Of a stretch of DNA of 64,000 nucleotides, positions 1-64,000 are shown in pieces. The position numbers and the translations under genes are program-made. How positions within the stretch are numbered: the first letter of the stretch is position 1; every line of letters starts with the position of its first letter. The notes under the pieces were generated by a model. It had not been told where the DNA came from. It searched no databases and worked only from the letters and a program-made list of their open reading frames with translations. The stretch lies in contig JAAEZZ010000012.1 of the NCBI GenBank assembly GCA_018222605.1, positions 1 through 64,000 of the forward strand, in the 5' to 3' direction. The stretch is from Alphaproteobacteria bacterium. GTDB lineage: Bacteria > Pseudomonadota > Alphaproteobacteria > Caulobacterales > Hyphomonadaceae.

Positions 1-229
1 GTTTGCTGTATGTTCGCTCAGAAGACCCGGGACCTTGGGGTATGTTGAGCATATCTCGCCAAAGCTCCTGACCGGCGCGGCGGGCGGTAACGCTCCATTC
101 CGTAGCCTTATTTTATTCCAGGCGGAGCGCCACGGCGCCCGCCGCGCACGGCTCTTGTGAAAGGGCAAGGAAGTATCGGGATACCCGGATGGTTGCCGCC
201 AGTCCGGCTATTTGCGCAGGAGGCAACAT
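1..229. repeat. Left copy of a long inverted duplication
   Basis: Positions 1-166 match, almost base for base, the reverse complement of 4603-4768. Only a few substitutions are seen, mainly around 108-120. Weaker similarity continues to about 229 (matching down to about 4541). The copy is cut by the window edge, so it may extend further left, as the right copy does. It holds no convincing gene. The two copies face each other across the ydcH-ruvCAB-fasciclin segment. Confidence 0.85.
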
Positions 230-246
230 GCAACAGACAGAACGAC

Positions 247-585
247 CTAGCCCGCCTTTGGAAGGTCGCCTTCCCTGCTGCGCGCAGTCACGCCCATGAT
301 GCCATTGGCGCGGCGGGCCTTGACGCATTCGAAGCTGCCCGCGCGGAAGGCGCGGCAGGCTTCGGGTCGGTCTTCATACACTTGGCAGGCTGCCTTCCCG
401 GCGGACAGGTCCAGATGCACGCAGTGCCCGCAGGCAAAGCTGACATAGGTGGTGCCGCCTTCTGTAAAGAGGCTTTCAGGCGGCAGGTTTCGGGAGACGT
501 CCCAGGGCAGCAGTTGCAGATAGCGGGGGTTCCTGCTGAAACAGCAGGCGCCGCAGGACACACAGTCAAACGACGGGTCGGACAT
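247..585 (-). CDS. YkgJ-like cysteine-cluster protein
   Basis: A 112-residue protein with a CVSCGACC-type motif near residues 9-16 and further cysteines near residues 52, 55, 67, 77 and 86. This is the pattern of the YkgJ/FliB-like zinc- or iron-chelating family. The motif YEDRPEACRAF in the middle is also typical, since many members carry a YxxRPxxCR segment. Its cellular role is not known; members are predicted metal-binding cytoplasmic proteins. It stands alone between the left repeat and a DUF465 gene. Assignment to the family is confident, function is not. Confidence 0.8.
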   Translation of the reverse strand: MSDPSFDCVSCGACCFSRNPRYLQLLPWDVSRNLPPESLFTEGGTTYVSFACGHCVHLDLSAGKAACQVYEDRPEACRAFRAGSFECVKARRANGIMGVTARSREGDLPKAG

Positions 586-696
586 GGGTAGACGGGCCAG
601 GCTCCACCGCCCGTTTGTGGCTCTCTCAGCGGTCGGCGGCAGCGCGATTTACGCCAGAGCCTGACGGCACGCAAGCGCGATCTTTCGGGCCTGCCG

Positions 697-933
697 TCAG
701 GCCACCAGGCGCGTGCAGATCTTTTGCTTCAGATACGTCTTGCGCCGCCGCAGATCGCTGTGATGCGTATTGGAAATGGGGTCAATGCTCGTCTCGAACA
801 ACTGAAGCGCCGCATTGATGGAATCATACTCTCTCGCCAGACGAACAAAATCCGGGTCAACCGATTCCAGTTCCAGAATCCGCTCAAAGGCCTCGGGAAA
901 CTCCCCGATCAACTCTTGAAAAGACGGTGGCAT
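697..933 (-). CDS. YdcH/DUF465 family protein
   Basis: A 78-residue helical protein containing the DUF465 signature: a conserved FPE segment near the N-terminus (ELIGEFPEAF), a central LAREYDSIN segment, and a basic C-terminal helix (LRRRKTYLKQKI). DUF465 proteins are short coiled-coil-like proteins of unknown function, common in alphaproteobacteria. The ATG at 933 is chosen because a strong GGGAGGAG ribosome binding site sits just before it; an upstream TTG in frame lies inside that site. A second member lies at 1175-1417, so the locus has two paralogues. Confidence 0.85.
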   Translation of the reverse strand: MPPSFQELIGEFPEAFERILELESVDPDFVRLAREYDSINAALQLFETSIDPISNTHHSDLRRRKTYLKQKICTRLVA

Positions 934-1023
934 TGAAGCTCCTCCCAACGCGGAACACTACTCCATTGAAGAAGAATGCCGCGCCGGAAAGAAATTCACA
1001 TGCGTAGAACTACGTAGGCAGGC

Positions 1024-1152
1024 TTATTTTTCGCCCGCCGACTTACGCGATTGCTTTATCAGCCAGAGCGTAATCCCCAGCGAGATCGCCACAAGCGATG
1101 CAAACCCAACAAGGGCCCCGATGGCCAGCGGATCGACTGTCAGATTACCCAT
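1024..1152 (-). CDS. Small single-pass membrane protein
   Basis: A 42-residue open frame between the two DUF465 genes. It starts MGNLTVDPLAIGALVG, has one hydrophobic segment of about 22 residues (residues 9-32) and ends in a basic tail with several lysines and an arginine. GAGGGGC lies just upstream of the ATG and could serve as a ribosome binding site. Composition and position fit a real small membrane protein, but no family is recognised. It may be co-transcribed with the neighbouring DUF465 genes, which share its strand. Confidence 0.55.
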   Translation of the reverse strand: MGNLTVDPLAIGALVGFASLVAISLGITLWLIKQSRKSAGEK

Positions 1153-1174
1153 AATGTGCCCCTCCTTGGTGGCG

Positions 1175-1417
1175 TCACACCGGTTGCTTCAACATGGCGT
1201 ACAGCTCATCCTTCAAGGTCATGCGCTGGCGCCGCAACTGGTTCTGGAAAGCATCGCTGGCCGGTTCGACATCCGTCTCGATCCGGTGGATCTGGCGGTT
1301 AATGTCGTAATATTGCTGGGCCAAGCGGGCAAAATGCGTGTCGGCTTCTTTCAACTCGTGAATACGGTCGGCCATCTCCGGAAACTCCTCTACCAGGTCG
1401 TGGGGTGTATGGGACAT
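1175..1417 (-). CDS. YdcH/DUF465 family protein, second copy
   Basis: An 80-residue protein with the same layout as its neighbour at 697-933: HDLVEEFPEMADRIHELK at the N-terminus, a central LAQQYYDINRQI segment, and a basic helix with LRRQRMTLKDEL near the end. The start at 1417 is preceded by GGGAGG, a good ribosome binding site, whereas the longer frame upstream has none. The two copies differ clearly in sequence, so the duplication is old. The function of the family is unknown. Confidence 0.85.
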   Translation of the reverse strand: MSHTPHDLVEEFPEMADRIHELKEADTHFARLAQQYYDINRQIHRIETDVEPASDAFQNQLRRQRMTLKDELYAMLKQPV

Positions 1418-1522
1418 GGACTTTGCCTCCCGATTGATGCTGTTCGGCAGCATCAGGGCATGACACATGCAATTTGGAAATCGTGGAAACTACCTAAGGC
1501 ATGGATACGCCCGGGAAGACAG

Positions 1523-2557
1523 CTATTTCTCGCCGAAAAGACCGCCCTGCTGCTCACTCGCTGCAGGCCCTGGCAGGCCGAGACGCTCATAAGCCAGAGG
1601 CGCAGCCATCCGCCCACGCGGCGTGCGCGCAACATAGCCCTTCTGCATCAGATAAGGCTCAATCACGTCTTCCACCGCATCGCGCGCTTCTGATAGCGCG
1701 GCGGCCAGCGTCTCCACGCCCACAGGGCCACCCGCATAGGTCTTCACCAGTGCGTGCAGATAGCGTCGGTCCAGCGCGTCGAGCCCATCGGCATCGATCT
1801 CGAGCCGCTTCAGCGCGCTTGCCGCGGCCTGCTGTGTAATCGCGCCGCCATCGGCCTCGGCAAAGTCCCGGACACGGCGCAACAGGCGCAGCGCGATCCG
1901 CGGTGTGCCGCGCGCTCGGCCGGCAATCTCTACGGCGCCATCCTCCGTGATCGGAGCCTTCAACTTGCGGGCCGCTGCCATAACGATCCGTCCCAGCTCT
2001 TCCGGCTCATAGAATTCAAGACGCATCGGAATGCCGAACCGGTCGCGCAGCGGCGTGGCGAGCAGGCCCGCCCGTGTCGTCGCGCCAACCAGCGTGAAGG
2101 GCGAGAGGTCCAGCCGCACAGACCGCGCCGAGGGCCCCTCCCCGATCACGATATCGAGGGCATAATCCTCCATCGCGGGATAGAGGATCTCCTCCACGAC
2201 GGGCGGCAGGCGGTGGATCTCGTCAATGAACAGCACATCATTGGGCTCAAGATTGGTCAGGATCGCAGCGAGGTCCCCGGCCTTGGCGATCACCGGTCCG
2301 GAGGTTGCGCGAAAGCCGACGCCCATTTCCTTTGCCAGGATCTGCGCCAGTGTGGTCTTGCCCAGTCCCGGTGGGCCGAACAGCAGCACATGGTCCAGCG
2401 CCTCTTCGCGCTTTTTCGCTGCCTCGACATAGACACGCAGATTGGCCTTCGCCTTGCGTTGGCCGATATAATCGTCAAAGGCCTGCGGCCGGAGCGCACG
2501 GTCCAGCGCGTCACCGCCCTGCGCATTCGGATCAGAAAGCGTGCCCTCACGGCTCAT
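1523..2557 (-). CDS. ruvB: Holliday junction DNA helicase RuvB
   Basis: A 344-residue AAA+ motor, the usual RuvB length. It drives branch migration of Holliday junctions together with RuvA. Visible motifs are Walker [10 protein letters not shown] at residues 61-69, Walker B FIDEIHRL near 110, sensor GATTRAGLL near 155, and the C-terminal winged-helix region ending in TPRGR. Its ATG overlaps the RuvA stop by four bases, which points to translational coupling in a ruvC-ruvA-ruvB operon. No unusual features. Confidence 0.98.
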
Positions 2558-3177
2558 TTCGCCAGCTCCTTGAGGGCCGCCTTGATCAGGGCGCTTACAT
2601 CCTCATCGCCAAGATCCTTGGCCACACCCGCAACCGCGCGGGCTGCCTCGCTTTGCGCATAGCCGAGATTGACGAGTGCAGAGATCGCTTCGCTGCGCGC
2701 GCCTGTACTGGCGGCAACCGGCGCGCTGGCCATGCCGGCGACATTCGCCGCCTCGAACTTGCCAAAACGTCCGAGCGGAGGGGGCTTGCCGGCCAGCTCT
2801 CCCGTGATGCGTTCGGCCAGCTTCTTGCCGACGCCTTTTGCGCGGGTCAGCACGGAGGCATCGCTGAGCGCAATCGCGTCCATCAATTCGGCCGGCGTGA
2901 TCGCGTCCAGAATGGCCATCGCCGCCTTGCCGGCCACACCGTGCACATCCTGCAGGCGGACAAACCAAGCGCGCTCTTCATCCGAGCCAAAGCCAAACAG
3001 CGTGATCGAGTTTTCCGTCACCCGCGTCTCGACATGGATGATCGCCTCATCGCCCGCATGTAGCTTCGACAAGAGGCGCGAGCCAGCCAGGCAGACATAG
3101 CCGACGCCATTCACATCTATCAGAACATGGTCCGCACCGAGGGCGGCCACGATGCCGGTCAGTCTGCCAATGATCAT
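2554..3177 (-). CDS. ruvA: Holliday junction DNA helicase subunit RuvA
   Basis: A 207-residue protein that binds four-way DNA junctions as a tetramer and recruits RuvB. It begins [20 protein letters not shown], the typical RuvA OB-fold start. Helix-hairpin-helix segments follow around residues 70-125 ([13 protein letters not shown] and [12 protein letters not shown]), then a flexible linker and the small C-terminal domain that contacts RuvB. Its start overlaps the end of ruvC by four bases, and its end overlaps ruvB by four bases. Confidence 0.98.
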
Positions 3178-3677
3178 GCTGCGCCTCGCTTCAGCTCCAC
3201 CGGTAGATGGTGGGCGGTACAGATGGCGCAGGCAAGGGCATCTGCTGAGTCCGACTTCATCTCCCCGGCCTTTGGCAACAGGCGCTTCACCATGAAGGCG
3301 ATCTGGTCCTTGTCGGCTGTGCCCGTGCCGACAATGGCCAGCTTGATCTTGCGGGGCGCAAATTCCGCGACCTGAATGCCTGCCATGGACAGCGCCGCCA
3401 TGGCTGCGCCCCTTGCCTGGCCGAGCTTCAGCGCGGAGCGCGGGTTCGCATTGACCAGCGTTTCTTCCACACCTGCCGCGTGGGGGCCATAATGCCGGGC
3501 CAGCTCACCCACCGCTTCGAAGATACCGCCCAGCCGATCCGACATGGGAAAGCCGGAATCGACAGAGATGACACCATGCGCGACATGCACAAGGCGCGCG
3601 CCGGTCTGCTCAATCACACCCCAGCCTGTATGGCGCAGGCCGGGGTCAATTCCAAGGATGCGAATCGTCGTGCTCAT
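3174..3677 (-). CDS. ruvC: Crossover junction endodeoxyribonuclease RuvC
   Basis: A Holliday junction resolvase of 167 residues. The first catalytic aspartate lies in ILGIDPGLRHTGWG, the conserved glutamate in GVEETLVNANPRSA, and the final acidic pair in KSDSADALACAICTAHH. The ATG at 3677 is chosen over one 36 bases upstream because it fits the family N-terminus (MSTTIRILGIDPG) and follows GTAAGGCG. It is first in the ruvCAB operon, all overlapping by four bases. Confidence 0.97.
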   Translation of the reverse strand: MSTTIRILGIDPGLRHTGWGVIEQTGARLVHVAHGVISVDSGFPMSDRLGGIFEAVGELARHYGPHAAGVEETLVNANPRSALKLGQARGAAMAALSMAGIQVAEFAPRKIKLAIVGTGTADKDQIAFMVKRLLPKAGEMKSDSADALACAICTAHHLPVELKRGAA

Positions 3678-3756
3678 TCGCCTTACCCTATCAGGGGGAA
3701 GGGTTAATGGCACCTTGCATTTTCTCTATTTGTTCACATGCCCTTGGACGCCCGGC

Positions 3757-4371
3757 CTATTCCGACATGCGGGGCACAATCACCGTATCGACGATATGCA
3801 CCACGCCATTACTGGCTTCGATGTCTGCAGAAGTGACTGTCGAGGTATTCACCATCACCTTGCCGTCTTCTGTTGTGCGTGCAGCCATATCCAGATTGTT
3901 GAGACTGGAGGTCATCCCATTCTCCGCTTCTGGGGGAATGTCAGCGGCCATGATCTTGCCTGGCACGACGTGATATTCGATCACGCGGACCAGCTTGTCC
4001 TTGTTTTCCGGTGCGAGCAGCATTTCCAGCTGCTCCGGCGGCATGTTTGCGAAGGCCTCATTGGTGGGGGCAAATACGGTATAGGGGCCGCCCTCCGCCA
4101 GCTTTTCAGAGACCCCGGCCGCATCCAGCGCCGAGGCGAATGTGGAGAGGTCCGCATTCTGCGCGATGATATCGGTCAGGCTGTTTGCGGCAATGTCATC
4201 CGTCATCTCGCCGGCCATATCATCTGCAGGCGTTTCAACAGCGGATTCGTCGATCACGATGTCGTCTTCATAGGGCCGAACCGGGGATGGGTCAGCGTCT
4301 GGCGCGGAAGGCGAACAGGCCACCAGCGCAAGGGCGGCCGCGGCCGTGGCGGTCATCAGAAAAGGTTTCAT
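3757..4371 (-). CDS. Fasciclin (FAS1) domain lipoprotein
   Basis: A 204-residue exported protein. The N-terminus has a basic start, a hydrophobic stretch and the lipobox LVAC with the cysteine at about residue 19, so it is predicted to be lipid-anchored. A low-complexity acidic linker follows. One FAS1 domain occupies about residues 70-204, with the hallmark segments GPYTVFAPTNEAF (H1 region) and GVVHIVDTVIVP at the C-terminus (H2 region). FAS1 proteins are adhesion-type surface proteins. It is monocistronic, downstream of ruvC's start. Confidence 0.92.
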   Translation of the reverse strand: MKPFLMTATAAAALALVACSPSAPDADPSPVRPYEDDIVIDESAVETPADDMAGEMTDDIAANSLTDIIAQNADLSTFASALDAAGVSEKLAEGGPYTVFAPTNEAFANMPPEQLEMLLAPENKDKLVRVIEYHVVPGKIMAADIPPEAENGMTSSLNNLDMAARTTEDGKVMVNTSTVTSADIEASNGVVHIVDTVIVPRMSE

Positions 4372-4540
4372 GGGACAAGTTCCTCCATCGGGTCTTGCCT
4401 CAGAAACGCCGGGCGGCTGATTTGGTTCACGGGAGGTGACTTCTTGTCCGGTCTTTTGCCCTCACCTCCCACCGCCTTTGGCGTTACCCCCCCCCTCTAG
4501 CTTCCCCCTTGCAGGGGGAGGACAGGTGGGGGTCATGCGG

Positions 4541-4768
4541 TGTTGCCCCCTGCACGAATATCCGGACTGGCGCGAACCATCCGGGTTTCCTGATCTTTCC
4601 AGGCCCTTTCACAAGAGCCGTGCGCGGCGGGCGCCGTGGCGCTCCGCCTGAAATAGATAAAGGCTACGGAATGGAGCGTTACCGCCCGCCGCGCCGGTCA
4701 GGAGCTTTGGCGGGATATGCTCAACATACCCCAAGGTCCCGGGTCTTCTGAGCGAACATACAGCAAAC
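4541..4768. repeat. Right copy of the long inverted duplication
   Basis: The reverse complement of this stretch matches positions 1-229, nearly identically over 4603-4768. It lies between the fasciclin gene and a structured non-coding stretch. Short frames here (for example 4609-4812 on the minus strand) follow the repeat and show no start signals or family resemblance, so I treat them as chance. The high conservation suggests recent duplication, gene conversion, or a conserved RNA or element. Confidence 0.85.
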
Positions 4769-4990
4769 GGAGCATCCGGGCTTTTTACCCGAGAGATCCA
4801 TCCGGGGAGCAAGCTCCCGTACGCCCGACGAGGTGGATGCCCTACCGGCTTTCACCGGCTCACCCTGGCCTGACCTGCCTAGGCACCGGGAAGACCGTTA
4901 CACCTCCCCCCGGCACCATCCTGACCCTGCCCCCACGACCAGAACGGTACCTGATCCGGCCCCCGTGTGAGCAGACCTGAAGTATGGCTT
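4769..4990 (-). other. Gene-less stretch with many hairpins, continuing the repeat
   Basis: Read on the minus strand this region leads straight into the conserved repeat. It has several compact hairpins, including GCCGGTGAAAGCCGGT and GGGAGCTTGCTCCC, and CGGGTAAAAAGCCCG. No coding frame is convincing. The pattern would suit a structured RNA or the rest of a dispersed element of which 1-229 is a truncated view. I compared it by eye with RNase P RNA, tmRNA, 6S RNA and common riboswitch motifs and recognised none. Confidence 0.4.
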
Positions 4991-5079
4991 AGGCGCCTAT
5001 CAGACGGATTGGGTTCGGGGTGGCCAAGTATCCAGAGAGTGATCTCACCCCAAGGCGCATGAGGGTTGTGTTCGCGATG

Positions 5080-5101
5080 GATGCCTGCCTTCGCAGGCAT
5101 C
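5080..5101. repeat. REP-like palindrome
   Basis: A perfect 9-bp inverted repeat, GATGCCTGC and GCAGGCATC, with a 4-base loop. It is one of three short palindromes in this intergenic region, resembling the dispersed palindromic repeats common between alphaproteobacterial genes. Confidence 0.7.
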
Positions 5102-5155
5102 TGCGGGGGGAGAGGGTGGGGCGTTCTCCGCCGAAGTTTGTTCCTGTGGCTCTAG

Positions 5156-5175
5156 ACCCCGGCCTGCGCCGGGGT
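5156..5175. repeat. REP-like palindrome
   Basis: A perfect 8-bp inverted repeat, ACCCCGGC and GCCGGGGT, around a CTGC loop. The sequence is of the kind seen in dispersed intergenic palindromes of alphaproteobacteria. Confidence 0.7.
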
Positions 5176-5203
5176 GAGCGGAAGAGAGGAAAGCTCCTCT
5201 CCC

Positions 5204-5309
5204 TTGTCATCCCGGAATTTGCGTCAGCAAATATCCGGGACCCAGTTCAGACTTGCGCCTCCGCATCTGGGTCCCGGATAAACGCTTGCGCGTTTTCCGG
5301 GATGACAAA
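5204..5309. repeat. Composite palindromic element
   Basis: The outer arms TTGTCATCCCGG and CCGGGATGACAA are perfect 12-bp inverted copies at 5204-5215 and 5298-5309. Nested inside are GGGACCCAG and CTGGGTCCC. The whole makes a symmetric element of about 106 bp, as if two REP-like units had inserted head to head. Confidence 0.75.
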
Positions 5310-5390
5310 GAGCCATACGGAGCATCCCTGTGCTGGTGTTTCCACAGATTGAACGGGGAAGGGGGCTCTGCCGACCGCCGGTTTGCTTGC

Positions 5391-5600
5391 CTAATAATGC
5401 GGCGGGGGACGGTCCACGGGGGCGGCCTGGCCGGCGGACTGTTCGGCGTCCGCGACACGCTCGGCAAGGCGCTCGACGCGGCGCTCCAGCCGCTCGATCA
5501 GCTTCCATTGTGCCATGATGGCCGCGTTCAGATCCTCAATCGTCTGGTCCTGATGGACCACACGCATTTCAAGCTCGTCGAGGCGGGATGTGTGCGACAT
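5391..5600 (-). CDS. slyX: SlyX family protein
   Basis: A 69-residue coiled-coil protein. The central segment HQDQTIEDLNAAIMAQWKLI and the C-terminal PPPHY are the hallmarks of SlyX. It is one long helix with heptad pattern and a proline-rich tail. SlyX function is not established. The start at 5600 (MSHTSRLDELE) fits the family length best; an ATG 12 bases upstream is also possible and neither has a clear ribosome binding site. It lies between palindromic repeats and an accessory cassette. Confidence 0.85.
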   Translation of the reverse strand: MSHTSRLDELEMRVVHQDQTIEDLNAAIMAQWKLIERLERRVERLAERVADAEQSAGQAAPVDRPPPHY

Positions 5601-5760
5601 GGCGGGAGGCATTAGCGGAGTGGGTGGGAGTAGGCAATGCGGAAATGCCGTATCGCCGAAGAGGCGCTCACCGGAGTGGCAGAGCGTACTCTGCGGACAA
5701 AGATCTTTTAGGACATAGATCAGGATTAGCGAGTGAGTTTATCGTCCAACAGTCGCAGAT

Positions 5761-6183
5761 TTAACTGTCTCCATGAATCCTGACATTTTCGATGGAGACA
5801 TGCCATTCGCTCGACTTTTGCATGTGGCGGGCTTGGGAGGTTGAGATACTTTTCGCTTCGCCGTCTTCGTGTCGCCAAATATTGCAGTGCGCATGATTTG
5901 TAGCGATAGGGTCTTTTCCGACCAGCAAATTCTTTTCACGGGGACATGACGCGACAAACTTGACGGCGCCCAAATGCTTTTCATTTGGATATACTTGTTC
6001 AGGTTCAAGCGAGGCTAAGTCCACACTCATACCGCGGTATGGATCGCTTGAGCTTTTGAATGCACCTGACGAAACACGACCATTCTTGATCTGTGATGCG
6101 GGTATGCCACGTATGAGCTCGTCTTCTGCGACGATCTCTGTGTCGTCATAAGGCATTACGTATCCATCAGCATCATGCTGCAA
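5761..6183 (-). CDS. Hypothetical protein, third gene of TIGR04255 cassette
   Basis: About 140 residues, of no recognised family. The body (from YVMPYDDTEIVAEDELIRGI) is hydrophilic, with an internal CPREKN segment and several histidines (TNHAHCNIWRH). The start is uncertain: a TTG at 6183 follows GGAGGGAC at good distance and overlaps the preceding gene by 11 bases; an ATG at 6156 is the alternative. A longer frame upstream is a shadow of the neighbour. The tight overlap suggests that it is made together with the two genes before it. Confidence 0.6.
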   Translation of the reverse strand: MQHDADGYVMPYDDTEIVAEDELIRGIPASQIKNGRVSSGAFKSSSDPYRGMSVDLASLEPEQVYPNEKHLGAVKFVASCPREKNLLVGKDPIATNHAHCNIWRHEDGEAKSISTSQARHMQKSSEWHVSIENVRIHGDS

Positions 6184-6703
6184 CGGTTCGCTGTCCCTCC
6201 GACCGCATCGCTTCCACGATCCATTTAGAAAGCTCGTTAAGATCAATCTGAGGACCCGAGCAGTCAATCGAAATCTCGCGATCCTCATCGAGAACCTCAT
6301 CGACAAAAGACGCCAAACATCGGTCGCTGCCATCCACGAATAACTCGACGAACTTACTGTTGGGTAGATGCCATTCGATTTGCAACGCACCTCCGCTCAC
6401 GGGCACGAAGTAGGGCACGCCCGGGTTCAAAGCTTGTATCGGAGGACGACTATTTTCGAATAGAGCCAGAAGATTAGTGACAATTCGAAGCGCTAGTTCC
6501 GCATTTTCAAACTTCACTGGCGGGCTTCCGTATCCGTCCCAATCGTTGTCCAAGGCGCAAAGAAGGTTCAGCTGGCGGCGCAACTCGTCACTATCACCGC
6601 AAAATGGGTTCTGCGCGATCGGCCGGTACTCACGACCACGTTCACCCATCGTCAAAATTGAATCGCTTGCTTCCTGTCCCTGTAGGATGAATTTATTCGT
6701 CAC
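6173..6703 (-). CDS. Hypothetical protein, second gene of TIGR04255 cassette
   Basis: A 176-residue acidic protein with no recognised domain. It contains NLLCALDNDWDGYGSPPV, a D-x-W-D-G-Y-G segment often seen in small hypothetical proteins of accessory regions. I place the start at the GTG at 6703: CAGGGA sits 8 bases before it, and the GTG overlaps the stop of the TIGR04255 gene by 11 bases. An ATG at 6832 would need a 140-base overlap. Base composition is AT-richer than the flanking chromosome, suggesting acquisition. Confidence 0.65.
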   Translation of the reverse strand: MTNKFILQGQEASDSILTMGERGREYRPIAQNPFCGDSDELRRQLNLLCALDNDWDGYGSPPVKFENAELALRIVTNLLALFENSRPPIQALNPGVPYFVPVSGGALQIEWHLPNSKFVELFVDGSDRCLASFVDEVLDEDREISIDCSGPQIDLNELSKWIVEAMRSEGQRTVAA

Positions 6704-7499
6704 GTTTCTGTTCCCTGAATTTCTTTCGCCCTTTTTCACTAAGGCTATCACTGAACGTTCGGACGATCGCTTCATGCCCTCTGTCAAAAAAGTTGCACAC
6801 GCCATCAATCCCAGGACCGGCGGGCTTGCCACGGAACGTCAAGTTCATCCTTAGCTTTCTAGTCTCCCTGACAGTGTTCTCCTCAGAATCCAAGGAAAAT
6901 ATACTCATCAGGTCCAGCACCAGCCGTCCAACAATGCGCTCATTTTGAAGCATTTGCGAAGTTTGCATAGCAATACCTTCATGCTCCTTAAAGCTTGTAA
7001 AATCGATAAAATTCAAAAGCTCATGTGCCTTGGCGTCATCATCTGGCAGATAGTTGACGTAACTAATGCCTACTTGCTTGAAGTCTCCAATCGTTGACTC
7101 CGTCAGACCTGCAGAACTCAGAAATGCGTCGAAGACAGTCTGGAAGCATTTCTTCAGCTTAGGATACCTAGGGTAGCTTTCTTGCTCCACACGAGACCAA
7201 GAGACTGCCAAGCGACTATCCTGCAACAACACAGTGCGGTCCCTAGCTTCCGACGTCAGCCTAAGACCGATTTTCGGGGCTCCCTGCTTTATCTCGAAAT
7301 GTGCGCCTCCCAAATTCGGCCCGTCACCTTCCAAGCGCGTAGGAATGTAATCTGACTGGTGAATTGAAAAGGGGCCTAACTTCTTTTGGAGAGATTGGCA
7401 AACTTTTACCAGATTGACCAAATCCAGCTGTGGCAGAGGATCGAAATATACCGCCATCTCGACTTTCTCGACAGGCGGCGCGCTGTACTCTTTCAGCAT
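6693..7499 (-). CDS. TIGR04255 family protein
   Basis: A 268-residue protein that begins EYSAPPVEKVEMAVYFDPLP, the PPV-x-E-V opening characteristic of the TIGR04255 family, with the expected length and the conserved C-terminal part. The family is sporadically distributed in bacteria and has no assigned function. It is the first gene of three overlapping, AT-rich genes set between slyX and thiC. The sporadic family and overlapping layout are reminiscent of small defence or toxin-antitoxin cassettes, but that is inference only. Confidence 0.8.
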   Translation of the reverse strand: MLKEYSAPPVEKVEMAVYFDPLPQLDLVNLVKVCQSLQKKLGPFSIHQSDYIPTRLEGDGPNLGGAHFEIKQGAPKIGLRLTSEARDRTVLLQDSRLAVSWSRVEQESYPRYPKLKKCFQTVFDAFLSSAGLTESTIGDFKQVGISYVNYLPDDDAKAHELLNFIDFTSFKEHEGIAMQTSQMLQNERIVGRLVLDLMSIFSLDSEENTVRETRKLRMNLTFRGKPAGPGIDGVCNFFDRGHEAIVRTFSDSLSEKGRKKFREQKRDE

Positions 7500-7602
7500 G
7501 CCATGTCCTTTGCCCCTCCTATTAAGTAGTGCAACCTAAGCTGATTGCAAACGATGCTGCAATGCGACCTTATTACATTGGCGCCTTACCGATGAGGAGT
7601 TT

Positions 7603-9646
<2,044 letters not shown>

Positions 9647-9704
9647 CCCCACCTCTAGCGTGAAACAGGCCGGGTGGGAAGGGATAGTGCCAGAGAGGCC
9701 CGGG

Positions 9705-10133
9705 TTAAGCCGCTTTCCGCTTGTGGTAGGTCAGGGCCATGGCGATGCAGTGGCGGAGTGCGTCTTCGGGCAGGGGCTTGTCCAGTGCGAAGCGGATTTC
9801 GCGATTGCCGACGAGTGTTAGCTCATCCTCGTAATGCCAGCGCCAGTCTTTCAGAAGTGTGGTCTGGCAGTTCACAAAAAGACCGACACTGTCTGGCCGC
9901 TTGGATGACCAAGCGAGCCGGATTGTTGTGCCACTTTTGGACGCAGTTGTGAGATAGGCAGGCTCACCCCATTTCAGTGTTTCTGTGATGCGGCCGACAT
10001 CCGGTAGGCGGGCGGCCGTTTCAAATACCAGCTGTCGCAGGGCGAGCAGAAGTTTGCGCGCTTCAAGCGGATAGGTCTCAAAAACGGCCTGAACGTCAGC
10101 AGGTGCTGGAAGTGTCTCGGTCTTATTGGTCAC
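9705..10133 (-). CDS. DUF1801 domain protein
   Basis: A 142-residue protein with the DUF1801 (YdhG-like) pattern: LLALRQLVFETAARLPDVGRITETLKWGEPAYL in the first half, with the conserved KWGEPAY, then a beta-rich core and the C-terminal helix around ALRHCIAMALTYHKRK. These small soluble proteins are of unknown function. It is a single gene between the TPP riboswitch and a secreted hypothetical protein on the same strand. Confidence 0.85.
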   Translation of the reverse strand: MTNKTETLPAPADVQAVFETYPLEARKLLLALRQLVFETAARLPDVGRITETLKWGEPAYLTTASKSGTTIRLAWSSKRPDSVGLFVNCQTTLLKDWRWHYEDELTLVGNREIRFALDKPLPEDALRHCIAMALTYHKRKAA

Positions 10134-10180
10134 AGCGCCATTCTACGTGGACCCTTGGGGCATGCAATGGGGGCAATGAC

Positions 10181-11152
10181 CTATTCGTCTGGGGCGTCCA
10201 GTCTCTTCACGGCCTTGTCCCAGTCTGCGATCCTTTCGAGCCCAACGTCATAGACGCCAATCTGGTCACGCGGCGTATGCCTCAGCACTTCGATATGGGG
10301 GCGGGCCTTTTCGGCGAGTGGGCGGGCGATGGCGTCCAGTTCGGCCTTGGCCTCTTTCATATCGCTTTCGCTGACATTCCCTTTGACCGGGTTGTGCCAG
10401 TACCATCTATCGACAGCCATATAGGCGTTCTCGTCGTATTGGTGGCTCCACTTGGTCAGGTCTTCGACTTCCTGTCCGTAGAGCCGGGCGAGATAGTAAT
10501 CGAGTCTCAGCCTGTGGGCGGGGCAGGCGGCATAGAGGGAATTGAGACGGGTCTCGGCCCAGCCAAAGCCCGGATGCTCATAATGGCCTTTCACGGTGCG
10601 GTCCCAGAAATTTGCTTCTTCCTGCAGGCGGAAATCCGCATGATCGGGATAGGGGCAGCCCTGATAGGGGGGGCCTGAAATGACGGGGTGAAGGTGGCCC
10701 GCCTGGCCCAGCCGGACGATCTGCGGCAGAGTGTATTTCAGCAGCGATGTGGTCGCGGCGTTATAGCCGAAATAGTTCTGCTCGCTGCCATCGGCCTGTT
10801 TCAGCACGCTGGGCTTTTGTTTTGTATTCCAAGCATAATCATTCTGCTGGATCGCGGTCAGCGCCAGCGTGATATAGCGCTCCAGCTCTTCCGGTGTGGT
10901 GGCCGTGGCCATTACTGCGCTCACCAGCGTGGAGGCGATGGCCTGTGCATCCGGTCGATCAGGACAGGTTTCAATGGCCCATTCTGCCAGCTCCACAATA
11001 GGGGCGAGGTCTTTTTGTGTGCCCTGGCGGATGGCGGTTTCCATATCGTAGAGGGTCTGTTCCGCATCTGCCGGGCAGGTGGCGGGCAACGGGGCGGCCT
11101 CTGCTGCGACGGGCGCGGTCAGAAGAAGAAGCGGAATGAGAAGTCTACGCAT
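10181..11152 (-). CDS. Secreted hypothetical protein
   Basis: A 323-residue protein with a clear signal peptide (MRRLLIPLLLLTAPVAAEAAP, cleavage likely after AEA). The mature part is mainly helical with cysteines (residues near 28, 65, 164 and 207) that could form disulfides in the periplasm. I do not recognise the family. The start at 11152 gives a proper signal peptide; a 13-codon upstream extension does not. It diverges from the SDR gene starting at 11306. Confidence 0.7.
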   Translation of the reverse strand: MRRLLIPLLLLTAPVAAEAAPLPATCPADAEQTLYDMETAIRQGTQKDLAPIVELAEWAIETCPDRPDAQAIASTLVSAVMATATTPEELERYITLALTAIQQNDYAWNTKQKPSVLKQADGSEQNYFGYNAATTSLLKYTLPQIVRLGQAGHLHPVISGPPYQGCPYPDHADFRLQEEANFWDRTVKGHYEHPGFGWAETRLNSLYAACPAHRLRLDYYLARLYGQEVEDLTKWSHQYDENAYMAVDRWYWHNPVKGNVSESDMKEAKAELDAIARPLAEKARPHIEVLRHTPRDQIGVYDVGLERIADWDKAVKRLDAPDE

Positions 11153-11305
11153 GAGAGAGGCACCTGTCAGGCAATTCGGGGACACGCGCATCTTGCATAT
11201 TCAGAGTATCAAGAAATCCCCCTTGGGGGGTATGCAGGTTCTCTCGGAACAGGACGCCCGCCGCCGCATTGCATTCTTGTAGATTTGCAACAGAGGAGCG
11301 GTGCC

Positions 11306-12058
11306 ATGACTGACCGGAAAACAGTGATCGTGACAGGGGCAGGATCTGGAATAGGGGAGGCAACGGCCAAAAGGTTTGCCCGGGATGGATTCAATGTCGT
11401 CCTCAATGGCCGCACACAGGAAAAGCTGGACGAGGTGGCACGCGATATTGGCGGCGACCATGTGAGCGTTGTTGCAGGCGATGTGTCCAATCCGGAAGAT
11501 GTCGACGCGCTGGTCACGGGAACGGTCACGACGTTTGGCGGCATCGACGTGCTGGTCAACAATGCCGGCATTGCGCGCACCGGAGCGCCGGGCAAGCTGT
11601 CGCGGGAAGACTTCCAGTCCATGCAGGACATTAATGTCGGCGGCATCTTCAATACGGTGACCGCCGTGCTGCCCTATCTGGAAGACCGCAGCGGCAGCAT
11701 CGTCAATGTATCTTCCGTATCCGGACTGGGTGGGGATTGGGGCATGTTTGGGTATAATACGTCAAAGGGCGGGGTCAGCCTGATGACGCAGGGCATGGCG
11801 CTGGACCTGGCGAAGAAGGGCGTGCGTGTGAATGCGGTTGCGCCCAGCCTGACGCGCACGGATATGGCGGGCGGTATTTTCGAGAATGATGAGAAGATGG
11901 AAGAATTCATGAAGCGCATTCCCATGCGCCGCCCGGGTGAGCCGGAGGATGTTGCGGATGTGATCGCCTTTCTGGCCAGTCCCGATGCCCGCTTTGTCAC
12001 CGGTGTGATTCTGCCGGTGGATGGCGGCTTGTCCGCCTCGAATGGTCAACCTCAATAG
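11306..12058 (+). CDS. SDR family oxidoreductase
   Basis: A 250-residue short-chain dehydrogenase with the NAD(P)-binding TGAGSGIGEAT at residues 10-20, the NNAG motif near 90, the catalytic serine in VNVSSVSGLGG, and YNTSKGG carrying the Tyr and Lys. The C-terminal PVDGGLSA is typical of FabG-like members. Its substrate cannot be inferred. The ATG at 11306 follows GAGGAGCGG; a much longer in-frame extension upstream is a shadow of the opposite-strand gene. Confidence 0.92.
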   Translation: MTDRKTVIVTGAGSGIGEATAKRFARDGFNVVLNGRTQEKLDEVARDIGGDHVSVVAGDVSNPEDVDALVTGTVTTFGGIDVLVNNAGIARTGAPGKLSREDFQSMQDINVGGIFNTVTAVLPYLEDRSGSIVNVSSVSGLGGDWGMFGYNTSKGGVSLMTQGMALDLAKKGVRVNAVAPSLTRTDMAGGIFENDEKMEEFMKRIPMRRPGEPEDVADVIAFLASPDARFVTGVILPVDGGLSASNGQPQ

Positions 12059-12145
12059 GCCTGAGGATGCTCTTGCACCTTCAGGGCTTGGACGAGCATG
12101 GAAAATGAAGGAAAGTGCGCCCGGATTTATCAGGGAGTCTGGAGC

Positions 12146-13114
12146 ATGACACTATTCCGCGGCGCATGGCAGGGCCTTTCGATGCTTGCCATGGCAGGTA
12201 TGATGACGGCCTGCGCTCAGCATGTTCCGGCCATCTCTGAGAGTGAGCCGGTGCTGGAACTGGTGCGGGAGGATATCGAGCTGCGCTCAAATGAGCTGTA
12301 TGCAGATTATTTCCCTGCCATGACGATTGAGTCGGCCCCGGCCATCCTGTTGCTTGGCGGCTCGGAGGGCGGGCTTGGCGAGGGCGCGCGGCGCGACGCC
12401 ATGGCTCTGCGCAATGAAGGCTATCATGTGCTGCAGATCTCATATTATCGCGCGCCGGGTCAGAATGAGAATCTGGAAATGGTTCCGCTGGAGACGTTTG
12501 ACCGTGCGCTCGACTGGCTGAAACAGCGCGAGGAAGTGCGGGCTGACAAGATCGGTATTTATGGCACGTCCAAAGGTGCGGAGGCCGCGCTGATTGTTGC
12601 CTCCCGCCATCCGGAAATCGAGGCAGTTGTCGCGGTGGTGCCGTCCAGCGTCTCCTGGCAGGGGATCAACTGGGCCTTTGACGGACGCCCGCCGGAATCG
12701 TCCTGGTCTCTGGGCGGGGCACCCTATCCGGCGCTGCCCTACGGGGAATGGGATGCTGAGCTTGGCCTTTATTCCCTGTATGCAAACGGGCTGGCCGCCA
12801 GGGACGATCATCCGGAGGCGATGATCGCCGTAGAAAAGACAGATGCGCCGATGCTGCTGATTTGCGGCTTTGCAGATACACTGTGGCCGTCCTGCGAGAT
12901 GTCTCAGCAGATCAAGGCGCGGGCGAATGAAGCTGGCAATAAGGATGTGACCATTCTGATGTATGCCAAGGCGGGTCATTTTGCCGGGGGCGTGCCGGGC
13001 GATGCGCCAGAGGTGGATGAGGCCTCAGAATATGGCGGCACGACGCAGGCTAATTACGATTCTCAGGTAAAAAGCTGGCCGCGTATTCTCGATTTCCTGG
13101 ACGAGGCCCTGTAA
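12146..13114 (+). CDS. Lipoprotein acyl-CoA thioesterase/BAAT C-terminal hydrolase
   Basis: A 322-residue alpha/beta hydrolase. A lipobox (MMTAC) follows a hydrophobic start, so it is probably a membrane-anchored lipoprotein. The nucleophile elbow is GTSKGAEAAL near residue 147, and ILLLGGSEGG near 70 gives the oxyanion region. The late GHFAGG supplies the catalytic histidine. This fits the BAAT/acyl-CoA thioester hydrolase C-terminal family. A 16-codon upstream extension exists, but the ATG at 12146 gives the signal peptide and follows GGGAGTCTGGAGC. Confidence 0.85.
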   Translation: MTLFRGAWQGLSMLAMAGMMTACAQHVPAISESEPVLELVREDIELRSNELYADYFPAMTIESAPAILLLGGSEGGLGEGARRDAMALRNEGYHVLQISYYRAPGQNENLEMVPLETFDRALDWLKQREEVRADKIGIYGTSKGAEAALIVASRHPEIEAVVAVVPSSVSWQGINWAFDGRPPESSWSLGGAPYPALPYGEWDAELGLYSLYANGLAARDDHPEAMIAVEKTDAPMLLICGFADTLWPSCEMSQQIKARANEAGNKDVTILMYAKAGHFAGGVPGDAPEVDEASEYGGTTQANYDSQVKSWPRILDFLDEAL

Positions 13115-13216
13115 GGCGGTGTCTTGATTAACAGCTGAAGCCGTTGCGTTAACCTTATATCGACATGCTGGCGTCATAAGTGGGGTAACCGAAACACCAG
13201 GACGGGAGCCCCGCCC

Positions 13217-14023
13217 ATGGCCTTCGATGCCACAATCGCCACGACGGACAGATCTGCAGCCAAGCCGACCAAATGGCGGCGCTTCAAGGTGGACCTCTGG
13301 CTGACAGATCTCAACACTGCCGAAATCGGCATTCTGAAGCACACCCAGCATGAGGCCAAATCTGACCAGTTCACCAAGGATATGGAGATTATTGGTCAGA
13401 TCAAGGATGATGGCGAGCGTACGGGCCTGATCGGCTATCGCAAGGAATTGTGGAAAGACGAGAAGGGGATGAAACGCCGTCTGGTGATCAAGCTGTTCTC
13501 CGATTCCATGAATTGGCGCGGGTCTCTGGACATGTTGATGGGGCGGTCCTTGCAACTGAGCGTGGGCGCAAAGGGCGTGCCGGTCTGTGCCTATTCGGTG
13601 AACATTGCGCGCCATGACCAATTGGTTCAGCTGGAACGCTCTGCACAAAAATGGCCGCTATTCCCGGAGAAGTTTTCCTTCTTCATCGAGACATCCAAAG
13701 GCCCGCGTTTCTATCGCTTGCGCCGCAAAGTGTTTGCCATCGGCGCAGACTATATTCTGTATGACGACCGTGGGCGGAAGATTGGCGTGCTGGATCACCG
13801 CATCATCAATTTGGGTGGATCATGGAACGTCAAGCTGGCGGCGGATCATTCCTATGCCAAGCTGGAAACGGTATTGCAGCTGTTCTGCACCATGCTGCGC
13901 TATAACCGCGAAGCGAGGGGCCATGTGAGTCGGCAACTGGAGCAGGTGTTGAGAGGCCGCGCCAAGCGCCAGCTGGATACGCATGAGCGCGACCTTTACA
14001 TGAATCCCCGCCGTGCCCGCTAG
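13217..14023 (+). CDS. Hypothetical protein with LURP-like C-terminal half
   Basis: A 268-residue soluble protein preceded by GGGAG. The first half is of no known family. The second half (FYRLRRKVFAIGADYILYDDRGRKIGVLDHRIINLGG) has the strand pattern and 'D-x-x-G-x-x-I-G' turns of LURP-one or tubby-like folds, but this is a resemblance by eye. The C-terminus is basic (RGRAKRQLDTHERD). It has no signal peptide or membrane segment. It ends just before a convergent SDR gene. Confidence 0.6.
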   Translation: MAFDATIATTDRSAAKPTKWRRFKVDLWLTDLNTAEIGILKHTQHEAKSDQFTKDMEIIGQIKDDGERTGLIGYRKELWKDEKGMKRRLVIKLFSDSMNWRGSLDMLMGRSLQLSVGAKGVPVCAYSVNIARHDQLVQLERSAQKWPLFPEKFSFFIETSKGPRFYRLRRKVFAIGADYILYDDRGRKIGVLDHRIINLGGSWNVKLAADHSYAKLETVLQLFCTMLRYNREARGHVSRQLEQVLRGRAKRQLDTHERDLYMNPRRAR

Positions 14024-14041
14024 GCTGGCGGGGAATAGGCC

Positions 14042-14800
14042 TCACCCTTCGTAATTGTCGTTCAGCATCTGGAATACTTCCGCATGCTGGCCATTTGCCT
14101 CAGCCGCGCGCAGCATTTTGGCTCTCTGGATGATGACTTCATCCGGCGTTTCCTCAATGCGGAAGCTCTCCATGGTTTCGGCGATGAAGTCGTCCAGCGG
14201 CATATAGCTTTCGCGTGTCGACTGGCCGGGCGTGAGGGAGGTGCGCACGCCGGGCGGGGCGAGTTCGATAACTTCCACATTCGTACCTCGCAGCTGATAG
14301 CGTAGCGATTGCGTCCAGGCATGGATCGCAGCCTTGGACGCGCTGTAGGCGGGCGTGTGTGCGAGCGGAACGAAGGCGAGGCCGGATGTGACATTGACCA
14401 GCCGTGCCACAGGCTGAGCGCGCAAATGCGGCAGCAAGGCAGCTGTCAGGCGCATCGGGCCAAGGACATTTGTCGCCATCGTGTCTTCCGCCACGGTGAG
14501 GTCTACCGGATCGGTCAGCCAGTCTTCCGTCGCCATCATGCCCGCATTGTTGAACAGCACGTTGAGGGACGGGAAATCCTCAATCAGTGCTTTTGCAAAG
14601 CGACTGATGTCTGCAGCGTCCTGCACATCGAGCGTGCGGGCATGCATGTCGTTGCGGCCGTCAATGGTTTCCTCAAGGCTGGAGGCCGTGCGCCCTGCGA
14701 CGATGACCGTATTGCCAAGGGCGTGGAATTCCCGCGCGAGTTCACGGCCAATTCCGGAGCCGCCGCCAGTGATGAGATATGTGTTTCCGCTGGTCTTCAT
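14042..14800 (-). CDS. SDR family oxidoreductase (DltE-like)
   Basis: A 252-residue short-chain dehydrogenase. The N-terminal TGGGSGIGRELAREF is the dinucleotide site, followed by NNAGM near residue 86, VNVTSGLAF with the catalytic serine, and YSASKAAIHAW with Tyr and Lys. It resembles the DltE-type SDR group. The ATG at 14800 follows AAAGGAAAG. A longer frame to 14884 lacks start signals. The C-terminus is helical and the substrate is unknown. Confidence 0.9.
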   Translation of the reverse strand: MKTSGNTYLITGGGSGIGRELAREFHALGNTVIVAGRTASSLEETIDGRNDMHARTLDVQDAADISRFAKALIEDFPSLNVLFNNAGMMATEDWLTDPVDLTVAEDTMATNVLGPMRLTAALLPHLRAQPVARLVNVTSGLAFVPLAHTPAYSASKAAIHAWTQSLRYQLRGTNVEVIELAPPGVRTSLTPGQSTRESYMPLDDFIAETMESFRIEETPDEVIIQRAKMLRAAEANGQHAEVFQMLNDNYEG

Positions 14801-14908
14801 GGGAGCTTTCCTTTGGAGCTTGTTCTTCAGATGGTCCTGCCTGTGCGAAAAGGAAGTCACCTGTCGCAAGAAATATCGGGACAAGAGAGGGCCAGCATGA
14901 GGCGCGGT

Positions 14909-15625
14909 TCAGCCAGCAGGCTTTTTCAGTTCGATCCAGAGCTGGTCTGACTGGGCGAGCAGGGTGCCGTCCTTGTCGAACAGGGCCGTGATGGCGCCAT
15001 GCTTGCGGCCATCATGGTATAGGCCCCAGCCGGCCACGATCAACGTGTCGCCAGCTTTTGGCCGCGCATGAATCTGGCCGACAATCCGGGCCAGCACCAT
15101 CGGGTTCTGCTGAAAGCCGACGGCAAACGCACCGGGGCAGTCGAGCGCGCCCCAGATGATCTCCGGGCGGACGAGGCCGTTTTCATCGGCGAGGTCGGCG
15201 GCGGGTGTCCAAACATCCGTGACGCCGTCAAAGCCTTCAGCGTGACCGGTAAAGAGGCAGAGGCCATCTTCTGTGCGGTCTGGCCCGCAGACAAAGCAAT
15301 GGGGAAAGGCGTGAGTGTCGCGGGGCGGGAAGCTCTCGTGGCCCTTGCTGGCGATGGCAAAGGAGGGGGCAGATGGCGGCGGGCCCAGCGGATCTGCCGG
15401 ATGGGCTGTCATGACGAGTTGGTCTTCATGCCGGATTTCAAAACTGCCGTCTTGCAGCGAGACCACGTCCAGCGGAGTATCCAGCGGCGGCGGGGCGCGC
15501 AGGAAAACTTCGGCCGGACCATCTATCAGGCTGGCGGCAAGGCCGGCTGAGACGCCGCCATTGCCACTTCCGGGCGGACCGTTGAAGCGTGAGGAAATGG
15601 TCAGGTGGCGTTGTGTCTTCTGCAT
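14909..15625 (-). CDS. Thioesterase-like (hotdog) family protein
   Basis: A 238-residue protein. The N-terminal half has FNGPPGSGNGGVSAGLAASLI, a loop-helix pattern, and the C-terminal half has LDCPGAFAV and LIVAGWGLYHDGRKHGAITALFDKDGTLLAQSDQLWIEL, which looks like the final strands of a hotdog fold. A CFVCG motif sits in the middle. It is probably an acyl-CoA thioesterase-like protein. The ATG at 15625 follows GGAGAG. I am fairly sure of the fold, not of the substrate. Confidence 0.65.
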   Translation of the reverse strand: MQKTQRHLTISSRFNGPPGSGNGGVSAGLAASLIDGPAEVFLRAPPPLDTPLDVVSLQDGSFEIRHEDQLVMTAHPADPLGPPPSAPSFAIASKGHESFPPRDTHAFPHCFVCGPDRTEDGLCLFTGHAEGFDGVTDVWTPAADLADENGLVRPEIIWGALDCPGAFAVGFQQNPMVLARIVGQIHARPKAGDTLIVAGWGLYHDGRKHGAITALFDKDGTLLAQSDQLWIELKKPAG

Positions 15626-15715
15626 ATGACTCTCCAGTTGCTGACGCTTGCGCCATAGCCGGGCGGCGGCGTCAATGCGACTGGAGCGTCTGCCTGCCAT
15701 GCAGGGTTTCAGGGC

Positions 15716-16078
15716 TCAGGAAAGCAGGCCGAGTTCGCGCTGGGCTTTCTTGCTGAGTCCGGCGCCGACAAGGCGGTAGGATTCGGCGAGATAGTCTTTC
15801 AGATCCTTGTCGGAGAGCGTCTCATCCGAAAAGCGCTGGATCCACTTCATGCCGCGGGAGGCGAGGTATGGCGCGCCCTGACAGCCGGGCTGTTCCTTCA
15901 GGATGTGAAAGCTGATTGGGCGGACCTTGAAGGTGCAGGCGGCAAGCTGTTTGCCGTTTGGCGTTCCGATGGCGAAGACCTTGCCGCCAATCTTCCAGAC
16001 ATGGGACTCCCCCCATTGTACGACATGCGTGGTATGGGGGAGGGAGCCGCAATAGGTATTGTAGTCCTTCAGTGTCAT
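15716..16078 (-). CDS. MmcQ/YjbR family protein
   Basis: A 120-residue protein with the MmcQ/YjbR pattern: GESHVWKIGGKVFAIG in the first half and GMKWIQRFSDETLSDKDLKDYLAESYRLV towards the end. The family has a CyaY-like fold and is predicted to bind DNA; its role is not settled. Its ATG overlaps the stop of the ArsC-like gene by four bases, so the two are co-translated. Confidence 0.85.
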   Translation of the reverse strand: MTLKDYNTYCGSLPHTTHVVQWGESHVWKIGGKVFAIGTPNGKQLAACTFKVRPISFHILKEQPGCQGAPYLASRGMKWIQRFSDETLSDKDLKDYLAESYRLVGAGLSKKAQRELGLLS

Positions 16079-16431
16079 GCCTGCAGGGCCTGCTGGGTGC
16101 CGCTGTCCCAGCCCACCAGGATTCCTGATCCGGTATCGATCACCGGGCGCTTGATCAGGGTTGGGTTCGCGATCAGCACGCTCTTGGCGTTCGGGCCAAG
16201 TGCATCTGATTTCTCATTGTCGGACAGGTTACGCCAGGTGGTGGAGCGCTTGTTGACCAGCTTTTCCGCTCCAACCGCTTTCAGCCAGGCTGGCACCAGA
16301 CGCTGAAGGTCAGCCTCCTCGCGAATGTCCACGAACGCGGTTTCGCGGTCTGCTGCATCCAGCGCGTTCAGGGCTTTCTTGCAGGTATCGCAATTTTTCA
16401 GGCCATAGAGTGTGAGCGGTCCAGCAGACAT
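16075..16431 (-). CDS. ArsC/Spx-like reductase family protein
   Basis: A 118-residue thioredoxin-fold protein. The N-terminal YGLKNCDTCKKAL carries the CxxC of the ArsC/Spx/YffB family. The family segments WLKAVGAEKLVNKRSTTWR and LIANPTLIKRPVID follow in the expected order. Members are glutathione-dependent or transcription-linked reductases; exact role is unknown. It is upstream of, and overlaps, the MmcQ-like gene. Confidence 0.9.
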   Translation of the reverse strand: MSAGPLTLYGLKNCDTCKKALNALDAADRETAFVDIREEADLQRLVPAWLKAVGAEKLVNKRSTTWRNLSDNEKSDALGPNAKSVLIANPTLIKRPVIDTGSGILVGWDSGTQQALQA

Positions 16432-16466
16432 GCGGCGCGTCCTTTTCGTGTTGTCAGTCCTAAAGG

Positions 16467-16847
16467 CTAGATGGCCCCCATCACGATGGCAACAAGGCCG
16501 AGGACACTCGTGACCAGACCAAACCCTTTCAGATGGTCTTCATCCGGCATCATCCAGTGGGCGAGGGCCCAGAGCGGTTTCGGCCAGGCGACCAGCAGCA
16601 ATCCTTCCAGCATGGCGACTGCAGCAAACAGGGTTGCGAGGGCTTCTGTCAGGTCTGAAAAACTGTGCTGTACAGACAATACCCCGCCGCCTGCGAACAG
16701 CATGAAAGCGCCACCCATAAAAGCCAGGGCCGGGCTCTGCTCCAGTTCATCTATCATCGCAATGATGCGGTTTGGCGTCATCAGCATGCCGATGCCGGTC
16801 GCGATCCAGTAGATTCCCAGAAGGATGATGATGACATGGGCGATCAT
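16467..16847 (-). CDS. Small integral membrane protein
   Basis: A 126-residue protein with four predicted membrane segments (near residues 2-22, 42-62, 70-90 and 105-125) and a short loop (PNRIIAMIDELEQSP). No family is recognised. It sits between the ArsC-like gene and a phosphodiester glycosidase-type gene on the same strand. Confidence 0.6.
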   Translation of the reverse strand: MIAHVIIILLGIYWIATGIGMLMTPNRIIAMIDELEQSPALAFMGGAFMLFAGGGVLSVQHSFSDLTEALATLFAAVAMLEGLLLVAWPKPLWALAHWMMPDEDHLKGFGLVTSVLGLVAIVMGAI

Positions 16848-16907
16848 GCCGGCCTCCAGACGGTCTGTTGGAACCTAGATTACTTTAGCATATCTAAGGC
16901 GGCAGGG

Positions 16908-17666
16908 TCAGTCCTGCTTTTGAGGCGCGGCAACCCCGATGATGGGGCCCATGTCCAGGCCGGTTTCATTACGCCCGAGATGCGGCGCATAGAGCTTTGA
17001 CACATAGCCATCCAGATAGAGCGCATTCGGCGTGCCCAGCTCATCCCGGAACAGCGTAGCGAAGCTGTAGAAGTTTACCGGCACATCGCTGATCGCGAAG
17101 TACACCGTCTGGCCATCGGCGCTGACGCCGACACCGTTGCGGCGCTTGCGGCTGGGGCCGTCTTCATTGAAGCGGGGGTGCAGCGCGCCATCGATAACCA
17201 GCATTGGGCCGGACTGGGTGGCAAAGCGTGCCTGGGGCGCGAGCGTCTGATAGGCGAGGCTTTCCGTGACGCGTGGCTGACCCTCCTCATCGACCCAGAA
17301 AACGCCATTTGGCAGCATGCCGAAATTGCCTGGGCCCTCACGCGTGACCAGAGGTGCAGTCTGCTTGCCGTCCTCTACATACAGGCCGACAGGGCGACGG
17401 TCTTCATGATACATCCCGCCATTCATCGCGAAGATGAGTGTCTGGCCGGACCCGGCAAGGTGAGAGGCCAGCGTGTCGAACTGGCCGAACAGCTCTCCCT
17501 CAGGGCCACTGTGCCAGAGGTGGATGCCGCTATCTGTGTCAAAAGTACAGACAGTGTAGGACTGGCCAAGATGCGTGATGGGCGCGCAGGGCGCTTCCGT
17601 TTCGGCGCGGGCGCAGGCCGGTAGCAGACAGAATGCAGTGATTATGGCGGCCAGACAGATGCGCAT
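16908..17666 (-). CDS. Phosphodiester glycosidase (DUF2233) family protein
   Basis: A 252-residue exported protein with a signal peptide (MRICLAAIITAFCLLPACARA). The mature part contains FAMNGGMYHEDRRPVGLYVEDGK, SGPMLVIDG and PNALYLDGYVSKLY, the conserved core of the NAGPA/DUF2233 family, which includes N-acetylglucosamine-1-phosphodiester glycosidases. Here the substrate is unknown, presumably an envelope glycan. Single gene. Confidence 0.9.
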   Translation of the reverse strand: MRICLAAIITAFCLLPACARAETEAPCAPITHLGQSYTVCTFDTDSGIHLWHSGPEGELFGQFDTLASHLAGSGQTLIFAMNGGMYHEDRRPVGLYVEDGKQTAPLVTREGPGNFGMLPNGVFWVDEEGQPRVTESLAYQTLAPQARFATQSGPMLVIDGALHPRFNEDGPSRKRRNGVGVSADGQTVYFAISDVPVNFYSFATLFRDELGTPNALYLDGYVSKLYAPHLGRNETGLDMGPIIGVAAPQKQD

Positions 17667-17743
17667 GATGTGTATCTAACTGCGCAGAGCGCAAGCGGCC
17701 AAGAGGCTCTTTCATAAGAGGGGCAAGCTATGAGCTGAAGATT

Positions 17744-17806
17744 CTCGATATATCTATACTTGAATATTCGATATATCGAAACAATCTACATTTTTAGATA
17801 TATCGA
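17744..17806 (+). promoter_or_regulatory. Three-site operator before the PadR gene
   Basis: Three copies of a CGATATATC-type sequence: TCGATATATCT at 17745-17755, the perfect palindrome TTCGATATATCGAA at 17767-17780, and AGATATATCGA at 17796-17806. The last abuts the ribosome binding site AAAGGAG. Spacing is about 22-29 bases. This is the natural place for the PadR protein downstream to bind and repress its own gene. Confidence 0.75.
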
Positions 17807-17817
17807 AAGGAGTTTGC

Positions 17818-18438
17818 ATGATGTATCACACACGAGAGATGAGAGGCTGTGGTGCCCGTCGGCGCGGCAGTCACGAGGATCATGACGAGTTCATGGGAGG
17901 CAGACGACGCATGCGGCGAGGACACGGACGGGGTCATGGAGGCAGACATGGCGGAAGGGGGCCTGGTTCGCGCCGCCGCGCGCTGGATCATGGGGATTTG
18001 CGTCTCCTGATCCTGAAGCTTGTCTCCGATGAGGCCCGTCACGGCTATGACCTGATCCGTGAGATCGAGGCCCGGACCGAAGGCGCTTATGTGCCGAGCC
18101 CAGGCGTGATCTATCCCGCCCTGGAGGCTCTGCTGGATCAGGGCCTTGTCGAGGTTCAGCCCGATGGGCAGAAGCGATCATTCAGCCTGACAGATGAGGG
18201 CCGAGCCGAGCTGGAGGCAGAGGCCGAAGCGCTTGAGCGGATTGAAGCCCGCCTCGCTGAACTGCAGGATAGCGACAGGCCGGAAGACCCGTCAGATGTT
18301 CGCGAGGCCATGCTGCGTCTGCGCCATGCGGTGATCCAGTCTGCCCGTGCCAGCCACGCAGATGCAGAGCGCCGCAAGGCGATTGCCGACATTCTTGCCG
18401 ATGCGCAGGAGCGCATTAGCAAACTGGGCGATGCCTAA
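17818..18438 (+). CDS. PadR family transcriptional regulator
   Basis: A 206-residue regulator. Residues about 60-140 are the PadR winged helix: DLRLLILKLVSDEARHGYDLIREIE then SPGVIYPALEALLDQGLVE and SLTDEGRAELEAE. The C-terminal part is a dimerisation helix pair. The first 58 residues are unusual: rich in Gly, Arg and His (GRGHGGRHGGRGPGSRRR), so the protein may bind nucleic acid or metal in addition. The start follows AAAGGAG. Palindromic sites upstream suggest autoregulation. No target operon follows; the next gene is convergent. Confidence 0.9.
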   Translation: MMYHTREMRGCGARRRGSHEDHDEFMGGRRRMRRGHGRGHGGRHGGRGPGSRRRALDHGDLRLLILKLVSDEARHGYDLIREIEARTEGAYVPSPGVIYPALEALLDQGLVEVQPDGQKRSFSLTDEGRAELEAEAEALERIEARLAELQDSDRPEDPSDVREAMLRLRHAVIQSARASHADAERRKAIADILADAQERISKLGDA

Positions 18439-18471
18439 GCGCCATACGGCCGCTTGAGTTGACTTGATGGG

Positions 18472-18497
18472 AAGGGGAGACGCGTCTCCCCTTTTTC
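18472..18497. terminator. Bidirectional intrinsic terminator
   Basis: GGGGAGACGCGTCTCCCC is a perfect 9-bp stem followed by TTTTT, and preceded on the other side by GGAA. It lies between the convergent padR-type gene and rlmN. Confidence 0.85.
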
Positions 18498-18510
18498 CAT
18501 TCCGGATCGT

Positions 18511-19671
18511 TTAGTCCGCTTGGGCTTCCAACGCTTCCCGGCGTTTTTCGGCAGCGGATTTCTTGACGCTTTCAGAGCGCAATTGTCCGCAGGCGGCCAG
18601 GATGTCCCGGCCGCGGGGTGTGCGGATGGGAGAGGCATAGCCCGCCCGGTTCAGCACTTCGGCGAAGGATTCAATCGTTGCCCAGTCGGAGCATTCATAC
18701 GGACTGCCCGGCCATGGATTGAACGGGATCAGATTGATCTTGGACGGCACACCTTTCAGCAGGCGGACAAGATCGCGAGCTTCGGCGAGGGAGTCATTGA
18801 CGCCCTTCAGCATCACATACTCAAACGTCACGCGCTTGGAATTGCCAAGATCCGGATAGGCGCGGATTGCCTCGAACAGCACTTGCAGATCGTATTTGCG
18901 ATTGATCGGCACAATCTCGTTGCGCAGATCATCATTCGTGGCGTGCAGCGAGATGGCGAGCGCGGCATTGGTGCGATGCCCGAGTTCGGGGATCTTCGGT
19001 GCGACGCCTGCGGTCGATACCGTGATGCGGCGGCGGCCGATGGCAATGCCGTCTCCGTCGGAAATCGTGTCGATCGCCTCGGCCACATTGTCCAGATTGT
19101 AGAGCGGCTCGCCCATACCCATGAAGACGATGTTTGTCAGCTTGCGGTTCTCGGTCGAAGTTGGCCATTCGCCAAGGCCGTCGCGAGCGATCAGAACCTG
19201 CGCAACGATTTCCTGCGCCGTCAGATTGCGGACGAGCTTTTGCGTGCCGGTATGGCAGAAGGTGCAGTTCAGCGTGCAGCCCACCTGGCTGGACACGCAC
19301 AGCGCACCCGCCTTGCCGACATCGGGAATGAAGACGCTTTCGCCTTCAATGCCGGGGCCAAAGCGGGTCAGCCATTTCTGGGTGCCATCGCGGCTCACCT
19401 GATGGTCGGCAATTTCCGGGCGGGTGAGGACGAAAGTCTCCTCCAGACGGGCCCGCAATTCCTTGGCGACATCCGTCATGCCGGAGAAATCCTGTACACC
19501 GAAATGGTGAATCCAGCGGCGCAGCTGTTTGGCGCGCATACCGGCTTTCTTGGGCTCAAGGCCGAGCGCCTCCATTTCCGCCTTCAAGGCAGGGAGGGAC
19601 ATACCGGCGAGAGAGCGGGCTTGCGCAGGCGTCGCATCAGCGCGCCGGGAGAGATCAAGTTCGATTTTCAT
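18511..19671 (-). CDS. rlmN: 23S rRNA (adenine2503-C2)-methyltransferase RlmN
   Basis: A 386-residue radical SAM methyltransferase that modifies A2503 of 23S rRNA and A37 of some tRNAs. The [11 protein letters not shown] motif near residue 118 binds the 4Fe-4S cluster. GMGEPLYN is the conserved glycine segment and [16 protein letters not shown] lies towards the end, where the methyl-carrying cysteine C-terminal region follows ([12 protein letters not shown]). A normal length. Single gene. Confidence 0.97.
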
Positions 19672-19845
19672 GTTGCAGCGCCTATAACATGTAGAAGGCT
19701 TTCAAGGAATTACCGTCTGCAGGCATGGGTTACGACGAGTTAATCCAGCTGCCTTTCTTTTGCCATTACAGGAACGGAAACAGCCTCTGCGCGTTATTAT
19801 CGCGCGCCCAATACTGGGCTGTCCTTTGTCAAAGGAGCTGATGAC

Positions 19846-20496
19846 ATGAAACGCCTTTCCTATGCGCTGCTTGCGCTTCCCCTTATTGCCCTTCCGGCCT
19901 GTGAAACCGGCCCGAGCCAACGCGTCATGACCGGCGCAGGTGTCGGCGCTATCCTTGGTGCAGGTGCTGGCACGCTGGCAGGCGGCGACGACAAACGCAA
20001 CGCGGCTATCGGTGCAGCTGTAGGTGCCATTGCAGGTGCAGGCGTTGGCAAATACATGGACGAGCAAGAGCGCCGTCTGCGCCAGCAGACCGCTGGTACG
20101 GGTATCGGTGTTGAGCGCCAGGGCGACCAGATCGCGCTGACCATGCCGTCAAACATCACATTCTCCGTAGATAGCGCGACGATTCAGCCGAACTTCTACG
20201 GTCCGCTGAACGAAGTGGCCCAGACACTGGTCGATTACCCGTCCACTGCTGTTGATATTGTTGGCCATGCAAGCGCTGACGGCCCGGATGATTACAACAT
20301 GCAGCTGTCCCAGCGCCGCGCGGAATCCGTGCGCACCTATCTGGTGAATCAGGGTGTCACGTCTGTGCGTCTCGCAGCTGTCGGTATGGGTGAGACCCAG
20401 CCGATTGCAGATAACTCCACTGCAGCAGGCCGCGCAGCCAACCGCCGCGTGGAAATCATTCTGACGCCTGTCACTGAAGGCGACAATAACTACTAG
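19846..20496 (+). CDS. OmpA-family lipoprotein with glycine zipper
   Basis: A 216-residue outer-membrane lipoprotein. The lipobox is LPAC with the cysteine near residue 19. Residues 27-75 form a glycine-zipper segment (GAGVGAILGAGAGTLAGG and IGAAVGAIAGAGVG), then comes the OmpA C-terminal domain with VDIVGHASADGPDDYNMQLSQRRAESVRTYL, which binds peptidoglycan. The layout matches YiaD-like proteins. The upstream start follows AAAGGAG. A terminator lies downstream. Confidence 0.93.
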   Translation: MKRLSYALLALPLIALPACETGPSQRVMTGAGVGAILGAGAGTLAGGDDKRNAAIGAAVGAIAGAGVGKYMDEQERRLRQQTAGTGIGVERQGDQIALTMPSNITFSVDSATIQPNFYGPLNEVAQTLVDYPSTAVDIVGHASADGPDDYNMQLSQRRAESVRTYLVNQGVTSVRLAAVGMGETQPIADNSTAAGRAANRRVEIILTPVTEGDNNY

Positions 20497-20551
20497 GCGC
20501 AGCTTTGCAGCCTGACCTGAGATTTCCTTGAGAGTCTCGAACGTGAAATCG

Positions 20552-20586
20552 ATACCGGCGGTGACCTCATCGCCGGTATATTTTTG
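20552..20586 (+). terminator. Intrinsic terminator
   Basis: ATACCGGCG and CGCCGGTAT form a GC-rich stem around GTGACCTCAT, followed by a run of T. It closes the OmpA-family gene. Confidence 0.9.
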
Positions 20587-20670
20587 TCCGGTCGTGACTT
20601 ATCCAGCAGGAATGCCCCGGTAAACATAGGGGTGAGGTAGTCGTCGGCCCTTGCCCAGTCCTATCGTGAT

Positions 20671-21192
20671 TTAGCGGCACATGGCGGCGGCCTTGTCGAT
20701 CGCCGCTGCGGACCCGCTCAGAGAGAAATGATACGCGACTTGTGTATTGCGCGCGGATACGGCCTCTACCCGCAGTTCCGACCCCTTGCGCAGCGCAGAA
20801 ACGATGCGGGAATCGTCTGAATCATCGGCAAAGGCTTCGCGGCCGACGCCGAACATTGCCCAGGTGGAGCGGCCAACGCTGGCCTTGGGGGCGAGATCCT
20901 CGCGCAGCTCATAGCCCACTTTGAGGCTCGGTTGGTTGCGGGCGCGGCCGGATTTCCAATTGGTGACATAGAACCAGACTTCGCCATGATCCGCCGCACG
21001 CGGGGCTTTGTCTGTTGCCGGGGTGGCGGCGTAGCAGATGGTTTCGCCATTGGCGGTATCGGTGAAGACAGACCAGTCCTTGTAGCGGCCAATCGCCGTC
21101 GGGCTGGCAGAGGCCAGAGGTGCAGCAAGGGCAGCTGTTACAGCAAGACCAATCAGCGTTTTGCGGCTTATCTTCGGCATGTGCATGTCCAT
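20671..21192 (-). CDS. Invasion-associated locus B (IalB) family protein
   Basis: A 173-residue exported protein with a signal peptide (about residues 1-32, ending near LASASP). The IalB-family core is visible: YKDWSVFTDTANGETICYAATPA, then EVWFYVTNWKSGR and the C-terminal AIDKAAAMCR. The two cysteines at the ends of the domain could pair. IalB-family proteins are periplasmic or outer-membrane associated; role in free-living species is unknown. It diverges from the sigma-factor operon. Confidence 0.9.
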   Translation of the reverse strand: MDMHMPKISRKTLIGLAVTAALAAPLASASPTAIGRYKDWSVFTDTANGETICYAATPATDKAPRAADHGEVWFYVTNWKSGRARNQPSLKVGYELREDLAPKASVGRSTWAMFGVGREAFADDSDDSRIVSALRKGSELRVEAVSARNTQVAYHFSLSGSAAAIDKAAAMCR

Positions 21193-21358
21193 TACGTTCC
21201 CTTAGTCCGGAGCTTTCCCGAATGATAGTTGGAACAGAGTTAAGGCCAAACTACGACAGGCAGTTTATACACCTGTTCACAATGGGTTTATGTGTTCAAG
21301 GTTGCCTTCGCGGGCAGGCCACCTGATACTGTTTGAGAGGTAATTTAAGGGACCTTTT

Positions 21359-21952
21359 GTGAACGATACTGCAACAGGTACCATCTCTCCGGCTGTCAGG
21401 GAGTATCATGCAGACTGCATGGCGCGGATTGCTGGCAGCAAGTGCCGGGAGTCGTTCTCCGAGCTGTTCGATTTCTATGCCCCGCGCCTGAAGAGCTACA
21501 TGCTAAGACTGGGGGCCAGTGACATCGAGGCAGAAGACCTGGCGCAGGATGTGATGGTGACGGTCTGGCGCAAGGCCGAACAGTATGATCGCAAGCTGGC
21601 CTCTGTCTCTACCTGGATCTTCCGTGTGGCGCGCAACCGCCGGATCGACCGGCTGCGGCGCGTAACCCGGCCGGAGCTGGACGCCGAAGAGCCGATGCTG
21701 CGACCGCCTGAGATCGAGAAACCGGAAGATACGATCAACCGCGTGCAGATCGAACAGACTGTCCGGGAGGAACTGGCAAAGCTGCCGCCAGACCAATTGC
21801 AGCTTTTGCAGGCCGCCTTTTATGATGGCCTGTCACATTCCGAAATTGCCGAAGCCTATGACTTGCCGCTCGGCACGGTAAAGTCACGTATACGACGCGC
21901 TTTTGACCGGTTGCGTGGTGTATTGGATAATGAGGATATATCTGATGCGTAG
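21359..21952 (+). CDS. ECF-family RNA polymerase sigma factor
   Basis: A 197-residue sigma-70 family protein. Region 2 runs through FDFYAPRLKSYMLRLGASDIEAEDLAQDVMVTVW and RNRRIDRLRR, and region 4 contains LLQAAFYDGLSHSEIAEAYDLPLGTVKSRIRRA. The start is a GTG at 21359, preceded by AAGGGACC. The gene lies just before a ChrR-like anti-sigma homologue, the arrangement of the RpoE-ChrR (ECF11-type) group that responds to singlet oxygen in some alphaproteobacteria. Confidence 0.93.
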   Translation: MNDTATGTISPAVREYHADCMARIAGSKCRESFSELFDFYAPRLKSYMLRLGASDIEAEDLAQDVMVTVWRKAEQYDRKLASVSTWIFRVARNRRIDRLRRVTRPELDAEEPMLRPPEIEKPEDTINRVQIEQTVREELAKLPPDQLQLLQAAFYDGLSHSEIAEAYDLPLGTVKSRIRRAFDRLRGVLDNEDISDA

Positions 21953-21976
21953 ACTGACCAGACGAGGAAGGATCTG

Positions 21977-22642
21977 ATGCCTACATCCCCCGCATCTGCT
22001 TTCGGTGAGCTCTATTCTGCCTATGCGGCAGGACGGCTGGATCCGGCTTTCGCGTTGCTGCTGGAAACGCAGAGCATGTTGCGGCCTCAGGTGCGGCAGG
22101 CCATGGCTGTTGGCGAGACAGTGTCCGGCCTGATGCTGGAGCGTGATCAGCCTGCAGCCATGTCAGCCAATGCCGGGGTGCGGGCCTTGGCCATGATTGA
22201 TGAAATGGAAGCTGCAGGAGGGGCGCTTGACGCTGCATTGCGGCTGCCCGAGGAACCGGAGTTATCCGACCTGCCGGAGCCGCTGCGGGAGCCTGCATTG
22301 AGGGCCTATGGGGGCAAGGGCTGGCAAAACCTCGCCTCTGGCATAAGGCGGCTTGGCCTGGATGTGGGCAGCGCGTTGGAGGTGGAACTCTACCGCATTC
22401 AACCCGGCGCCAGAGTGCCAAGGCACACGCATGGCGGGCAGGAATTCACATTGGTTGTATCCGGAGGGTTTTCGGATGAGACCGGCTCTTACGGCCCTGG
22501 AGACATGGCGATCAACGGGCCGGAAGACACCCATCAGCCAGTAGGGGATGCTGATGGCATCTGCTATGCACTGGCCGTGCGGGATTCAGGCCTTCGGTTT
22601 ACCGGTGTGATGGGGCTGGTGCAAAGGCTGCTGGGGAAGTAG
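21977..22642 (+). CDS. ChrR-like cupin anti-sigma homologue without N-terminal zinc site
   Basis: A 221-residue protein with two parts. The N-terminal half resembles the anti-sigma domain of ChrR (FGELYSAYAAGRLDPAFALLLETQSML). The position that carries His-x3-Cys-x2-Cys in ChrR reads TQSMLRPQVR here, so all of those ligands are missing. The C-terminal half is a cupin with PRHTHGGQEFTLVVSGGF and a late histidine (PEDTHQP), which keeps a likely metal site. It lies 24 bases after the sigma gene, so co-expression is expected. Whether it still holds the sigma factor is unknown. Confidence 0.85.
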   Translation: MPTSPASAFGELYSAYAAGRLDPAFALLLETQSMLRPQVRQAMAVGETVSGLMLERDQPAAMSANAGVRALAMIDEMEAAGGALDAALRLPEEPELSDLPEPLREPALRAYGGKGWQNLASGIRRLGLDVGSALEVELYRIQPGARVPRHTHGGQEFTLVVSGGFSDETGSYGPGDMAINGPEDTHQPVGDADGICYALAVRDSGLRFTGVMGLVQRLLGK

Positions 22643-22652
22643 TCGGCTGACC

Positions 22653-23177
22653 TCAGGTGCGGTCGCGGCCGGGCACATAATCCGTTCTCTTGCCGTCACC
22701 GGTCGTTCCGCCGGGCATAATCGGCCGCGTCGCATAGCCGCCCATGGAGAGGTGGCGATCATACATCACCAGCGCGCCAGCCAGGCTGACATTGATGCAG
22801 AATTTGGTCGGGATCTTCACGACATGATCGCACTTGGCGATGATGTCGGGTGAGAGATCGCCCTTTTCCGGGCCAAGAATATAGGCCGCCTGCGGAGGAT
22901 GCCGGAAGGTTGGCAGCATGACGGCGTCATCGGTCAGTTCGACGCCAACCATCTGGCAGCCGCGGGGCAATTGCATTTCGTCGACATTATCCCACTGATA
23001 ATAGGGCACTTGTCCGGCAGTTTTTGATGTATCGGCCTGATAGGCTGCGCGCAGGCGATGCTCCGCATTGATGGAAAACACAAAGCTCGCGCCAAAGGCA
23101 TTTGCCGTGCGCATCAGCGCGCCAAGATTCATCGGCTTGGAGATCCGCTCCGAGCCGATTGCAAAATATCCACGCAT
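22653..23177 (-). CDS. TrmH/SpoU-family RNA 2'-O-methyltransferase
   Basis: A 174-residue SPOUT methyltransferase. It begins MRGYFAIGSERISKPMNLGALMRTANAFGASFVFSI, the family N-terminus. The knot region contains ILGPEKGDLSP and VKIPTKFCINVSLAGALVMYDR, where SAM binds. Its target is likely a tRNA or rRNA ribose and cannot be read from the sequence. It shares one base with the stop of the preceding membrane-protein gene. Confidence 0.9.
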   Translation of the reverse strand: MRGYFAIGSERISKPMNLGALMRTANAFGASFVFSINAEHRLRAAYQADTSKTAGQVPYYQWDNVDEMQLPRGCQMVGVELTDDAVMLPTFRHPPQAAYILGPEKGDLSPDIIAKCDHVVKIPTKFCINVSLAGALVMYDRHLSMGGYATRPIMPGGTTGDGKRTDYVPGRDRT

Positions 23178-23500
23178 CAGAATGCCTCCAGTCCAAACCT
23201 CAATATCACCAGCAGAGTGATGATGATGGGCAGGGAGAAGACAGACACTTTCCGCGCCAGCCGCATATGCGAAAGCTGCTGGGGGTAGGTCTGGTTCAGA
23301 TAGGTTGCGACCTCGGTATGCTCTACCAGTCGGCCTGCATCCGCAACGCCCTGCCGATATTTGAGGTCCGTATACTGTCCGCCGAATTTGTCGGCCAGCC
23401 CGCGGCGCAGTGCCGTGGAAATCAGCCAGCGCATCTGCAGGGCCAGAAGAAGCGCAAAGCAGGTGAGGCCCAGCAGAATGAAGAGCACAATGGCGGTCAC
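23177..23500 (-). CDS. Two-pass membrane protein
   Basis: A 107-residue protein with hydrophobic segments at about residues 2-28 and 86-104 around a hydrophilic region (RRGLADKFGGQYTDLKYRQGVADAGRLV). No family is recognised with confidence. It overlaps the asparaginase-type gene by four bases and abuts the methyltransferase gene, so the three form one operon. Confidence 0.6.
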   Translation of the reverse strand: MTAIVLFILLGLTCFALLLALQMRWLISTALRRGLADKFGGQYTDLKYRQGVADAGRLVEHTEVATYLNQTYPQQLSHMRLARKVSVFSLPIIITLLVILRFGLEAF

Positions 23501-24378
23501 AGGAAGGTTCCTACTTCGAAACGTCCTGAGGAGTCTGCCATGGCGCGCTTCAAACCGGAAGAGTTCCAGAGGGCTGTAATTTCGCCCTCAGCGGAAATTG
23601 CGATCATGCCGCCTGATCCGCCAAGATGGCTGACATCATTCAGGGCGCCCTGTACGGCGGCTTCAAGATTGGCGCCACTATAGCGGATGCGTGCGGAGAC
23701 ATCGGCGGCGGCATTGGCGCGAATGAAAAACTCACCGAGACCTGTGCACGAAACCGCGCAGCGTTCATCGGCCCAGGTGCCGGCGCCAGGCAGGGGGGTG
23801 TCGCCGAGGCGTCCCGGCGTCTTGCCACTGATGCCGGCTGTAGAGGTGGCGGCAGACAGGTCGCCATAGATATCCAGCGCAACGGCACCGACTGTGCCCG
23901 GCGGGTTAGGTTGGTTCAGCATGTCCTGCGTCGTCATCTCGTCGATCGGCTCATAATAGCTGGCGGGATCTTCGATGAGGTCAAGGCCGCTATCCTTCAG
24001 CAGATGGCGCGCGCCGTCTGCGACTAGCAGCACGTTAGGCGTATACTCCATGACACGGCGGGCGCAACTGATCGGGTTGCGATAGCCCTGAAGCGCACCG
24101 ACGGCACCTGCTGTACGGTTGCGGCCATCCATGATCGCCGCGTCCAGTTCATACTCCCCCAGCGTGTTGGGGCTTGCGCCCTTGCCAGCCAGATACAGCC
24201 CGGATTCCTCCAGGCCGCGCACCATCATTTCGACCACATCAAGGGCCGGTTCTCCGCCATGAAGACGCTCCATGCCGTTGCGCAGCAGGGTGCCCAAATG
24301 AGCCTCCTGCAGGGAATAATCCTGACCGGGGATCGGCCCGGCGCCGCCATGGAGGGCAAGGGCCCATTTCTTCGACAT
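23497..24378 (-). CDS. Isoaspartyl peptidase/L-asparaginase family protein
   Basis: A 293-residue Ntn-hydrolase precursor. WALALHGGAGPI at the N-terminus and the internal GTVGAVALD (Thr near residue 164) mark the family: this threonine becomes the N-terminal nucleophile after autocleavage. The later GGSGGMIAIS region fits the beta subunit. The enzymes hydrolyse isoaspartyl dipeptides and asparagine. It is the first gene of an operon with a membrane protein and an RNA methyltransferase. Confidence 0.93.
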   Translation of the reverse strand: MSKKWALALHGGAGPIPGQDYSLQEAHLGTLLRNGMERLHGGEPALDVVEMMVRGLEESGLYLAGKGASPNTLGEYELDAAIMDGRNRTAGAVGALQGYRNPISCARRVMEYTPNVLLVADGARHLLKDSGLDLIEDPASYYEPIDEMTTQDMLNQPNPPGTVGAVALDIYGDLSAATSTAGISGKTPGRLGDTPLPGAGTWADERCAVSCTGLGEFFIRANAAADVSARIRYSGANLEAAVQGALNDVSHLGGSGGMIAISAEGEITALWNSSGLKRAMADSSGRFEVGTFL

Positions 24379-24474
24379 TTCAGCGTTACTCCGCTACGTC
24401 AGGCTTGGACATTTCGTGGCCACACCGCTACCGTCTGCGGGCATAAACAACAAGTCGGGAAGGAAGTTGCAGGC

Positions 24475-25467
24475 ATGAAAGCTGTACTCTCAAAAGAAGT
24501 TGGTGGCCCGGAAGCTCTGGTCATCGAAGATGCGCCCATGCCGGAATGCGGCAAGGGCCAGGTTCTGGTGGAAGTGAAGGCGTGCGGCGTCAATTTTCCG
24601 GATTCCCTGATAATTCAGGACCTCTATCAGTTCAAACCGCCGCGTCCGTTCTCCCCGGGCGGTGAGATTGCCGGGTTTGTCAAGGAAGTTGGCGAAGGTG
24701 TCAGTCATGTGAAGCCGGGTGACCGGGTGCTGGCCTCCATCGGCAGTGGCGGCATGGCCGAATATGCCGTTGCGGCCCAGCATTCCGTCATGCCCATTCC
24801 GGATGACATGCCGTTCGAAGAGGCGGCGGCCTTCATGATGACCTATGGCACCAGCTATTACGCTCTGAAGGATCGCGCCGATCCGAAGCCGGGCGAAAAG
24901 CTGCTCGTGCTGGGCGCGGCTGGCGGTGTCGGCATTGCTGCGGTTGAGCTGGGCAAGGCAATGGGTCTGGAAGTGATCGCGGCCTGTTCCACACAGGAAA
25001 AGGTCGATTTCTGCCTGTCCAAGGGCGCGGACAAGGGTCTTGTCTATGCGCGCGAACTGGACCGCGACGGCCAGAAGGGCTTTTCGAATGATATCAAGGA
25101 AATCTCCGGTGGCGGCGTAGATATCATCTATGATGCCGTCGGCGGTGCCTATGCAGAGCCTGCCGTGCGCGCGATGAACTGGGAAGGCCGTTTCCTGGTG
25201 ATCGGCTTCCCGGCCGGTATTCCGAAATTGCCGCTGAACCTGACCCTGCTGAAAAGCTGTGACATTCGCGGCGTCTTCTGGGGGGCCGCCGTGGCGCGCG
25301 ATCCGGAAGCGCACAAGAAGAATGTTGCGGACCTGTTCAAACTGTACAGCGAAGGCAAGGTGCGCCCGCACGTTTCCAACACCTATAAACTGGACAAGTC
25401 TGCCGATGCGATCCGCGAACTCATGGACCGCAAGGCACAAGGCAAGGTTGTCGTGGTCATCGACTAG
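24475..25467 (+). CDS. NADPH:quinone oxidoreductase (zinc-independent MDR)
   Basis: A 330-residue medium-chain reductase. It begins MKAVLSKEVGGPEALVI. It has SPGGEIAGFVKEVGEGV near residue 60 and the cofactor loop LVLGAAGGVGIAAVELGKAMG near 143. No zinc-ligand set is present, so it belongs to the quinone-reductase side of the family. The ATG at 24475 follows AAGGAAGTTGCA; a long extension upstream overlaps the divergent gene and is rejected. Substrate unknown. Confidence 0.9.
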   Translation: MKAVLSKEVGGPEALVIEDAPMPECGKGQVLVEVKACGVNFPDSLIIQDLYQFKPPRPFSPGGEIAGFVKEVGEGVSHVKPGDRVLASIGSGGMAEYAVAAQHSVMPIPDDMPFEEAAAFMMTYGTSYYALKDRADPKPGEKLLVLGAAGGVGIAAVELGKAMGLEVIAACSTQEKVDFCLSKGADKGLVYARELDRDGQKGFSNDIKEISGGGVDIIYDAVGGAYAEPAVRAMNWEGRFLVIGFPAGIPKLPLNLTLLKSCDIRGVFWGAAVARDPEAHKKNVADLFKLYSEGKVRPHVSNTYKLDKSADAIRELMDRKAQGKVVVVID

Positions 25468-25511
25468 GCCATGCATAGATGGCCTTTCCGGGGGCTGGCG
25501 GTCTGCAGTAG

Positions 25512-26495
<984 letters not shown>

Positions 26496-26520
26496 CGCGA
26501 CGCGCAGGTCTGAAAACAAA

Positions 26521-26556
26521 AAAACCCGCCGGATAGACCCGGCGGGTTTTGTTTTT
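26521..26556. terminator. Bidirectional intrinsic terminator
   Basis: AAAACCCGCCGG and CCGGCGGGTTTT form a perfect 12-bp stem around a 6-base loop, followed by more T bases and preceded by A bases. It serves the convergent pip and dnaK genes. Confidence 0.95.
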
Positions 26557-26574
26557 GGAGTGGCTTCAGGCCGA

Positions 26575-28482
26575 TTACTTCTTGTCGCCGTCGACTTCCT
26601 CGAAGTCTGCATCGACCACATCGTCGCCATCAGCTGCAGCGTCAGAGGCCGCATCGGCATGTGCCGTTTCTTCCTGCTGGCTGGCATAGATCGCTTCGCC
26701 GAGCTTCATGGCGGCAGACATCAGGGCCTGATGCTTGGCCTGAATGTCGGCGAGGTTATCGCCCTCGCGGGCTTCCTTCAGCTCGGCAATGGCTTTTTCG
26801 ATTTCGCCTTTGACATCACCGGACACCTTGTCGCCATGCTCTTCCAGCTGCTTCTCGGTCTGGTGGACCAGAGCTTCGGCATGGTTCTGGGCTTCGACCA
26901 TTTCGCGGCGAGCCTTGTCGGCGCCGGCATTGGCTTCGGCGTCTGCCATCATGTTCTTGATGTCATCCTCGGAGAGGCCGCCATCTGCCTGGATGGTGAT
27001 GACCTGTTCCTTACCGGTGGCCTTGTCCTTGGCGGACACGGACACGATGCCGTTGGCGTCGATGTCGAAGGTCACTTCGATCTGCGGCACACCGCGCGGG
27101 GCCGGCGGAATGCCTTCAAGGTTGAACTGGCCGAGCATCTTGTTGTCGACAGCCATTTCGCGCTCGCCCTGGAAGACCTTGATCGTCACAGCCGGCTGGT
27201 TGTCGTCAGCGGTTGAGAAGACCTGGGACTTCTTGGTCGGGATCGTCGTGTTGCGGTCGATCAGGCGTGTGAACACGCCGCCGAGCGTCTCGATGCCAAG
27301 GGACAGCGGAGTCACGTCCAGAAGGACAACGTCTTTCACGTCACCCTGCAGAACGCCGCCCTGAATGGCCGCACCGATGGCAACCACTTCATCCGGGTTC
27401 ACACCCTTGTGCGGCTCACGGTCGAAGAATTTCTTCACGGCTTCCTGCACGGCCGGCATGCGGGTCATACCGCCCACGAGCACGACTTCATCAATGTCGG
27501 ATGCGGACTTGCCAGCATCTTTCAGGGCTTTCTTGCACGGCTCGATTGTGCGCTTGACGAGGTCTTCGACAAGGCTTTCGAACTTGGCGCGGGTCAGCTT
27601 GATGTTGAGGTGTTTCGGGCCGGTCGCGTCAGCCGTGATGAAGGGCAGGTTCACTTCGTATTGCGAAGCGGATGACAGCTCTTTCTTGGCCTTCTCGGCT
27701 TCTTCCTTCAGACGCTGCAGGGCCAGCTTGTCTGTCTTCAGGTCGATGCCCTGATCCTTTTTGAATTCCTCTGCGAGGAAGTCGACAATGCGAAGGTCAA
27801 AATCCTCACCGCCAAGGAATGTGTCGCCATTCGTGGACAGCACTTCGAACACGCCGTCGCCGATCTCCAGCAGAGAGACGTCGAACGTACCGCCACCAAG
27901 GTCATAGACCGCGATGGTCTTGGACTGGTCGCCCTTGTCGAGGCCATAGGCCAGAGCGGCCGCCGTCGGCTCGTTGATGATGCGGAGCACTTCAAGGCCA
28001 GCGATCTTGCCGGCGTCTTTCGTGGCCTGACGCTGGGCGTCGTTGAAGTAGGCCGGAACGGTTATGACGGCTTGCGTCACTTCATTGCCGAGATAGGCCT
28101 CAGCCGTTTCCTTCATCTTGGTGAGGATGAAAGCAGAGATTTCCTGCGGCGCGTAGTCCTTGTCGCGGCCTTTCACCCAGGCATCGCCTGCCGGGCCTTT
28201 GACAATTTCGAACGGGGAGATTTCCTTGTCCTTCTGCGCGGTCGGGTCGTCAAACTGACGGCCGATCAGGCGCTTGATGGCATAGAAGGTGAAATCCGGG
28301 TTCGTGACAGCCTGGCGCCGGGCCGGCATGCCGATCAGGCGCTCGCCGCCTTCCGTGAAAGCGACAACGGACGGGGTCGTGCGCTGGCCTTCTGCGTTCT
28401 CGATTACCTTGGCCTGCCCGCCTTCCATGACGGCGACACAGGAGTTCGTTGTGCCAAGGTCAATACCAATAATCTTGCTCAT
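26575..28482 (-). CDS. dnaK: Molecular chaperone DnaK
   Basis: A 635-residue Hsp70, normal length. The ATPase domain starts [15 protein letters not shown] and has [14 protein letters not shown] and [12 protein letters not shown]. The substrate-binding domain has [16 protein letters not shown], and the C-terminal lid ends in an acidic tail ([13 protein letters not shown]). It is monocistronic: dnaJ is not adjacent, and grpE lies 1.5 kb upstream on the same strand. A heat-shock-type promoter is visible upstream. Confidence 0.98.
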
Positions 28483-28628
28483 GTTGCGTCTCTCTTTTCT
28501 TCAAGCCGCCACGGGCTGTTTTTTCTGTTGCGGTCTGCTCAGCAGCCCCGGACAGCCAGTGGCTCTTTCCAAGGTTCAAAATGAGGCGGCGAGTTGGGAG
28601 TTTCATTCCGTTCGCCGGTTCGTCTAGC

Positions 28629-28658
28629 GATATGGGAAGGCTTTGGCCGGTCTCAAGG
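28629..28658 (-). promoter_or_regulatory. RpoH-type promoter of dnaK
   Basis: On the minus strand CTTGAG (-35) and CCATAT (-10) are separated by 16 bases, matching the alphaproteobacterial heat-shock consensus CTTG-N16/17-CCATnT. The -10 box lies about 150 bases before the dnaK ATG. No CIRCE palindrome (TTAGCACTC-type) is seen, so HrcA control here is not supported. Confidence 0.7.
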
Positions 28659-28737
28659 GGGGAATACTACGTAGCTGCGAAGGATCAGCATTACGCTTGC
28701 GATAGTCAGCCTCTATAGCGCCATCTGAAACTATCTA

Positions 28738-28756
28738 TTTGAGATTCATTCTCAAA
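28738..28756. promoter_or_regulatory. Fur-box-like palindrome
   Basis: TTTGAGA and TCTCAAA flank TTCAT. Read on the other strand it is TGAGAATGAATCTCA, close to the 7-1-7 Fur consensus TGAnAATnATTnTCA. It lies 37 bases before the DUF2061 start, where a repressor could act. The match is by eye only. Confidence 0.45.
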
Positions 28757-28792
28757 AATATCACATGTAGAGGTCTGAAAGGATCTTCTGCC

Positions 28793-29002
28793 ATGGCCCG
28801 CCATATTCTCAAGACAATGACTTACAGCCTGATGCACCTGTCCGTTGCTGTAACCGTCGCCTTTGCTCTGACCCGCAACTGGCATGCCGCGCTTGCCATC
28901 GGCCTGATTGAACCCGCAGTGCAGACGGTAGCCTACACATTCCATGAGCGCGTGTGGGAGCGTTGGCCGAAGGCAGCGAATACACCGCCGGTCGCAGTCT
29001 GA
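28793..29002 (+). CDS. DUF2061 small membrane protein
   Basis: A 69-residue protein with two membrane segments. It contains TYSLMHLSVAVTVAFALT in the first and ends with AVQTVAYTFHERVWERW, the DUF2061 signature. The family function is unknown. The start at 28793 follows GAAAGGATC; an upstream start at 28739 overlaps the palindrome and lacks a binding site. It stands alone, so the palindrome upstream is probably its own control. Confidence 0.85.
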   Translation: MARHILKTMTYSLMHLSVAVTVAFALTRNWHAALAIGLIEPAVQTVAYTFHERVWERWPKAANTPPVAV

Positions 29003-29133
29003 CAGATTTCCGGCACCGCGCCGTATTTTAGTGGGATCGCCGATCTGTGGGTGGACGCGGCCCGGCATGCATTGCCATAGTGTCATGAAGCGGGTCCACG
29101 CCGTGTCCTGAGACATATCCATGGGAGGTTTTC

Positions 29134-29994
29134 ATGCTGCGCACATCCATTCCGGTACTTATGACAATACTGGCGGCGGGCTGTGCCGCGCAAGCACCTG
29201 TCGATGAACAGGCAGATGCCGGGCTCCCTGTCATTGAGCAGACCTACATCTCGCAAGGTTTCGAGAATCCGGAAGGGGTGGCTGCTGCCCCCAATGGCGG
29301 CTATTTCATCTCCAGCGTCAACGGCCCAGGCACTGAGAAGGGCGGCAATGGCTATGTCTCCCTCATTTCACCGCAAGGGCAGATGGTGGACCGCTATTGG
29401 GGCGCCAAGCTGGACGCGCCAAAGGGCATGGCTGTGCTGGGGGATACGCTTTACGTCGCAGACATAGACAAGATCGCAATGCTGGATCTGGAGACCGGCA
29501 ATCCTGACGGGTCTATCCCGATTGAGGGCGCAGTCTTCCTGAATGACATGACGACTTGGGGTAACGCCGTTTATGTATCTGACTCCGGCACCGCGATGAT
29601 CCACAAGATTTCAGATGGCGCATCGGAAGTTTGGTTGCAGGATGAAGCCCTTCTAGGCGGCGTTAACGGTCTTCTGGGAGATGGCGACCGCATGCTGGTC
29701 GCCACGATGGGAACAGGTACGCTGTTTAGTGCGGCGCCGGATGGCACGTTGACCGAAATTGCTACGGGCATGGAGAATGCCGATGGCATCGGGCCGGTGT
29801 CAGGCGGTGGATATCTTGTTTCGTCCTGGCCGGGGCAGATCCACTATGTGGCTGAGAACGGTGCCGTGACGACGCTCTATGATGTCGAGGCAGAAGAGGG
29901 CCCGACACAGAATGATCTGACTGTCATCGGCGACACCGTGATCGTGCCGAACATGCGGCAGAACACGGTGACGCTGTGGAAAGTAAGCCGTTAA
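29134..29994 (+). CDS. SMP-30/gluconolactonase-like lipoprotein
   Basis: A 286-residue exported protein. The lipobox is AAGC near residue 12-15. The mature part is a six-bladed propeller of the SMP-30/NHL type, seen in FENPEGVAAAPNGGYFISSVNG, APKGMAVLGDTLYVADIDKIAML, GNAVYVSDSG and ENADGIGPVSGGGYLVSSWPG. The start follows GGGAGG. It may be a lactonase or a binding protein; substrate unknown. It is followed by grpE on the other strand. Confidence 0.8.
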   Translation: MLRTSIPVLMTILAAGCAAQAPVDEQADAGLPVIEQTYISQGFENPEGVAAAPNGGYFISSVNGPGTEKGGNGYVSLISPQGQMVDRYWGAKLDAPKGMAVLGDTLYVADIDKIAMLDLETGNPDGSIPIEGAVFLNDMTTWGNAVYVSDSGTAMIHKISDGASEVWLQDEALLGGVNGLLGDGDRMLVATMGTGTLFSAAPDGTLTEIATGMENADGIGPVSGGGYLVSSWPGQIHYVAENGAVTTLYDVEAEEGPTQNDLTVIGDTVIVPNMRQNTVTLWKVSR

Positions 29995-30000
29995 GGGCTG

Positions 30001-30606
30001 TCAGTTCGCTGTGCCGGCGCTGACGGCGACCATTGCGGCGCGCAGTGTGCGCTCACCAATCTTCCAGCCGGGCTGGAAGCAGGAGGCAATCGTGCCGTTC
30101 GGCTGGTCTGATGGAATGTTCGCCACAGCCTGATGCTGGTTCGGGTCAAACGTATCGCCCGGCTCAGCGGCAATCGCGGTTACGCCATGACGCGCAAGCG
30201 CTGTGTGCAGCTCCTTTTGCGTCATCTCTATGCCTTCAAACAGGTTGCGTCCCGGCTCTGACAGGGCGTTGCGATCGTCTTCGGAGAGGGCAGAAAGGGC
30301 ACGGCCGAGATTATCGGACACGCTCAGCAGATCACCGGCAAATTTCTCGATGGCATAGATGCGGGCATCGGTGACTTGGCGCTCAGCGCGCTTGCGGGTG
30401 TTCTCAAGGTCGGCCAGCGTGCGCAGCAATTGCTCGCGCATTTCTTCCTTTTCGATCTCCAGCTTCTGCATGGCCTCTTCCGGAGACAGTTCTGCCTGGT
30501 CCTTCGGGGCAGATTTCAGGATATCATCCGCAGCCGCCTTCAGATCTGCCGGCGAGGCGTTGGGATCAATGTCAGCGGTTTCGCTGTTCTTGGACTCGTC
30601 ACTCAT
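30001..30606 (-). CDS. grpE: Nucleotide exchange factor GrpE
   Basis: A 201-residue co-chaperone of DnaK. The long N-terminal coiled coil (about residues 35-100) is followed by the beta domain: DLLSVSDNLGRALSALSEDDRNALSEPGRNLFEGIEMTQKELHTALARHGV and the typical FDPNQHQAVANIPSDQPNGTIASCFQPGWKIGERTLRAAMVAVSAG. The start overlaps the stop of hrcA by four bases, so the pair is co-translated. Confidence 0.97.
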   Translation of the reverse strand: MSDESKNSETADIDPNASPADLKAAADDILKSAPKDQAELSPEEAMQKLEIEKEEMREQLLRTLADLENTRKRAERQVTDARIYAIEKFAGDLLSVSDNLGRALSALSEDDRNALSEPGRNLFEGIEMTQKELHTALARHGVTAIAAEPGDTFDPNQHQAVANIPSDQPNGTIASCFQPGWKIGERTLRAAMVAVSAGTAN

Positions 30607-31697
30607 CCTTTTGCATCCTTTTTGCGGCGGGCAGACAGGATTTCTCCAACCACCTTCGCCGTATAATCCACCATGGGTATCACGCGGGCATAGTTCAGCC
30701 GGGTAGGACCAATTACACCAAGCGCGCCGATAACCTGTTTTCCGCCTCCCATATAGGGAGCCACAATCACACTTGAACCCGATAACGGGAAAAGCTGGTT
30801 TTCCGATCCGATAAACAGTCGCACGCCATCCGCTTCGCGGGTTGTATCCAGGATATCGAGAAGACTCTGCTGGCGTTCAAGCTCGTTGAACAGCTGGCGA
30901 ACACGGTCCAGGTCTTCGGCGGCCTGGGCGTCTTCCAGCAGATTGGCGCGGCCCCGCACGATCAGCGACCTGCCGCGACCAGGGGATTCGCCTCCCCATT
31001 GGGCGAGGCCCTGCTCGACCAGGGAGGAGGCCGCTTCGTCCAGCGCGGCCCGGTGTGTGCGAAGCTCCTCGCGGATCGCATTCGTAACTTCCGAGAGCGT
31101 CCGACCGCGCACGCGGGTTGAGAGGTAATTGCCCGCTTCCATCAGTGTCGTGATGGGCAGGCCTTCCGGAATGTCGATGATGCGGTTTTCAACATCGCCA
31201 TCTTCAGTGACGATTACGCAGATCGCTTCCTTGCCGCCTAGCGGTACAAATTCGGCGTGCCGTACAATGGCGTCACGCGTGGGGGAGGAGACCAGGCCCG
31301 CGCCGCCGGTCAGGCCTGAAAGAATTCCGGAGGCTTCGCCCATGACGGCTTCAATGTCGGTTCCGGCGGATTTCAGGCGATCATCAATTTCCTGACGATC
31401 CGCGCGCGTCGGTTCACCAATCTCCAGAAAGCCATCTACGAATAGGCGTAGGCCGGTATGGGTCGGTGCGCGGCCCGCTGAGATGTGCGGGGATTCCAGC
31501 AGGCCAAGATCTGTCAGATCTGCCATCACATTACGGATGGAGGCCGGGGAAAGCGCAATGCCGCTTTTGGAGAGGGTGCGCGAGCCGACTGGCTCCCCTG
31601 TTGCCAGATAGCCTTCCACGATTTCCCGAAAGATATCCCGAGAGCGCTGGTCAAGGCGCTGCATCAGGGATGTCGTGTCGAAGGGCTTGCGGATCAT
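30603..31697 (-). CDS. hrcA: Heat-inducible transcription repressor HrcA
   Basis: A 364-residue repressor of CIRCE-regulated chaperone genes. The N-terminal winged helix contains REIVEGYLATGEPVGSRTLSK and SPASIRNVMADLTDLGLLESPHISAGRAPTHTGLRLFVDGFL, and the remainder is the GAF-like ligand and dimer region ending YAKVV-like (YTAKVVGEIL). It precedes grpE with a four-base overlap. In many alphaproteobacteria HrcA controls groESL; groESL is not in this window. Confidence 0.96.
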   Translation of the reverse strand: MIRKPFDTTSLMQRLDQRSRDIFREIVEGYLATGEPVGSRTLSKSGIALSPASIRNVMADLTDLGLLESPHISAGRAPTHTGLRLFVDGFLEIGEPTRADRQEIDDRLKSAGTDIEAVMGEASGILSGLTGGAGLVSSPTRDAIVRHAEFVPLGGKEAICVIVTEDGDVENRIIDIPEGLPITTLMEAGNYLSTRVRGRTLSEVTNAIREELRTHRAALDEAASSLVEQGLAQWGGESPGRGRSLIVRGRANLLEDAQAAEDLDRVRQLFNELERQQSLLDILDTTREADGVRLFIGSENQLFPLSGSSVIVAPYMGGGKQVIGALGVIGPTRLNYARVIPMVDYTAKVVGEILSARRKKDAKG

Positions 31698-31739
31698 GTC
31701 CTATTGATTAGGCGCGGCCGGGGCCGGGTTCAATGGGTG

Positions 31740-32453
31740 TTAGACAATGTAGCCTGAGCCCTCGTCGCGATCTGTCGCGGTGCGCCAGACAAACCAGGAG
31801 TAGATCACGCTGATCAGGGCCGCACCGATGGCCAGAACGGACAATTGCAGGGCCAGCCAGATGCCATTGAAGACAAAGGCGCCGATGATGCCCAGCGCGC
31901 CTGCCAGTATGAACAGCCGTCCGGCCAGGCGGTGGGTTTTCTCCCAGGTCATGTCGGAAGACAACGTCCAGGGCGTACGGATGCCCATCATGAAAGTAGA
32001 GCGTGTCTTCGGCAGATAGTTGCCAATCAGAATGAACAGGGCGCCACAGGCAGCAATAATCCAGCGGATCATCTCAGGAGAGTCTGCAGACGGCGTACCG
32101 GCCCGGGTCATCATGAAGGCGACACCGGCATGAATACCGGTCAGCACGATCATCGCGCCGATCCAGCAGATCAGAAAGGCCTTGCGGCTGGCATTCAAAT
32201 TCGCCTGACGCGGATCAACGGTGGCGGCGATCGCCATGCTGGCTGCGACAAAGGCCGAAATAGCGGGCATCATCCACAGCATGAAGGTCGCCCCTTCGCG
32301 GTCAGCGAACTTGTCGGGGTTGCCATCCGCCCCCCAATGGACCGGGATCTGGGCGCTGTCCGGCAACTGGGACGATGCCACCAGGCTGATGCAGCAGGTG
32401 ATCAGAATGGCCCCTGCGGACCAGGCCAGACCTGTTTTGACATAGGGTTTCAT
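31740..32453 (-). CDS. SdpI-like DUF1648 membrane protein
   Basis: A 237-residue protein with about seven membrane segments. The N-terminal loop QIPVHWGADGNPDKFADREG is the DUF1648 hallmark (IPxHWxxxGxPD). The second half (YLPKTRSTFMMGIRTPWTLSSDMTWEKTHRLAGRLF) is the SdpI domain. In Bacillus, SdpI gives immunity to a toxin and holds its repressor. Here it overlaps the ArsR-type gene by four bases, the SdpR-SdpI layout. No toxin gene is adjacent. Confidence 0.9.
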   Translation of the reverse strand: MKPYVKTGLAWSAGAILITCCISLVASSQLPDSAQIPVHWGADGNPDKFADREGATFMLWMMPAISAFVAASMAIAATVDPRQANLNASRKAFLICWIGAMIVLTGIHAGVAFMMTRAGTPSADSPEMIRWIIAACGALFILIGNYLPKTRSTFMMGIRTPWTLSSDMTWEKTHRLAGRLFILAGALGIIGAFVFNGIWLALQLSVLAIGAALISVIYSWFVWRTATDRDEGSGYIV

Positions 32454-32746
32454 TCTGCAGCCTCCTTGAGATCATCATCGCCATTGTCCGTCCCGATCAG
32501 GCCGAGGAGGGCAGAGGCGGCGTCTTCAAGCACGCTGGTATTTACGCGGTAGAGGATCTGGTTGCCCTGACGCTCGGCCGTGATTAGCTCCGCTTCTTTC
32601 AGGACAGCCAGGTGCCGGCTCATTGTGGGCCAGCTTGAGTCAAATTCTGCCGCCAGATCGCCTGCCAGATGCGGACCCTTGCGCAAGAGCGCAAGGATCT
32701 GCCGACGTGCAGGATGGGCCAAAGCTTTAAAGACGCTGTTTTGCAT
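32450..32746 (-). CDS. ArsR/SdpR-family transcriptional regulator
   Basis: A 98-residue winged-helix protein. The recognition part is QNSVFKALAHPARRQILALLRKGPHLAGDLAAEFDSSWPTMSRHLAVLKEAELITAERQGNQILYRVN. There are no arsenic-type cysteine ligands. Its position right before an SdpI-like gene with overlap suggests an autorepressor released by that membrane protein. Confidence 0.93.
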   Translation of the reverse strand: MQNSVFKALAHPARRQILALLRKGPHLAGDLAAEFDSSWPTMSRHLAVLKEAELITAERQGNQILYRVNTSVLEDAASALLGLIGTDNGDDDLKEAAE

Positions 32747-32750
32747 AGAT

Positions 32751-32771
32751 GCTAATTAGCTTTTTTGCTAA
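32751..32771. promoter_or_regulatory. Candidate SdpR-type operator
   Basis: GCTAATTAGC is a perfect palindrome and TTAGC-TTTTTT-GCTAA overlaps it. The site begins 5 bases before the start codon of the ArsR-type gene, the natural place for autorepression. Confidence 0.55.
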
Positions 32772-32786
32772 ACAGAGTCAATCGCG

Positions 32787-34457
32787 TCAGGAAAGCCCTT
32801 CAATCTGGCCTGTGGAGTTGAGATAGATGCTCTCTGCTGATGGGCGGCGCGGCAGGCCCGGCATGGTGACGATCTCGCCACATATGCCCACGACAAAGCC
32901 AGCGCCCGCAGACAGGCGGACATCGCGTAGTTGCAGGACATGGCCTTCCGGCGCGCCATACAGCTTGGCATCGCTGGAGAAGCTGTACTGTGTTTTGGCC
33001 ATACAGACCGGGAAGTTCCCATACCCTTCCAGTTCCCAGCGCTTTAATTGTTCCCGCACGGATTTTGGGGCATCAACTCGGCTTGCGCGATAGATGCGTT
33101 TGGCAATCGTTTCGATCTTTTCAAACAGGGGCATGTCCGATGGATAGAGCGGTCGGAACTCTGTCGGTGTGGTTTCGATCAGCTGGGCCACCTTCTGGGC
33201 CAGGTCTTCGGCGCCATGGCCGCCCTCGGCCCAGTGTGTACAGAGCGAGACGGGCACGCCCATCTTTTCACAGAATGCCTCGACAGCGGCAATCTCGCCA
33301 GATGTGTCAGAGGTAAAGCGGTTGACAGCAACCACGACCGGAACACCGAATTCGCGCATATTCTCGATATGTCGGCCCAGATTGGCGAGGCCCTTTTCCA
33401 GCGCATCATAGCTGACAGAGCTGACATCATCTTTTGCGATGCCGCCATGCATCTTCAGGGCCCGGACGGTTGCAACAAGGACGGCGGCGTTGGGCACAAG
33501 GCCCGCCTGGCGGCATTTGATATTGAAGAACTTCTCCGCGCCAAGATCTGCGCCAAAGCCTGCTTCGGTGACCACATAGTCCGCCATCTTCAGGGCGGCA
33601 CGTGTTGCGATGACTGAGCTGCAGCCATGGGCGATATTGGCGAAAGGGCCGCCATGCACCAGCGCGGGATTGCCTTCCAGGGTCTGCACCAGATTTGGTA
33701 GCATGGCATCTTTCAGCAGTGCCATCATCGCGCCCACCGCGTTCATGTCCCTTGCCGTCACGGGCACACGGCCGCGGCGATAGCCGATGACCATCCGCTC
33801 CAGACGATCCTGCAGATCCTGCGTGTCTCGGGCGAGACAGAGGATTGCCATGATTTCCGAGGCTACTGTGATGTCGAAACCTGTCTCGATGGGCGTGCCA
33901 TTCTTCGTGCCGCCGAGTCCGGTCACAATGTTGCGCAAATTGCGGTCATTCATGTCCAGCACGCGTCGCCAAGTGATCCGTGTCGGGTCAATGCCACTAT
34001 CGCTGCCCCAATGGATATGATTGTCGATCATGGCCGACAGCAGATTGTGGGCAGAGGTGATGGCGTGAAAGTCCCCCGTGAAGTGGAGGTTGATATCTTC
34101 CATCGGGACCACCTGGGACTGGCCGCCACCGGTCGCGCCGCCCTTCATGCCAAAGCAGGGACCGAGGGATGGCTCGCGCAGGCAAAGCAGGGTCTTGTTG
34201 CCAATCCGGTTCATCGCGTCCGCCAGGCCGATGCTGGTCGTAGTCTTGCCTTCGCCTGCGGGTGTGGGGTTGATGGCCGTGACGAGGATCAGCTTGCCAT
34301 TTGCCCTGGCGCGTAGGCTGCTCAGGTGTTGCGCTGCGATTTTTGCCTTGTCATGGCCGTAGGGGATCACATCCTGCGGCGTGATCTGCAAAGTCTCGGC
34401 AACATCCAGGATGGGACGTTTCTGCGCACTTCTGGCGATCTCGATATCGGTCGGCAT
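32787..34457 (-). CDS. fhs: Formate-tetrahydrofolate ligase
   Basis: A 556-residue enzyme that joins formate to tetrahydrofolate using ATP. The phosphate-binding region [17 protein letters not shown] near residue 65 and the segments [40 protein letters not shown] are diagnostic. The C-terminal [16 protein letters not shown] and [27 protein letters not shown] complete the family. A normal length. Single gene. Confidence 0.98.
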
Positions 34458-34547
34458 GAATCCCCCGGCTTCTATTGTTCCCTTTCCCCGGTGTAGACAG
34501 ACGCGCCAAAACCCGCAATCAGGCAGGGCAGAAGAGAGGACAACCTT

Positions 34548-35273
34548 ATGAGTACGCTTATCCGTCCGTCCGGGCGCGCCTTTGACCAGTTGCGTGAGAT
34601 CACGCTGGAAACCAATGTCACCCGTTATGCGGAAGGGTCATGCCTTGCGAAGTTCGGAAACACGCATGTGCTATGCACGGCCAGTTGGGAGAAAGGTGTC
34701 CCGCCTTGGCTGAAAGGGCAGGGGAAGGGCTGGGTCACTGGCGAGTACGGCATGCTGCCACGCGCGACGCATACACGGGGGCGCCGCGAAGCCGCAGCCG
34801 GCAAGCAGTCTGGCCGCACGCAGGAAATTCAGCGTCTGATCGGCCGCTCCCTTCGCTCGGTTTGTGACCTCCAGGCGCTGGGCGAGAACCAGATCACGAT
34901 CGACTGCGATGTCTTGCAGGCGGATGGCGGCACGCGCACGGCATCGATTACGGGCGGCTTTGTGGCCCTTGCCATGGCCTGCCGGTATCTGAAGGCAGAA
35001 GGCGTCATCTCCGCAAACCCGATCCAGAAGCAGGCTGCCGCCATTTCCGTCGGCATCTATCAGGATCATCCGGTGCTGGATGTCGACTATCCCGAAGATT
35101 CCCGCGGCGAAGCCGACATGAATGTCGTGATGAGCTCCGATGGCGGTTTCATTGAGGTGCAGGGCACAGGGGAAGAGCGCCCGATCACGCGCTCTGAACT
35201 GGATGAGATGCTGCGCCTGGCCGAAAAAGGCTGCACCGAATTGTTCGAAGCCCAGCGCAAGGCGCTTGGCTAG
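34548..35273 (+). CDS. rph: Ribonuclease PH
   Basis: A 241-residue 3'-to-5' phosphorolytic exoribonuclease that trims tRNA 3' ends. It begins with [43 protein letters not shown] and has the [29 protein letters not shown] segment and the phosphate-site [12 protein letters not shown]-like [14 protein letters not shown]. Preceded by GAGAGGA. Rph is often beside rdgB and hemW, but here those lie 3 kb away. Confidence 0.98.
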
Positions 35274-35277
35274 GCCA

Positions 35278-35718
35278 TTATCTGGCTGGCTGGTTCTGCA
35301 ACTCGAACATGCCGAACTGGAAATTCTGGGCGATACGGTCGGCACGCTCCATGAAGTAGTCGACTGTTTCCGGATTCTCCGAAATGTCTTCCAGCGTCAG
35401 CCGGAACAAGGCCAGCCAGATATTGAAGTGGGCGGGTGTGACGCCCGTCAGCTTCATGTGCGCGGGGAAGGGTTTGCCGGAATAGCGGCCTGTATTCATC
35501 GCGACCGATGACCAGAAATCCTTCATCTTGGCGAGGTGGGGCTCCCACTCATCCTTGATCTCTTTCTCGAAGATCGGGCCCAGCAGGGGGTGGGCCTGAA
35601 CCCGCGCATAGAAGCTGTCGACCAAGTTCGAGACAAAGGCCTCGTTTATGCCGAGCCGTGCGGCATGTTCCTGGATTTCACGGCGGCGGTCTTCAGCGGA
35701 TCGAACTCGGTAGGTCAT
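35278..35718 (-). CDS. Group III truncated haemoglobin
   Basis: A 146-residue globin. It has DSFYARVQAHPLLGPIFEKEIKDEWEPHLAKMKDFWSSV, with the proximal region GKPFPAHMKLTGVTPAHFNIWLALFRLTLEDI typical of group III. The histidine in PAHF would be the haem ligand. Role may be in oxygen or nitric oxide chemistry. It overlaps the start of the gene upstream by four bases. Confidence 0.93.
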   Translation of the reverse strand: MTYRVRSAEDRRREIQEHAARLGINEAFVSNLVDSFYARVQAHPLLGPIFEKEIKDEWEPHLAKMKDFWSSVAMNTGRYSGKPFPAHMKLTGVTPAHFNIWLALFRLTLEDISENPETVDYFMERADRIAQNFQFGMFELQNQPAR

Positions 35719-36521
35719 GCGGCCTGCACATGGGCGCCGAAGGCGAAGGCGTCCATACGCAATATCCCATAGGTTGTGCTTTTATGCAGCAATCGCCGTG
35801 GGCCATCCGCGCTGGCACCGAGAGCCACAAATAACGGCAGGATGTGATCGGGTGTGGGGTGATTGGTCAGGCCGTGCGGGCCCATTTCCAGCGCATTCAG
35901 CACGGCTGTATCGTCTCCGGTCAGGGTTTTCTCATCCACCCAGTCTGCGAATGTGCTGACCCAGTCCGGTGCGTCGCTGTTCAATTCAAGCCGTGCTGTG
36001 AACAAGGCGCGCAAATTGTGTGTCAGGGCTCCTGAGCCGATAATGAGAACACCTTCGTCCCGGTAAGAGGCGAGCGCCTTGCCGAGGCGGTAGTGCCATT
36101 CCGGAGTCTGGTTCATGCTGATGGAAAGCTGCACGACCGGAATGTCGGCGGCAGGATAGATCAGTTGCAAAGGTACCCAAGCGCCATGGTCCAGCCCGCG
36201 TGTCGGGTGCACACGCGCCTCAAAGCCGCTGCGGACGATGGCCTGCCGCATGGTTTCTGCAAGGACGGGGGAGCCCGGAGCGGGGTATTGCTGTGCATAC
36301 AGTTCTTCAGGGAAACCCTGAAAATCATGAATGGTCTCAGGATGCGGCGCACCTGTCAGAACCGGTATGGGGGCATTGAAGTGGGCGGAAATAACCAGAA
36401 TGGCCTTTGGCCTTGGCAATGCCTGGCCTAGGTGACGCAGAAAGTCGCGTACTGGTGCATCATCCTGCCCCAAAGTGGGGGAGCCATGGGAAATGAAGAG
36501 GGAGGGTAGGCCTTGTATCAT
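35715..36521 (-). CDS. Class III extradiol dioxygenase (LigB/DODA family)
   Basis: A 268-residue dioxygenase-fold protein. It opens LPSLFISHGSPTL, where the first histidine binds the metal, then has LVISAHFNAP, GLDHGAWVPL and the later HNL and HPT/D-like segments. Bacterial members act on catechol-type substrates. The ATG at 36521 is chosen by the family N-terminus. The stop overlaps the haemoglobin start by four bases, so the genes are co-expressed. Confidence 0.9.
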   Translation of the reverse strand: MIQGLPSLFISHGSPTLGQDDAPVRDFLRHLGQALPRPKAILVISAHFNAPIPVLTGAPHPETIHDFQGFPEELYAQQYPAPGSPVLAETMRQAIVRSGFEARVHPTRGLDHGAWVPLQLIYPAADIPVVQLSISMNQTPEWHYRLGKALASYRDEGVLIIGSGALTHNLRALFTARLELNSDAPDWVSTFADWVDEKTLTGDDTAVLNALEMGPHGLTNHPTPDHILPLFVALGASADGPRRLLHKSTTYGILRMDAFAFGAHVQAA

Positions 36522-36577
36522 AAAGCCTAGATGTACCGCCGGGCAGAGCCGCACAATTCACATCTGCGGCATATGAT

Positions 36578-37072
36578 TTATTCGCGAGGTGCGGGCTTGC
36601 CGTTCTGCCAGACGACATCCTGTCCGTAGAGCGGCACAGTCGACAGGCTCATCTTGGCTGAGCCGTCCACAATCTTGCGGCTGTAGGAGACATATATGAG
36701 GCTGTTAGTGTCCGCATCATAGATGCGACGCACGGCCAGTTGCTTGAAGATGAGGCTCTGGTTCTGGTCGAATACTTCTTCACCCGACTTGTCGAGATCG
36801 ATGCGACCGATACGGATCGGGCCGGACTGCAGGCAGGCGATGGAGGAATTTGAGGGGTTTTCGAACCAGTTGCCTTTGCCGATCCGGTCCCATACGCCCC
36901 GGTCGAAATAGGAAAGGTGACACACCACACCCTCGATCTTCGGATCATGCAGCTGCTTGATCTTGATCTCGTTGCCCAGCCAGTCATTCTTGAATTCGCC
37001 GACCTCCTTGCCATTGCCACAGGCAGACAGGGGGATGAGGGCGAGGAGCAGGCAGGCAGTGATGTGTTTCAT
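36578..37072 (-). CDS. CreA family protein
   Basis: A 164-residue exported protein. The lipobox-like LSAC near residue 18 follows a hydrophobic start. The conserved body has EIKIKQLHDPKIEGVVCHLSYFDRGVWDRIGKGNWFENPSNSSIACLQSGPI and SLSTVPLYG near the end, matching CreA/YieA-like proteins of unknown function. Cysteines in the body may pair. Single gene. Confidence 0.92.
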   Translation of the reverse strand: MKHITACLLLALIPLSACGNGKEVGEFKNDWLGNEIKIKQLHDPKIEGVVCHLSYFDRGVWDRIGKGNWFENPSNSSIACLQSGPIRIGRIDLDKSGEEVFDQNQSLIFKQLAVRRIYDADTNSLIYVSYSRKIVDGSAKMSLSTVPLYGQDVVWQNGKPAPRE

Positions 37073-37114
37073 GCAGACACGTACGCGAGGCTGCAGGCCT
37101 CGTTCCCATGCACG

Positions 37115-37504
37115 CTAATAATAGCGTTTTTTGTTGCTGGAGAGCATATCCCCGATGGCGCGCACGGTTGCTGCGCCGACTTGCATCGGGGTTGGTTTGC
37201 GATGATGGGCATGGCGAACCAAGTGTCCGCAATTGGAGCCGAAGAAGTCGTAATCATGGCCGATGCGGCGGCGTGCACGGTGTTCCACCAGATGTGCATC
37301 CAGACCGCTATAGCGGCCATGTCGCCGGATAGATTGCCCGGCTGAGAAGTCTTCCAGGCTCTGCTCGATGACGCCATCGTGCTTGCGAGAGTTTGAAATG
37401 ACCGTCCCGCGCGTAGTTACAACGCCATAATGGGACAGGACCACACCGAAGCGGATCGAGACAACGTCGCCAGCCTCATATGTGGTACGCCGATGCCGGA
37501 TCAT
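37115..37504 (-). CDS. LRAT-like (NlpC/P60 superfamily) protein
   Basis: A 129-residue protein with the lecithin-retinol-acyltransferase pattern: a histidine in GVVLSHYGVV and the NCxH motif in FFGSNCGHLVRHAHHRKP. These are the catalytic His and Cys of the circularly permuted papain-like fold. It begins with a basic stretch (MIRHRRTTYEAGDVVSI). Bacterial members are predicted acyltransferases or peptidases. It lies immediately downstream of an HTH gene. Confidence 0.7.
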   Translation of the reverse strand: MIRHRRTTYEAGDVVSIRFGVVLSHYGVVTTRGTVISNSRKHDGVIEQSLEDFSAGQSIRRHGRYSGLDAHLVEHRARRRIGHDYDFFGSNCGHLVRHAHHRKPTPMQVGAATVRAIGDMLSSNKKRYY

Positions 37505-37744
37505 CTATTCGGCCGCCACCTGTTCATGGTCCACCGTGTCTTCCTCATCGAAGACCAGCAGATCTCCCGGCTGGCATTCCAGCTCCCGGCACAGGGCTTC
37601 CAGTGTCGAGAAGCGGACGGCCTTGGCCTTGCCGGTTTTCAGGATGGACAGATTGGCCAGTGTCACACCGACACGTTCCGACAGTTCTGTCAGGGACATG
37701 CGGCGGTCCAGAAGCACTCGGTCGAGGGTCACGCGAATTGACAT
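37505..37744 (-). CDS. HTH transcriptional regulator (Cro/C1-type)
   Basis: A 79-residue regulator consisting mostly of one helix-turn-helix: RRMSLTELSERVGVTLANLSILKTGKAKAVRFSTLEALCRELECQPGDLLVF. It pairs with the DUF2975 gene upstream (12 bases apart), a common layout in bacteria, and its stop touches the start of the LRAT-like gene. Confidence 0.9.
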   Translation of the reverse strand: MSIRVTLDRVLLDRRMSLTELSERVGVTLANLSILKTGKAKAVRFSTLEALCRELECQPGDLLVFDEEDTVDHEQVAAE

Positions 37745-37755
37745 ATCCTGTGCTC

Positions 37756-38277
37756 CTATATGGTCATTTTTTCTTCGTCGCGCAGGCGAGTGCCTTCGCG
37801 GAAGACTTGCGACAGGATGAATAGGGCGGCAACGGACGCCCAGGCGATGAGGTCAAAAGACAGTTCAATACGTGTTCCTTTCACCATAAGCCCGATGATC
37901 ACGGCAATCGCGTAGCGCATGAGCTGAGTCACGGCGATGGCAATCGCGATACGGGTCAGGCGCACAGCGTTCTCCGGTACGAACGGATCACCGGCGGCAA
38001 GGGTTGCAAGAATTTTCCTGAGTTCCATGCAGACAAAAACAACAGCTGCCACGACAACAATCGCGCCGACCAGACCGGCACTCAGTTCGGGCACAGTGAT
38101 CGCATGATTATCGACCGTGACAGAGCCTATACTGATTGGGTTGCCGGAAAGAATGGAGATCAATTCCACACTTCCTGCAAGAATGACGATTGCGCCGATC
38201 AGCGCAGTCATCCACATGACAATCGTGACCAGCACGGTCATGATAGCAGCCATGGAATTCCCTGCATTTGTACTCAT
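37756..38277 (-). CDS. DUF2975 membrane protein
   Basis: A 173-residue protein with four membrane segments: residues about 10-37, 62-90, 107-130 and 145-160. It contains the family segment ILATLAAGDPFVPENAVRLTRIAIAIAVTQLMRYAIAVIIG. The function is unknown, but these genes are usually coupled with a small HTH regulator, as here. The ATG at 38277 is preceded by GAAGAGAC; a GTG 15 bases upstream is possible. Confidence 0.85.
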   Translation of the reverse strand: MSTNAGNSMAAIMTVLVTIVMWMTALIGAIVILAGSVELISILSGNPISIGSVTVDNHAITVPELSAGLVGAIVVVAAVVFVCMELRKILATLAAGDPFVPENAVRLTRIAIAIAVTQLMRYAIAVIIGLMVKGTRIELSFDLIAWASVAALFILSQVFREGTRLRDEEKMTI

Positions 38278-38402
38278 ACGTTGTCTCTTCACCGTTGGGC
38301 GCTGATGTTTTGGGGCCGTTTGACTTTATCGCTAAAGACATAAGGCTTACCGAATAACGATATAGACTTTTATGTCAAAAGCAAGAATGGAGCCATTGCA
38401 GT

Positions 38403-39020
38403 ATGGTTGAAAATAATGCGATTCGGCGCTTGGAACCTGGGCGATTGGTCGCTGCGACCCATAACAAGGGTAAGGTTTCAGAGCTTAAGGATCTGTTCGA
38501 GCCCATGGGTTTTGACGTCGTTTCGGCCCTTGATCTGGATTTGCCGGAGCCTGAAGAAACTGAATCCACCTTCGCAGGCAATGCTATCCTGAAGGCCAAA
38601 GCTGCAGCAGTCGCTACAGGTGCGCCTGCCTTGTCAGACGATTCAGGTCTGGCTGTTGCGGCCCTTGGCGGGGCACCTGGCATATACTCTGCGCGCTGGG
38701 CCGGTGAGCCCCGGGATTTCGGCGCAGCGATGGCCAAGGTAGAGCGCGAACTGGAAGAGATTGGCGCGACAGACCGAACTGCTAAATTTGTCTGCGCCTT
38801 GGCTGTTGTCTGGCCGGATGGTCACGCAGAAGTGTTCGAAGGTGAGGTTCATGGCGAACTGGTCTGGCCCCCCCGCGGTGAGAAGGGCTTTGGATATGAC
38901 CCTGTTTTCGTTGCCGAGGGCGAGCAGATCACGTTTGGAGAGATGGATCCTGACCGCAAACATGCGATGAGCCACCGTGCCAACGCCGTTAAGAAACTGA
39001 AGGCTGCCTTGTTATCATGA
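38403..39020 (+). CDS. rdgB: Non-canonical purine NTP pyrophosphatase
   Basis: A 205-residue RdgB/HAM1 enzyme that removes dITP, XTP and similar nucleotides. It has [23 protein letters not shown], then [24 protein letters not shown] and [12 protein letters not shown] with [15 protein letters not shown] near the end. The start at 38403 gives a short leader. It overlaps hemW by four bases. Confidence 0.96.
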
Positions 39021-40189
39021 CCGAGACGCCCGTCCCCTTCGGTCCGGAATATGGATTTGGGGCCTACATCCATTGGCCGTACTGTACAAAGATCTGCCCA
39101 TATTGCGACTTCAACGTCTATGCGGCGAAGGATCGGGACTCCTCTTTGCTGCTGCAGGCAATCTGTGATGATTTGAAGGTCCACCGGCCGCGCATGCCAC
39201 AGCATGGCGCGCTTGATACGGTATTCCTGGGGGGAGGGACGCCGTCCCTGCTCAAGCCTTTGCAGATTGCAGAAATCCTGCGCGCTGCGGACGAAGCGTT
39301 TGGCATCAAGGACGGGGCAGAGATCACGCTGGAAGCCAATCCCAATGATGTGCTGCGTGCGGATTTGCGCGGCCTGAAGGCGGCTGGCGTGAACCGGCTG
39401 TCAGTCGGCGTGCAGTCCCTACGGCCGGCGGCCCTGGCGTTCCTGGGCCGTGACCATGATGAGCAGGCTGCCATGGCGTCCATTGCGCGGGCCATGAAAG
39501 TGTTCCCCAACACATCAATAGACCTGATTTACGCGCGTCCCGGCCAATCCCTGCAGGAATGGCAACTAGAACTGGAAGACGTGCTGAAATTCGGCGTGCC
39601 GCATATCTCCTTATACGAACTGACGATTGAAGAGCGGACAGCTTTCGGCAAGGCCGTCGAGCGTGGCCAGATTGTGCCGATGGAGGATGATGATCAGGCC
39701 GATCTGTATGAACTGACCCAGACCATACTCGGCGCAGCAGGCCTGCCTGCTTATGAGGTCTCCAATCATGCCATGGCCCCGGAATACCAGTCCCGCCACA
39801 ATCAGATTTACTGGCATGGCGGGGACTGGATCGGCGCAGGCCCTGGCGCGCATGGCCGTGTCAGCGTTAACGGCCAGCGCTATGCTTCTGAAGCGGAGAA
39901 GCGCCCGGACGCCTATATCGCCAATGTGCAGGCGCTGGCTTCTGGCTGGTCAGCTGCGCAGAAGCTCTATCCGCTGGATATTGCACGCGAACTGCTGGCC
40001 ATGGGGCTGCGCCCGTCAGGCGGGATTGACCGGCGCCGGGTTGAGGCCCTGTCGGGCCGACCGCTGCCGCAAAACAAGATCGATGTCTTTGTTGCTGAGG
40101 GCTGGCTGAAGGAAGATGGGCCACGCATTGCGCTCACCGCAGCGGGGCGCTTACTGGCAGATGCGATCACGGCAGAACTGGCGGCGTGA
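39017..40189 (+). CDS. hemW: Radical SAM family haem chaperone HemW
   Basis: A 390-residue protein. The iron-sulfur motif is [12 protein letters not shown] near residue 22, with the HemW extra cysteine pattern. It has [41 protein letters not shown] and the C-terminal region [10 protein letters not shown]. HemW delivers haem to proteins and was formerly called a coproporphyrinogen oxidase. Overlaps rdgB. Confidence 0.96.
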
Positions 40190-40209
40190 TCAGGTCGGCG
40201 ATGGAAATC

Positions 40210-40247
40210 GCCTTATGCGGATTTTCCGTAGAACGTCCGCATAAGGC
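40210..40247. repeat. 12-bp inverted repeat between convergent genes
   Basis: GCCTTATGCGGA and TCCGCATAAGGC are perfect inverted copies around a 14-base loop, between hemW and ggt. No T-run follows on either strand, so it may be a weak terminator or another palindrome. Confidence 0.6.
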
Positions 40248-40262
40248 CAGTATCACGAATTC

Positions 40263-42074
40263 CTAGTCGAGGGATTTGGCGATGCCTTCCCGGCGAGGAT
40301 CTGCGCCCCCTTCAAGACCGTCTTCGCGCACTACGATGACGTGCAGGCCGGAATTCTCGCCTTCGCGCTCTTCCACGGTGTAGCCCATTTGGCGCAGGGC
40401 TTCGGCAGCTTCCGGGCCTCCGTCGATATCAACTTCGACACCAATAGAGTCGCCGCGCGCGATGATGTTTGGCAGGTCGATGGCTTCCTGAGCCGTCTTG
40501 CCCCAGTCAATCACGCCCACAAGCGTTTTGGCGACGTAAGCGATGATGGAATTGCCGCCCGGAGAGCCGGTGACCATAAACAGGTCATCATTGCTGTCGA
40601 ATACCAGGGTCGGGGACATGGAGCTGCGCGGGCGCTTGTTGGCCGCCGGAGCATTGGCCACCGGCTTGCCACCCTTGGAGGGCTCGCGGGAGAAGTCCGT
40701 CAGCTGATTGTTGAGCAGATAGCCATTGACCATGATGGATGTACCGAAGGCCGCTTCGACCGTGGCTGTCATGGAAACGGCATTGCCTTCTGTGTCGATG
40801 ATGGAGATGTGGGTCGTGCCCGGCTTGTGCTCGGTGGCGTCTTCCCCCCAGAGCGGGCGTAGCGGGTCGCGGCCCAGCACAACACCCGGATCGCCTGGCT
40901 CGGCATGGCCATCCGGCGCGAAGGCCTCGGTAGCGCGCACTTTCAGATAATCCGGATTGATCAGATCACTGGAAGGCACGGCCACAAAGTCTGCGTCCGC
41001 AACATAATGGTCACGGTCGGCATAGGCCAGGCGCTGTGCGTCGACAAAGGCCTTCAGGAAGTCATCTTCTGTGGCCGTGTCGGATGTCGGCTTCAGGTAA
41101 TGATACAGCCCCATGATCATGTTCTGGGCCACACCGCCGGAAGAGGGGGGCGGGGCAGAACAGATGCGATAGCCTTCCGGAATGGTGCCGCACAGGGCCG
41201 GTCGTACCTTAACCTCGTAGTTCGCCAGATCTTCCAGCGTCATATTGCCAGCATTCGGGCCGCTGTTAACAGCGGCGACAATCGCCTCGGCATTTTTGCC
41301 CTCATAAAAGGCGGACGGGCCTTGCATCGCGATGGCGCTGAGCATGTCCGCATAGTCCTGGTTCTTGCGGATGTAGCCAACCGGTAGGGGCTCTCCATTC
41401 GGATAGAAATAGGCCGCTGGAACCGGCAGGTCATCAATGCGCACAACGGCTTTCAGACGGTCACTCGCCAGCAGTTCAGCAAGGCGCGGAGAGACTTCAA
41501 ATCCGTCCTCGGCCAGCTTGATGGCAGGCTGGAAGACCTTTTCCCAGTCGAGCGCGCCGGCGGCATCATGCGCTGTCTTGTAGAGGGCAATCTGTCCCGG
41601 AACGCCAACAGCCTTTCCGGACTGCCAGGCCTCCAAGAAGCCCATCACCTTACCATCCTTGACGAAATGTTCGGGCGTCGTGGAGGCCGGAGCGGTTTCC
41701 CGGCCATCGAAAACGGTGATTTCGTCCTTGGCGTGGTCATAATAGACCATGAAGGCACCGCCGCCGATGCCGGAGCTTTGCGGCTCAACCAGGCCAAGCA
41801 CGGTGTGAACAGCGATCGCGGCGTCGATCGCATTGCCGCCTTCGCGCATCACTTTCAGGCCTGCTTCAACCGCGCGTGGGTCAGCTGCTGCCACCATGGC
41901 GCCCTTGGTCCAGGCTTCTGGAGCCGCGGCGTCAGTCTTTGCGGCTTGCGCCTCAGCCTGATGTGCGGTGTCTGCAGCCCGTTGGGCTTCGTCTGAGGCG
42001 CTCACGCCGCTCTCCTGAGCGGGAGAGCAGGCAGCTAGCCACAGAACGGAAAGGAAAAGCGGTAAACGTGTCAT
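40263..42074 (-). CDS. ggt: Gamma-glutamyltransferase
   Basis: A 603-residue Ntn-hydrolase precursor. The lipobox LAAC near residue 16 suggests a lipoprotein. The autocleavage region is KPGTTHISIIDTEGNAVSMTATVEAAFGTSIMVNG, where the first threonine of TTH becomes the nucleophile. GIGGGAFMVYYD, FDGRETAP and MSPTLVFDSNDDLFMVTGSPGGNSI are also conserved. The true start is 42074; a longer frame upstream is a shadow of the neighbouring gene. It is followed by two more peptidases on the other strand. Confidence 0.96.
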   Translation of the reverse strand: MTRLPLFLSVLWLAACSPAQESGVSASDEAQRAADTAHQAEAQAAKTDAAAPEAWTKGAMVAAADPRAVEAGLKVMREGGNAIDAAIAVHTVLGLVEPQSSGIGGGAFMVYYDHAKDEITVFDGRETAPASTTPEHFVKDGKVMGFLEAWQSGKAVGVPGQIALYKTAHDAAGALDWEKVFQPAIKLAEDGFEVSPRLAELLASDRLKAVVRIDDLPVPAAYFYPNGEPLPVGYIRKNQDYADMLSAIAMQGPSAFYEGKNAEAIVAAVNSGPNAGNMTLEDLANYEVKVRPALCGTIPEGYRICSAPPPSSGGVAQNMIMGLYHYLKPTSDTATEDDFLKAFVDAQRLAYADRDHYVADADFVAVPSSDLINPDYLKVRATEAFAPDGHAEPGDPGVVLGRDPLRPLWGEDATEHKPGTTHISIIDTEGNAVSMTATVEAAFGTSIMVNGYLLNNQLTDFSREPSKGGKPVANAPAANKRPRSSMSPTLVFDSNDDLFMVTGSPGGNSIIAYVAKTLVGVIDWGKTAQEAIDLPNIIARGDSIGVEVDIDGGPEAAEALRQMGYTVEEREGENSGLHVIVVREDGLEGGADPRREGIAKSLD

Positions 42075-42153
42075 GGGGATCCCCGTGTCTTGGCGTGAGT
42101 CGCGGCTGACCTTATGAAACTGTAATGGCAAGGGAAAGACAGAGGCGCAATTA

Positions 42154-43152
42154 ATGACAGCACCCGGCAAACGGAATCTCATCACGGATGTCCCTGGCAT
42201 TCGTGTGGGGCAGGCTGAAGACAGCGCGGTTCGCACGGGCGTCTCCGTCATTGTGCCGGAAAGGCCTGCCATTGCGGCAGTTTGCGTGGCGGGCGGCGGG
42301 CCGGGCACGCGCGAGACGGATTTGCTGACGGGCGGGCGTCTTGTGCCAGGTGTCGACGCCATCTGCCTGTCCGGAGGCAGCGCCTTTGGGCTCGCGGCAG
42401 CAGACGGTGTCGCGTCCGGTCTCAAGTCAGAGAGGCGAGGCTTCTCTCTGGTGGCCAGCGAAGGCGTGCCGCCGACACCAATCGTTCCGGCAGCCATTCT
42501 GTATGATCTGGCAAATGGCGGCGACAAGGATTGGGGGGAGGTCTCCCCCTATGCCAGGCTGGGCCTTGCGGCATATCGCGGTGCCGGTGAGACCTTTGTT
42601 CTGGGGCGGGCAGGGGCTGGATATGGTGCCAGGGCAGGAGCTCATGCGGGCGGCACAGGGTCTGCCAGCATTGTGACAGGGGATGGCATAACCGTCGGGG
42701 CGCTGGCCGGAGTGAATTGCTTCGGGTCTGCCTTCATGCCGGGAACAGAGACATATTGGGCGTGGCCTTATGAAATCTGCGGCGAATTCGGGGGCAAGCG
42801 ACCGCCTGAAGGCTTTGTCATGGACCCGGATGACTGGGGCGCAGCTAAAGCGAACCCGGCTCTGGGTCAGAACACTACGATCGCCTGCATCGCCACAGAT
42901 GCCTCACTTACGCAGGGCGAGGCGCACAGGGTGGCGCAGATGGCACTGTCCGGCTTTTCGAGGGCGATCCGGCCGGTGTTTGCACCATTTGATGGCGACG
43001 CCGTGTTCGTTCTGTCGACCGGCCGGGTCGATATAGCCGAAAATCGCCCCTTTATGGTATCTCGTGTGGGAGAGCTGGCCGCCTCTACGCTTGCGCGTGC
43101 CATCGCGCGGGGCGTTCATGAGGCCAATCACGAGAGACAGGGGGAGCCATGA
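42154..43152 (+). CDS. P1 family (DmpA/BapA-like) peptidase
   Basis: A 332-residue protein of the DmpA/BapA family. N-terminal LITDVPGIRVGQAEDSAVRTGVSVIVPERPA and CLSGGSAFGLAAADGV are typical. Members cleave themselves before a serine; here the likely site lies in VGALAGVNCFGSAF, where a serine or cysteine appears in the usual place. The protein is cytoplasmic. It ends with a four-base overlap into a trypsin-like gene. Confidence 0.9.
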   Translation: MTAPGKRNLITDVPGIRVGQAEDSAVRTGVSVIVPERPAIAAVCVAGGGPGTRETDLLTGGRLVPGVDAICLSGGSAFGLAAADGVASGLKSERRGFSLVASEGVPPTPIVPAAILYDLANGGDKDWGEVSPYARLGLAAYRGAGETFVLGRAGAGYGARAGAHAGGTGSASIVTGDGITVGALAGVNCFGSAFMPGTETYWAWPYEICGEFGGKRPPEGFVMDPDDWGAAKANPALGQNTTIACIATDASLTQGEAHRVAQMALSGFSRAIRPVFAPFDGDAVFVLSTGRVDIAENRPFMVSRVGELAASTLARAIARGVHEANHERQGEP

Positions 43153-44087
43153 TGTCTGGTTGGAAAGGTCTTGTCAGTGCAGGCCTGCTGGGGCTTGCGG
43201 CCGCCTGTGTTGTCGCCGGACATGATGCAGACCCCGAAGATTGGCCGGGCATGGCGTCTTTGCAGGCCGTGCAGGGACGATCTGTCTATCATGAATGCGG
43301 CGCGACCATGATCTCACCGGAATGGGCCCTGACCGCGGGCCATTGTGTCGAGGGGATCGAGATCGAGTCCGATGGGCGGGCTGCGCAATATTTCCCTGAC
43401 GCAACCGGCGAGAAGATGCAGCGGTTTGGTCCCGTGGTTCTGGTCGTCGGTCGCGGTGATCTGATGGAGGTTCCTCGCTCTGCGGTCTTTCCCATACAGG
43501 ATATTGTTGTTCACCCTGACTATGTGCCGGGCGCGCCAGAGCAGGGCAATGACTTGGCCCTGCTGCATATCGAAGGGACATGGACCGGGCCGGTGGCTAG
43601 GCTGGATGGCCTCGGCGGGATGGAGGTGGATCTTTCCGGCACGGCCTCTCCGCAAACCTTTGTTGCAGGCTATGGCAAGATGGGGGAAGGCGCCCGGAAC
43701 CAGTCCGGTGTCAGTCGTGGCGGCCGTCATGTCAGCGCGCCTAGCCTGATCCTGCAGGAAGGCATGGTGCCCCCGGTGGATATGGCGCTCTGCAAGCAGC
43801 AGGTAACCGATCTGATCGAAACCTACGGCATGAGTGATTTGCTGGCGGGCGTATCCGTGGACCCGGATACGCAGATCTGTGCGGGCGTTGGGGGCGTGGA
43901 TTCCTGTCAGGGAGACAGCGGTGGGCCGCTGATGTTGAGGACAGGAGACGATACCCCTGTGCAAATTGGTGTGGTCAGTTGGGGGCTTGGGTGCGCGCGA
44001 CCGGACAGCCCTGGTATTTACATGCGCATATCGGCCTATGCGGACTGGATCAGCGCTGTCGCGGATGGGGCTGAAGGGCCGATTTGA
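43149..44087 (+). CDS. Trypsin-like serine protease, lipoprotein
   Basis: A 312-residue S1-family protease. The lipobox is LAAAC near residue 18. The catalytic triad is in LTAGHCVEG (His), NDLALLHI (Asp) and CQGDSGGPLML (Ser), and cysteine pairs are present. It is coupled to the P1 peptidase gene upstream. The end overlaps by 52 bases the recombinase frame on the other strand, and just precedes the tRNA. Likely processed and anchored in the envelope. Confidence 0.93.
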   Translation: MMSGWKGLVSAGLLGLAAACVVAGHDADPEDWPGMASLQAVQGRSVYHECGATMISPEWALTAGHCVEGIEIESDGRAAQYFPDATGEKMQRFGPVVLVVGRGDLMEVPRSAVFPIQDIVVHPDYVPGAPEQGNDLALLHIEGTWTGPVARLDGLGGMEVDLSGTASPQTFVAGYGKMGEGARNQSGVSRGGRHVSAPSLILQEGMVPPVDMALCKQQVTDLIETYGMSDLLAGVSVDPDTQICAGVGGVDSCQGDSGGPLMLRTGDDTPVQIGVVSWGLGCARPDSPGIYMRISAYADWISAVADGAEGPI

Positions 44088-45793
44088 GGGCCATTCCAGC
44101 CCTCGCTGCGAAAGGTGTGAATCTTGCGCGCAAACAGGCTTGCATCCGCTGATCCATGCCTGTATGTGTCCGCCTTCCTTATGGCCGGGCACCGGTAGCT
44201 CAGTTGGATAGAGCACCAGACTACGAATCTGGGGGTCGGGGGTTCGAATCCTCCCCGGTGCGCCATTTCCAAATTTCCACTGCAAATATCCCCTAACATC
44301 TTGAATGGTAACGATATTTCTGGTGTTCGAAAACCGCTTTCGCGGTCATACGCCAGTTGGTCCGCAAACGCGAGTTTCAGCACCGTTTGACGGTGCTCAA
44401 TGCTGCCATTTTCCCAAATTTTCCAAGGGTTTGCCAGAAACGTCATCGAGTGTTCGAACGTCTCCTCATAGGTAGCCAGCGGTGTGCCGCATTTTTCGAT
44501 CCGCTCGCGGATAATCATGCGATCCGTTTCTAGATCACCGATGCGCTTCTCATAGGCTCGGATAACGGATTCGCTGTCAGCTTCCACAAGCCGATCCATA
44601 AGCTGAGCGATCTTGCGCTCGATCTGCGAAAGCTCGGCCTTCACCGACTTGCCTTGTTCTTTCATCGTCTTGGCACGCTGGTCCCACAGGTCACGGAACA
44701 AAGACGAAGCCCACTCGAAAAGCTCAACTGATGGCCTCAGTGCCTTTAGAAGCGCTTCAAACTCTTCTTCAACAAGCTCGCGGCGGATCGACTTGCCCTT
44801 CGCTGCACAGTCCTTCTGGCGGCAGAGATAGTAAGGGTAGTGAGCGGCCTTTCCCTTTGACCAGTTCGCAGTAAGGGGCGTCCCGCAGCAGCCGCATAGG
44901 ACGAAACCGCGAAGCGGAAAATCTTGGCTTATGTCTTTGCGCGCAGGTACGCGGGCGGTGCCGTTCAAACGGTTCTGAATGGTCTTGAATGTTTCAAGAC
45001 TGATAAGCCCCTCGTGCTTTGCAGGACGGAATGAGACATCCCATTTCGGAAGCTCCAAGTAGCCCGCGTAGAGCGGCTGCGTCAGAAAATCATTGACCCG
45101 TTGGTTCGTGACCTCGCCGCGCGGTGTCTTTGGAAACTCGGGTTGCGCTTCGAGAAAGCGTTTCACTTCAGCCTGCGTCGAGAAACGCTCGCAGGCGTAA
45201 CCCTCCAAAGCCTCTCTCAGGATTGATGCGCAAGGCTCGTCGGGAAGCAGAACCTTCCCTTGTCCACTGACACGCTCGTACTTGTATCCAACTGGGGCAT
45301 GGAAGACCCAGTAACCGTTAAGCGCCCGCGCTCGCATGCGGTTGAGAGTTTGTTCGCCGTTCTTCTGGCGCTGGTGCTGCGAAACGCTAGCGAGCAGGTT
45401 TTCAATGAGCTGGCTGTCACTGTCTTCGCCGAATTCGAGTGTCGGGGATTCAAGGATACCGCCCGCCTTGCTGATCGCTGCACGAAGTTCGAGATGGGCT
45501 TGAATGCCACGGGCTAGGCGGCTGATATCGTCGATGATCACAACATGCGGCTGGCGACGGTTCTGACGAAGAAATGACAGCATAGCTTGCATGCCTGGGC
45601 GATTGATCAGGCCGCCGGATGCGTCATCGGTAAACACCTGAACAACGTCATGGCCACGGAACGAGGCATACTCTCGGCACCGTGTTTCCTGAGAGTGCAA
45701 GCCAGTGCCGCGCGTGGTCTGTTTGGTGTCTGACACACGACAATAAATTACGGCTTTGCTGCTTCCATTCTTGCCTTTCATCGAATCCATCAT
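44036..45793 (-). CDS. Large serine recombinase, frame fused through tRNA-Arg
   Basis: A 585-residue frame. The resolvase catalytic domain starts IYCRVSDTKQT with the nucleophile serine near residue 21, then SRLARG. A Recombinase domain and a zinc-ribbon follow (LCGCCGTPLTANW and YYLCRQKDCAAKG), with a coiled coil near residues 375-430. From about residue 510 the frame crosses the tRNA antisense (MAHRGGFEPPTPRFVVWC) and then the chromosome beyond. The native C-terminus was probably replaced when the element joined the tRNA end. It should insert and excise the element. Confidence 0.92.
   Translation of the reverse strand: MMDSMKGKNGSSKAVIYCRVSDTKQTTRGTGLHSQETRCREYASFRGHDVVQVFTDDASGGLINRPGMQAMLSFLRQNRRQPHVVIIDDISRLARGIQAHLELRAAISKAGGILESPTLEFGEDSDSQLIENLLASVSQHQRQKNGEQTLNRMRARALNGYWVFHAPVGYKYERVSGQGKVLLPDEPCASILREALEGYACERFSTQAEVKRFLEAQPEFPKTPRGEVTNQRVNDFLTQPLYAGYLELPKWDVSFRPAKHEGLISLETFKTIQNRLNGTARVPARKDISQDFPLRGFVLCGCCGTPLTANWSKGKAAHYPYYLCRQKDCAAKGKSIRRELVEEEFEALLKALRPSVELFEWASSLFRDLWDQRAKTMKEQGKSVKAELSQIERKIAQLMDRLVEADSESVIRAYEKRIGDLETDRMIIRERIEKCGTPLATYEETFEHSMTFLANPWKIWENGSIEHRQTVLKLAFADQLAYDRESGFRTPEISLPFKMLGDICSGNLEMAHRGGFEPPTPRFVVWCSIQLSYRCPAIRKADTYRHGSADASLFARKIHTFRSEGWNGPQIGPSAPSATALIQSA
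44189..44265 (+). tRNA. tRNA-Arg (ACG anticodon)
   Basis: A 77-base gene. The acceptor stem GCACCGG pairs with CCGGTGC at the 3' end, with CCA encoded. The anticodon loop CTACGAA holds ACG, and GGTTCGAATCC is the T-arm. It is the presumed attachment site of the integrated element to its right, since the recombinase frame reads through it in antisense. Confidence 0.98.
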
Positions 45794-46050
45794 CCTTCCG
45801 TCAGCGGCGCTGCGGTTTCTTCTTCGCCACGTTGTTTTTGCTTTGTTCTCAGCTTATCACACTGAGCCTTTGGGAGAAGGACTTTCTTACCCTCTGTTTT
45901 CGTTCCTAACTGAGCAGGATGGACTCCCCAAGCGGCATCTATGAATGCATTCATGATCGCCGAGACTCTGTGGATAACATCTTCAGCTTGCTCTTTAGAG
46001 TAACCAAGCTTCGTCACAGCATCGCGATGCTTTTTGATTAAATCTTTCAT
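45790..46050 (-). CDS. Hypothetical protein beside the recombinase
   Basis: An 86-residue basic protein without recognised domains (KDLIKKHRDAVTKLGYSKEQAEDVIHRVSAIM), mostly helical. GGGGAG precedes the ATG at 46050; a longer frame to 46077 lacks a binding site. Its stop overlaps the recombinase start by four bases, so they are co-expressed and this may be a recombination directionality partner, by position only. Confidence 0.6.
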   Translation of the reverse strand: MKDLIKKHRDAVTKLGYSKEQAEDVIHRVSAIMNAFIDAAWGVHPAQLGTKTEGKKVLLPKAQCDKLRTKQKQRGEEETAAPLTEG

Positions 46051-46129
46051 GAGGGCAAACTCCCCTCCCTTCAGCAATGCACTGCATGCTGATCAGTTTC
46101 ATTTCCTTTTCGGACAATAAATTAGCTCT

Positions 46130-46166
46130 TCACCCCATCAGGGGTGATTAACGCAGATATTTCTGC
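46130..46166. repeat. Two adjacent hairpins
   Basis: TCACCCC-ATCA-GGGGTGA (7-bp stem) and GCAGA-TATT-TCTGC (5-bp stem) lie in the intergenic region before the recombinase pair. They may be operator or leader sites. Confidence 0.5.
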
Positions 46167-46246
46167 GCGAGCTGAATATATTCTTTAATTGTACCTTACC
46201 TGTGTCCTGAAACGCAAACTCAGCAAGGGTTTCGGGCAAAACAAGG

Positions 46247-46283
46247 CCCGACCCTCTTACAAGGAATCGGGCCGTATCAAAGA
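46247..46283 (-). terminator. Intrinsic terminator of the T4CP operon
   Basis: On the minus strand GGCCCGA and TCGGGCC form a 7-bp stem followed by TTGTTTT, just after the 46306-46575 gene. Confidence 0.75.
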
Positions 46284-46305
46284 GAAGTTTTCTTACCTAA
46301 CTCCA

Positions 46306-46575
46306 CTATCGTTCGTTCTTAAATCGCGCTTTCGCGTATCCGCTAAGCCGCGCAAACGTGTGCTGAGCTTCCAGCCTACTCTGAGCGCTCTCGAGTGCGT
46401 TTCGCAGCCTTGCTATGCGAGAGCGCCGCTCTTCATCGCCTTGTCGTCTCACCTCGTTTCCAAGGTAGCCGTCAAGATCAAGGGTAGCGGCGCGCACGGG
46501 CTTGCTGCTCTCGCGCAATCGCCTCAACAGCTCCTGCTTGGTGCAGATCGAAGAATGAGCATCTTTCGACGACAT
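46306..46575 (-). CDS. Small charged hypothetical protein
   Basis: An 89-residue helical protein rich in Arg and Glu (ELLRRLRESSKPVRAATLDLDGYLGNEVRRQGDEERRSRIARLRNALESAQSRLEAQ). It is the last gene of the coupling-protein operon, five bases after its neighbour. Possibly a relaxosome accessory protein, by location only. Confidence 0.6.
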   Translation of the reverse strand: MSSKDAHSSICTKQELLRRLRESSKPVRAATLDLDGYLGNEVRRQGDEERRSRIARLRNALESAQSRLEAQHTFARLSGYAKARFKNER

Positions 46576-46580
46576 CCGTG

Positions 46581-46913
46581 CTATCGCTCCCGATTGTCTC
46601 GGCTTCTTTTACGGTTTCCGGTCCGCGCTTCCGACAGCCTGTCGCCGTTGCTTTGTTCGTTACGCCTTTTTTGCGCAAGACGCTCTTCTTGGCGAAGCGC
46701 CCGCGACTGCTGATAGGCCTCCTGTGCCAGGGCAGAGACTTTCAGAAGGTCAGCCCCTGAAAACGCGTTCGTATCACGCAGATCGCCCGACTGCTCGTCG
46801 CGGTAGGTGCGGCTGAAAGACGTAGTGAAGTAGTCACCATTCTCGCCAGCGTTCCGCCATGTCGTTGCTTTGATCGACCCATCGCGGATCGTAAATTCAG
46901 GTTTGTCGCTCAT
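46581..46913 (-). CDS. Hypothetical protein of conjugative elements
   Basis: A 110-residue protein with an N-terminal FTIRDGSIKATTWRNAGENGDYFTTSFSRTYRDEQSGDLRDTNAFSGADLLKVSALAQEAYQ, which I recognise as a type often beside T4CP genes in alphaproteobacterial elements, and a basic, low-complexity C-terminus (RKRSRDNRER). The start follows AAAGGTGA. Function unknown. Confidence 0.65.
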   Translation of the reverse strand: MSDKPEFTIRDGSIKATTWRNAGENGDYFTTSFSRTYRDEQSGDLRDTNAFSGADLLKVSALAQEAYQQSRALRQEERLAQKRRNEQSNGDRLSEARTGNRKRSRDNRER

Positions 46914-46929
46914 AATCATTCACCTTTCT

Positions 46930-48537
46930 CTATGAAGGACAAAAGCCTTCAACGTAGGACCACATGCCGTTCGAATATTGCGGATAGTCCGAGAATTGCT
47001 GCGGCACGCGCTCAAAGATGACCCTCGCACGACGGCGACCCCATCTTGAGGGGATAAGCACGGAGTCGTGGGGAGGATGAAACGGATTGGGCAGAAAGCG
47101 CCCAGCAAAGTCTGACCGTTCGTAGTAGGGATGCTTTTCGGCGAAGATGGGTTTGAGGTTCTTGCCCGAGATGAAGAGCAGTTGCCTGTCCTCTGGCATC
47201 GACAAGATTTCTTCAGGCATCATGAGTGCGCGCGCCTGTTTGGTGCGATGCTCTTCGGCATAGGCGTGATATTTCATGTCCGCGTATGCCGAGAACGGAT
47301 CGCTGCCGTTCATGATGTTCATGGCGGCGTTCATCTTTTGGCGCTTCGCGTCCGCCTGCCTCAGACTGTCGTCATATTCGAGCGTTTCGGTGCCCAGCAT
47401 GGAGGACACCATCTGCGCTGTCTGATAGTCGCGCGCACCGAAGAACTGGCGTAACGCGGATGAACCCATGAAACCCTGAAGGGCGGGTGCGCCGAAGTTA
47501 CGGACGATCTGGCCGACATCCTGAAACAGCGCCCAGACCTGAACGCCAGCTCCGCGACCAAAGGTAAACGCGCGTAGCAGGGCTTCAAAATTTCCGAGCT
47601 GGCCCGCTTCATCGATGATCATCGTGATGCGTGGTGCGGAAGGCGCTCGCGACTTGTAGAGCATCTGCACGGTGAACATTGTGCGCAGGATCGGAGACCA
47701 CAGACCTACGTATTCTATGGGTACGTTGATCGCCCAGCTCGTAGGCTGGCCCGAATTGCAGGTATCGGCCAACGAGGCATCGGCCCCGTCTAGCGCGGCC
47801 TGAAGCATCGGATCATCGAGGAAGTTCAGGTGCGCGTAAATTTCGCCGAGAATGCTTCCGAACTCTTTCTCGCTTTCCTGTTGCTTTGCCAGCATCTCGC
47901 CAGCAGTTCGTCTTACACTGTCCATCGAGGAGCCAAGCATGGCTTCGAGGCAATCTGCCCAGGCATTCGAGTCAGCTTCGATCCAGTTGATGGTGCGATA
48001 GAGCGCGGGGAAGCTCACCTTGCCGTCCCGCTCGACCAGCATCTTGATGATGTTCTCGATCCACTCGCGGGCGCGCAGCTCGAAATATCGACCGTTGGAT
48101 GCGCCGCTTGTCGGGATCAGGCTTTCGGCGATGAACTTGCAGTCCGCATGAAAGTGCGGATCGTTCAGGCGAAGGATATCGAGCGGGTTCATGCGATGCT
48201 GCGGGAGGCCATGCATCCCCGTCGGGTTCCAGCAATAAAGGTAGCTCCTATTGAGAGCGAAGTTCACCATTGTAACGGCGGCGATCTCGCCGCGTGGGTC
48301 AAGGATGAAATTTCGGTTGCCTGCATTCCGTGCCACTGCAAGCGCGAGAAGATCGCGCATTTTGCCTGATCCAGCGCCTGCGACCGTGATAATCGGCGCA
48401 TCGGTTTCAAGGCAGATCGATTTGTTCGCGTTATAGCCGATCTGAAGACCGCAAGCGCTTAGCAGTCCGGCTCGCCTTAGTTCGCTCTCGTCAGACCAGG
48501 ATGCTGATCCGAAACGATACTCTTCGTTGTTCATCAT
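46930..48537 (-). CDS. VirD4/TraG-like type IV coupling protein
   Basis: A 535-residue ATPase. GAGSGKMRDLLALAV near residue 54 is Walker A, and ITMIIDEAGQLGNFEALLRAFTFGRGAGVQVWALFQDVGQI holds Walker B and the DEAG motif. It lacks long N-terminal membrane segments, so it is closer to soluble or anchor-less members. It links the DNA-relaxase complex to a secretion channel. The start follows AAAGGAAAG. Confidence 0.88.
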   Translation of the reverse strand: MMNNEEYRFGSASWSDESELRRAGLLSACGLQIGYNANKSICLETDAPIITVAGAGSGKMRDLLALAVARNAGNRNFILDPRGEIAAVTMVNFALNRSYLYCWNPTGMHGLPQHRMNPLDILRLNDPHFHADCKFIAESLIPTSGASNGRYFELRAREWIENIIKMLVERDGKVSFPALYRTINWIEADSNAWADCLEAMLGSSMDSVRRTAGEMLAKQQESEKEFGSILGEIYAHLNFLDDPMLQAALDGADASLADTCNSGQPTSWAINVPIEYVGLWSPILRTMFTVQMLYKSRAPSAPRITMIIDEAGQLGNFEALLRAFTFGRGAGVQVWALFQDVGQIVRNFGAPALQGFMGSSALRQFFGARDYQTAQMVSSMLGTETLEYDDSLRQADAKRQKMNAAMNIMNGSDPFSAYADMKYHAYAEEHRTKQARALMMPEEILSMPEDRQLLFISGKNLKPIFAEKHPYYERSDFAGRFLPNPFHPPHDSVLIPSRWGRRRARVIFERVPQQFSDYPQYSNGMWSYVEGFCPS

Positions 48538-48539
48538 GA

Positions 48540-48824
48540 TTACTTTCCTTTAAAAATACGGTCATGTGTCGCCATGACTTTTGTCTTTTCGGGAATTGTG
48601 AGGACGTGCGTGCCCGCATCAGGATGGAAGCACTTGATGAAATGTGAGCGGATTTCGCGGGGTTTCACGGTCGGGTGAAACGCGTTGATCATCCGTATCC
48701 AGACGCAAATCTTGATGTCGGAGGGAATATCCGACATCTCGGATTGCGGCGAGAAGAGCAGCTTGAAGCGTTCAAAGATCGGTTTCATCTCCGCTTCTTT
48801 GAAGTCGATTTGAAGGTTGTCCAT
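48540..48824 (-). CDS. Hypothetical protein upstream of the coupling protein
   Basis: A 94-residue protein of no known family (QIDFKEAEMKPIFERFKLLFSPQSEMSDIPSDIKICVWIRMINAFHPTVKPREIRSHFIKCFHPDAGTHVLTIPEK). The stop lies 2 bases from the coupling gene start. A start at 48788 is an alternative. Probably works with the coupling protein. Confidence 0.6.
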   Translation of the reverse strand: MDNLQIDFKEAEMKPIFERFKLLFSPQSEMSDIPSDIKICVWIRMINAFHPTVKPREIRSHFIKCFHPDAGTHVLTIPEKTKVMATHDRIFKGK

Positions 48825-48834
48825 TGTACACTCG

Positions 48835-48868
48835 CAAAAGAATGGCCGTTGTTTCCAACGGCCATTCT
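48835..48868 (-). terminator. Intrinsic terminator
   Basis: A perfect 13-bp stem (AGAATGGCCGTTG and CAACGGCCATTCT) around TTTC, followed on the minus strand by TTTT. It ends the small membrane-protein operon to its right. Confidence 0.9.
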
Positions 48869-48896
48869 AGCTCTTGTATTGCGCGAGTTCGGGGGG

Positions 48897-49019
48897 TTAG
48901 CCGCCAAGCGATCCGAGGATCGCCAAAACAACCACCACCCAGAAAATTGCGCCAAGGACTGCTGACCAGTCCGTTTTGTTCTGGGTCACCAGACCTTTCA
49001 CAACACGCTTTTTGAACAT
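48897..49019 (-). CDS. Small single-pass membrane protein
   Basis: A 40-residue protein with MFKKRVVKGLVTQNKTDWSA at the N-terminus and a hydrophobic segment (VLGAIFWVVVVLAILGSLGG). AAAGGAA precedes the ATG. The position next to another membrane gene suggests a small element-encoded membrane protein. Confidence 0.7.
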   Translation of the reverse strand: MFKKRVVKGLVTQNKTDWSAVLGAIFWVVVVLAILGSLGG

Positions 49020-49039
49020 AAGGGAGTTCCTTTCATTGA

Positions 49040-49330
49040 TTACAGGAAGCGAACAATGATCGACCCGAACACCATGGTGATGAGAACTGCGACAGATGCT
49101 TGTGCGACATAGTAGACAACAGCTCCGCACAAGCACCCCCAGCCAAACGACACGATACCTTGGAGACCGTAACCATAGTTGCTGGCCACAAAATTCTGTG
49201 CCCAGCCAATAGTCCAATCGTAGAGGTACGGACCAAGCAGAAACGCGAGAAAGATCGCGGCTACATTTGCTATACCGTCAATAGCCTTTAGCGCTTTCGC
49301 TTTACCCGCTTCTCTTGGCCCTTTCATCAT
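49040..49330 (-). CDS. Small multi-pass membrane protein
   Basis: A 96-residue protein with about three membrane segments (ANVAAIFLAFLLGPYLYDWTIGW, GIVSFGWGCLCGAVVYYVAQ and ASVAVLITMVFGSIIVRF). The start at 49330 is preceded by GGAGAAAAGAG. No family recognised. Same transcription unit as the 40-residue protein. Confidence 0.65.
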   Translation of the reverse strand: MMKGPREAGKAKALKAIDGIANVAAIFLAFLLGPYLYDWTIGWAQNFVASNYGYGLQGIVSFGWGCLCGAVVYYVAQASVAVLITMVFGSIIVRFL

Positions 49331-49424
49331 CGCTCTTTTCTCCATTTGCTCGAACGACCTGTTCGCAATGCCAACATGCCAAAGTGAGTGCGCAGCTATG
49401 GGGGAGTAAGTCGAAGTTTTTCAT
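49302..49424 (-). CDS. Possible 40-residue protein
   Basis: A short frame (MKNFDLLPHSCALTLACWHC) lying between the 145-codon gene and the membrane protein, overlapping the latter by 29 bases. It has CxxC-like cysteines but a weak start site. Reported with low confidence. Confidence 0.3.
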   Translation of the reverse strand: MKNFDLLPHSCALTLACWHCEQVVRANGEKSDDERAKRSG

Positions 49425-49431
49425 TTCAGCG

Positions 49432-49866
49432 CTAAGCGGACGGAGGTCTATTGTCGTTCGCCGCCCGCACTCCCCACAACTCTGCTTCGAACGCGAAGCG
49501 TGTTGAGAGGATCGTTCCCAGGAGTCTGATGCGCTCGCGACTTTCTTCTCGCAGTCTGGGGCGAACTCCGTCAGGCACGGGTGCGCAGGCCCAGTCGCGA
49601 AACCATTCACGTATGCTGTCCGTCTCGAACTCTTCGGTGTTCAGAAACACCTCGTTGCCGTTCGAGATGATCCGCCCTCTATAGTCCCTGTACAGGTTCA
49701 ACAGATAGTCGAGGAAGTGGTCAGCACTGATCTCCAAACTCGCAGCAAAGTTGCGCAGGTCGCGTAGGTATTCTGGGTTTTCCAGTTGCGCATCACGAAC
49801 GAGCTGGCGTGTGCTGTTCTTGCAGTAGCCCAAGGAAAGGCAATGCACGCAAAGGGAATACTTCAT
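49432..49866 (-). CDS. Hypothetical protein with an AANDN-like C-terminus
   Basis: A 144-residue protein with an N-terminal cysteine group (MKYSLCVHCLSLGYCKNS) that could bind zinc and a helical body. AGGAG precedes the ATG at 49866; a longer frame upstream is a shadow. It ends RAANDNRPPSA, which resembles the alphaproteobacterial tmRNA tag start, but this may be coincidence. Divergent from the next gene. Confidence 0.65.
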   Translation of the reverse strand: MKYSLCVHCLSLGYCKNSTRQLVRDAQLENPEYLRDLRNFAASLEISADHFLDYLLNLYRDYRGRIISNGNEVFLNTEEFETDSIREWFRDWACAPVPDGVRPRLREESRERIRLLGTILSTRFAFEAELWGVRAANDNRPPSA

Positions 49867-49985
49867 GATCTTCGCTCCTGTCACTTCAGCCCGTGTGGTC
49901 ATCGCTGCGTTCGATTGACGACGGGGCGGGTTCCGCCGAGACTGTCGAAAGGCATATTTCAGACGAACCCTCCGGCGGACGCGGT

Positions 49986-51122
49986 ATGTGTGACGATAGT
50001 GAAACGAATGATCAGAACTTGCAGGGCAATGTGTTGCCGCTGTTTCCAAGAGATGCGTTCAAAAATAGCGGCAAGGAATTTGCCGCAAATCGAAAACCAG
50101 AACCTGATAATACTTTGGAGATGCGCACCGTTAGATATTATCCAGATGCTCAGAAGGAATACGCCCGTAATTTGCTCCGACGCTTGATGTCGGAAAAGGC
50201 GATTTCTCCACAAGCTCTGCGCGATGAAATTATGGAACGCGAAGACGCTGCGTTGATTGAGGCTTCAGGCTGGAAGCCGCAACGGAAGAACGCCGCTCCC
50301 CCACGGGAGGACCGTTTGCTTTCTCGTGCCGATCTGAAAAACTGGCTTGGGGAAAACGCAACGCACCAAATAGGCGATGATAAGTTCTACTTTGTAGATC
50401 GTTTCATCGAGACAAAGATTCCTGTGGAGCAACGTCAGGCGCTCGATGCTTCGATCAGGGATTCGAAGCGTCAATATCAGCTTCAAGCGTTTCGTGACTT
50501 CGCCAGCCATAGCAAAACTACGGATACAGCATGGCAGCGGGCCGAAATATCAAACTCTGTATGGCTTTGCATTCGAGATGATTTTCTCACCAGTAAGGAT
50601 GATCCAACGCTGGGCTACCATTTTCTTCTCTTGATCGAGGAGTTCAAGCAGGGTGTAGCGCCCATCACGCTGGTCTTCGGGAGTAGAGCTTACGCCGATC
50701 AACTTATCGATCATGAGTTTGCCGACGGTGATACTTTGCCTGCGGAATTATTGAAGCGATATGATTGGCAAAGAGACAAGCTCAGCACGTTTGTTACGGG
50801 ATATGCGTTTCAAACGTCCTGCTACATCGAAGACCTCGATGACGAACTCGATGCCATGAACTGGTCCTTCAGCATCGTTGCTCGTCGAGATCATCGTACT
50901 ATTAAGGAGTCCCTACCACTCGTTTTCGAGCAGCCGATAAAGGGAATTTATCTCATACTTTGGTCTCAGCCTTTTCGCAAAGGGGAGACGCCTCGCATGT
51001 CTAGTGGTGAAATTGGTATGTTCAACCATCATCAAATCCAAAACGAAGAGCACTCGATAATACGCACAGATATCGACCCCTCGGAGATCGCAAAGTTTGT
51101 AAGGGGATACAGTTTTGGGTAA
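49986..51122 (+). CDS. Hypothetical protein of unknown family, partner of ankyrin gene
   Basis: A 378-residue soluble protein. I recognise no domain. Features seen: a low-complexity N-terminus, a helical segment (YPDAQKEYARNLLRRLMSEKAISPQALRDEIMERED) and a beta-rich second half (HFLLLIEEFKQGVAPITLVFGSRAYADQLIDHEF). The ATG at 49986 is favoured; a GTG 93 bases upstream extends the frame. Its end overlaps the ankyrin gene by 8 bases, so the two are made together, as in toxin-immunity or regulator pairs. Function unknown. Confidence 0.6.
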   Translation: MCDDSETNDQNLQGNVLPLFPRDAFKNSGKEFAANRKPEPDNTLEMRTVRYYPDAQKEYARNLLRRLMSEKAISPQALRDEIMEREDAALIEASGWKPQRKNAAPPREDRLLSRADLKNWLGENATHQIGDDKFYFVDRFIETKIPVEQRQALDASIRDSKRQYQLQAFRDFASHSKTTDTAWQRAEISNSVWLCIRDDFLTSKDDPTLGYHFLLLIEEFKQGVAPITLVFGSRAYADQLIDHEFADGDTLPAELLKRYDWQRDKLSTFVTGYAFQTSCYIEDLDDELDAMNWSFSIVARRDHRTIKESLPLVFEQPIKGIYLILWSQPFRKGETPRMSSGEIGMFNHHQIQNEEHSIIRTDIDPSEIAKFVRGYSFG

Positions 51123-51468
51123 AATAAAAGATGTAATGCCGAACGATAAATCGGGCACTGAGCATGTGCCGCCAGATATATTTCGTGCTGCTGAAAACAA
51201 TGATCTAGAGGAGTTGGCGTTTGCGCTGCAAAGCGGACAACGATTAGACCATCAGCGAGAGCCAGATAAGATGACGCCCGTGCACGTGGCGGCGGCGTTG
51301 GGCCACGCTGACTTCGTTCGGGTATCCATGGAGATACATCCCCAAGTCGCATGGATACGAGATGAGATGGACCGACGACCCATCGAACACGCGAATGCCC
51401 GCAATGATCAGGTTATCGCAGGGTATCTGAAGGAGGCGATGTTTCAGCCCCCAGAGAACGCCCTCTGA
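51115..51468 (+). CDS. Ankyrin-repeat protein
   Basis: A 117-residue protein with ankyrin repeats, seen as IFRAAENNDLEELAFALQSGQRLDHQREPDKMTPVHVAAALGHADFVRVSMEIHPQVAWIRDEMDRRPIEHANARNDQVIAGYL. The likely start is TTG at 51115, after AAGGGG, overlapping the preceding gene by 8 bases; an ATG at 51136 is possible. Such small ankyrin proteins often bind or inhibit a partner. Confidence 0.75.
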   Translation: MGKIKDVMPNDKSGTEHVPPDIFRAAENNDLEELAFALQSGQRLDHQREPDKMTPVHVAAALGHADFVRVSMEIHPQVAWIRDEMDRRPIEHANARNDQVIAGYLKEAMFQPPENAL

Positions 51469-51555
51469 GCAACAGTCCCAAGCACGCCACAAATCACTCC
51501 TTCCGCATCGACCACATCGAAACACCTTGTTTCCCAATTTTATCAATAAGTCCGA

Positions 51556-51590
51556 CCCGCAAGATGTGCGGTGTACTACACCGCAATCTT
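51556..51590 (-). other. Candidate oriT: palindrome plus nick-like site
   Basis: AAGAT-G-TGCGGTGTA-C-TACACCGCA-ATCTT makes a near-perfect 14-bp palindrome at 51561-51590. On the minus strand it is followed at once by CATCTTG|CGGG, which fits the P-type relaxase nick consensus (YATCCTG|Y-like). An inverted repeat next to a nick site is the usual oriT layout. CCGCA and TGCGG can also pair in an alternative fold. No relaxase is in view, so this could equally be an operator. Confidence 0.45.
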
Positions 51591-51595
51591 GGCAA

Positions 51596-52066
51596 GGGAG
51601 CCCGCTGCGCGCTCCCGTTGCATCCCTCCGGCCCTGGCTCTTCGAAGGGCATTGAGCCCATCCAGAGCCATCAGAACGTTTCGCCGTTCAATCACTCGCG
51701 GAAGACTTCGCTCTCCCTGCACCCATCGATCAAAGGGGCTATCGCGCCCCTTGTGAAATCCACTCGTCAGGGTAATAGCCCCCGACACCTGCCAATCAGG
51801 GAAGCGTTCCTGCTCCCACCGATACCCCCATGACCATTTCATGGAGACCAACCCTGCGCGGTTTGGATGCCGATCAGGTCTGTCGCGACCCGATACCTAC
51901 GACCAAGAGCCTACCCGTGCTCTTTGGATACATGGGCCAACCCTGCGCAGGTTGGATATGCGCCAGCATTTCGTCGCTGGAATACGATCAAGAGGACGCC
52001 CTTGGATACGGGTGCGGTCTGTGGAGGAATCCTCGAAATACCGTTGGCACATTGTGTATCCAACGG
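51596..52066. repeat. Array of unlike short hairpins
   Basis: At least a dozen small inverted repeats follow each other every 25-35 bases: among them GGGAGC/GCTCCC, GAACG/CGTTC, AAGGGGC/GCCCCTT, CCATGA/TCATGG, GGTC/GACC, AAGAGC/GCTCTT, CCAACC/GGTTGG, CCAGC/GCTGG, GAGGA/TCCTC and CCGTTGG/CCAACGG. Stem sequences differ, but loops repeat (TTTCGC, TATCGC, TGTCGC, CTGCGC twice) and several right arms are followed by GATAC or similar. Different stems with similar loops suggest selection on shape. No protein-coding frame here is convincing. Confidence 0.6.
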
Positions 52067-52072
52067 CTACAC
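52054..52072. promoter_or_regulatory. Candidate ribbon-helix-helix operator
   Basis: GTGTA at 52054 and TACAC at 52068 are inverted copies 8 bases before the RHH start codon, and overlap the last hairpin of the array. The position would suit autorepression. Confidence 0.4.
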
Positions 52073-52080
52073 TCGGTCCG

Positions 52081-52251
52081 ATGAAGGACGTTGGCCTCCG
52101 AATACGCATCGACCGCGATTTGCGGGAGAAATTCCTCCGCGCCTGCAAAGCCGAGGATCGCCCTGCCGCGCAGGTGATACGCGAGTTTATGCGTGCGTAT
52201 GTGGAGGACAAGGATCGCGACAAAACCAAGAAACGAATAAATGATTCTTGA
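52081..52251 (+). CDS. Ribbon-helix-helix DNA-binding protein
   Basis: A 56-residue protein with the RHH pattern: strand GLRIRIDRDL then EKFLRACKAEDRPAAQVIREFMRAYVED, ending in a lysine-rich tail. The ATG at 52081 has no clear ribosome binding site, so it may be leaderless. The stop overlaps the helicase start by 11 bases. By position it is a regulator of the downstream module. Confidence 0.85.
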   Translation: MKDVGLRIRIDRDLREKFLRACKAEDRPAAQVIREFMRAYVEDKDRDKTKKRINDS

Positions 52252-55200
52252 TAACAAAAAACATGGAAAAGTCGGCGATGAGCTGCGCAAACACCTACAA
52301 GCAGGTGTGACCCTATCCGCTATATCGAGGGAATTCTCGATCTATGGCTTTGACGCGCTGAAATCCGAACTAAAAGCTATCGATCACGCGCGACTAATGC
52401 TTTGTCCGCTTCAGGCGAACGAAAGCAAGGAGCTAGCTTTCGAAAGCCTCGCGGGCGATGATTCCGAGGTCCGACATCGAAATCAGCTTAGGCAGAGACA
52501 AATCGCGAAGGAATGCCAACGCTGGATCAAAGACAAAACCTCGGTAAGGGTTGTGAACGATCCTAAATCCCTAAGCCAAAGCCTTCTGCTTGCAACCGAT
52601 AACAATGGCCATGCCGTAGGAATACAGGGAAGCTCCACGTTCACTAGCACGGGCCTCGGCTATTCCGAGAGCAAGCGCCTTCACATGAATATGTGCGCGC
52701 GTGACGCGGAAAATACCGCAGCGATGCTCCAATGGTTCGATGCTCTTTGGAACGATGATCACGCGGCTTCCGATGCGAAGGCAGCCTTCCTAAAGCGCCT
52801 TGAGCTTCTATCTTCTGACCAGTCCCCAGAGTTCATTTACTTCCTCACGTTGTATCATCTTTTTCGGGACGTTCTGGATGAGATTGATGAGGAAAGCATC
52901 ATCCGCTCCAAGACAGGTTTCAAGGATACGATTGTCTGGAACAAGCTATACAAATTCCAACGCGATGGTGTGCTTGGCGCTATCGACAAATTGGAAAAGT
53001 ACAACGGTTGCATAATTGCTGATAGCGTAGGGCTCGGTAAGACATTCGAGGCACTTGCAGTAATAAAATACTACGAACTTAGGAATGATCGCGTCCTCGT
53101 CTTGTGTCCTAAGAAACTACGCGACAACTGGACGGTCTATACGATCAACGACAAGAGAAACCTGCTCTCCTCGGATCGTTTCAACTACGACGTATTGAAC
53201 CATACCGACTTGACCCGAACACAGGGGCGGTCGGGAGAAATCAATCTCGAAACATTAAATTGGGGCAACTATGACCTCATAGTCATAGATGAATCTCATA
53301 ACTTTCGGAACGCGAGTTCCGCGAAAGAAGGTCTCACCCGATACTCCCGACTGATGGACCAGATCATTCGGTCAGGTGTAAAGACCAAGGTGTTGATGCT
53401 TTCGGCAACACCTGTAAACAACCGGATGAATGACCTGAAGAACCAGGTAGCTTTCATCACTGAGGGTGTGGACAGTGCTTTCGCTGACAACGGCATCAAC
53501 AGCGTCGAAGAGACGCTGCGCAAGTCTCAGACCCGTTTCAATCAATGGCTGAAGCTGGGCGACAGCGAGCGCAACGTCGAAGCGCTCCTAGACAGCATGA
53601 ACTTCGACTACTTCAAGCTGCTTGACCTTCTCACCATCGCACGTTCGCGCAAACACATCGAAAAATATTACGACCTCGGGGAGATCGGATCGTTTCCCGA
53701 GAGATTGCAGCCCCTGAATATCAAAGCCGACATTGATACCGACGACCAGTTTCCACCGTTGAAGGATATCAACAAGACGATCAGAAAACTTAATCTGAGC
53801 GCTTACTCTCCACTTAAGTATGTGCGTGGAGATCGGCGGGAAGAGTACAGTCGGAAATACGATATTCAGGTTAAGGACGGGTCATCTGTGTTCCGGCAGG
53901 TGGACCGTGAACAGAGCCTTATCCACCTGATGCGGGTCAACCTGCTCAAGCGAATGGAAAGCTCGATCAGTTCCTTCGCGCAAACGCTTGGAAAGCTTCT
54001 TGGGGAAGTAGAGACGCTTCTCGAAAAGCTTGATTCCCATTCATCCGATGACGTCGAAGAGCTGAGCATTGAGGACATCGAAACCGATGCGCCCGAATTC
54101 GATGACTATCTGATCGGTCGCAAGGTCAAAGTTTTAATAAAGGATATGGACGAGCATCGATGGCGGCAGGATCTTGAGGACGACCGCGCCAAGCTCGAAG
54201 AGCTTCTGGATGAGGCCCGCAAGATCGAAGCCAGCCGCGATGCAAAGCTCTTGTCGCTCAAGCAGTTGATCTCCGAAAAGTGCCAGAATCCTATCAACGA
54301 GGGAAACCGCAAGATCATTGTCTTCACGGCGTTCTCTGACACGGCTGGGTATCTCTACGATAACATCGCGCAGTGGGCGCGCGACGAGCTTGGCGTCTAT
54401 GCGGCACAGATCACGGGCAGCGGCACAAACAAAACAACCCTTCCAGGCCAAAGCAATAACTTCGATAGCTTGCTTGCATCCTTTTCGCCGAGGTCGAAGG
54501 AACGCGGCAAGATCGACGCGAAGGCAACAGACGAGATCGACCTTCTGATCGCCACGGACTGTATATCCGAAGGTCAGAATCTTCAGGACTGCGACTATCT
54601 GGTGAACTACGACATTCACTGGAACCCTGTGCGCATCATCCAACGCTTCGGACGTATCGACCGCTTGGGCTCAACCAACAAAGCGATCCAGTTGGTGAAC
54701 TTCTGGCCCAACATGGAGCTGGACGAGTACATCAATCTTGAAGCGCGTGTCAGCGGACGGATGGTGCTCCTCGATATCTCCGCGACAGGTGAAGAGAATG
54801 TCATCGAGCAAGATGCGTCTGGGGCGATGAATGATCTGGAGTACCGCCGAAAGCAGCTTCACCAGCTTCAGAACGCAGTGGTTGACCTGGAAGATATGTC
54901 AGGTGGCGTCTCCATCACCGACCTGACCTTGAACGACTTCCGCATGGACTTGTCCGAGTATATGAAAGAGCACTTGGACAAACTGGAAGACTCGCCCATT
55001 GGTCTCTACGCGGCGGCGACCCTTGATGAGGGGCTGAAGGTCGAAGGACTTTCGTCGGGCGTTGCATTCTGTCTCAAAAATGTCGGCAAGCAGGTAAATC
55101 GCGAGGACGGCTACGCGCTCGCCCCTTACTACCTGACCTATGTTTCCGATGACGGCGAAGTCGATCTCAACTTCGTCCAGTCCAAGCGGATAATGGATGT

Positions 55201-55459
55201 GCTCAAGAAGCACGGGCATGGAAAGCCCGTACCGGACAACGATGCTGTCGCGCGGATGGACGCCCTTACCAAGAAGGGCAAGGATATGAGCCACTATCGC
55301 AATCTGTTGGAGATCGCGGTCAGCGGCATCATCGGCAAGTCGGAAGAGAAAGGCGTCGAAAGCCTCTTCTCACGGGGCGGCACCAACCTGACGAAGGATA
55401 GCTTCCAGGGCATGGAGGACTTCGAGGTCATCAGCTACATGGTGGTGAACGCGTCATGA
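52241..55459 (+). CDS. SNF2-like helicase of the restriction module
   Basis: A 1072-residue helicase. Walker A DSVGLGKTFEALAVI lies near residue 260, the DESHNFRN motif near 349, SATPVNNRMND near 387, and motif VI RIIQRFGRIDRLG near 800 in the second RecA domain. A coiled-coil segment sits around residues 560-690. The long N-terminal 250 residues are of unknown type. It heads helicase-DUF4391-Mod-Res, with a four-base overlap to the DUF4391 gene. It may be a remodelling or translocation partner. Confidence 0.9.
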   Translation: MILDNKKHGKVGDELRKHLQAGVTLSAISREFSIYGFDALKSELKAIDHARLMLCPLQANESKELAFESLAGDDSEVRHRNQLRQRQIAKECQRWIKDKTSVRVVNDPKSLSQSLLLATDNNGHAVGIQGSSTFTSTGLGYSESKRLHMNMCARDAENTAAMLQWFDALWNDDHAASDAKAAFLKRLELLSSDQSPEFIYFLTLYHLFRDVLDEIDEESIIRSKTGFKDTIVWNKLYKFQRDGVLGAIDKLEKYNGCIIADSVGLGKTFEALAVIKYYELRNDRVLVLCPKKLRDNWTVYTINDKRNLLSSDRFNYDVLNHTDLTRTQGRSGEINLETLNWGNYDLIVIDESHNFRNASSAKEGLTRYSRLMDQIIRSGVKTKVLMLSATPVNNRMNDLKNQVAFITEGVDSAFADNGINSVEETLRKSQTRFNQWLKLGDSERNVEALLDSMNFDYFKLLDLLTIARSRKHIEKYYDLGEIGSFPERLQPLNIKADIDTDDQFPPLKDINKTIRKLNLSAYSPLKYVRGDRREEYSRKYDIQVKDGSSVFRQVDREQSLIHLMRVNLLKRMESSISSFAQTLGKLLGEVETLLEKLDSHSSDDVEELSIEDIETDAPEFDDYLIGRKVKVLIKDMDEHRWRQDLEDDRAKLEELLDEARKIEASRDAKLLSLKQLISEKCQNPINEGNRKIIVFTAFSDTAGYLYDNIAQWARDELGVYAAQITGSGTNKTTLPGQSNNFDSLLASFSPRSKERGKIDAKATDEIDLLIATDCISEGQNLQDCDYLVNYDIHWNPVRIIQRFGRIDRLGSTNKAIQLVNFWPNMELDEYINLEARVSGRMVLLDISATGEENVIEQDASGAMNDLEYRRKQLHQLQNAVVDLEDMSGGVSITDLTLNDFRMDLSEYMKEHLDKLEDSPIGLYAAATLDEGLKVEGLSSGVAFCLKNVGKQVNREDGYALAPYYLTYVSDDGEVDLNFVQSKRIMDVLKKHGHGKPVPDNDAVARMDALTKKGKDMSHYRNLLEIAVSGIIGKSEEKGVESLFSRGGTNLTKDSFQGMEDFEVISYMVVNAS

Positions 55460-56229
55460 GCGATATTCGCAGCATCGAAGACTTCTACGAAAACCTGGGC
55501 CTTCCTGAAGCGTGCGCTCTTGGCAAGCGGTTGTTCAAGAAACAGTTCTACGAACACGGCCAGCTCGGCGCGGCGGACAAGAAGGCGTTTGTTGAAGACA
55601 TCGAGGGGATCGATTGGGCCTATACGCTCAAGCCGTCCACGATAAACATCCCGAAGCTGGAAGATGACACGCACGAGTATCTGGAGATCGCAGTACTTCA
55701 GGTGATGCTCTCCGCCATTGAGCGGCATACGCGGATCGCGACTGTCATCCAGAAGGCCATACCCTATCCGCTTCTGATCGTTTTCTCGCGAGACAATGGT
55801 CTCGCGATCAGTGCCGCCGAAAAGCGGATCAACCGAGCCGACGCAAACAAGATCGTGGTCGAAAGCATCTACGATACGGGGTGGATCGATATGTCCGCCG
55901 CCAGCGCCGAACAACAAGCCTTCCTGTCTGACTTCCGCGTATCGAACTTCAGCTTCGGCAACCTCTACGCGTTCTATCAGGACGCCGTGGGGCGGATCAT
56001 TGCACTCAACTGCGCAAGGCATTCGGGTCGCTATGAGCCGCTATCGGAGAAAACGAAGCCAAAGGCCGACCGACTGGAAGCGCTGCGGCAGATGGACAAA
56101 CTTCATCAGGAGCGGACCGAAGTCCGCAATAAACTGAAGAAAGAAAAAAACCTTGGGACGCAGGTCAGCCTGAATACCAGGATCAAGCAACTGAGTGATC
56201 GCATCGAGGCGATCCGCAACGACATTTGA
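55456..56229 (+). CDS. DUF4391 domain protein
   Basis: A 257-residue protein with the DUF4391 pattern: FYENLGLPEACALGKRLFKKQFYEHGQLGAADKKAFVEDIEGIDWAYTLKPSTINI in the first half and the later DYP-like repeat of helical segments ending in a coiled coil (DKLHQERTEVRNKLKKEKN). Found in restriction and defence islands with SNF2-like helicases. It overlaps the helicase stop by four bases, and Mod starts 11 bases after it. Confidence 0.85.
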   Translation: MSDIRSIEDFYENLGLPEACALGKRLFKKQFYEHGQLGAADKKAFVEDIEGIDWAYTLKPSTINIPKLEDDTHEYLEIAVLQVMLSAIERHTRIATVIQKAIPYPLLIVFSRDNGLAISAAEKRINRADANKIVVESIYDTGWIDMSAASAEQQAFLSDFRVSNFSFGNLYAFYQDAVGRIIALNCARHSGRYEPLSEKTKPKADRLEALRQMDKLHQERTEVRNKLKKEKNLGTQVSLNTRIKQLSDRIEAIRNDI

Positions 56230-56239
56230 GGAAAGCATA

Positions 56240-58135
56240 ATGGACGCATTGAAAAAGGAAGACGGGGAAAGCCTGAGCATCGTGGACGAAAATATTGAAG
56301 CATTGAAGGCCATTCTGCCTGACGCGTTCGCGGAAGATGGTATCGATTTTGAAGTTCTGCGCCAATTGCTGGGCGATGAGGTTGCAGAGGGCGAGGAGAA
56401 ATACGGCCTTACGTGGCATGGGAAGAAGAAAGCCCGTCAAATTGCACTCACCCCTTCTACTGGCACTTTGCGCCCGTGCCCTGAAGAAAGCGAGGGTTGG
56501 GCGACGACGCAGAACCTTTTCATTGAAGGCGACAACCTCGAAGTCTTGAAGCTCTTGCAGAAAAGTTACGCTGGCAAGGTCAAAATGATCTACATCGACC
56601 CGCCATACAATACAGGGGGGGAATTCATCTATCCAGACCGTTATCAAGAGAACCTTGATACATACCTCAAGTACACAGGCCAAAAAGACGGAGAGGGCTT
56701 TAAAACATCGTCAAATACCGAAAGCTCGGGACGCTTTCACACAAATTGGCTTAACATGATGCTTCCACGCCTGAAGCTTGCCAAGAACCTCCTTCAGCAG
56801 GATGGACTTATTTTCGTGTCCATCGACGACAATGAAGTTGAAAACCTAAAATTTCTAATGAATGAAATCTTCGGCGAAGAAAATTTCGTTGATTCAATTG
56901 TCTGGAAGAAACGATATGGCGGCGGCGCTAAAGAAAAATACTTAGTTACAATGCATGAATATATTCTTGTTTACTGCAAGGATATTGAATTCCTTCCAGA
57001 TATATTTGTTCCGCTAAGCGATGAGCAAATAGATCGATATTACAAAAGTACCGATGATAACTACGAGAAAAGAGGGCCTTACCGAACACACCCTCTAGAA
57101 GCAATGAAAAGCTTTGATGTTCGCGAAAACCTCAAGTTTCCCATACCTGCACCCGACGGATCAGAGGTATGGCCAAAGCGTCAGTGGCGTTGGGGTCCAG
57201 AAAGGGCAAAGCAGGCGCTCGCGAATGGTGAGATAGAGTTTAGCCAAAAACAAGATGGGTCATGGGTTCTTTCGTCAAAGCAGTACCTCAAGGACGAAAA
57301 TGGTGAAATAAGAAAGACAAAGGCATTTTCGGTAATTGATGACGTTTATTCTCAACATGGAACAAACGAAATTTACAAGCTTTTTGGGAATGCGAAGATT
57401 TTTGACTTCCCAAAGCCTGTAGGACTAATGAAGCAGATACTTGACATCGGAACAGATCGAGAAACCGGTGACGTAGTTTTGGACTTCTTCGCTGGCTCAG
57501 CTGCGATGGCTCACGCTGTCATGGAGGCGAACACTGAAGATGACGGCAATCGCCGTTTTGTCATGGTGCAGCTGCCAGAACACATTGAAGAAAAGGCGGA
57601 TGCCTTCAAGGCTGGCTACAAAACTATTGCTGATATCGGAATGGACAGATTGCGGAAGGCAGCATCTGCAATCAAGGAGCAAACACCGAAGAGTAGCAGC
57701 GATCTCGGTTTCAAGGTATTCAAGCTCGACAGTAGTAACATTCGCGCTTGGAACCCTGATGCGTCTGATCTTGAACAGACATTGCTTGATCATGCGGAGC
57801 ATCTTGTGGAAGGGCGCAGCGAGCAGGACGTGCTCTATGAGCTTCTGCTCAAGCGCGGCGTCGATCTGACGGTCCCGATTGAAGAAAAGGAGATCGCTGG
57901 CAAGAAGGTTTACTCCATAGGCTACGGTGTTTTGTTCGCTTGTCTCGACGAAACAATCGACAAGGCGGAGATCGAAGCCCTCGGTCAAGGGATTACGGAC
58001 TGGCACAAAGAGTTGGAGCCTGCGGCGGGCACGCAAGTCGTCTTCCGTGACAGCGCCTTTGCTGACGATATCGCCAAAACGAACATGACCGCCATTCTGG
58101 AACAGAACGGCATCGCTCATGTGCGCAGCCTGTAA
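56240..58135 (+). CDS. mod: Type III restriction-modification methyltransferase (Mod)
   Basis: A 631-residue beta-class adenine methyltransferase. DPPYNTGG at residues 120-127 is motif IV, and LDFFAGSAAMAHAV near residue 415 is motif I, the order expected of type III Mod. The region between (56,860-57,480) is the target-recognition domain and is clearly AT-richer than either side. The ATG at 56240 follows GAGGAAAG. It sets the recognition site and pairs with Res downstream. Confidence 0.93.
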   Translation: MDALKKEDGESLSIVDENIEALKAILPDAFAEDGIDFEVLRQLLGDEVAEGEEKYGLTWHGKKKARQIALTPSTGTLRPCPEESEGWATTQNLFIEGDNLEVLKLLQKSYAGKVKMIYIDPPYNTGGEFIYPDRYQENLDTYLKYTGQKDGEGFKTSSNTESSGRFHTNWLNMMLPRLKLAKNLLQQDGLIFVSIDDNEVENLKFLMNEIFGEENFVDSIVWKKRYGGGAKEKYLVTMHEYILVYCKDIEFLPDIFVPLSDEQIDRYYKSTDDNYEKRGPYRTHPLEAMKSFDVRENLKFPIPAPDGSEVWPKRQWRWGPERAKQALANGEIEFSQKQDGSWVLSSKQYLKDENGEIRKTKAFSVIDDVYSQHGTNEIYKLFGNAKIFDFPKPVGLMKQILDIGTDRETGDVVLDFFAGSAAMAHAVMEANTEDDGNRRFVMVQLPEHIEEKADAFKAGYKTIADIGMDRLRKAASAIKEQTPKSSSDLGFKVFKLDSSNIRAWNPDASDLEQTLLDHAEHLVEGRSEQDVLYELLLKRGVDLTVPIEEKEIAGKKVYSIGYGVLFACLDETIDKAEIEALGQGITDWHKELEPAAGTQVVFRDSAFADDIAKTNMTAILEQNGIAHVRSL

Positions 58136-58151
58136 GATCGGGGGCTGAGTT

Positions 58152-61139
58152 ATGAAACTGCACTTCGAAGACAATCTCGACTATCAGCAAGCCGCCATTG
58201 AATCCGTGGCAGACCTGTTCAAAGGTCAGGAGATCAACCGCACCGAATTCACCGTCACCTATCGTTCAGGTGATGCCGCTCAGGGCTCTTTCGGCGTGAC
58301 CGAAAGCGAGCTTGGCATCGGCAACAAGCTCGAACTTCTTGATGATGAAATCCTTGAGAACATGCGGGACATACAAATCCGCAACGGGCTCTATCCGTCC
58401 GATTCCCTTACCAGCGGCGACTTCACGGTCGAGATGGAGACGGGCACGGGTAAGACCTACGTTTATCTCCGCACGATCTTCGAGCTGAACAAGCGCTATG
58501 GCTTCACGAAGTTTGTGATCGTCGTGCCTTCTGTCGCGATCAAGGAAGGCACATACAAGACTCTCCAGATTACGCGCGAACACTTCGAAAATCTCTACCC
58601 CATGGCGAAGGGCTATGAGTATTTCCAATACGACTCTTCGAAGCCAGGAACAGTTCGCAACTTTGCCACCAGCCCCAACATCCAGATCATGGTCGTGACG
58701 GTCGGCGCGATCAACAAGAAGGACGTGAACAACCTCTACAAAGAGAGCGAAAAAACAGGCGGCGAGAAGCCTATTGATCTCGTGCGCGCGACCAATCCGA
58801 TCATCATCGTGGACGAACCGCAAAGCGTCGATGGCGGGATGACTGGGCGCGGTAAGGAAGCGCTCGAAGCCATGAATCCGCTATGCACGCTGCGCTATTC
58901 AGCAACTCACGTGGACAAGCATCACATGGTCTATCGCCTTGATGCCGTAGATGCCTATGAGCGCGAGCTGGTGAAGCAGATTGAAGTCGCTGCGCTGGAA
59001 GTCGAAGGCGGGCACAACAAGCCCTACGTCAAACTTATATCGACCGAGAACAAGCGCGGTTCCATCACGGCCAAGATCGAGGCTGACATCGTTAGCGGCG
59101 GTAAGGTCAAACGTCAGATTTTCACGGTTGAAGACGGTGATGATCTTCAGCAAGAGACCGGACGCGACCTCTACGAAAATTTCCGCATTGGTACGATTAC
59201 GGTCGGCAACGACAACCAGTCCATGGAACTCAGCATGCCTGGAGGCGAGGCTTTGATGCGCCCAGGCGATGAAGTCGGCGGGGTCAACCAAGATGACCTA
59301 AAGCGCCTCATGATCCGCCGCACGATCAAAGAACATCTCGACAAGGAAATGAGGTTCGCCGCGCAGAAGCGCGAAGTTAAGGTGCTCAGCCTCTTCTTCA
59401 TCGATAGCGTTGAGTTTTATCGCCAGTATGACGAGGACGGGAACATTGTGAAGGGCAAGTATGCCCTTATGTTCGAGGAAGAGTATCGCAAGCTCGCCAA
59501 ACATCCCGATTACCAGACGCTCTTCGAGAACGTCGATCTCGATACAGAAGCCGATGAGGTCCACAACGGCTACTTCTCCATAGATAAGAAAGGCGGTTGG
59601 ACTGAAACGGCAGAGAATAACCAGACCAATCGCGACAATGCCGAGCGGGCGTATAATCTGATCATGAAGGACAAGGAGAAGCTGCTTAGCTTTGATTCCA
59701 AGCTGAAGTTCATCTTCTCCCACTCAGCCCTCAAGGAAGGTTGGGACAATCCAAACGTCTTCCAGATTTGTGCTCTCCGCGATATCGGGACCGAACGCGA
59801 ACGTCGCCAGACCCTTGGTCGGGGCCTCCGTTTGTGCGTCAATCAGGAAGGCCAACGACTTCGCGGCTTCGACGTGAACACGCTCACGGTGATTGCCACC
59901 GAGAGCTATGAGCAATTTGCTGAGAACCTTCAGAAGGAAATCGAGAAGGACACGGGCATTCGCTTCGGCGTGGTGGAGAAGCACCAGTTCGCAAATCTGG
60001 CCGTTACGGAAGACGACGGGAGCACAAGCCCGCTTGGGGTGGAGAAGTCTGAAGAAGTTTGGAACTACCTCAAGGACAACGGTTTCGTCGACGCACGCGG
60101 CAAAGTGCAGGACTCGCTCCGCACGGCGTTGAAAGAAGATACACTCGAATTGCCCGATGACTTTTCCGAACAAGAAAGCGGCATCAAAGACATCCTCAAG
60201 AAACTCGCAGGTAAGCTCGACATCAAGAATGCCGACGAGCGAATAACGATCCGTACACGCGAAGCCATACTTGAGAGCGAGGAATTCAAAGCGCTGTGGG
60301 AGCGGATCAAACACAAGACGACATACCGCGTCGAGTTCGACAACGATAAGTTGATTGTTGACTGCGCCAGAGCCATCACCGACGGCCCGAGCATTACGAA
60401 GACGCGCGCGCAGTTTCGTGTGGCTGATATCGCCATTGGCAAAGGCGGCGTGGAGGCTAACGAGACTTCGGCTTCGGGTTTCACATCCATTAGCGAAAGC
60501 GATATCGAGCTGCCCGATCTCCTGACTGATCTACAGGACAAAACCCAGCTCACCCGCAAGAGCATCGTGAGGATTCTTACTGACAGCCGACGGCTTCCTG
60601 ACTTCAAAAAGAACCCACAAGAGTTCATTGATCTCGCTACAGAAGCGATCAACCGCACGAAGCGCCTCGCCCTCGTCGATGGCATCAAATATCAACGGAT
60701 CGGAGATGATCATTACTACGCTCAGGAACTCTTCCAGCAAGAAGAACTGACGGGATATCTCAAGAACACACTTGAGACCAAAAAGTCGGTCTACGAGCAT
60801 GTAATCTACGACTCGGCGGGCATCGAGAAGAGGTTTGCCGAAGAGCTTGAAACCAATGAAGCCGTCAAAGTTTACGCTAAGCTTCCAGGTTGGTTCAAAG
60901 TGCCGACACCACTTGGCACCTACAACCCGGACTGGGCGGTCGTGGTCGATGATGACGGTCAGGAAAAGCTATACTTTGTAGTCGAAACCAAAGGTAGCGG
61001 TTGGTGGGATGATTTGCGCCATAAGGAAGGTGCAAAGATCGCTTGTGGAAAAGAGCACTTTGCGGTTCTCGCCGACGGTGAAAACCCCGCAAAATACATT
61101 CATGCGACTTCAGTAGATGAAGTTCTTAAGCGAGCATAA
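58152..61139 (+). CDS. res: Type III restriction subunit (Res)
   Basis: A 995-residue subunit. METGTGKTYVYLRTI near residue 96 is Walker A; VDEPQSVDGG near 220 is the DEAD-like motif of type III Res; RRQTLGRGLRLCV near 555 is motif VI. The C-terminal endonuclease has PDW and ETKGS (residues about 927 and 944), a PD-ExK pattern. It follows Mod by 16 bases. No disruption is seen, so the pair looks functional. Confidence 0.93.
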   Translation: MKLHFEDNLDYQQAAIESVADLFKGQEINRTEFTVTYRSGDAAQGSFGVTESELGIGNKLELLDDEILENMRDIQIRNGLYPSDSLTSGDFTVEMETGTGKTYVYLRTIFELNKRYGFTKFVIVVPSVAIKEGTYKTLQITREHFENLYPMAKGYEYFQYDSSKPGTVRNFATSPNIQIMVVTVGAINKKDVNNLYKESEKTGGEKPIDLVRATNPIIIVDEPQSVDGGMTGRGKEALEAMNPLCTLRYSATHVDKHHMVYRLDAVDAYERELVKQIEVAALEVEGGHNKPYVKLISTENKRGSITAKIEADIVSGGKVKRQIFTVEDGDDLQQETGRDLYENFRIGTITVGNDNQSMELSMPGGEALMRPGDEVGGVNQDDLKRLMIRRTIKEHLDKEMRFAAQKREVKVLSLFFIDSVEFYRQYDEDGNIVKGKYALMFEEEYRKLAKHPDYQTLFENVDLDTEADEVHNGYFSIDKKGGWTETAENNQTNRDNAERAYNLIMKDKEKLLSFDSKLKFIFSHSALKEGWDNPNVFQICALRDIGTERERRQTLGRGLRLCVNQEGQRLRGFDVNTLTVIATESYEQFAENLQKEIEKDTGIRFGVVEKHQFANLAVTEDDGSTSPLGVEKSEEVWNYLKDNGFVDARGKVQDSLRTALKEDTLELPDDFSEQESGIKDILKKLAGKLDIKNADERITIRTREAILESEEFKALWERIKHKTTYRVEFDNDKLIVDCARAITDGPSITKTRAQFRVADIAIGKGGVEANETSASGFTSISESDIELPDLLTDLQDKTQLTRKSIVRILTDSRRLPDFKKNPQEFIDLATEAINRTKRLALVDGIKYQRIGDDHYYAQELFQQEELTGYLKNTLETKKSVYEHVIYDSAGIEKRFAEELETNEAVKVYAKLPGWFKVPTPLGTYNPDWAVVVDDDGQEKLYFVVETKGSGWWDDLRHKEGAKIACGKEHFAVLADGENPAKYIHATSVDEVLKRA

Positions 61140-61205
61140 AATTAATATAGAATGGGGCTTCGATATAAATAATGGGTTTAAATTAAGAGCTAGGTTCAGG
61201 ACTTC

Positions 61206-62348
61206 ATGACAATAAAGCTCATACACACATCGGACTGGCAGATCGGCAAAGTATATCGCTTTGTTGATGACGGTACGATGGGGCTACTTCAGGAGGCTCG
61301 ACTCTCCGCGATTACCCGGCTGGGTGAGCTGGCGCTTGAGCATGGTGCGGGTCATGTTCTGGTTGCCGGTGACGTCTACGACATGGAGGCGTTGTCACCG
61401 CGTTCTCAAAATCAGCCTCTGGAACGCATGAGGAAGTTTGAGAATGTGACCTGGCACCTCATGCCTGGAAACCACGACCCGCATCGGCCGCACGGCCTTT
61501 GGCATCAACTCATGCGAAGAGGCGTACCGGACAATGTGATCGTCCACCTCTCGTCCGAGCCGAGACTGTTCGCAAGTGACGGCTTCGCCGTACTTCCAGC
61601 GCCTCTCCAGTACAGGCGCACGCTTCAGGACCCCACTGCTTATATGGATGAAGCGGAAACCACGGACGGAATTATCCGTATAGGTCTAGCGCATGGCACG
61701 GTTACGGGCTTTGGTTCCGATGACAAGGACGTTCCGAACTATATCAACCCTAACAGGCCGCAGTCGGCGGGGCTTGCCTATCTGGCCCTGGGCGATTGGC
61801 ACGGACAAAAGAGGATCAACGACAAGGTCTGGTATAGCGGCACTCACGAAACCGATGCGTTTGATGTCGAGGGCGGTGGCCAGGCCCTTTTGGTCGAAGT
61901 CCGAAGTGCTGATTCTGCGCCAGTAGTGACACCGCTGAAAACAGGCTATTACCAGTGGATAACATACCGCGAGCAGATCAATAGTTGTGAAGATGTTGAT
62001 GCTCTCGTTGCGACCCTGCGTGGTAGTGGGGACGACCTGAGCCAGATCTTGGTGCGCCTGTTTGTCGAGGGTGCGGTCTCACTTCAGGACCGACAGTATT
62101 TTGAGGAAGAGATCATTGATCAGGTTTCGGCGGCTTTTGGTTATTTGAGGGTCGAAGATACGCGGCTCTTCCCGAGTCCCAGCGAAGAGGACCTGGATCG
62201 GATCGACCGGGGCGGTTTCGTGCGAACTGCGGCCGATGTCCTGAAGCAGAAGGCCGAGGACATGAGCGATCCCGAACACGAAATCGCCGCGCTGGCGCTT
62301 CAGCGTCTGTACGTCGAGCACATGAAATTGCAGACGAGGAGCCAATGA
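61206..62348 (+). CDS. Mre11/SbcD-like metallophosphoesterase
   Basis: A 380-residue nuclease-type protein. Metal-binding motifs are in order: HTSDWQIGK, AGDVYD near residue 55, MPGNHDPHR near 90, and GLAHG with LGDWHG further on. The C-terminus contains helices that may clamp its partner. It overlaps the ATPase gene by four bases, giving an SbcCD-type pair. It lies 66 bases after res and is probably in the same module. Confidence 0.9.
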   Translation: MTIKLIHTSDWQIGKVYRFVDDGTMGLLQEARLSAITRLGELALEHGAGHVLVAGDVYDMEALSPRSQNQPLERMRKFENVTWHLMPGNHDPHRPHGLWHQLMRRGVPDNVIVHLSSEPRLFASDGFAVLPAPLQYRRTLQDPTAYMDEAETTDGIIRIGLAHGTVTGFGSDDKDVPNYINPNRPQSAGLAYLALGDWHGQKRINDKVWYSGTHETDAFDVEGGGQALLVEVRSADSAPVVTPLKTGYYQWITYREQINSCEDVDALVATLRGSGDDLSQILVRLFVEGAVSLQDRQYFEEEIIDQVSAAFGYLRVEDTRLFPSPSEEDLDRIDRGGFVRTAADVLKQKAEDMSDPEHEIAALALQRLYVEHMKLQTRSQ

Positions 62349-64000
62349 AAATTCGCTCCATCGCAGTCAATCAGTTCAAGAAGTTCACGACTCCGATGTG
62401 CCTCGACGACATCGGCGACGGCCTGAACGTGGTCGTCGGCCCCAACGAAATGGGGAAGTCAACGCTGCTCGATGCGCTACGCGCAGCGCTATTCGAGAAA
62501 TACAGCTCCAAGGCGCAGCCGATTACAGCGCTACAAAATGACCGGAACCAGGCCGCACCTGTTGTTGAACTCGCATTCGAGGTCGACGACGGGACTTATC
62601 GCATCAGGAAGCGGTTCGTTAAGAAGCCCTACGCTCATCTGTTCTGCCCGGACGGGAGAAAGCTGGAGGGCGACGAAGCGGAAGACACGTTGCGCGATCT
62701 TCTCGGGTTCGATGAACCCGGCAAGTCAGGCGCGAAGCCTGAGACTCTCGGCATGTGGAATGTGCTCTGGGTTCAGCAGGGCCAGTCCTTTGGTGCGCTC
62801 GATCTTCCTGACAGCGCGCGTTCAAACCTTCACAGCGCACTGGAATCGGAAGTCGGCGAGGTTCTGGGGGGCAGGCGCGGAAGGGCCTTGCCCGACGCGG
62901 TAGATAAACAGCTCTCCGAGCTTGTCACGTCCACCGGTAGGCCGCGCGGCGATTACAAGGAGTTGATCGACGAAGTCGAGACACTGCGTTCCGAACTCGA
63001 AGGGCTGCAAAGCCGCCGCAGCGATCTCTCCAAGACTTTGGAAGCCCTTGAGGCTGCTCAAGAAACGCTCGCGCGTCTCTCGTCGGGAGAGCAAGACAAG
63101 AAGGACAAGGAGGAACTGGACGCAGCGCGGAGCCGACATGGTGAGCTTGCCAAGCTGGAATCACGCATTGAGGCAGCGACGACAGATGTTGAGCTGAAGA
63201 AGCGTAATCTCGAACAAGCCGAACAGGCCCTTGCCGAGCGTCTTACCCTGAAAGAGCAGATCACGACCGACACTGAGAGGGTTGAGGCGGCGAAAGAGAA
63301 ACTCGACGAGGTTCGCGAGAAAGACCAGGAGCTGAGGAAGCAAGTCGACGGCCTACGCAAAGATGCAAAGAAAGCTGAGGATGCCGTCGCTGAAGCGGAT
63401 AAGGCTGTGTCGATGGCCCGCCGCGTTCTCACGGCTGTTCAGCGCGACGGCCGCATTCGCGAGCTTCAGGAGCGGTACGAAAAAGCACATGAGGCCGAGA
63501 AGAAGCAAAGGGCCGCCCAAAAGGGCGCGGCGGCCATTCTGGTGACCGATGAAAATATTGAAGAGATACGAGATGCTGCTAAGAAACTGGAAATCGCGCG
63601 TTCCCGCCTTTCTGCCGCCGCCACCCTCGTTGCGTTCGATATGCCTTCGGACCGATTGTCCACGATAGAGATCGATGGTGCGGCTCTTGCGGCCGGTCAG
63701 GTATCGGTCGAAGCGGTCGAAGGGACGACGATCACCATCCCAGATTACGGCAGCATTTCTGTTCAGCCTGCGATCAAGGATCGAGACAAGCTCATCGCAC
63801 AGCAGCGCGATGCAAATGACGCCCTTAAGGCTGCGCTGGAAGAATGCGGAGCCAAATCGGTTGATGCGGCAGAGGAACAGCTTGCGAAGCGCGAGAAGCT
63901 CTTACGCGATGCGGAGCTGGCGCGGCAGGAAGCCGAATTGCACGCGCCCGAGACGGATGACTTCGAGGCCGGTGCGGAGCCGCTTGCCGATCACATTGCG
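62345..64000 (+). CDS. Rad50/SbcC-like ATPase, 3' end beyond the window
   Basis: The first 552 residues are present. MKIRSIAVNQFKKFTTP begins the family, with Walker A VVVGPNEMGKSTLLDALR at about residue 30, then the Q-loop region WNVLWVQQGQSFG near 147. From about residue 200 a long coiled coil starts (ERVEAAKEKLDEVREKDQELRKQVDGLRKDAKKAED). The C-terminal ATPase half is not seen. It is the partner of the metallophosphoesterase. Confidence 0.88.
   Translation, partial: MKIRSIAVNQFKKFTTPMCLDDIGDGLNVVVGPNEMGKSTLLDALRAALFEKYSSKAQPITALQNDRNQAAPVVELAFEVDDGTYRIRKRFVKKPYAHLFCPDGRKLEGDEAEDTLRDLLGFDEPGKSGAKPETLGMWNVLWVQQGQSFGALDLPDSARSNLHSALESEVGEVLGGRRGRALPDAVDKQLSELVTSTGRPRGDYKELIDEVETLRSELEGLQSRRSDLSKTLEALEAAQETLARLSSGEQDKKDKEELDAARSRHGELAKLESRIEAATTDVELKKRNLEQAEQALAERLTLKEQITTDTERVEAAKEKLDEVREKDQELRKQVDGLRKDAKKAEDAVAEADKAVSMARRVLTAVQRDGRIRELQERYEKAHEAEKKQRAAQKGAAAILVTDENIEEIRDAAKKLEIARSRLSAAATLVAFDMPSDRLSTIEIDGAALAAGQVSVEAVEGTTITIPDYGSISVQPAIKDRDKLIAQQRDANDALKAALEECGAKSVDAAEEQLAKREKLLRDAELARQEAELHAPETDDFEAGAEPLADHIA

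Follow-up and report, generated by a model that had tools for sequence, protein, structure and literature searches.

Rows of hairpins whose order varies from one occurrence to the next are known from BIME/REP mosaics and integron attC sites, and the array described here behaves likewise; unlike either, it is anchored at a single oriT-like palindrome and has no cassettes between its units. Folded DNA close to a nick site is also a known kind of element. The sso of rolling-circle plasmids and the sso1 of ICEBs1 are non-coding, orientation-dependent folded regions near the nick, and in most rolling-circle plasmids the sso is upstream of the dso, according to the sections of PMC4595007 dealing with the sso. 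The array is likened to them by layout, not by sequence, and whereas ICEBs1 sso1 is of a defined type with three stem-loops (same sections of PMC4595007), the array comprises many short, interchangeable hairpins of putative function. The Frpo/ssi elements of F-type leading regions, which the relevant part of PMC11541004 describes as folded single-strand promoters, are similarly made of folded transferred-strand DNA near oriT; unlike them, the stems of the array studied here showed no -35/-10 arrangement in a sigma-70 scan, and the array probably lies on the trailing side. Finally, the MOBP oriTs of RP4 and of tfs4 of Helicobacter pylori, as treated in the pertinent part of PMC3772185, share with our putative origin a VirD2-type relaxase and an inverted repeat immediately 5' of an ATC(C/T)TG nick motif, from which our locus departs in having ATCTTG in place of ATCCTG and a covarying hairpin array of 400-500 bases joined to the repeat. 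A covarying modular mosaic fixed to a VirD2-type oriT and occurring in several phyla is, as far as our searches go, undescribed, no such array having emerged from Rfam or from searches of an open-access paper library in which most subscription journals are absent.

The array lies in a window of 64,000 nucleotides (the whole stretch of DNA analysed, beginning at position 1 of its contig), in which the initial annotation had described a row of unlike hairpins with related loops. The reality of this row is confirmed by an excess of stems and by folding energies that beat shuffled sequence on both strands, as well as by the existence of relatives. The minimum free energy of 51540-52080 corresponds to a z of -5.06 on the plus and -5.32 on the minus strand, none of 100 shuffles being as good. 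Perfect stems of at least 6 bp number 5 in 51596-52066 against a shuffled mean of 0.75 (sd 0.86, maximum 4; 300 shuffles), and 6 in 51540-52080 against 0.77 (sd 0.83, maximum 4). At a threshold of 5 bp, the counts are 7 against 2.66 (sd 1.45) in the narrower interval, a value within the range of the 300 shuffles, whose maximum was 8, and 9 against 3.03 (sd 1.46, maximum 8) in the wider one. The loops named at the outset (TTTCGC, TATCGC, TGTCGC and, twice, CTGCGC) are present in the sequence, as are GATAC-like bases 3' of several right arms. Some of the stems contain a mismatch or bulge.

The row begins with the palindrome GCAAGATGTGCGGTGTACTACACCGCAATCTTG (51559-51591), a putative oriT core whose arms covary and which is present in most of the relatives listed. 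Hairpin 1 (51592-51621), with the stem GCAAGGGAGC..GCTCCCGTTGC and the loop CCGCTGCGC, has a stem that covaries in relatives and furnished the search signature. It is followed by hairpin 2 (51635-51670; TGGCTC..GAGCCA with an inner GGGC..GCCC), which corresponds to aligned helices 2 and 3, with 95.3% and 93.1% of cells paired, and by hairpin 3 (51674-51689; GAACG-TTTCGC-CGTTC), corresponding to aligned helix 1, with 98.3% of cells paired and three pairs changed on both sides. Further units are GCGGAAGACTTCGCTCTCCCTGC (51698-51720), GTCAGGGTAATAGCCCCCGAC (51766-51786), ATCAGGGAAGCGTTCCTGCTCCCACCGAT (51795-51823) and ATCAGGTCTGTCGCGACCCGAT (51873-51894), recognized from the sequence and from relatives, which contain units similar to the first of these. 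AAGGGGC-TATCGC-GCCCCTT (51733-51752) and CCAAGAGCCTACCCGTGCTCTTTGG (51903-51927) were identified by stem count together with units in relatives (L031, L032, L033 and L035 for the latter), and CCATGACCATTTCATGG (51828-51844) by stem count and a unit boundary in the alignments of relatives. The unit CCAACCCTGCGCGGTTTGG (51848-51866) is supported by the repeat D1 and by relatives, CCAACC-CTGCGCA-GGTTGG (51937-51955) by repeat search and stem count, and CCAGC-ATTTCGTC-GCTGG (51963-51980) by stem count. The weak last unit, CAAGAGGACGCCCTTG (51989-52004), was recognized from the sequence, the similarity of the array to that of L031 stopping at 52009. No strand is assigned to any of these features, nor to the dyad CCGTTGG..CCAACGG (52041-52066), which overlaps a promoter-like site (52044-52073) just before the start codon of a ribbon-helix-helix (RHH) gene and is read as the control region of that gene, probably a promoter/operator outside the array. 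The limits first given to the array, 51596-52066, capture its layout, but the unit starts at the palindrome, at 51559 rather than 51596, and its last dyad probably does not belong to it. Open reading frames traverse the array stretch on both strands, and the arrays of relatives are also overlapped by such frames (one cluster of them, at 12 loci, has differing ends). Coding sequence was considered as an explanation of the array and is unlikely, the covarying stems and the swapping of units ruling against it.

In a DNA search, fragments of the array turned up in 8 of the 42 genomes from the genus (its own included) and in nine plasmid records, often in a different order. A signature derived from hairpin 1 (GGCAAGG, stem, GCTGCGC, stem, GTTGCATCC) matched exactly in at least 118 stretches of genome_contigs, of which at least two (L109 and L139) look like chance, and in three of viral_contigs (L156, L157 and L158); the last three are labelled viral but may really be misfiled mobilizable islands. 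Among whole genomes, 9 of the 105 from the family and 7 of the 385 from the class (the source genome counted) contain the pattern, and a reversed control pattern had no match in the family, class and 49-genome searches. The matches listed come mostly from Alphaproteobacteria, with some from Nitrosomonas, other Beta- and Gammaproteobacteria, Nitrospirales and Planctomycetota (names as in the records, many of which are metagenome-assembled). L055 carries two arrays on opposite strands, less than 8 kb apart and oriented away from each other, and a genome of 2.4 Mb (G085, the source of L121) has five hairpin-1 matches, two of them about 530 bases apart and facing outward. The chance-like L109 and L139 were left out of the partner-shuffle, wobble-context, folding-z, breakpoint, hairpin-count, loop and alignment-eligibility sets and kept in the palindrome listing and in the neighbourhood, stem-profile, first wobble and left-arm-pattern counts; the near-duplicates L074 and L089 were dropped from the folding-z and alignment-eligibility sets, and L089 also from the breakpoint alignments.

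The claim that stems covary around conserved loops, made from a single sequence, is demonstrated by an alignment of 47 heads (palindrome to hairpin 3), consisting of the window and 46 relatives thinned by hand from 72 eligible ones, which had to match the GCAAG and hairpin-3 loop patterns and in which the outer letters of hairpin 1 were fixed by the search pattern. In this alignment, 94.9% of 1847 cells pair, as opposed to 84.7% (sd 0.4) after shuffling; changes on both sides occur in 21 of 40 pairs (13.2 shuffled) and in 191 cells (61.1 shuffled), and the covariation score is 0.287 (0.111 shuffled, sd 0.006). None of 500 shuffles matched any of the five covariation measures, and control structures slid along the same heads gave 32-45% pairing. 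The same emerges from a partner-shuffle test of distinct arm pairs, which yielded 0.914 vs 0.716 for hairpin 1 (14 arm pairs), 0.738 vs 0.441 for hairpin 3 (48) and 0.706 vs 0.371 for the palindrome (36). The stems of hairpin 1 vary among relatives as sets, e.g., GGGAGC/GCTCCC, GGAAAAC/GTTTTCC and GGGGCAC/GTGCCCC. The fold is thus conserved over sequence, as in an sso, for the palindrome and hairpins 1-3, the part in which covariation was scored; the later units rest on the excess of stems.

Inspection of the relatives shows the same layout in many elements and strongly bears out the proposed adjacency to an oriT-like palindrome, which lies to the left of hairpin 1 in the majority of the 133 matches listed. 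Its left-arm pattern is present in 111 of the 126 listed matches with enough upstream sequence and absent from 15, several of which have variant palindromes. A spacer separates the palindrome from hairpin 1 in L061, L063, L093 and L098. By eye, the palindrome loops of seven loci (L055, L095, L101, L102, L115, L118 and L135) seem to contain extra sequence, possibly an inner hairpin, with the outer arms still paired. Across 132 distinct arrays (80-129 per bin), the number of stems of 6 bp or more in each 200 nt is 2.64 at the array start, 1.9-2.6 from -100 to +100, 1.60 at +200, 1.13 at +300 and 0.63 at +400, and falls to a background of 0.32-0.56 beyond +500 and upstream of -200, from which it follows that arrays extend to one side of the palindrome, at which they are anchored. 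For stems of 5 bp or longer, the median count in the 450-nt zone of 120 arrays is 7, compared to 3 in the control; by a strict chain count, 42 of the 120 give short chains (two hairpins or fewer), which suggests that some arrays are short or eroded or were missed. As a whole, the array is a mosaic built of discrete units. When near-identical arrays (93-99%) of different elements are compared by eye, the similarity on the right side ends mostly at the linkers between hairpins, and L031, L032 and L035 have a common array that stops at different units. Left-side breakpoints were likewise placed by eye in 36 alignments: 12 fall 0-4 bases from GCAAG, 9 are at a motif located 10-14 bases outward, 6 lie beyond that and 9 are within the array or palindrome. 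In our reading, units are gained, lost and exchanged as modules.

The gene neighbourhood in and beyond the window is that of a probable integrative element. A tRNA-Arg(acg) gene (44189-44265, plus strand; tRNA prediction) is the probable integration site, tentatively supported by an 11-bp copy of its 3' end, and is entered by the frame of a large serine recombinase (44036-45793, minus; PF00239, PF13408, PF07508). To the right of these follow a VirD4/TraG-type coupling protein (46930-48537, minus; PF02534, PF12696, PF10412), the palindrome and array, the RHH protein of 56 aa (52081-52251, plus; RHH_9, below the Pfam cut-off), the restriction module, SMC-like and OLD-like genes, an ArdC-type anti-restriction gene (ArdcN + MPTase-PolyVal; contig 67256-68248, plus; L159:7257-8249) and a VirD2-type relaxase (contig 69975-71474, minus). 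A search of PDB sequences with the relaxase gave nothing useful, with one match at E 0.81. The cargo (52241-61139, plus) comprises an SNF2-like helicase (best PADLOC model C3a139), a DUF4391 protein, a type III methyltransferase and a type III restriction subunit, i.e., a restriction module plus two additional genes in one run, and the ArdC-type gene and the type III module probably belong to one element. Restriction or other defence genes also occur in the visible flanks of several array-bearing islands. Left of the palindrome, a 409-aa ORF without a Pfam match (the 49893-51122 / 51115-51468 pair) overlaps an ankyrin-repeat gene, and both face the palindrome. The 11-bp copy of the tRNA-Arg 3' end, at contig position 71898, tentatively marks the right end of the element, an uncertain placement since two further partial copies, of 15 and 14 nt, occur at 84346 and 86121. 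A second serine recombinase (contig 71895-73490) sits beside this possible att copy and, with the partial tRNA copies (84346-86134), possibly represents a tandem second element. Of the features by which an integrative mobilizable element is recognized, a recombinase of its own is present in the serine recombinase beside tRNA-Arg; relaxase and coupling-protein genes were also found, the oriT is putative, and direct repeats at the two ends are tentative.

The same genes recur around the relatives. Within the limited flanks of 133 neighbourhoods, whose clusters were identified by Pfam on one or two example members each, a serine-recombinase cluster is found in 40 (40 of its 45 ORFs upstream on the minus strand), a coupling-protein cluster in 25 (upstream on the minus strand in 21) and one of relaxases in 10. 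In 49 genomes chosen from those behind the at least 118 stretches, with long contigs favoured, 38 of 61 arrays have a relaxase gene (PF03432) within 40 kb on the same contig, and 23 have no PF03432 match within that distance on their contig. Of these 38 relaxases, 35 are downstream, on the array's side, and in the opposite orientation (toward the array), at 1.4-26.5 kb; three differ. On the plasmid pcai42B, the array is flanked by coupling-protein/J-domain genes on one side and mobC/relaxase on the other, and the relaxase is in the array's own orientation.

The MOBP nick consensus given in PMC3772185 is (C/T)ATCCTG(C/T). On the minus strand, the outer edge of the palindrome reads CACATCTTGC, one letter off this consensus and accompanied by an inverted repeat, and this edge is among the best-conserved parts of the palindrome in relatives (the patterns used required GCAAG and part of TGTG). 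The putative nick, placed by motif, would accordingly fall on the minus strand between CACATCTTG and C, i.e., between plus positions 51560 and 51559. The 12 of 36 alignments of near-identical arrays whose similarity ends 0-4 bases left of GCAAG also favour this side. Counted against this placement, the left breakpoints near GCAAG may reflect the mere edge of a conserved element and, if the nick were on the plus strand, at CTTG/GCAAGG (slash marking the cut), the array would enter the recipient ahead of the rest.

The composition of the hairpins provides indications as to which strand folds, and in what form. In the 47 aligned heads, G.T outnumbers A.C on the minus strand by 36 to 12. In the first 450 nt, A.C outnumbers G.T on the plus strand by 140 to 42, and by 79 to 42 when the 61 A.C from two recurrent contexts are set aside, with shuffled arrays at 245 to 174 (about 1.4 to 1). 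This wobble asymmetry, at first 147 A.C to 44 G.T, was considered as proof of strand and demoted to a lean, as nearly half of it comes from the two contexts. Among 547 distinct hairpins, cGNAg, a stable triloop of the DNA type, forms the loop of 30 on the minus and 2 on the plus strand, compared with 28 and 36 of 1120 controls. The hairpins are related by descent, so that the strand and loop counts treat non-independent copies. Mean folding z values for 64 randomly drawn arrays are -2.74 (plus) and -3.09 (minus) with RNA energies and -2.70 (plus) and -2.83 (minus) with DNA energies, values that scarcely separate the strands. Taken together, these weak signs, none of them decisive, make us lean to the minus strand, as DNA, as the folded molecule, with fair confidence.

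Of the three uses initially offered for the array, that of a single-strand region of a transfer origin fits best on account of its location, its one-sidedness, the linkage to relaxase and coupling protein, and the lack of a fixed far end; a non-coding RNA is retained as a rival, and the covariation of the stems, which do not keep one sequence, speaks against a multi-site operator. Many elements carry the palindrome with its one-sided covarying hairpin mosaic of 400-500 bases, and a serine recombinase, a VirD4-type coupling protein and a VirD2-type relaxase are often encoded close by. We prefer, at evenly balanced confidence, to regard the array as a single-strand-acting region that flanks the oriT in a family of integrative mobilizable elements, with second-strand initiation, in the manner of an sso/ssi, as its favoured function. 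The relaxase would cut the minus strand at CTTG/C, the outer edge of the palindrome, and the cut strand would be transferred, the array forming its last (3') part, just 5' of the nick. We infer the further step from folded transferred-strand DNA to second-strand initiation, and its details are the least certain: once single-stranded, in the recipient or as the displaced strand in the donor, the array might fold into successive hairpins and so leave part of the strand uncovered by SSB, on which host enzymes might set a primer from which the complementary strand could be made, much as at the sso/ssi of rolling-circle replicons. A place on the 3' part of the transferred strand would be the usual position of a rolling-circle sso, which counts for this reading; conversely, the relevant passage of PMC4595007 argues that an sso upstream of oriT is risky for integrating elements, which counts against a trailing-side location. 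The 23 of 61 arrays with no PF03432 match in range also weigh against our reading.

The same folds could alternatively belong to RNA, with the array transcribed, most likely leftward, as a multi-hairpin RNA such as a CsrB-like protein sponge or a regulator of transfer genes, which we regard as unlikely, albeit with an appreciable chance of being right. The covariation is exactly what a structured RNA would display, but it fits single-stranded DNA equally; the minus strand folds slightly better with RNA energies (difference 0.36, s.e. 0.16, 64 arrays), G-U-type changes lean to minus, and a weak hint for the plus strand comes from UNCG loops (5 of 547 hairpins vs 4 of 1120 controls). GNRA tetraloops, however, show no enrichment (4 on minus and 2 on plus among 547 vs 7 and 14 of 1120 controls), and wobble pairs make up about 2% of cells (36 of 1847), which is low for RNA. 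Rfam returned for the window's stretch one sub-threshold match taken as chance (sR16, 18.5 bits vs 70) and for 12 relatives four matches, all to tRNA and none to the array. Further, no terminator-like site was found in the window's array stretch, and the far end is variable and depends on the cargo, with no conserved promoter position noticed in relatives, which is awkward for an RNA with a single promoter. Transcription could also enter differently, were the plus strand the one transferred: the array would then be the first part to arrive, and its hairpins would allow transcription or priming by the host RNA polymerase ahead of second-strand synthesis, as at Frpo/ssi leading-region promoters. 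The array directly adjoins the presumed oriT, an ArdC-type anti-restriction gene is probably in the same element, folded single-strand promoters of this kind are described in the cited part of PMC11541004, and the discussion of sso placement in PMC4595007 prefers the leading side for integrating elements. We nonetheless consider such promoters improbable here, as they need -35 and -10 elements within a folded stem, for both of which stems of 5-8 bp seem too short, and the sigma-70 consensus scan of 51480-52120 found one promoter-like site, the RHH-proximal one at the far end. Moreover, the nick motif and the conserved sequence favour the opposite edge of the palindrome, and the cargo genes of the window run away from the array on the plus strand, so that their template would not be that strand.

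A position next to the palindrome and the association with relaxase and coupling-protein genes would equally suit a scaffold for the relaxosome or coupling apparatus, whose hairpins, as cruciforms or in single strands, bind MobC, RHH or relaxase-type proteins and aid processing or recognition of the transferred strand, with no priming; conservation of linkers and loops agrees with this. Yet arrays differ widely in how many units they contain and in what order, a variability unusual in a fixed nucleoprotein complex, and no specific binding protein was identified, making this quite improbable in our estimation. The least credible proposal, to which we give very little weight, is a recombination platform, somewhat like integron attC sites, with the units as exchange points for swapping cargo beside oriT. 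Different sequence does follow near-identical arrays, and similarity often stops at unit linkers or the palindrome edge, but plain homologous recombination between common linkers could explain exchange within the array, and no unit-specific recombinase among the neighbourhood clusters and no shared core crossover site were noticed.

To our knowledge, little is known, beyond a few models, of how integrative elements convert incoming single-stranded DNA to double strand. In 2015, the account of second-strand conversion in PMC4595007 held that virtually nothing was known of it for any ICE. We tentatively entertain the possibility, which we hold at somewhat less than even confidence, that the array represents a new class of transfer-origin appendage, in which interchangeable covarying ssDNA hairpins, on one side of a VirD2-type oriT in integrative elements of several phyla, form a modular code that would govern the fate of the transferred strand and evolve by cassette-like swaps of units. 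A recognisable folded region beside the probable oriT of more than 100 islands offers a direct handle on their establishment, and the array signature may flag the transfer origins of many islands that are as yet unannotated.
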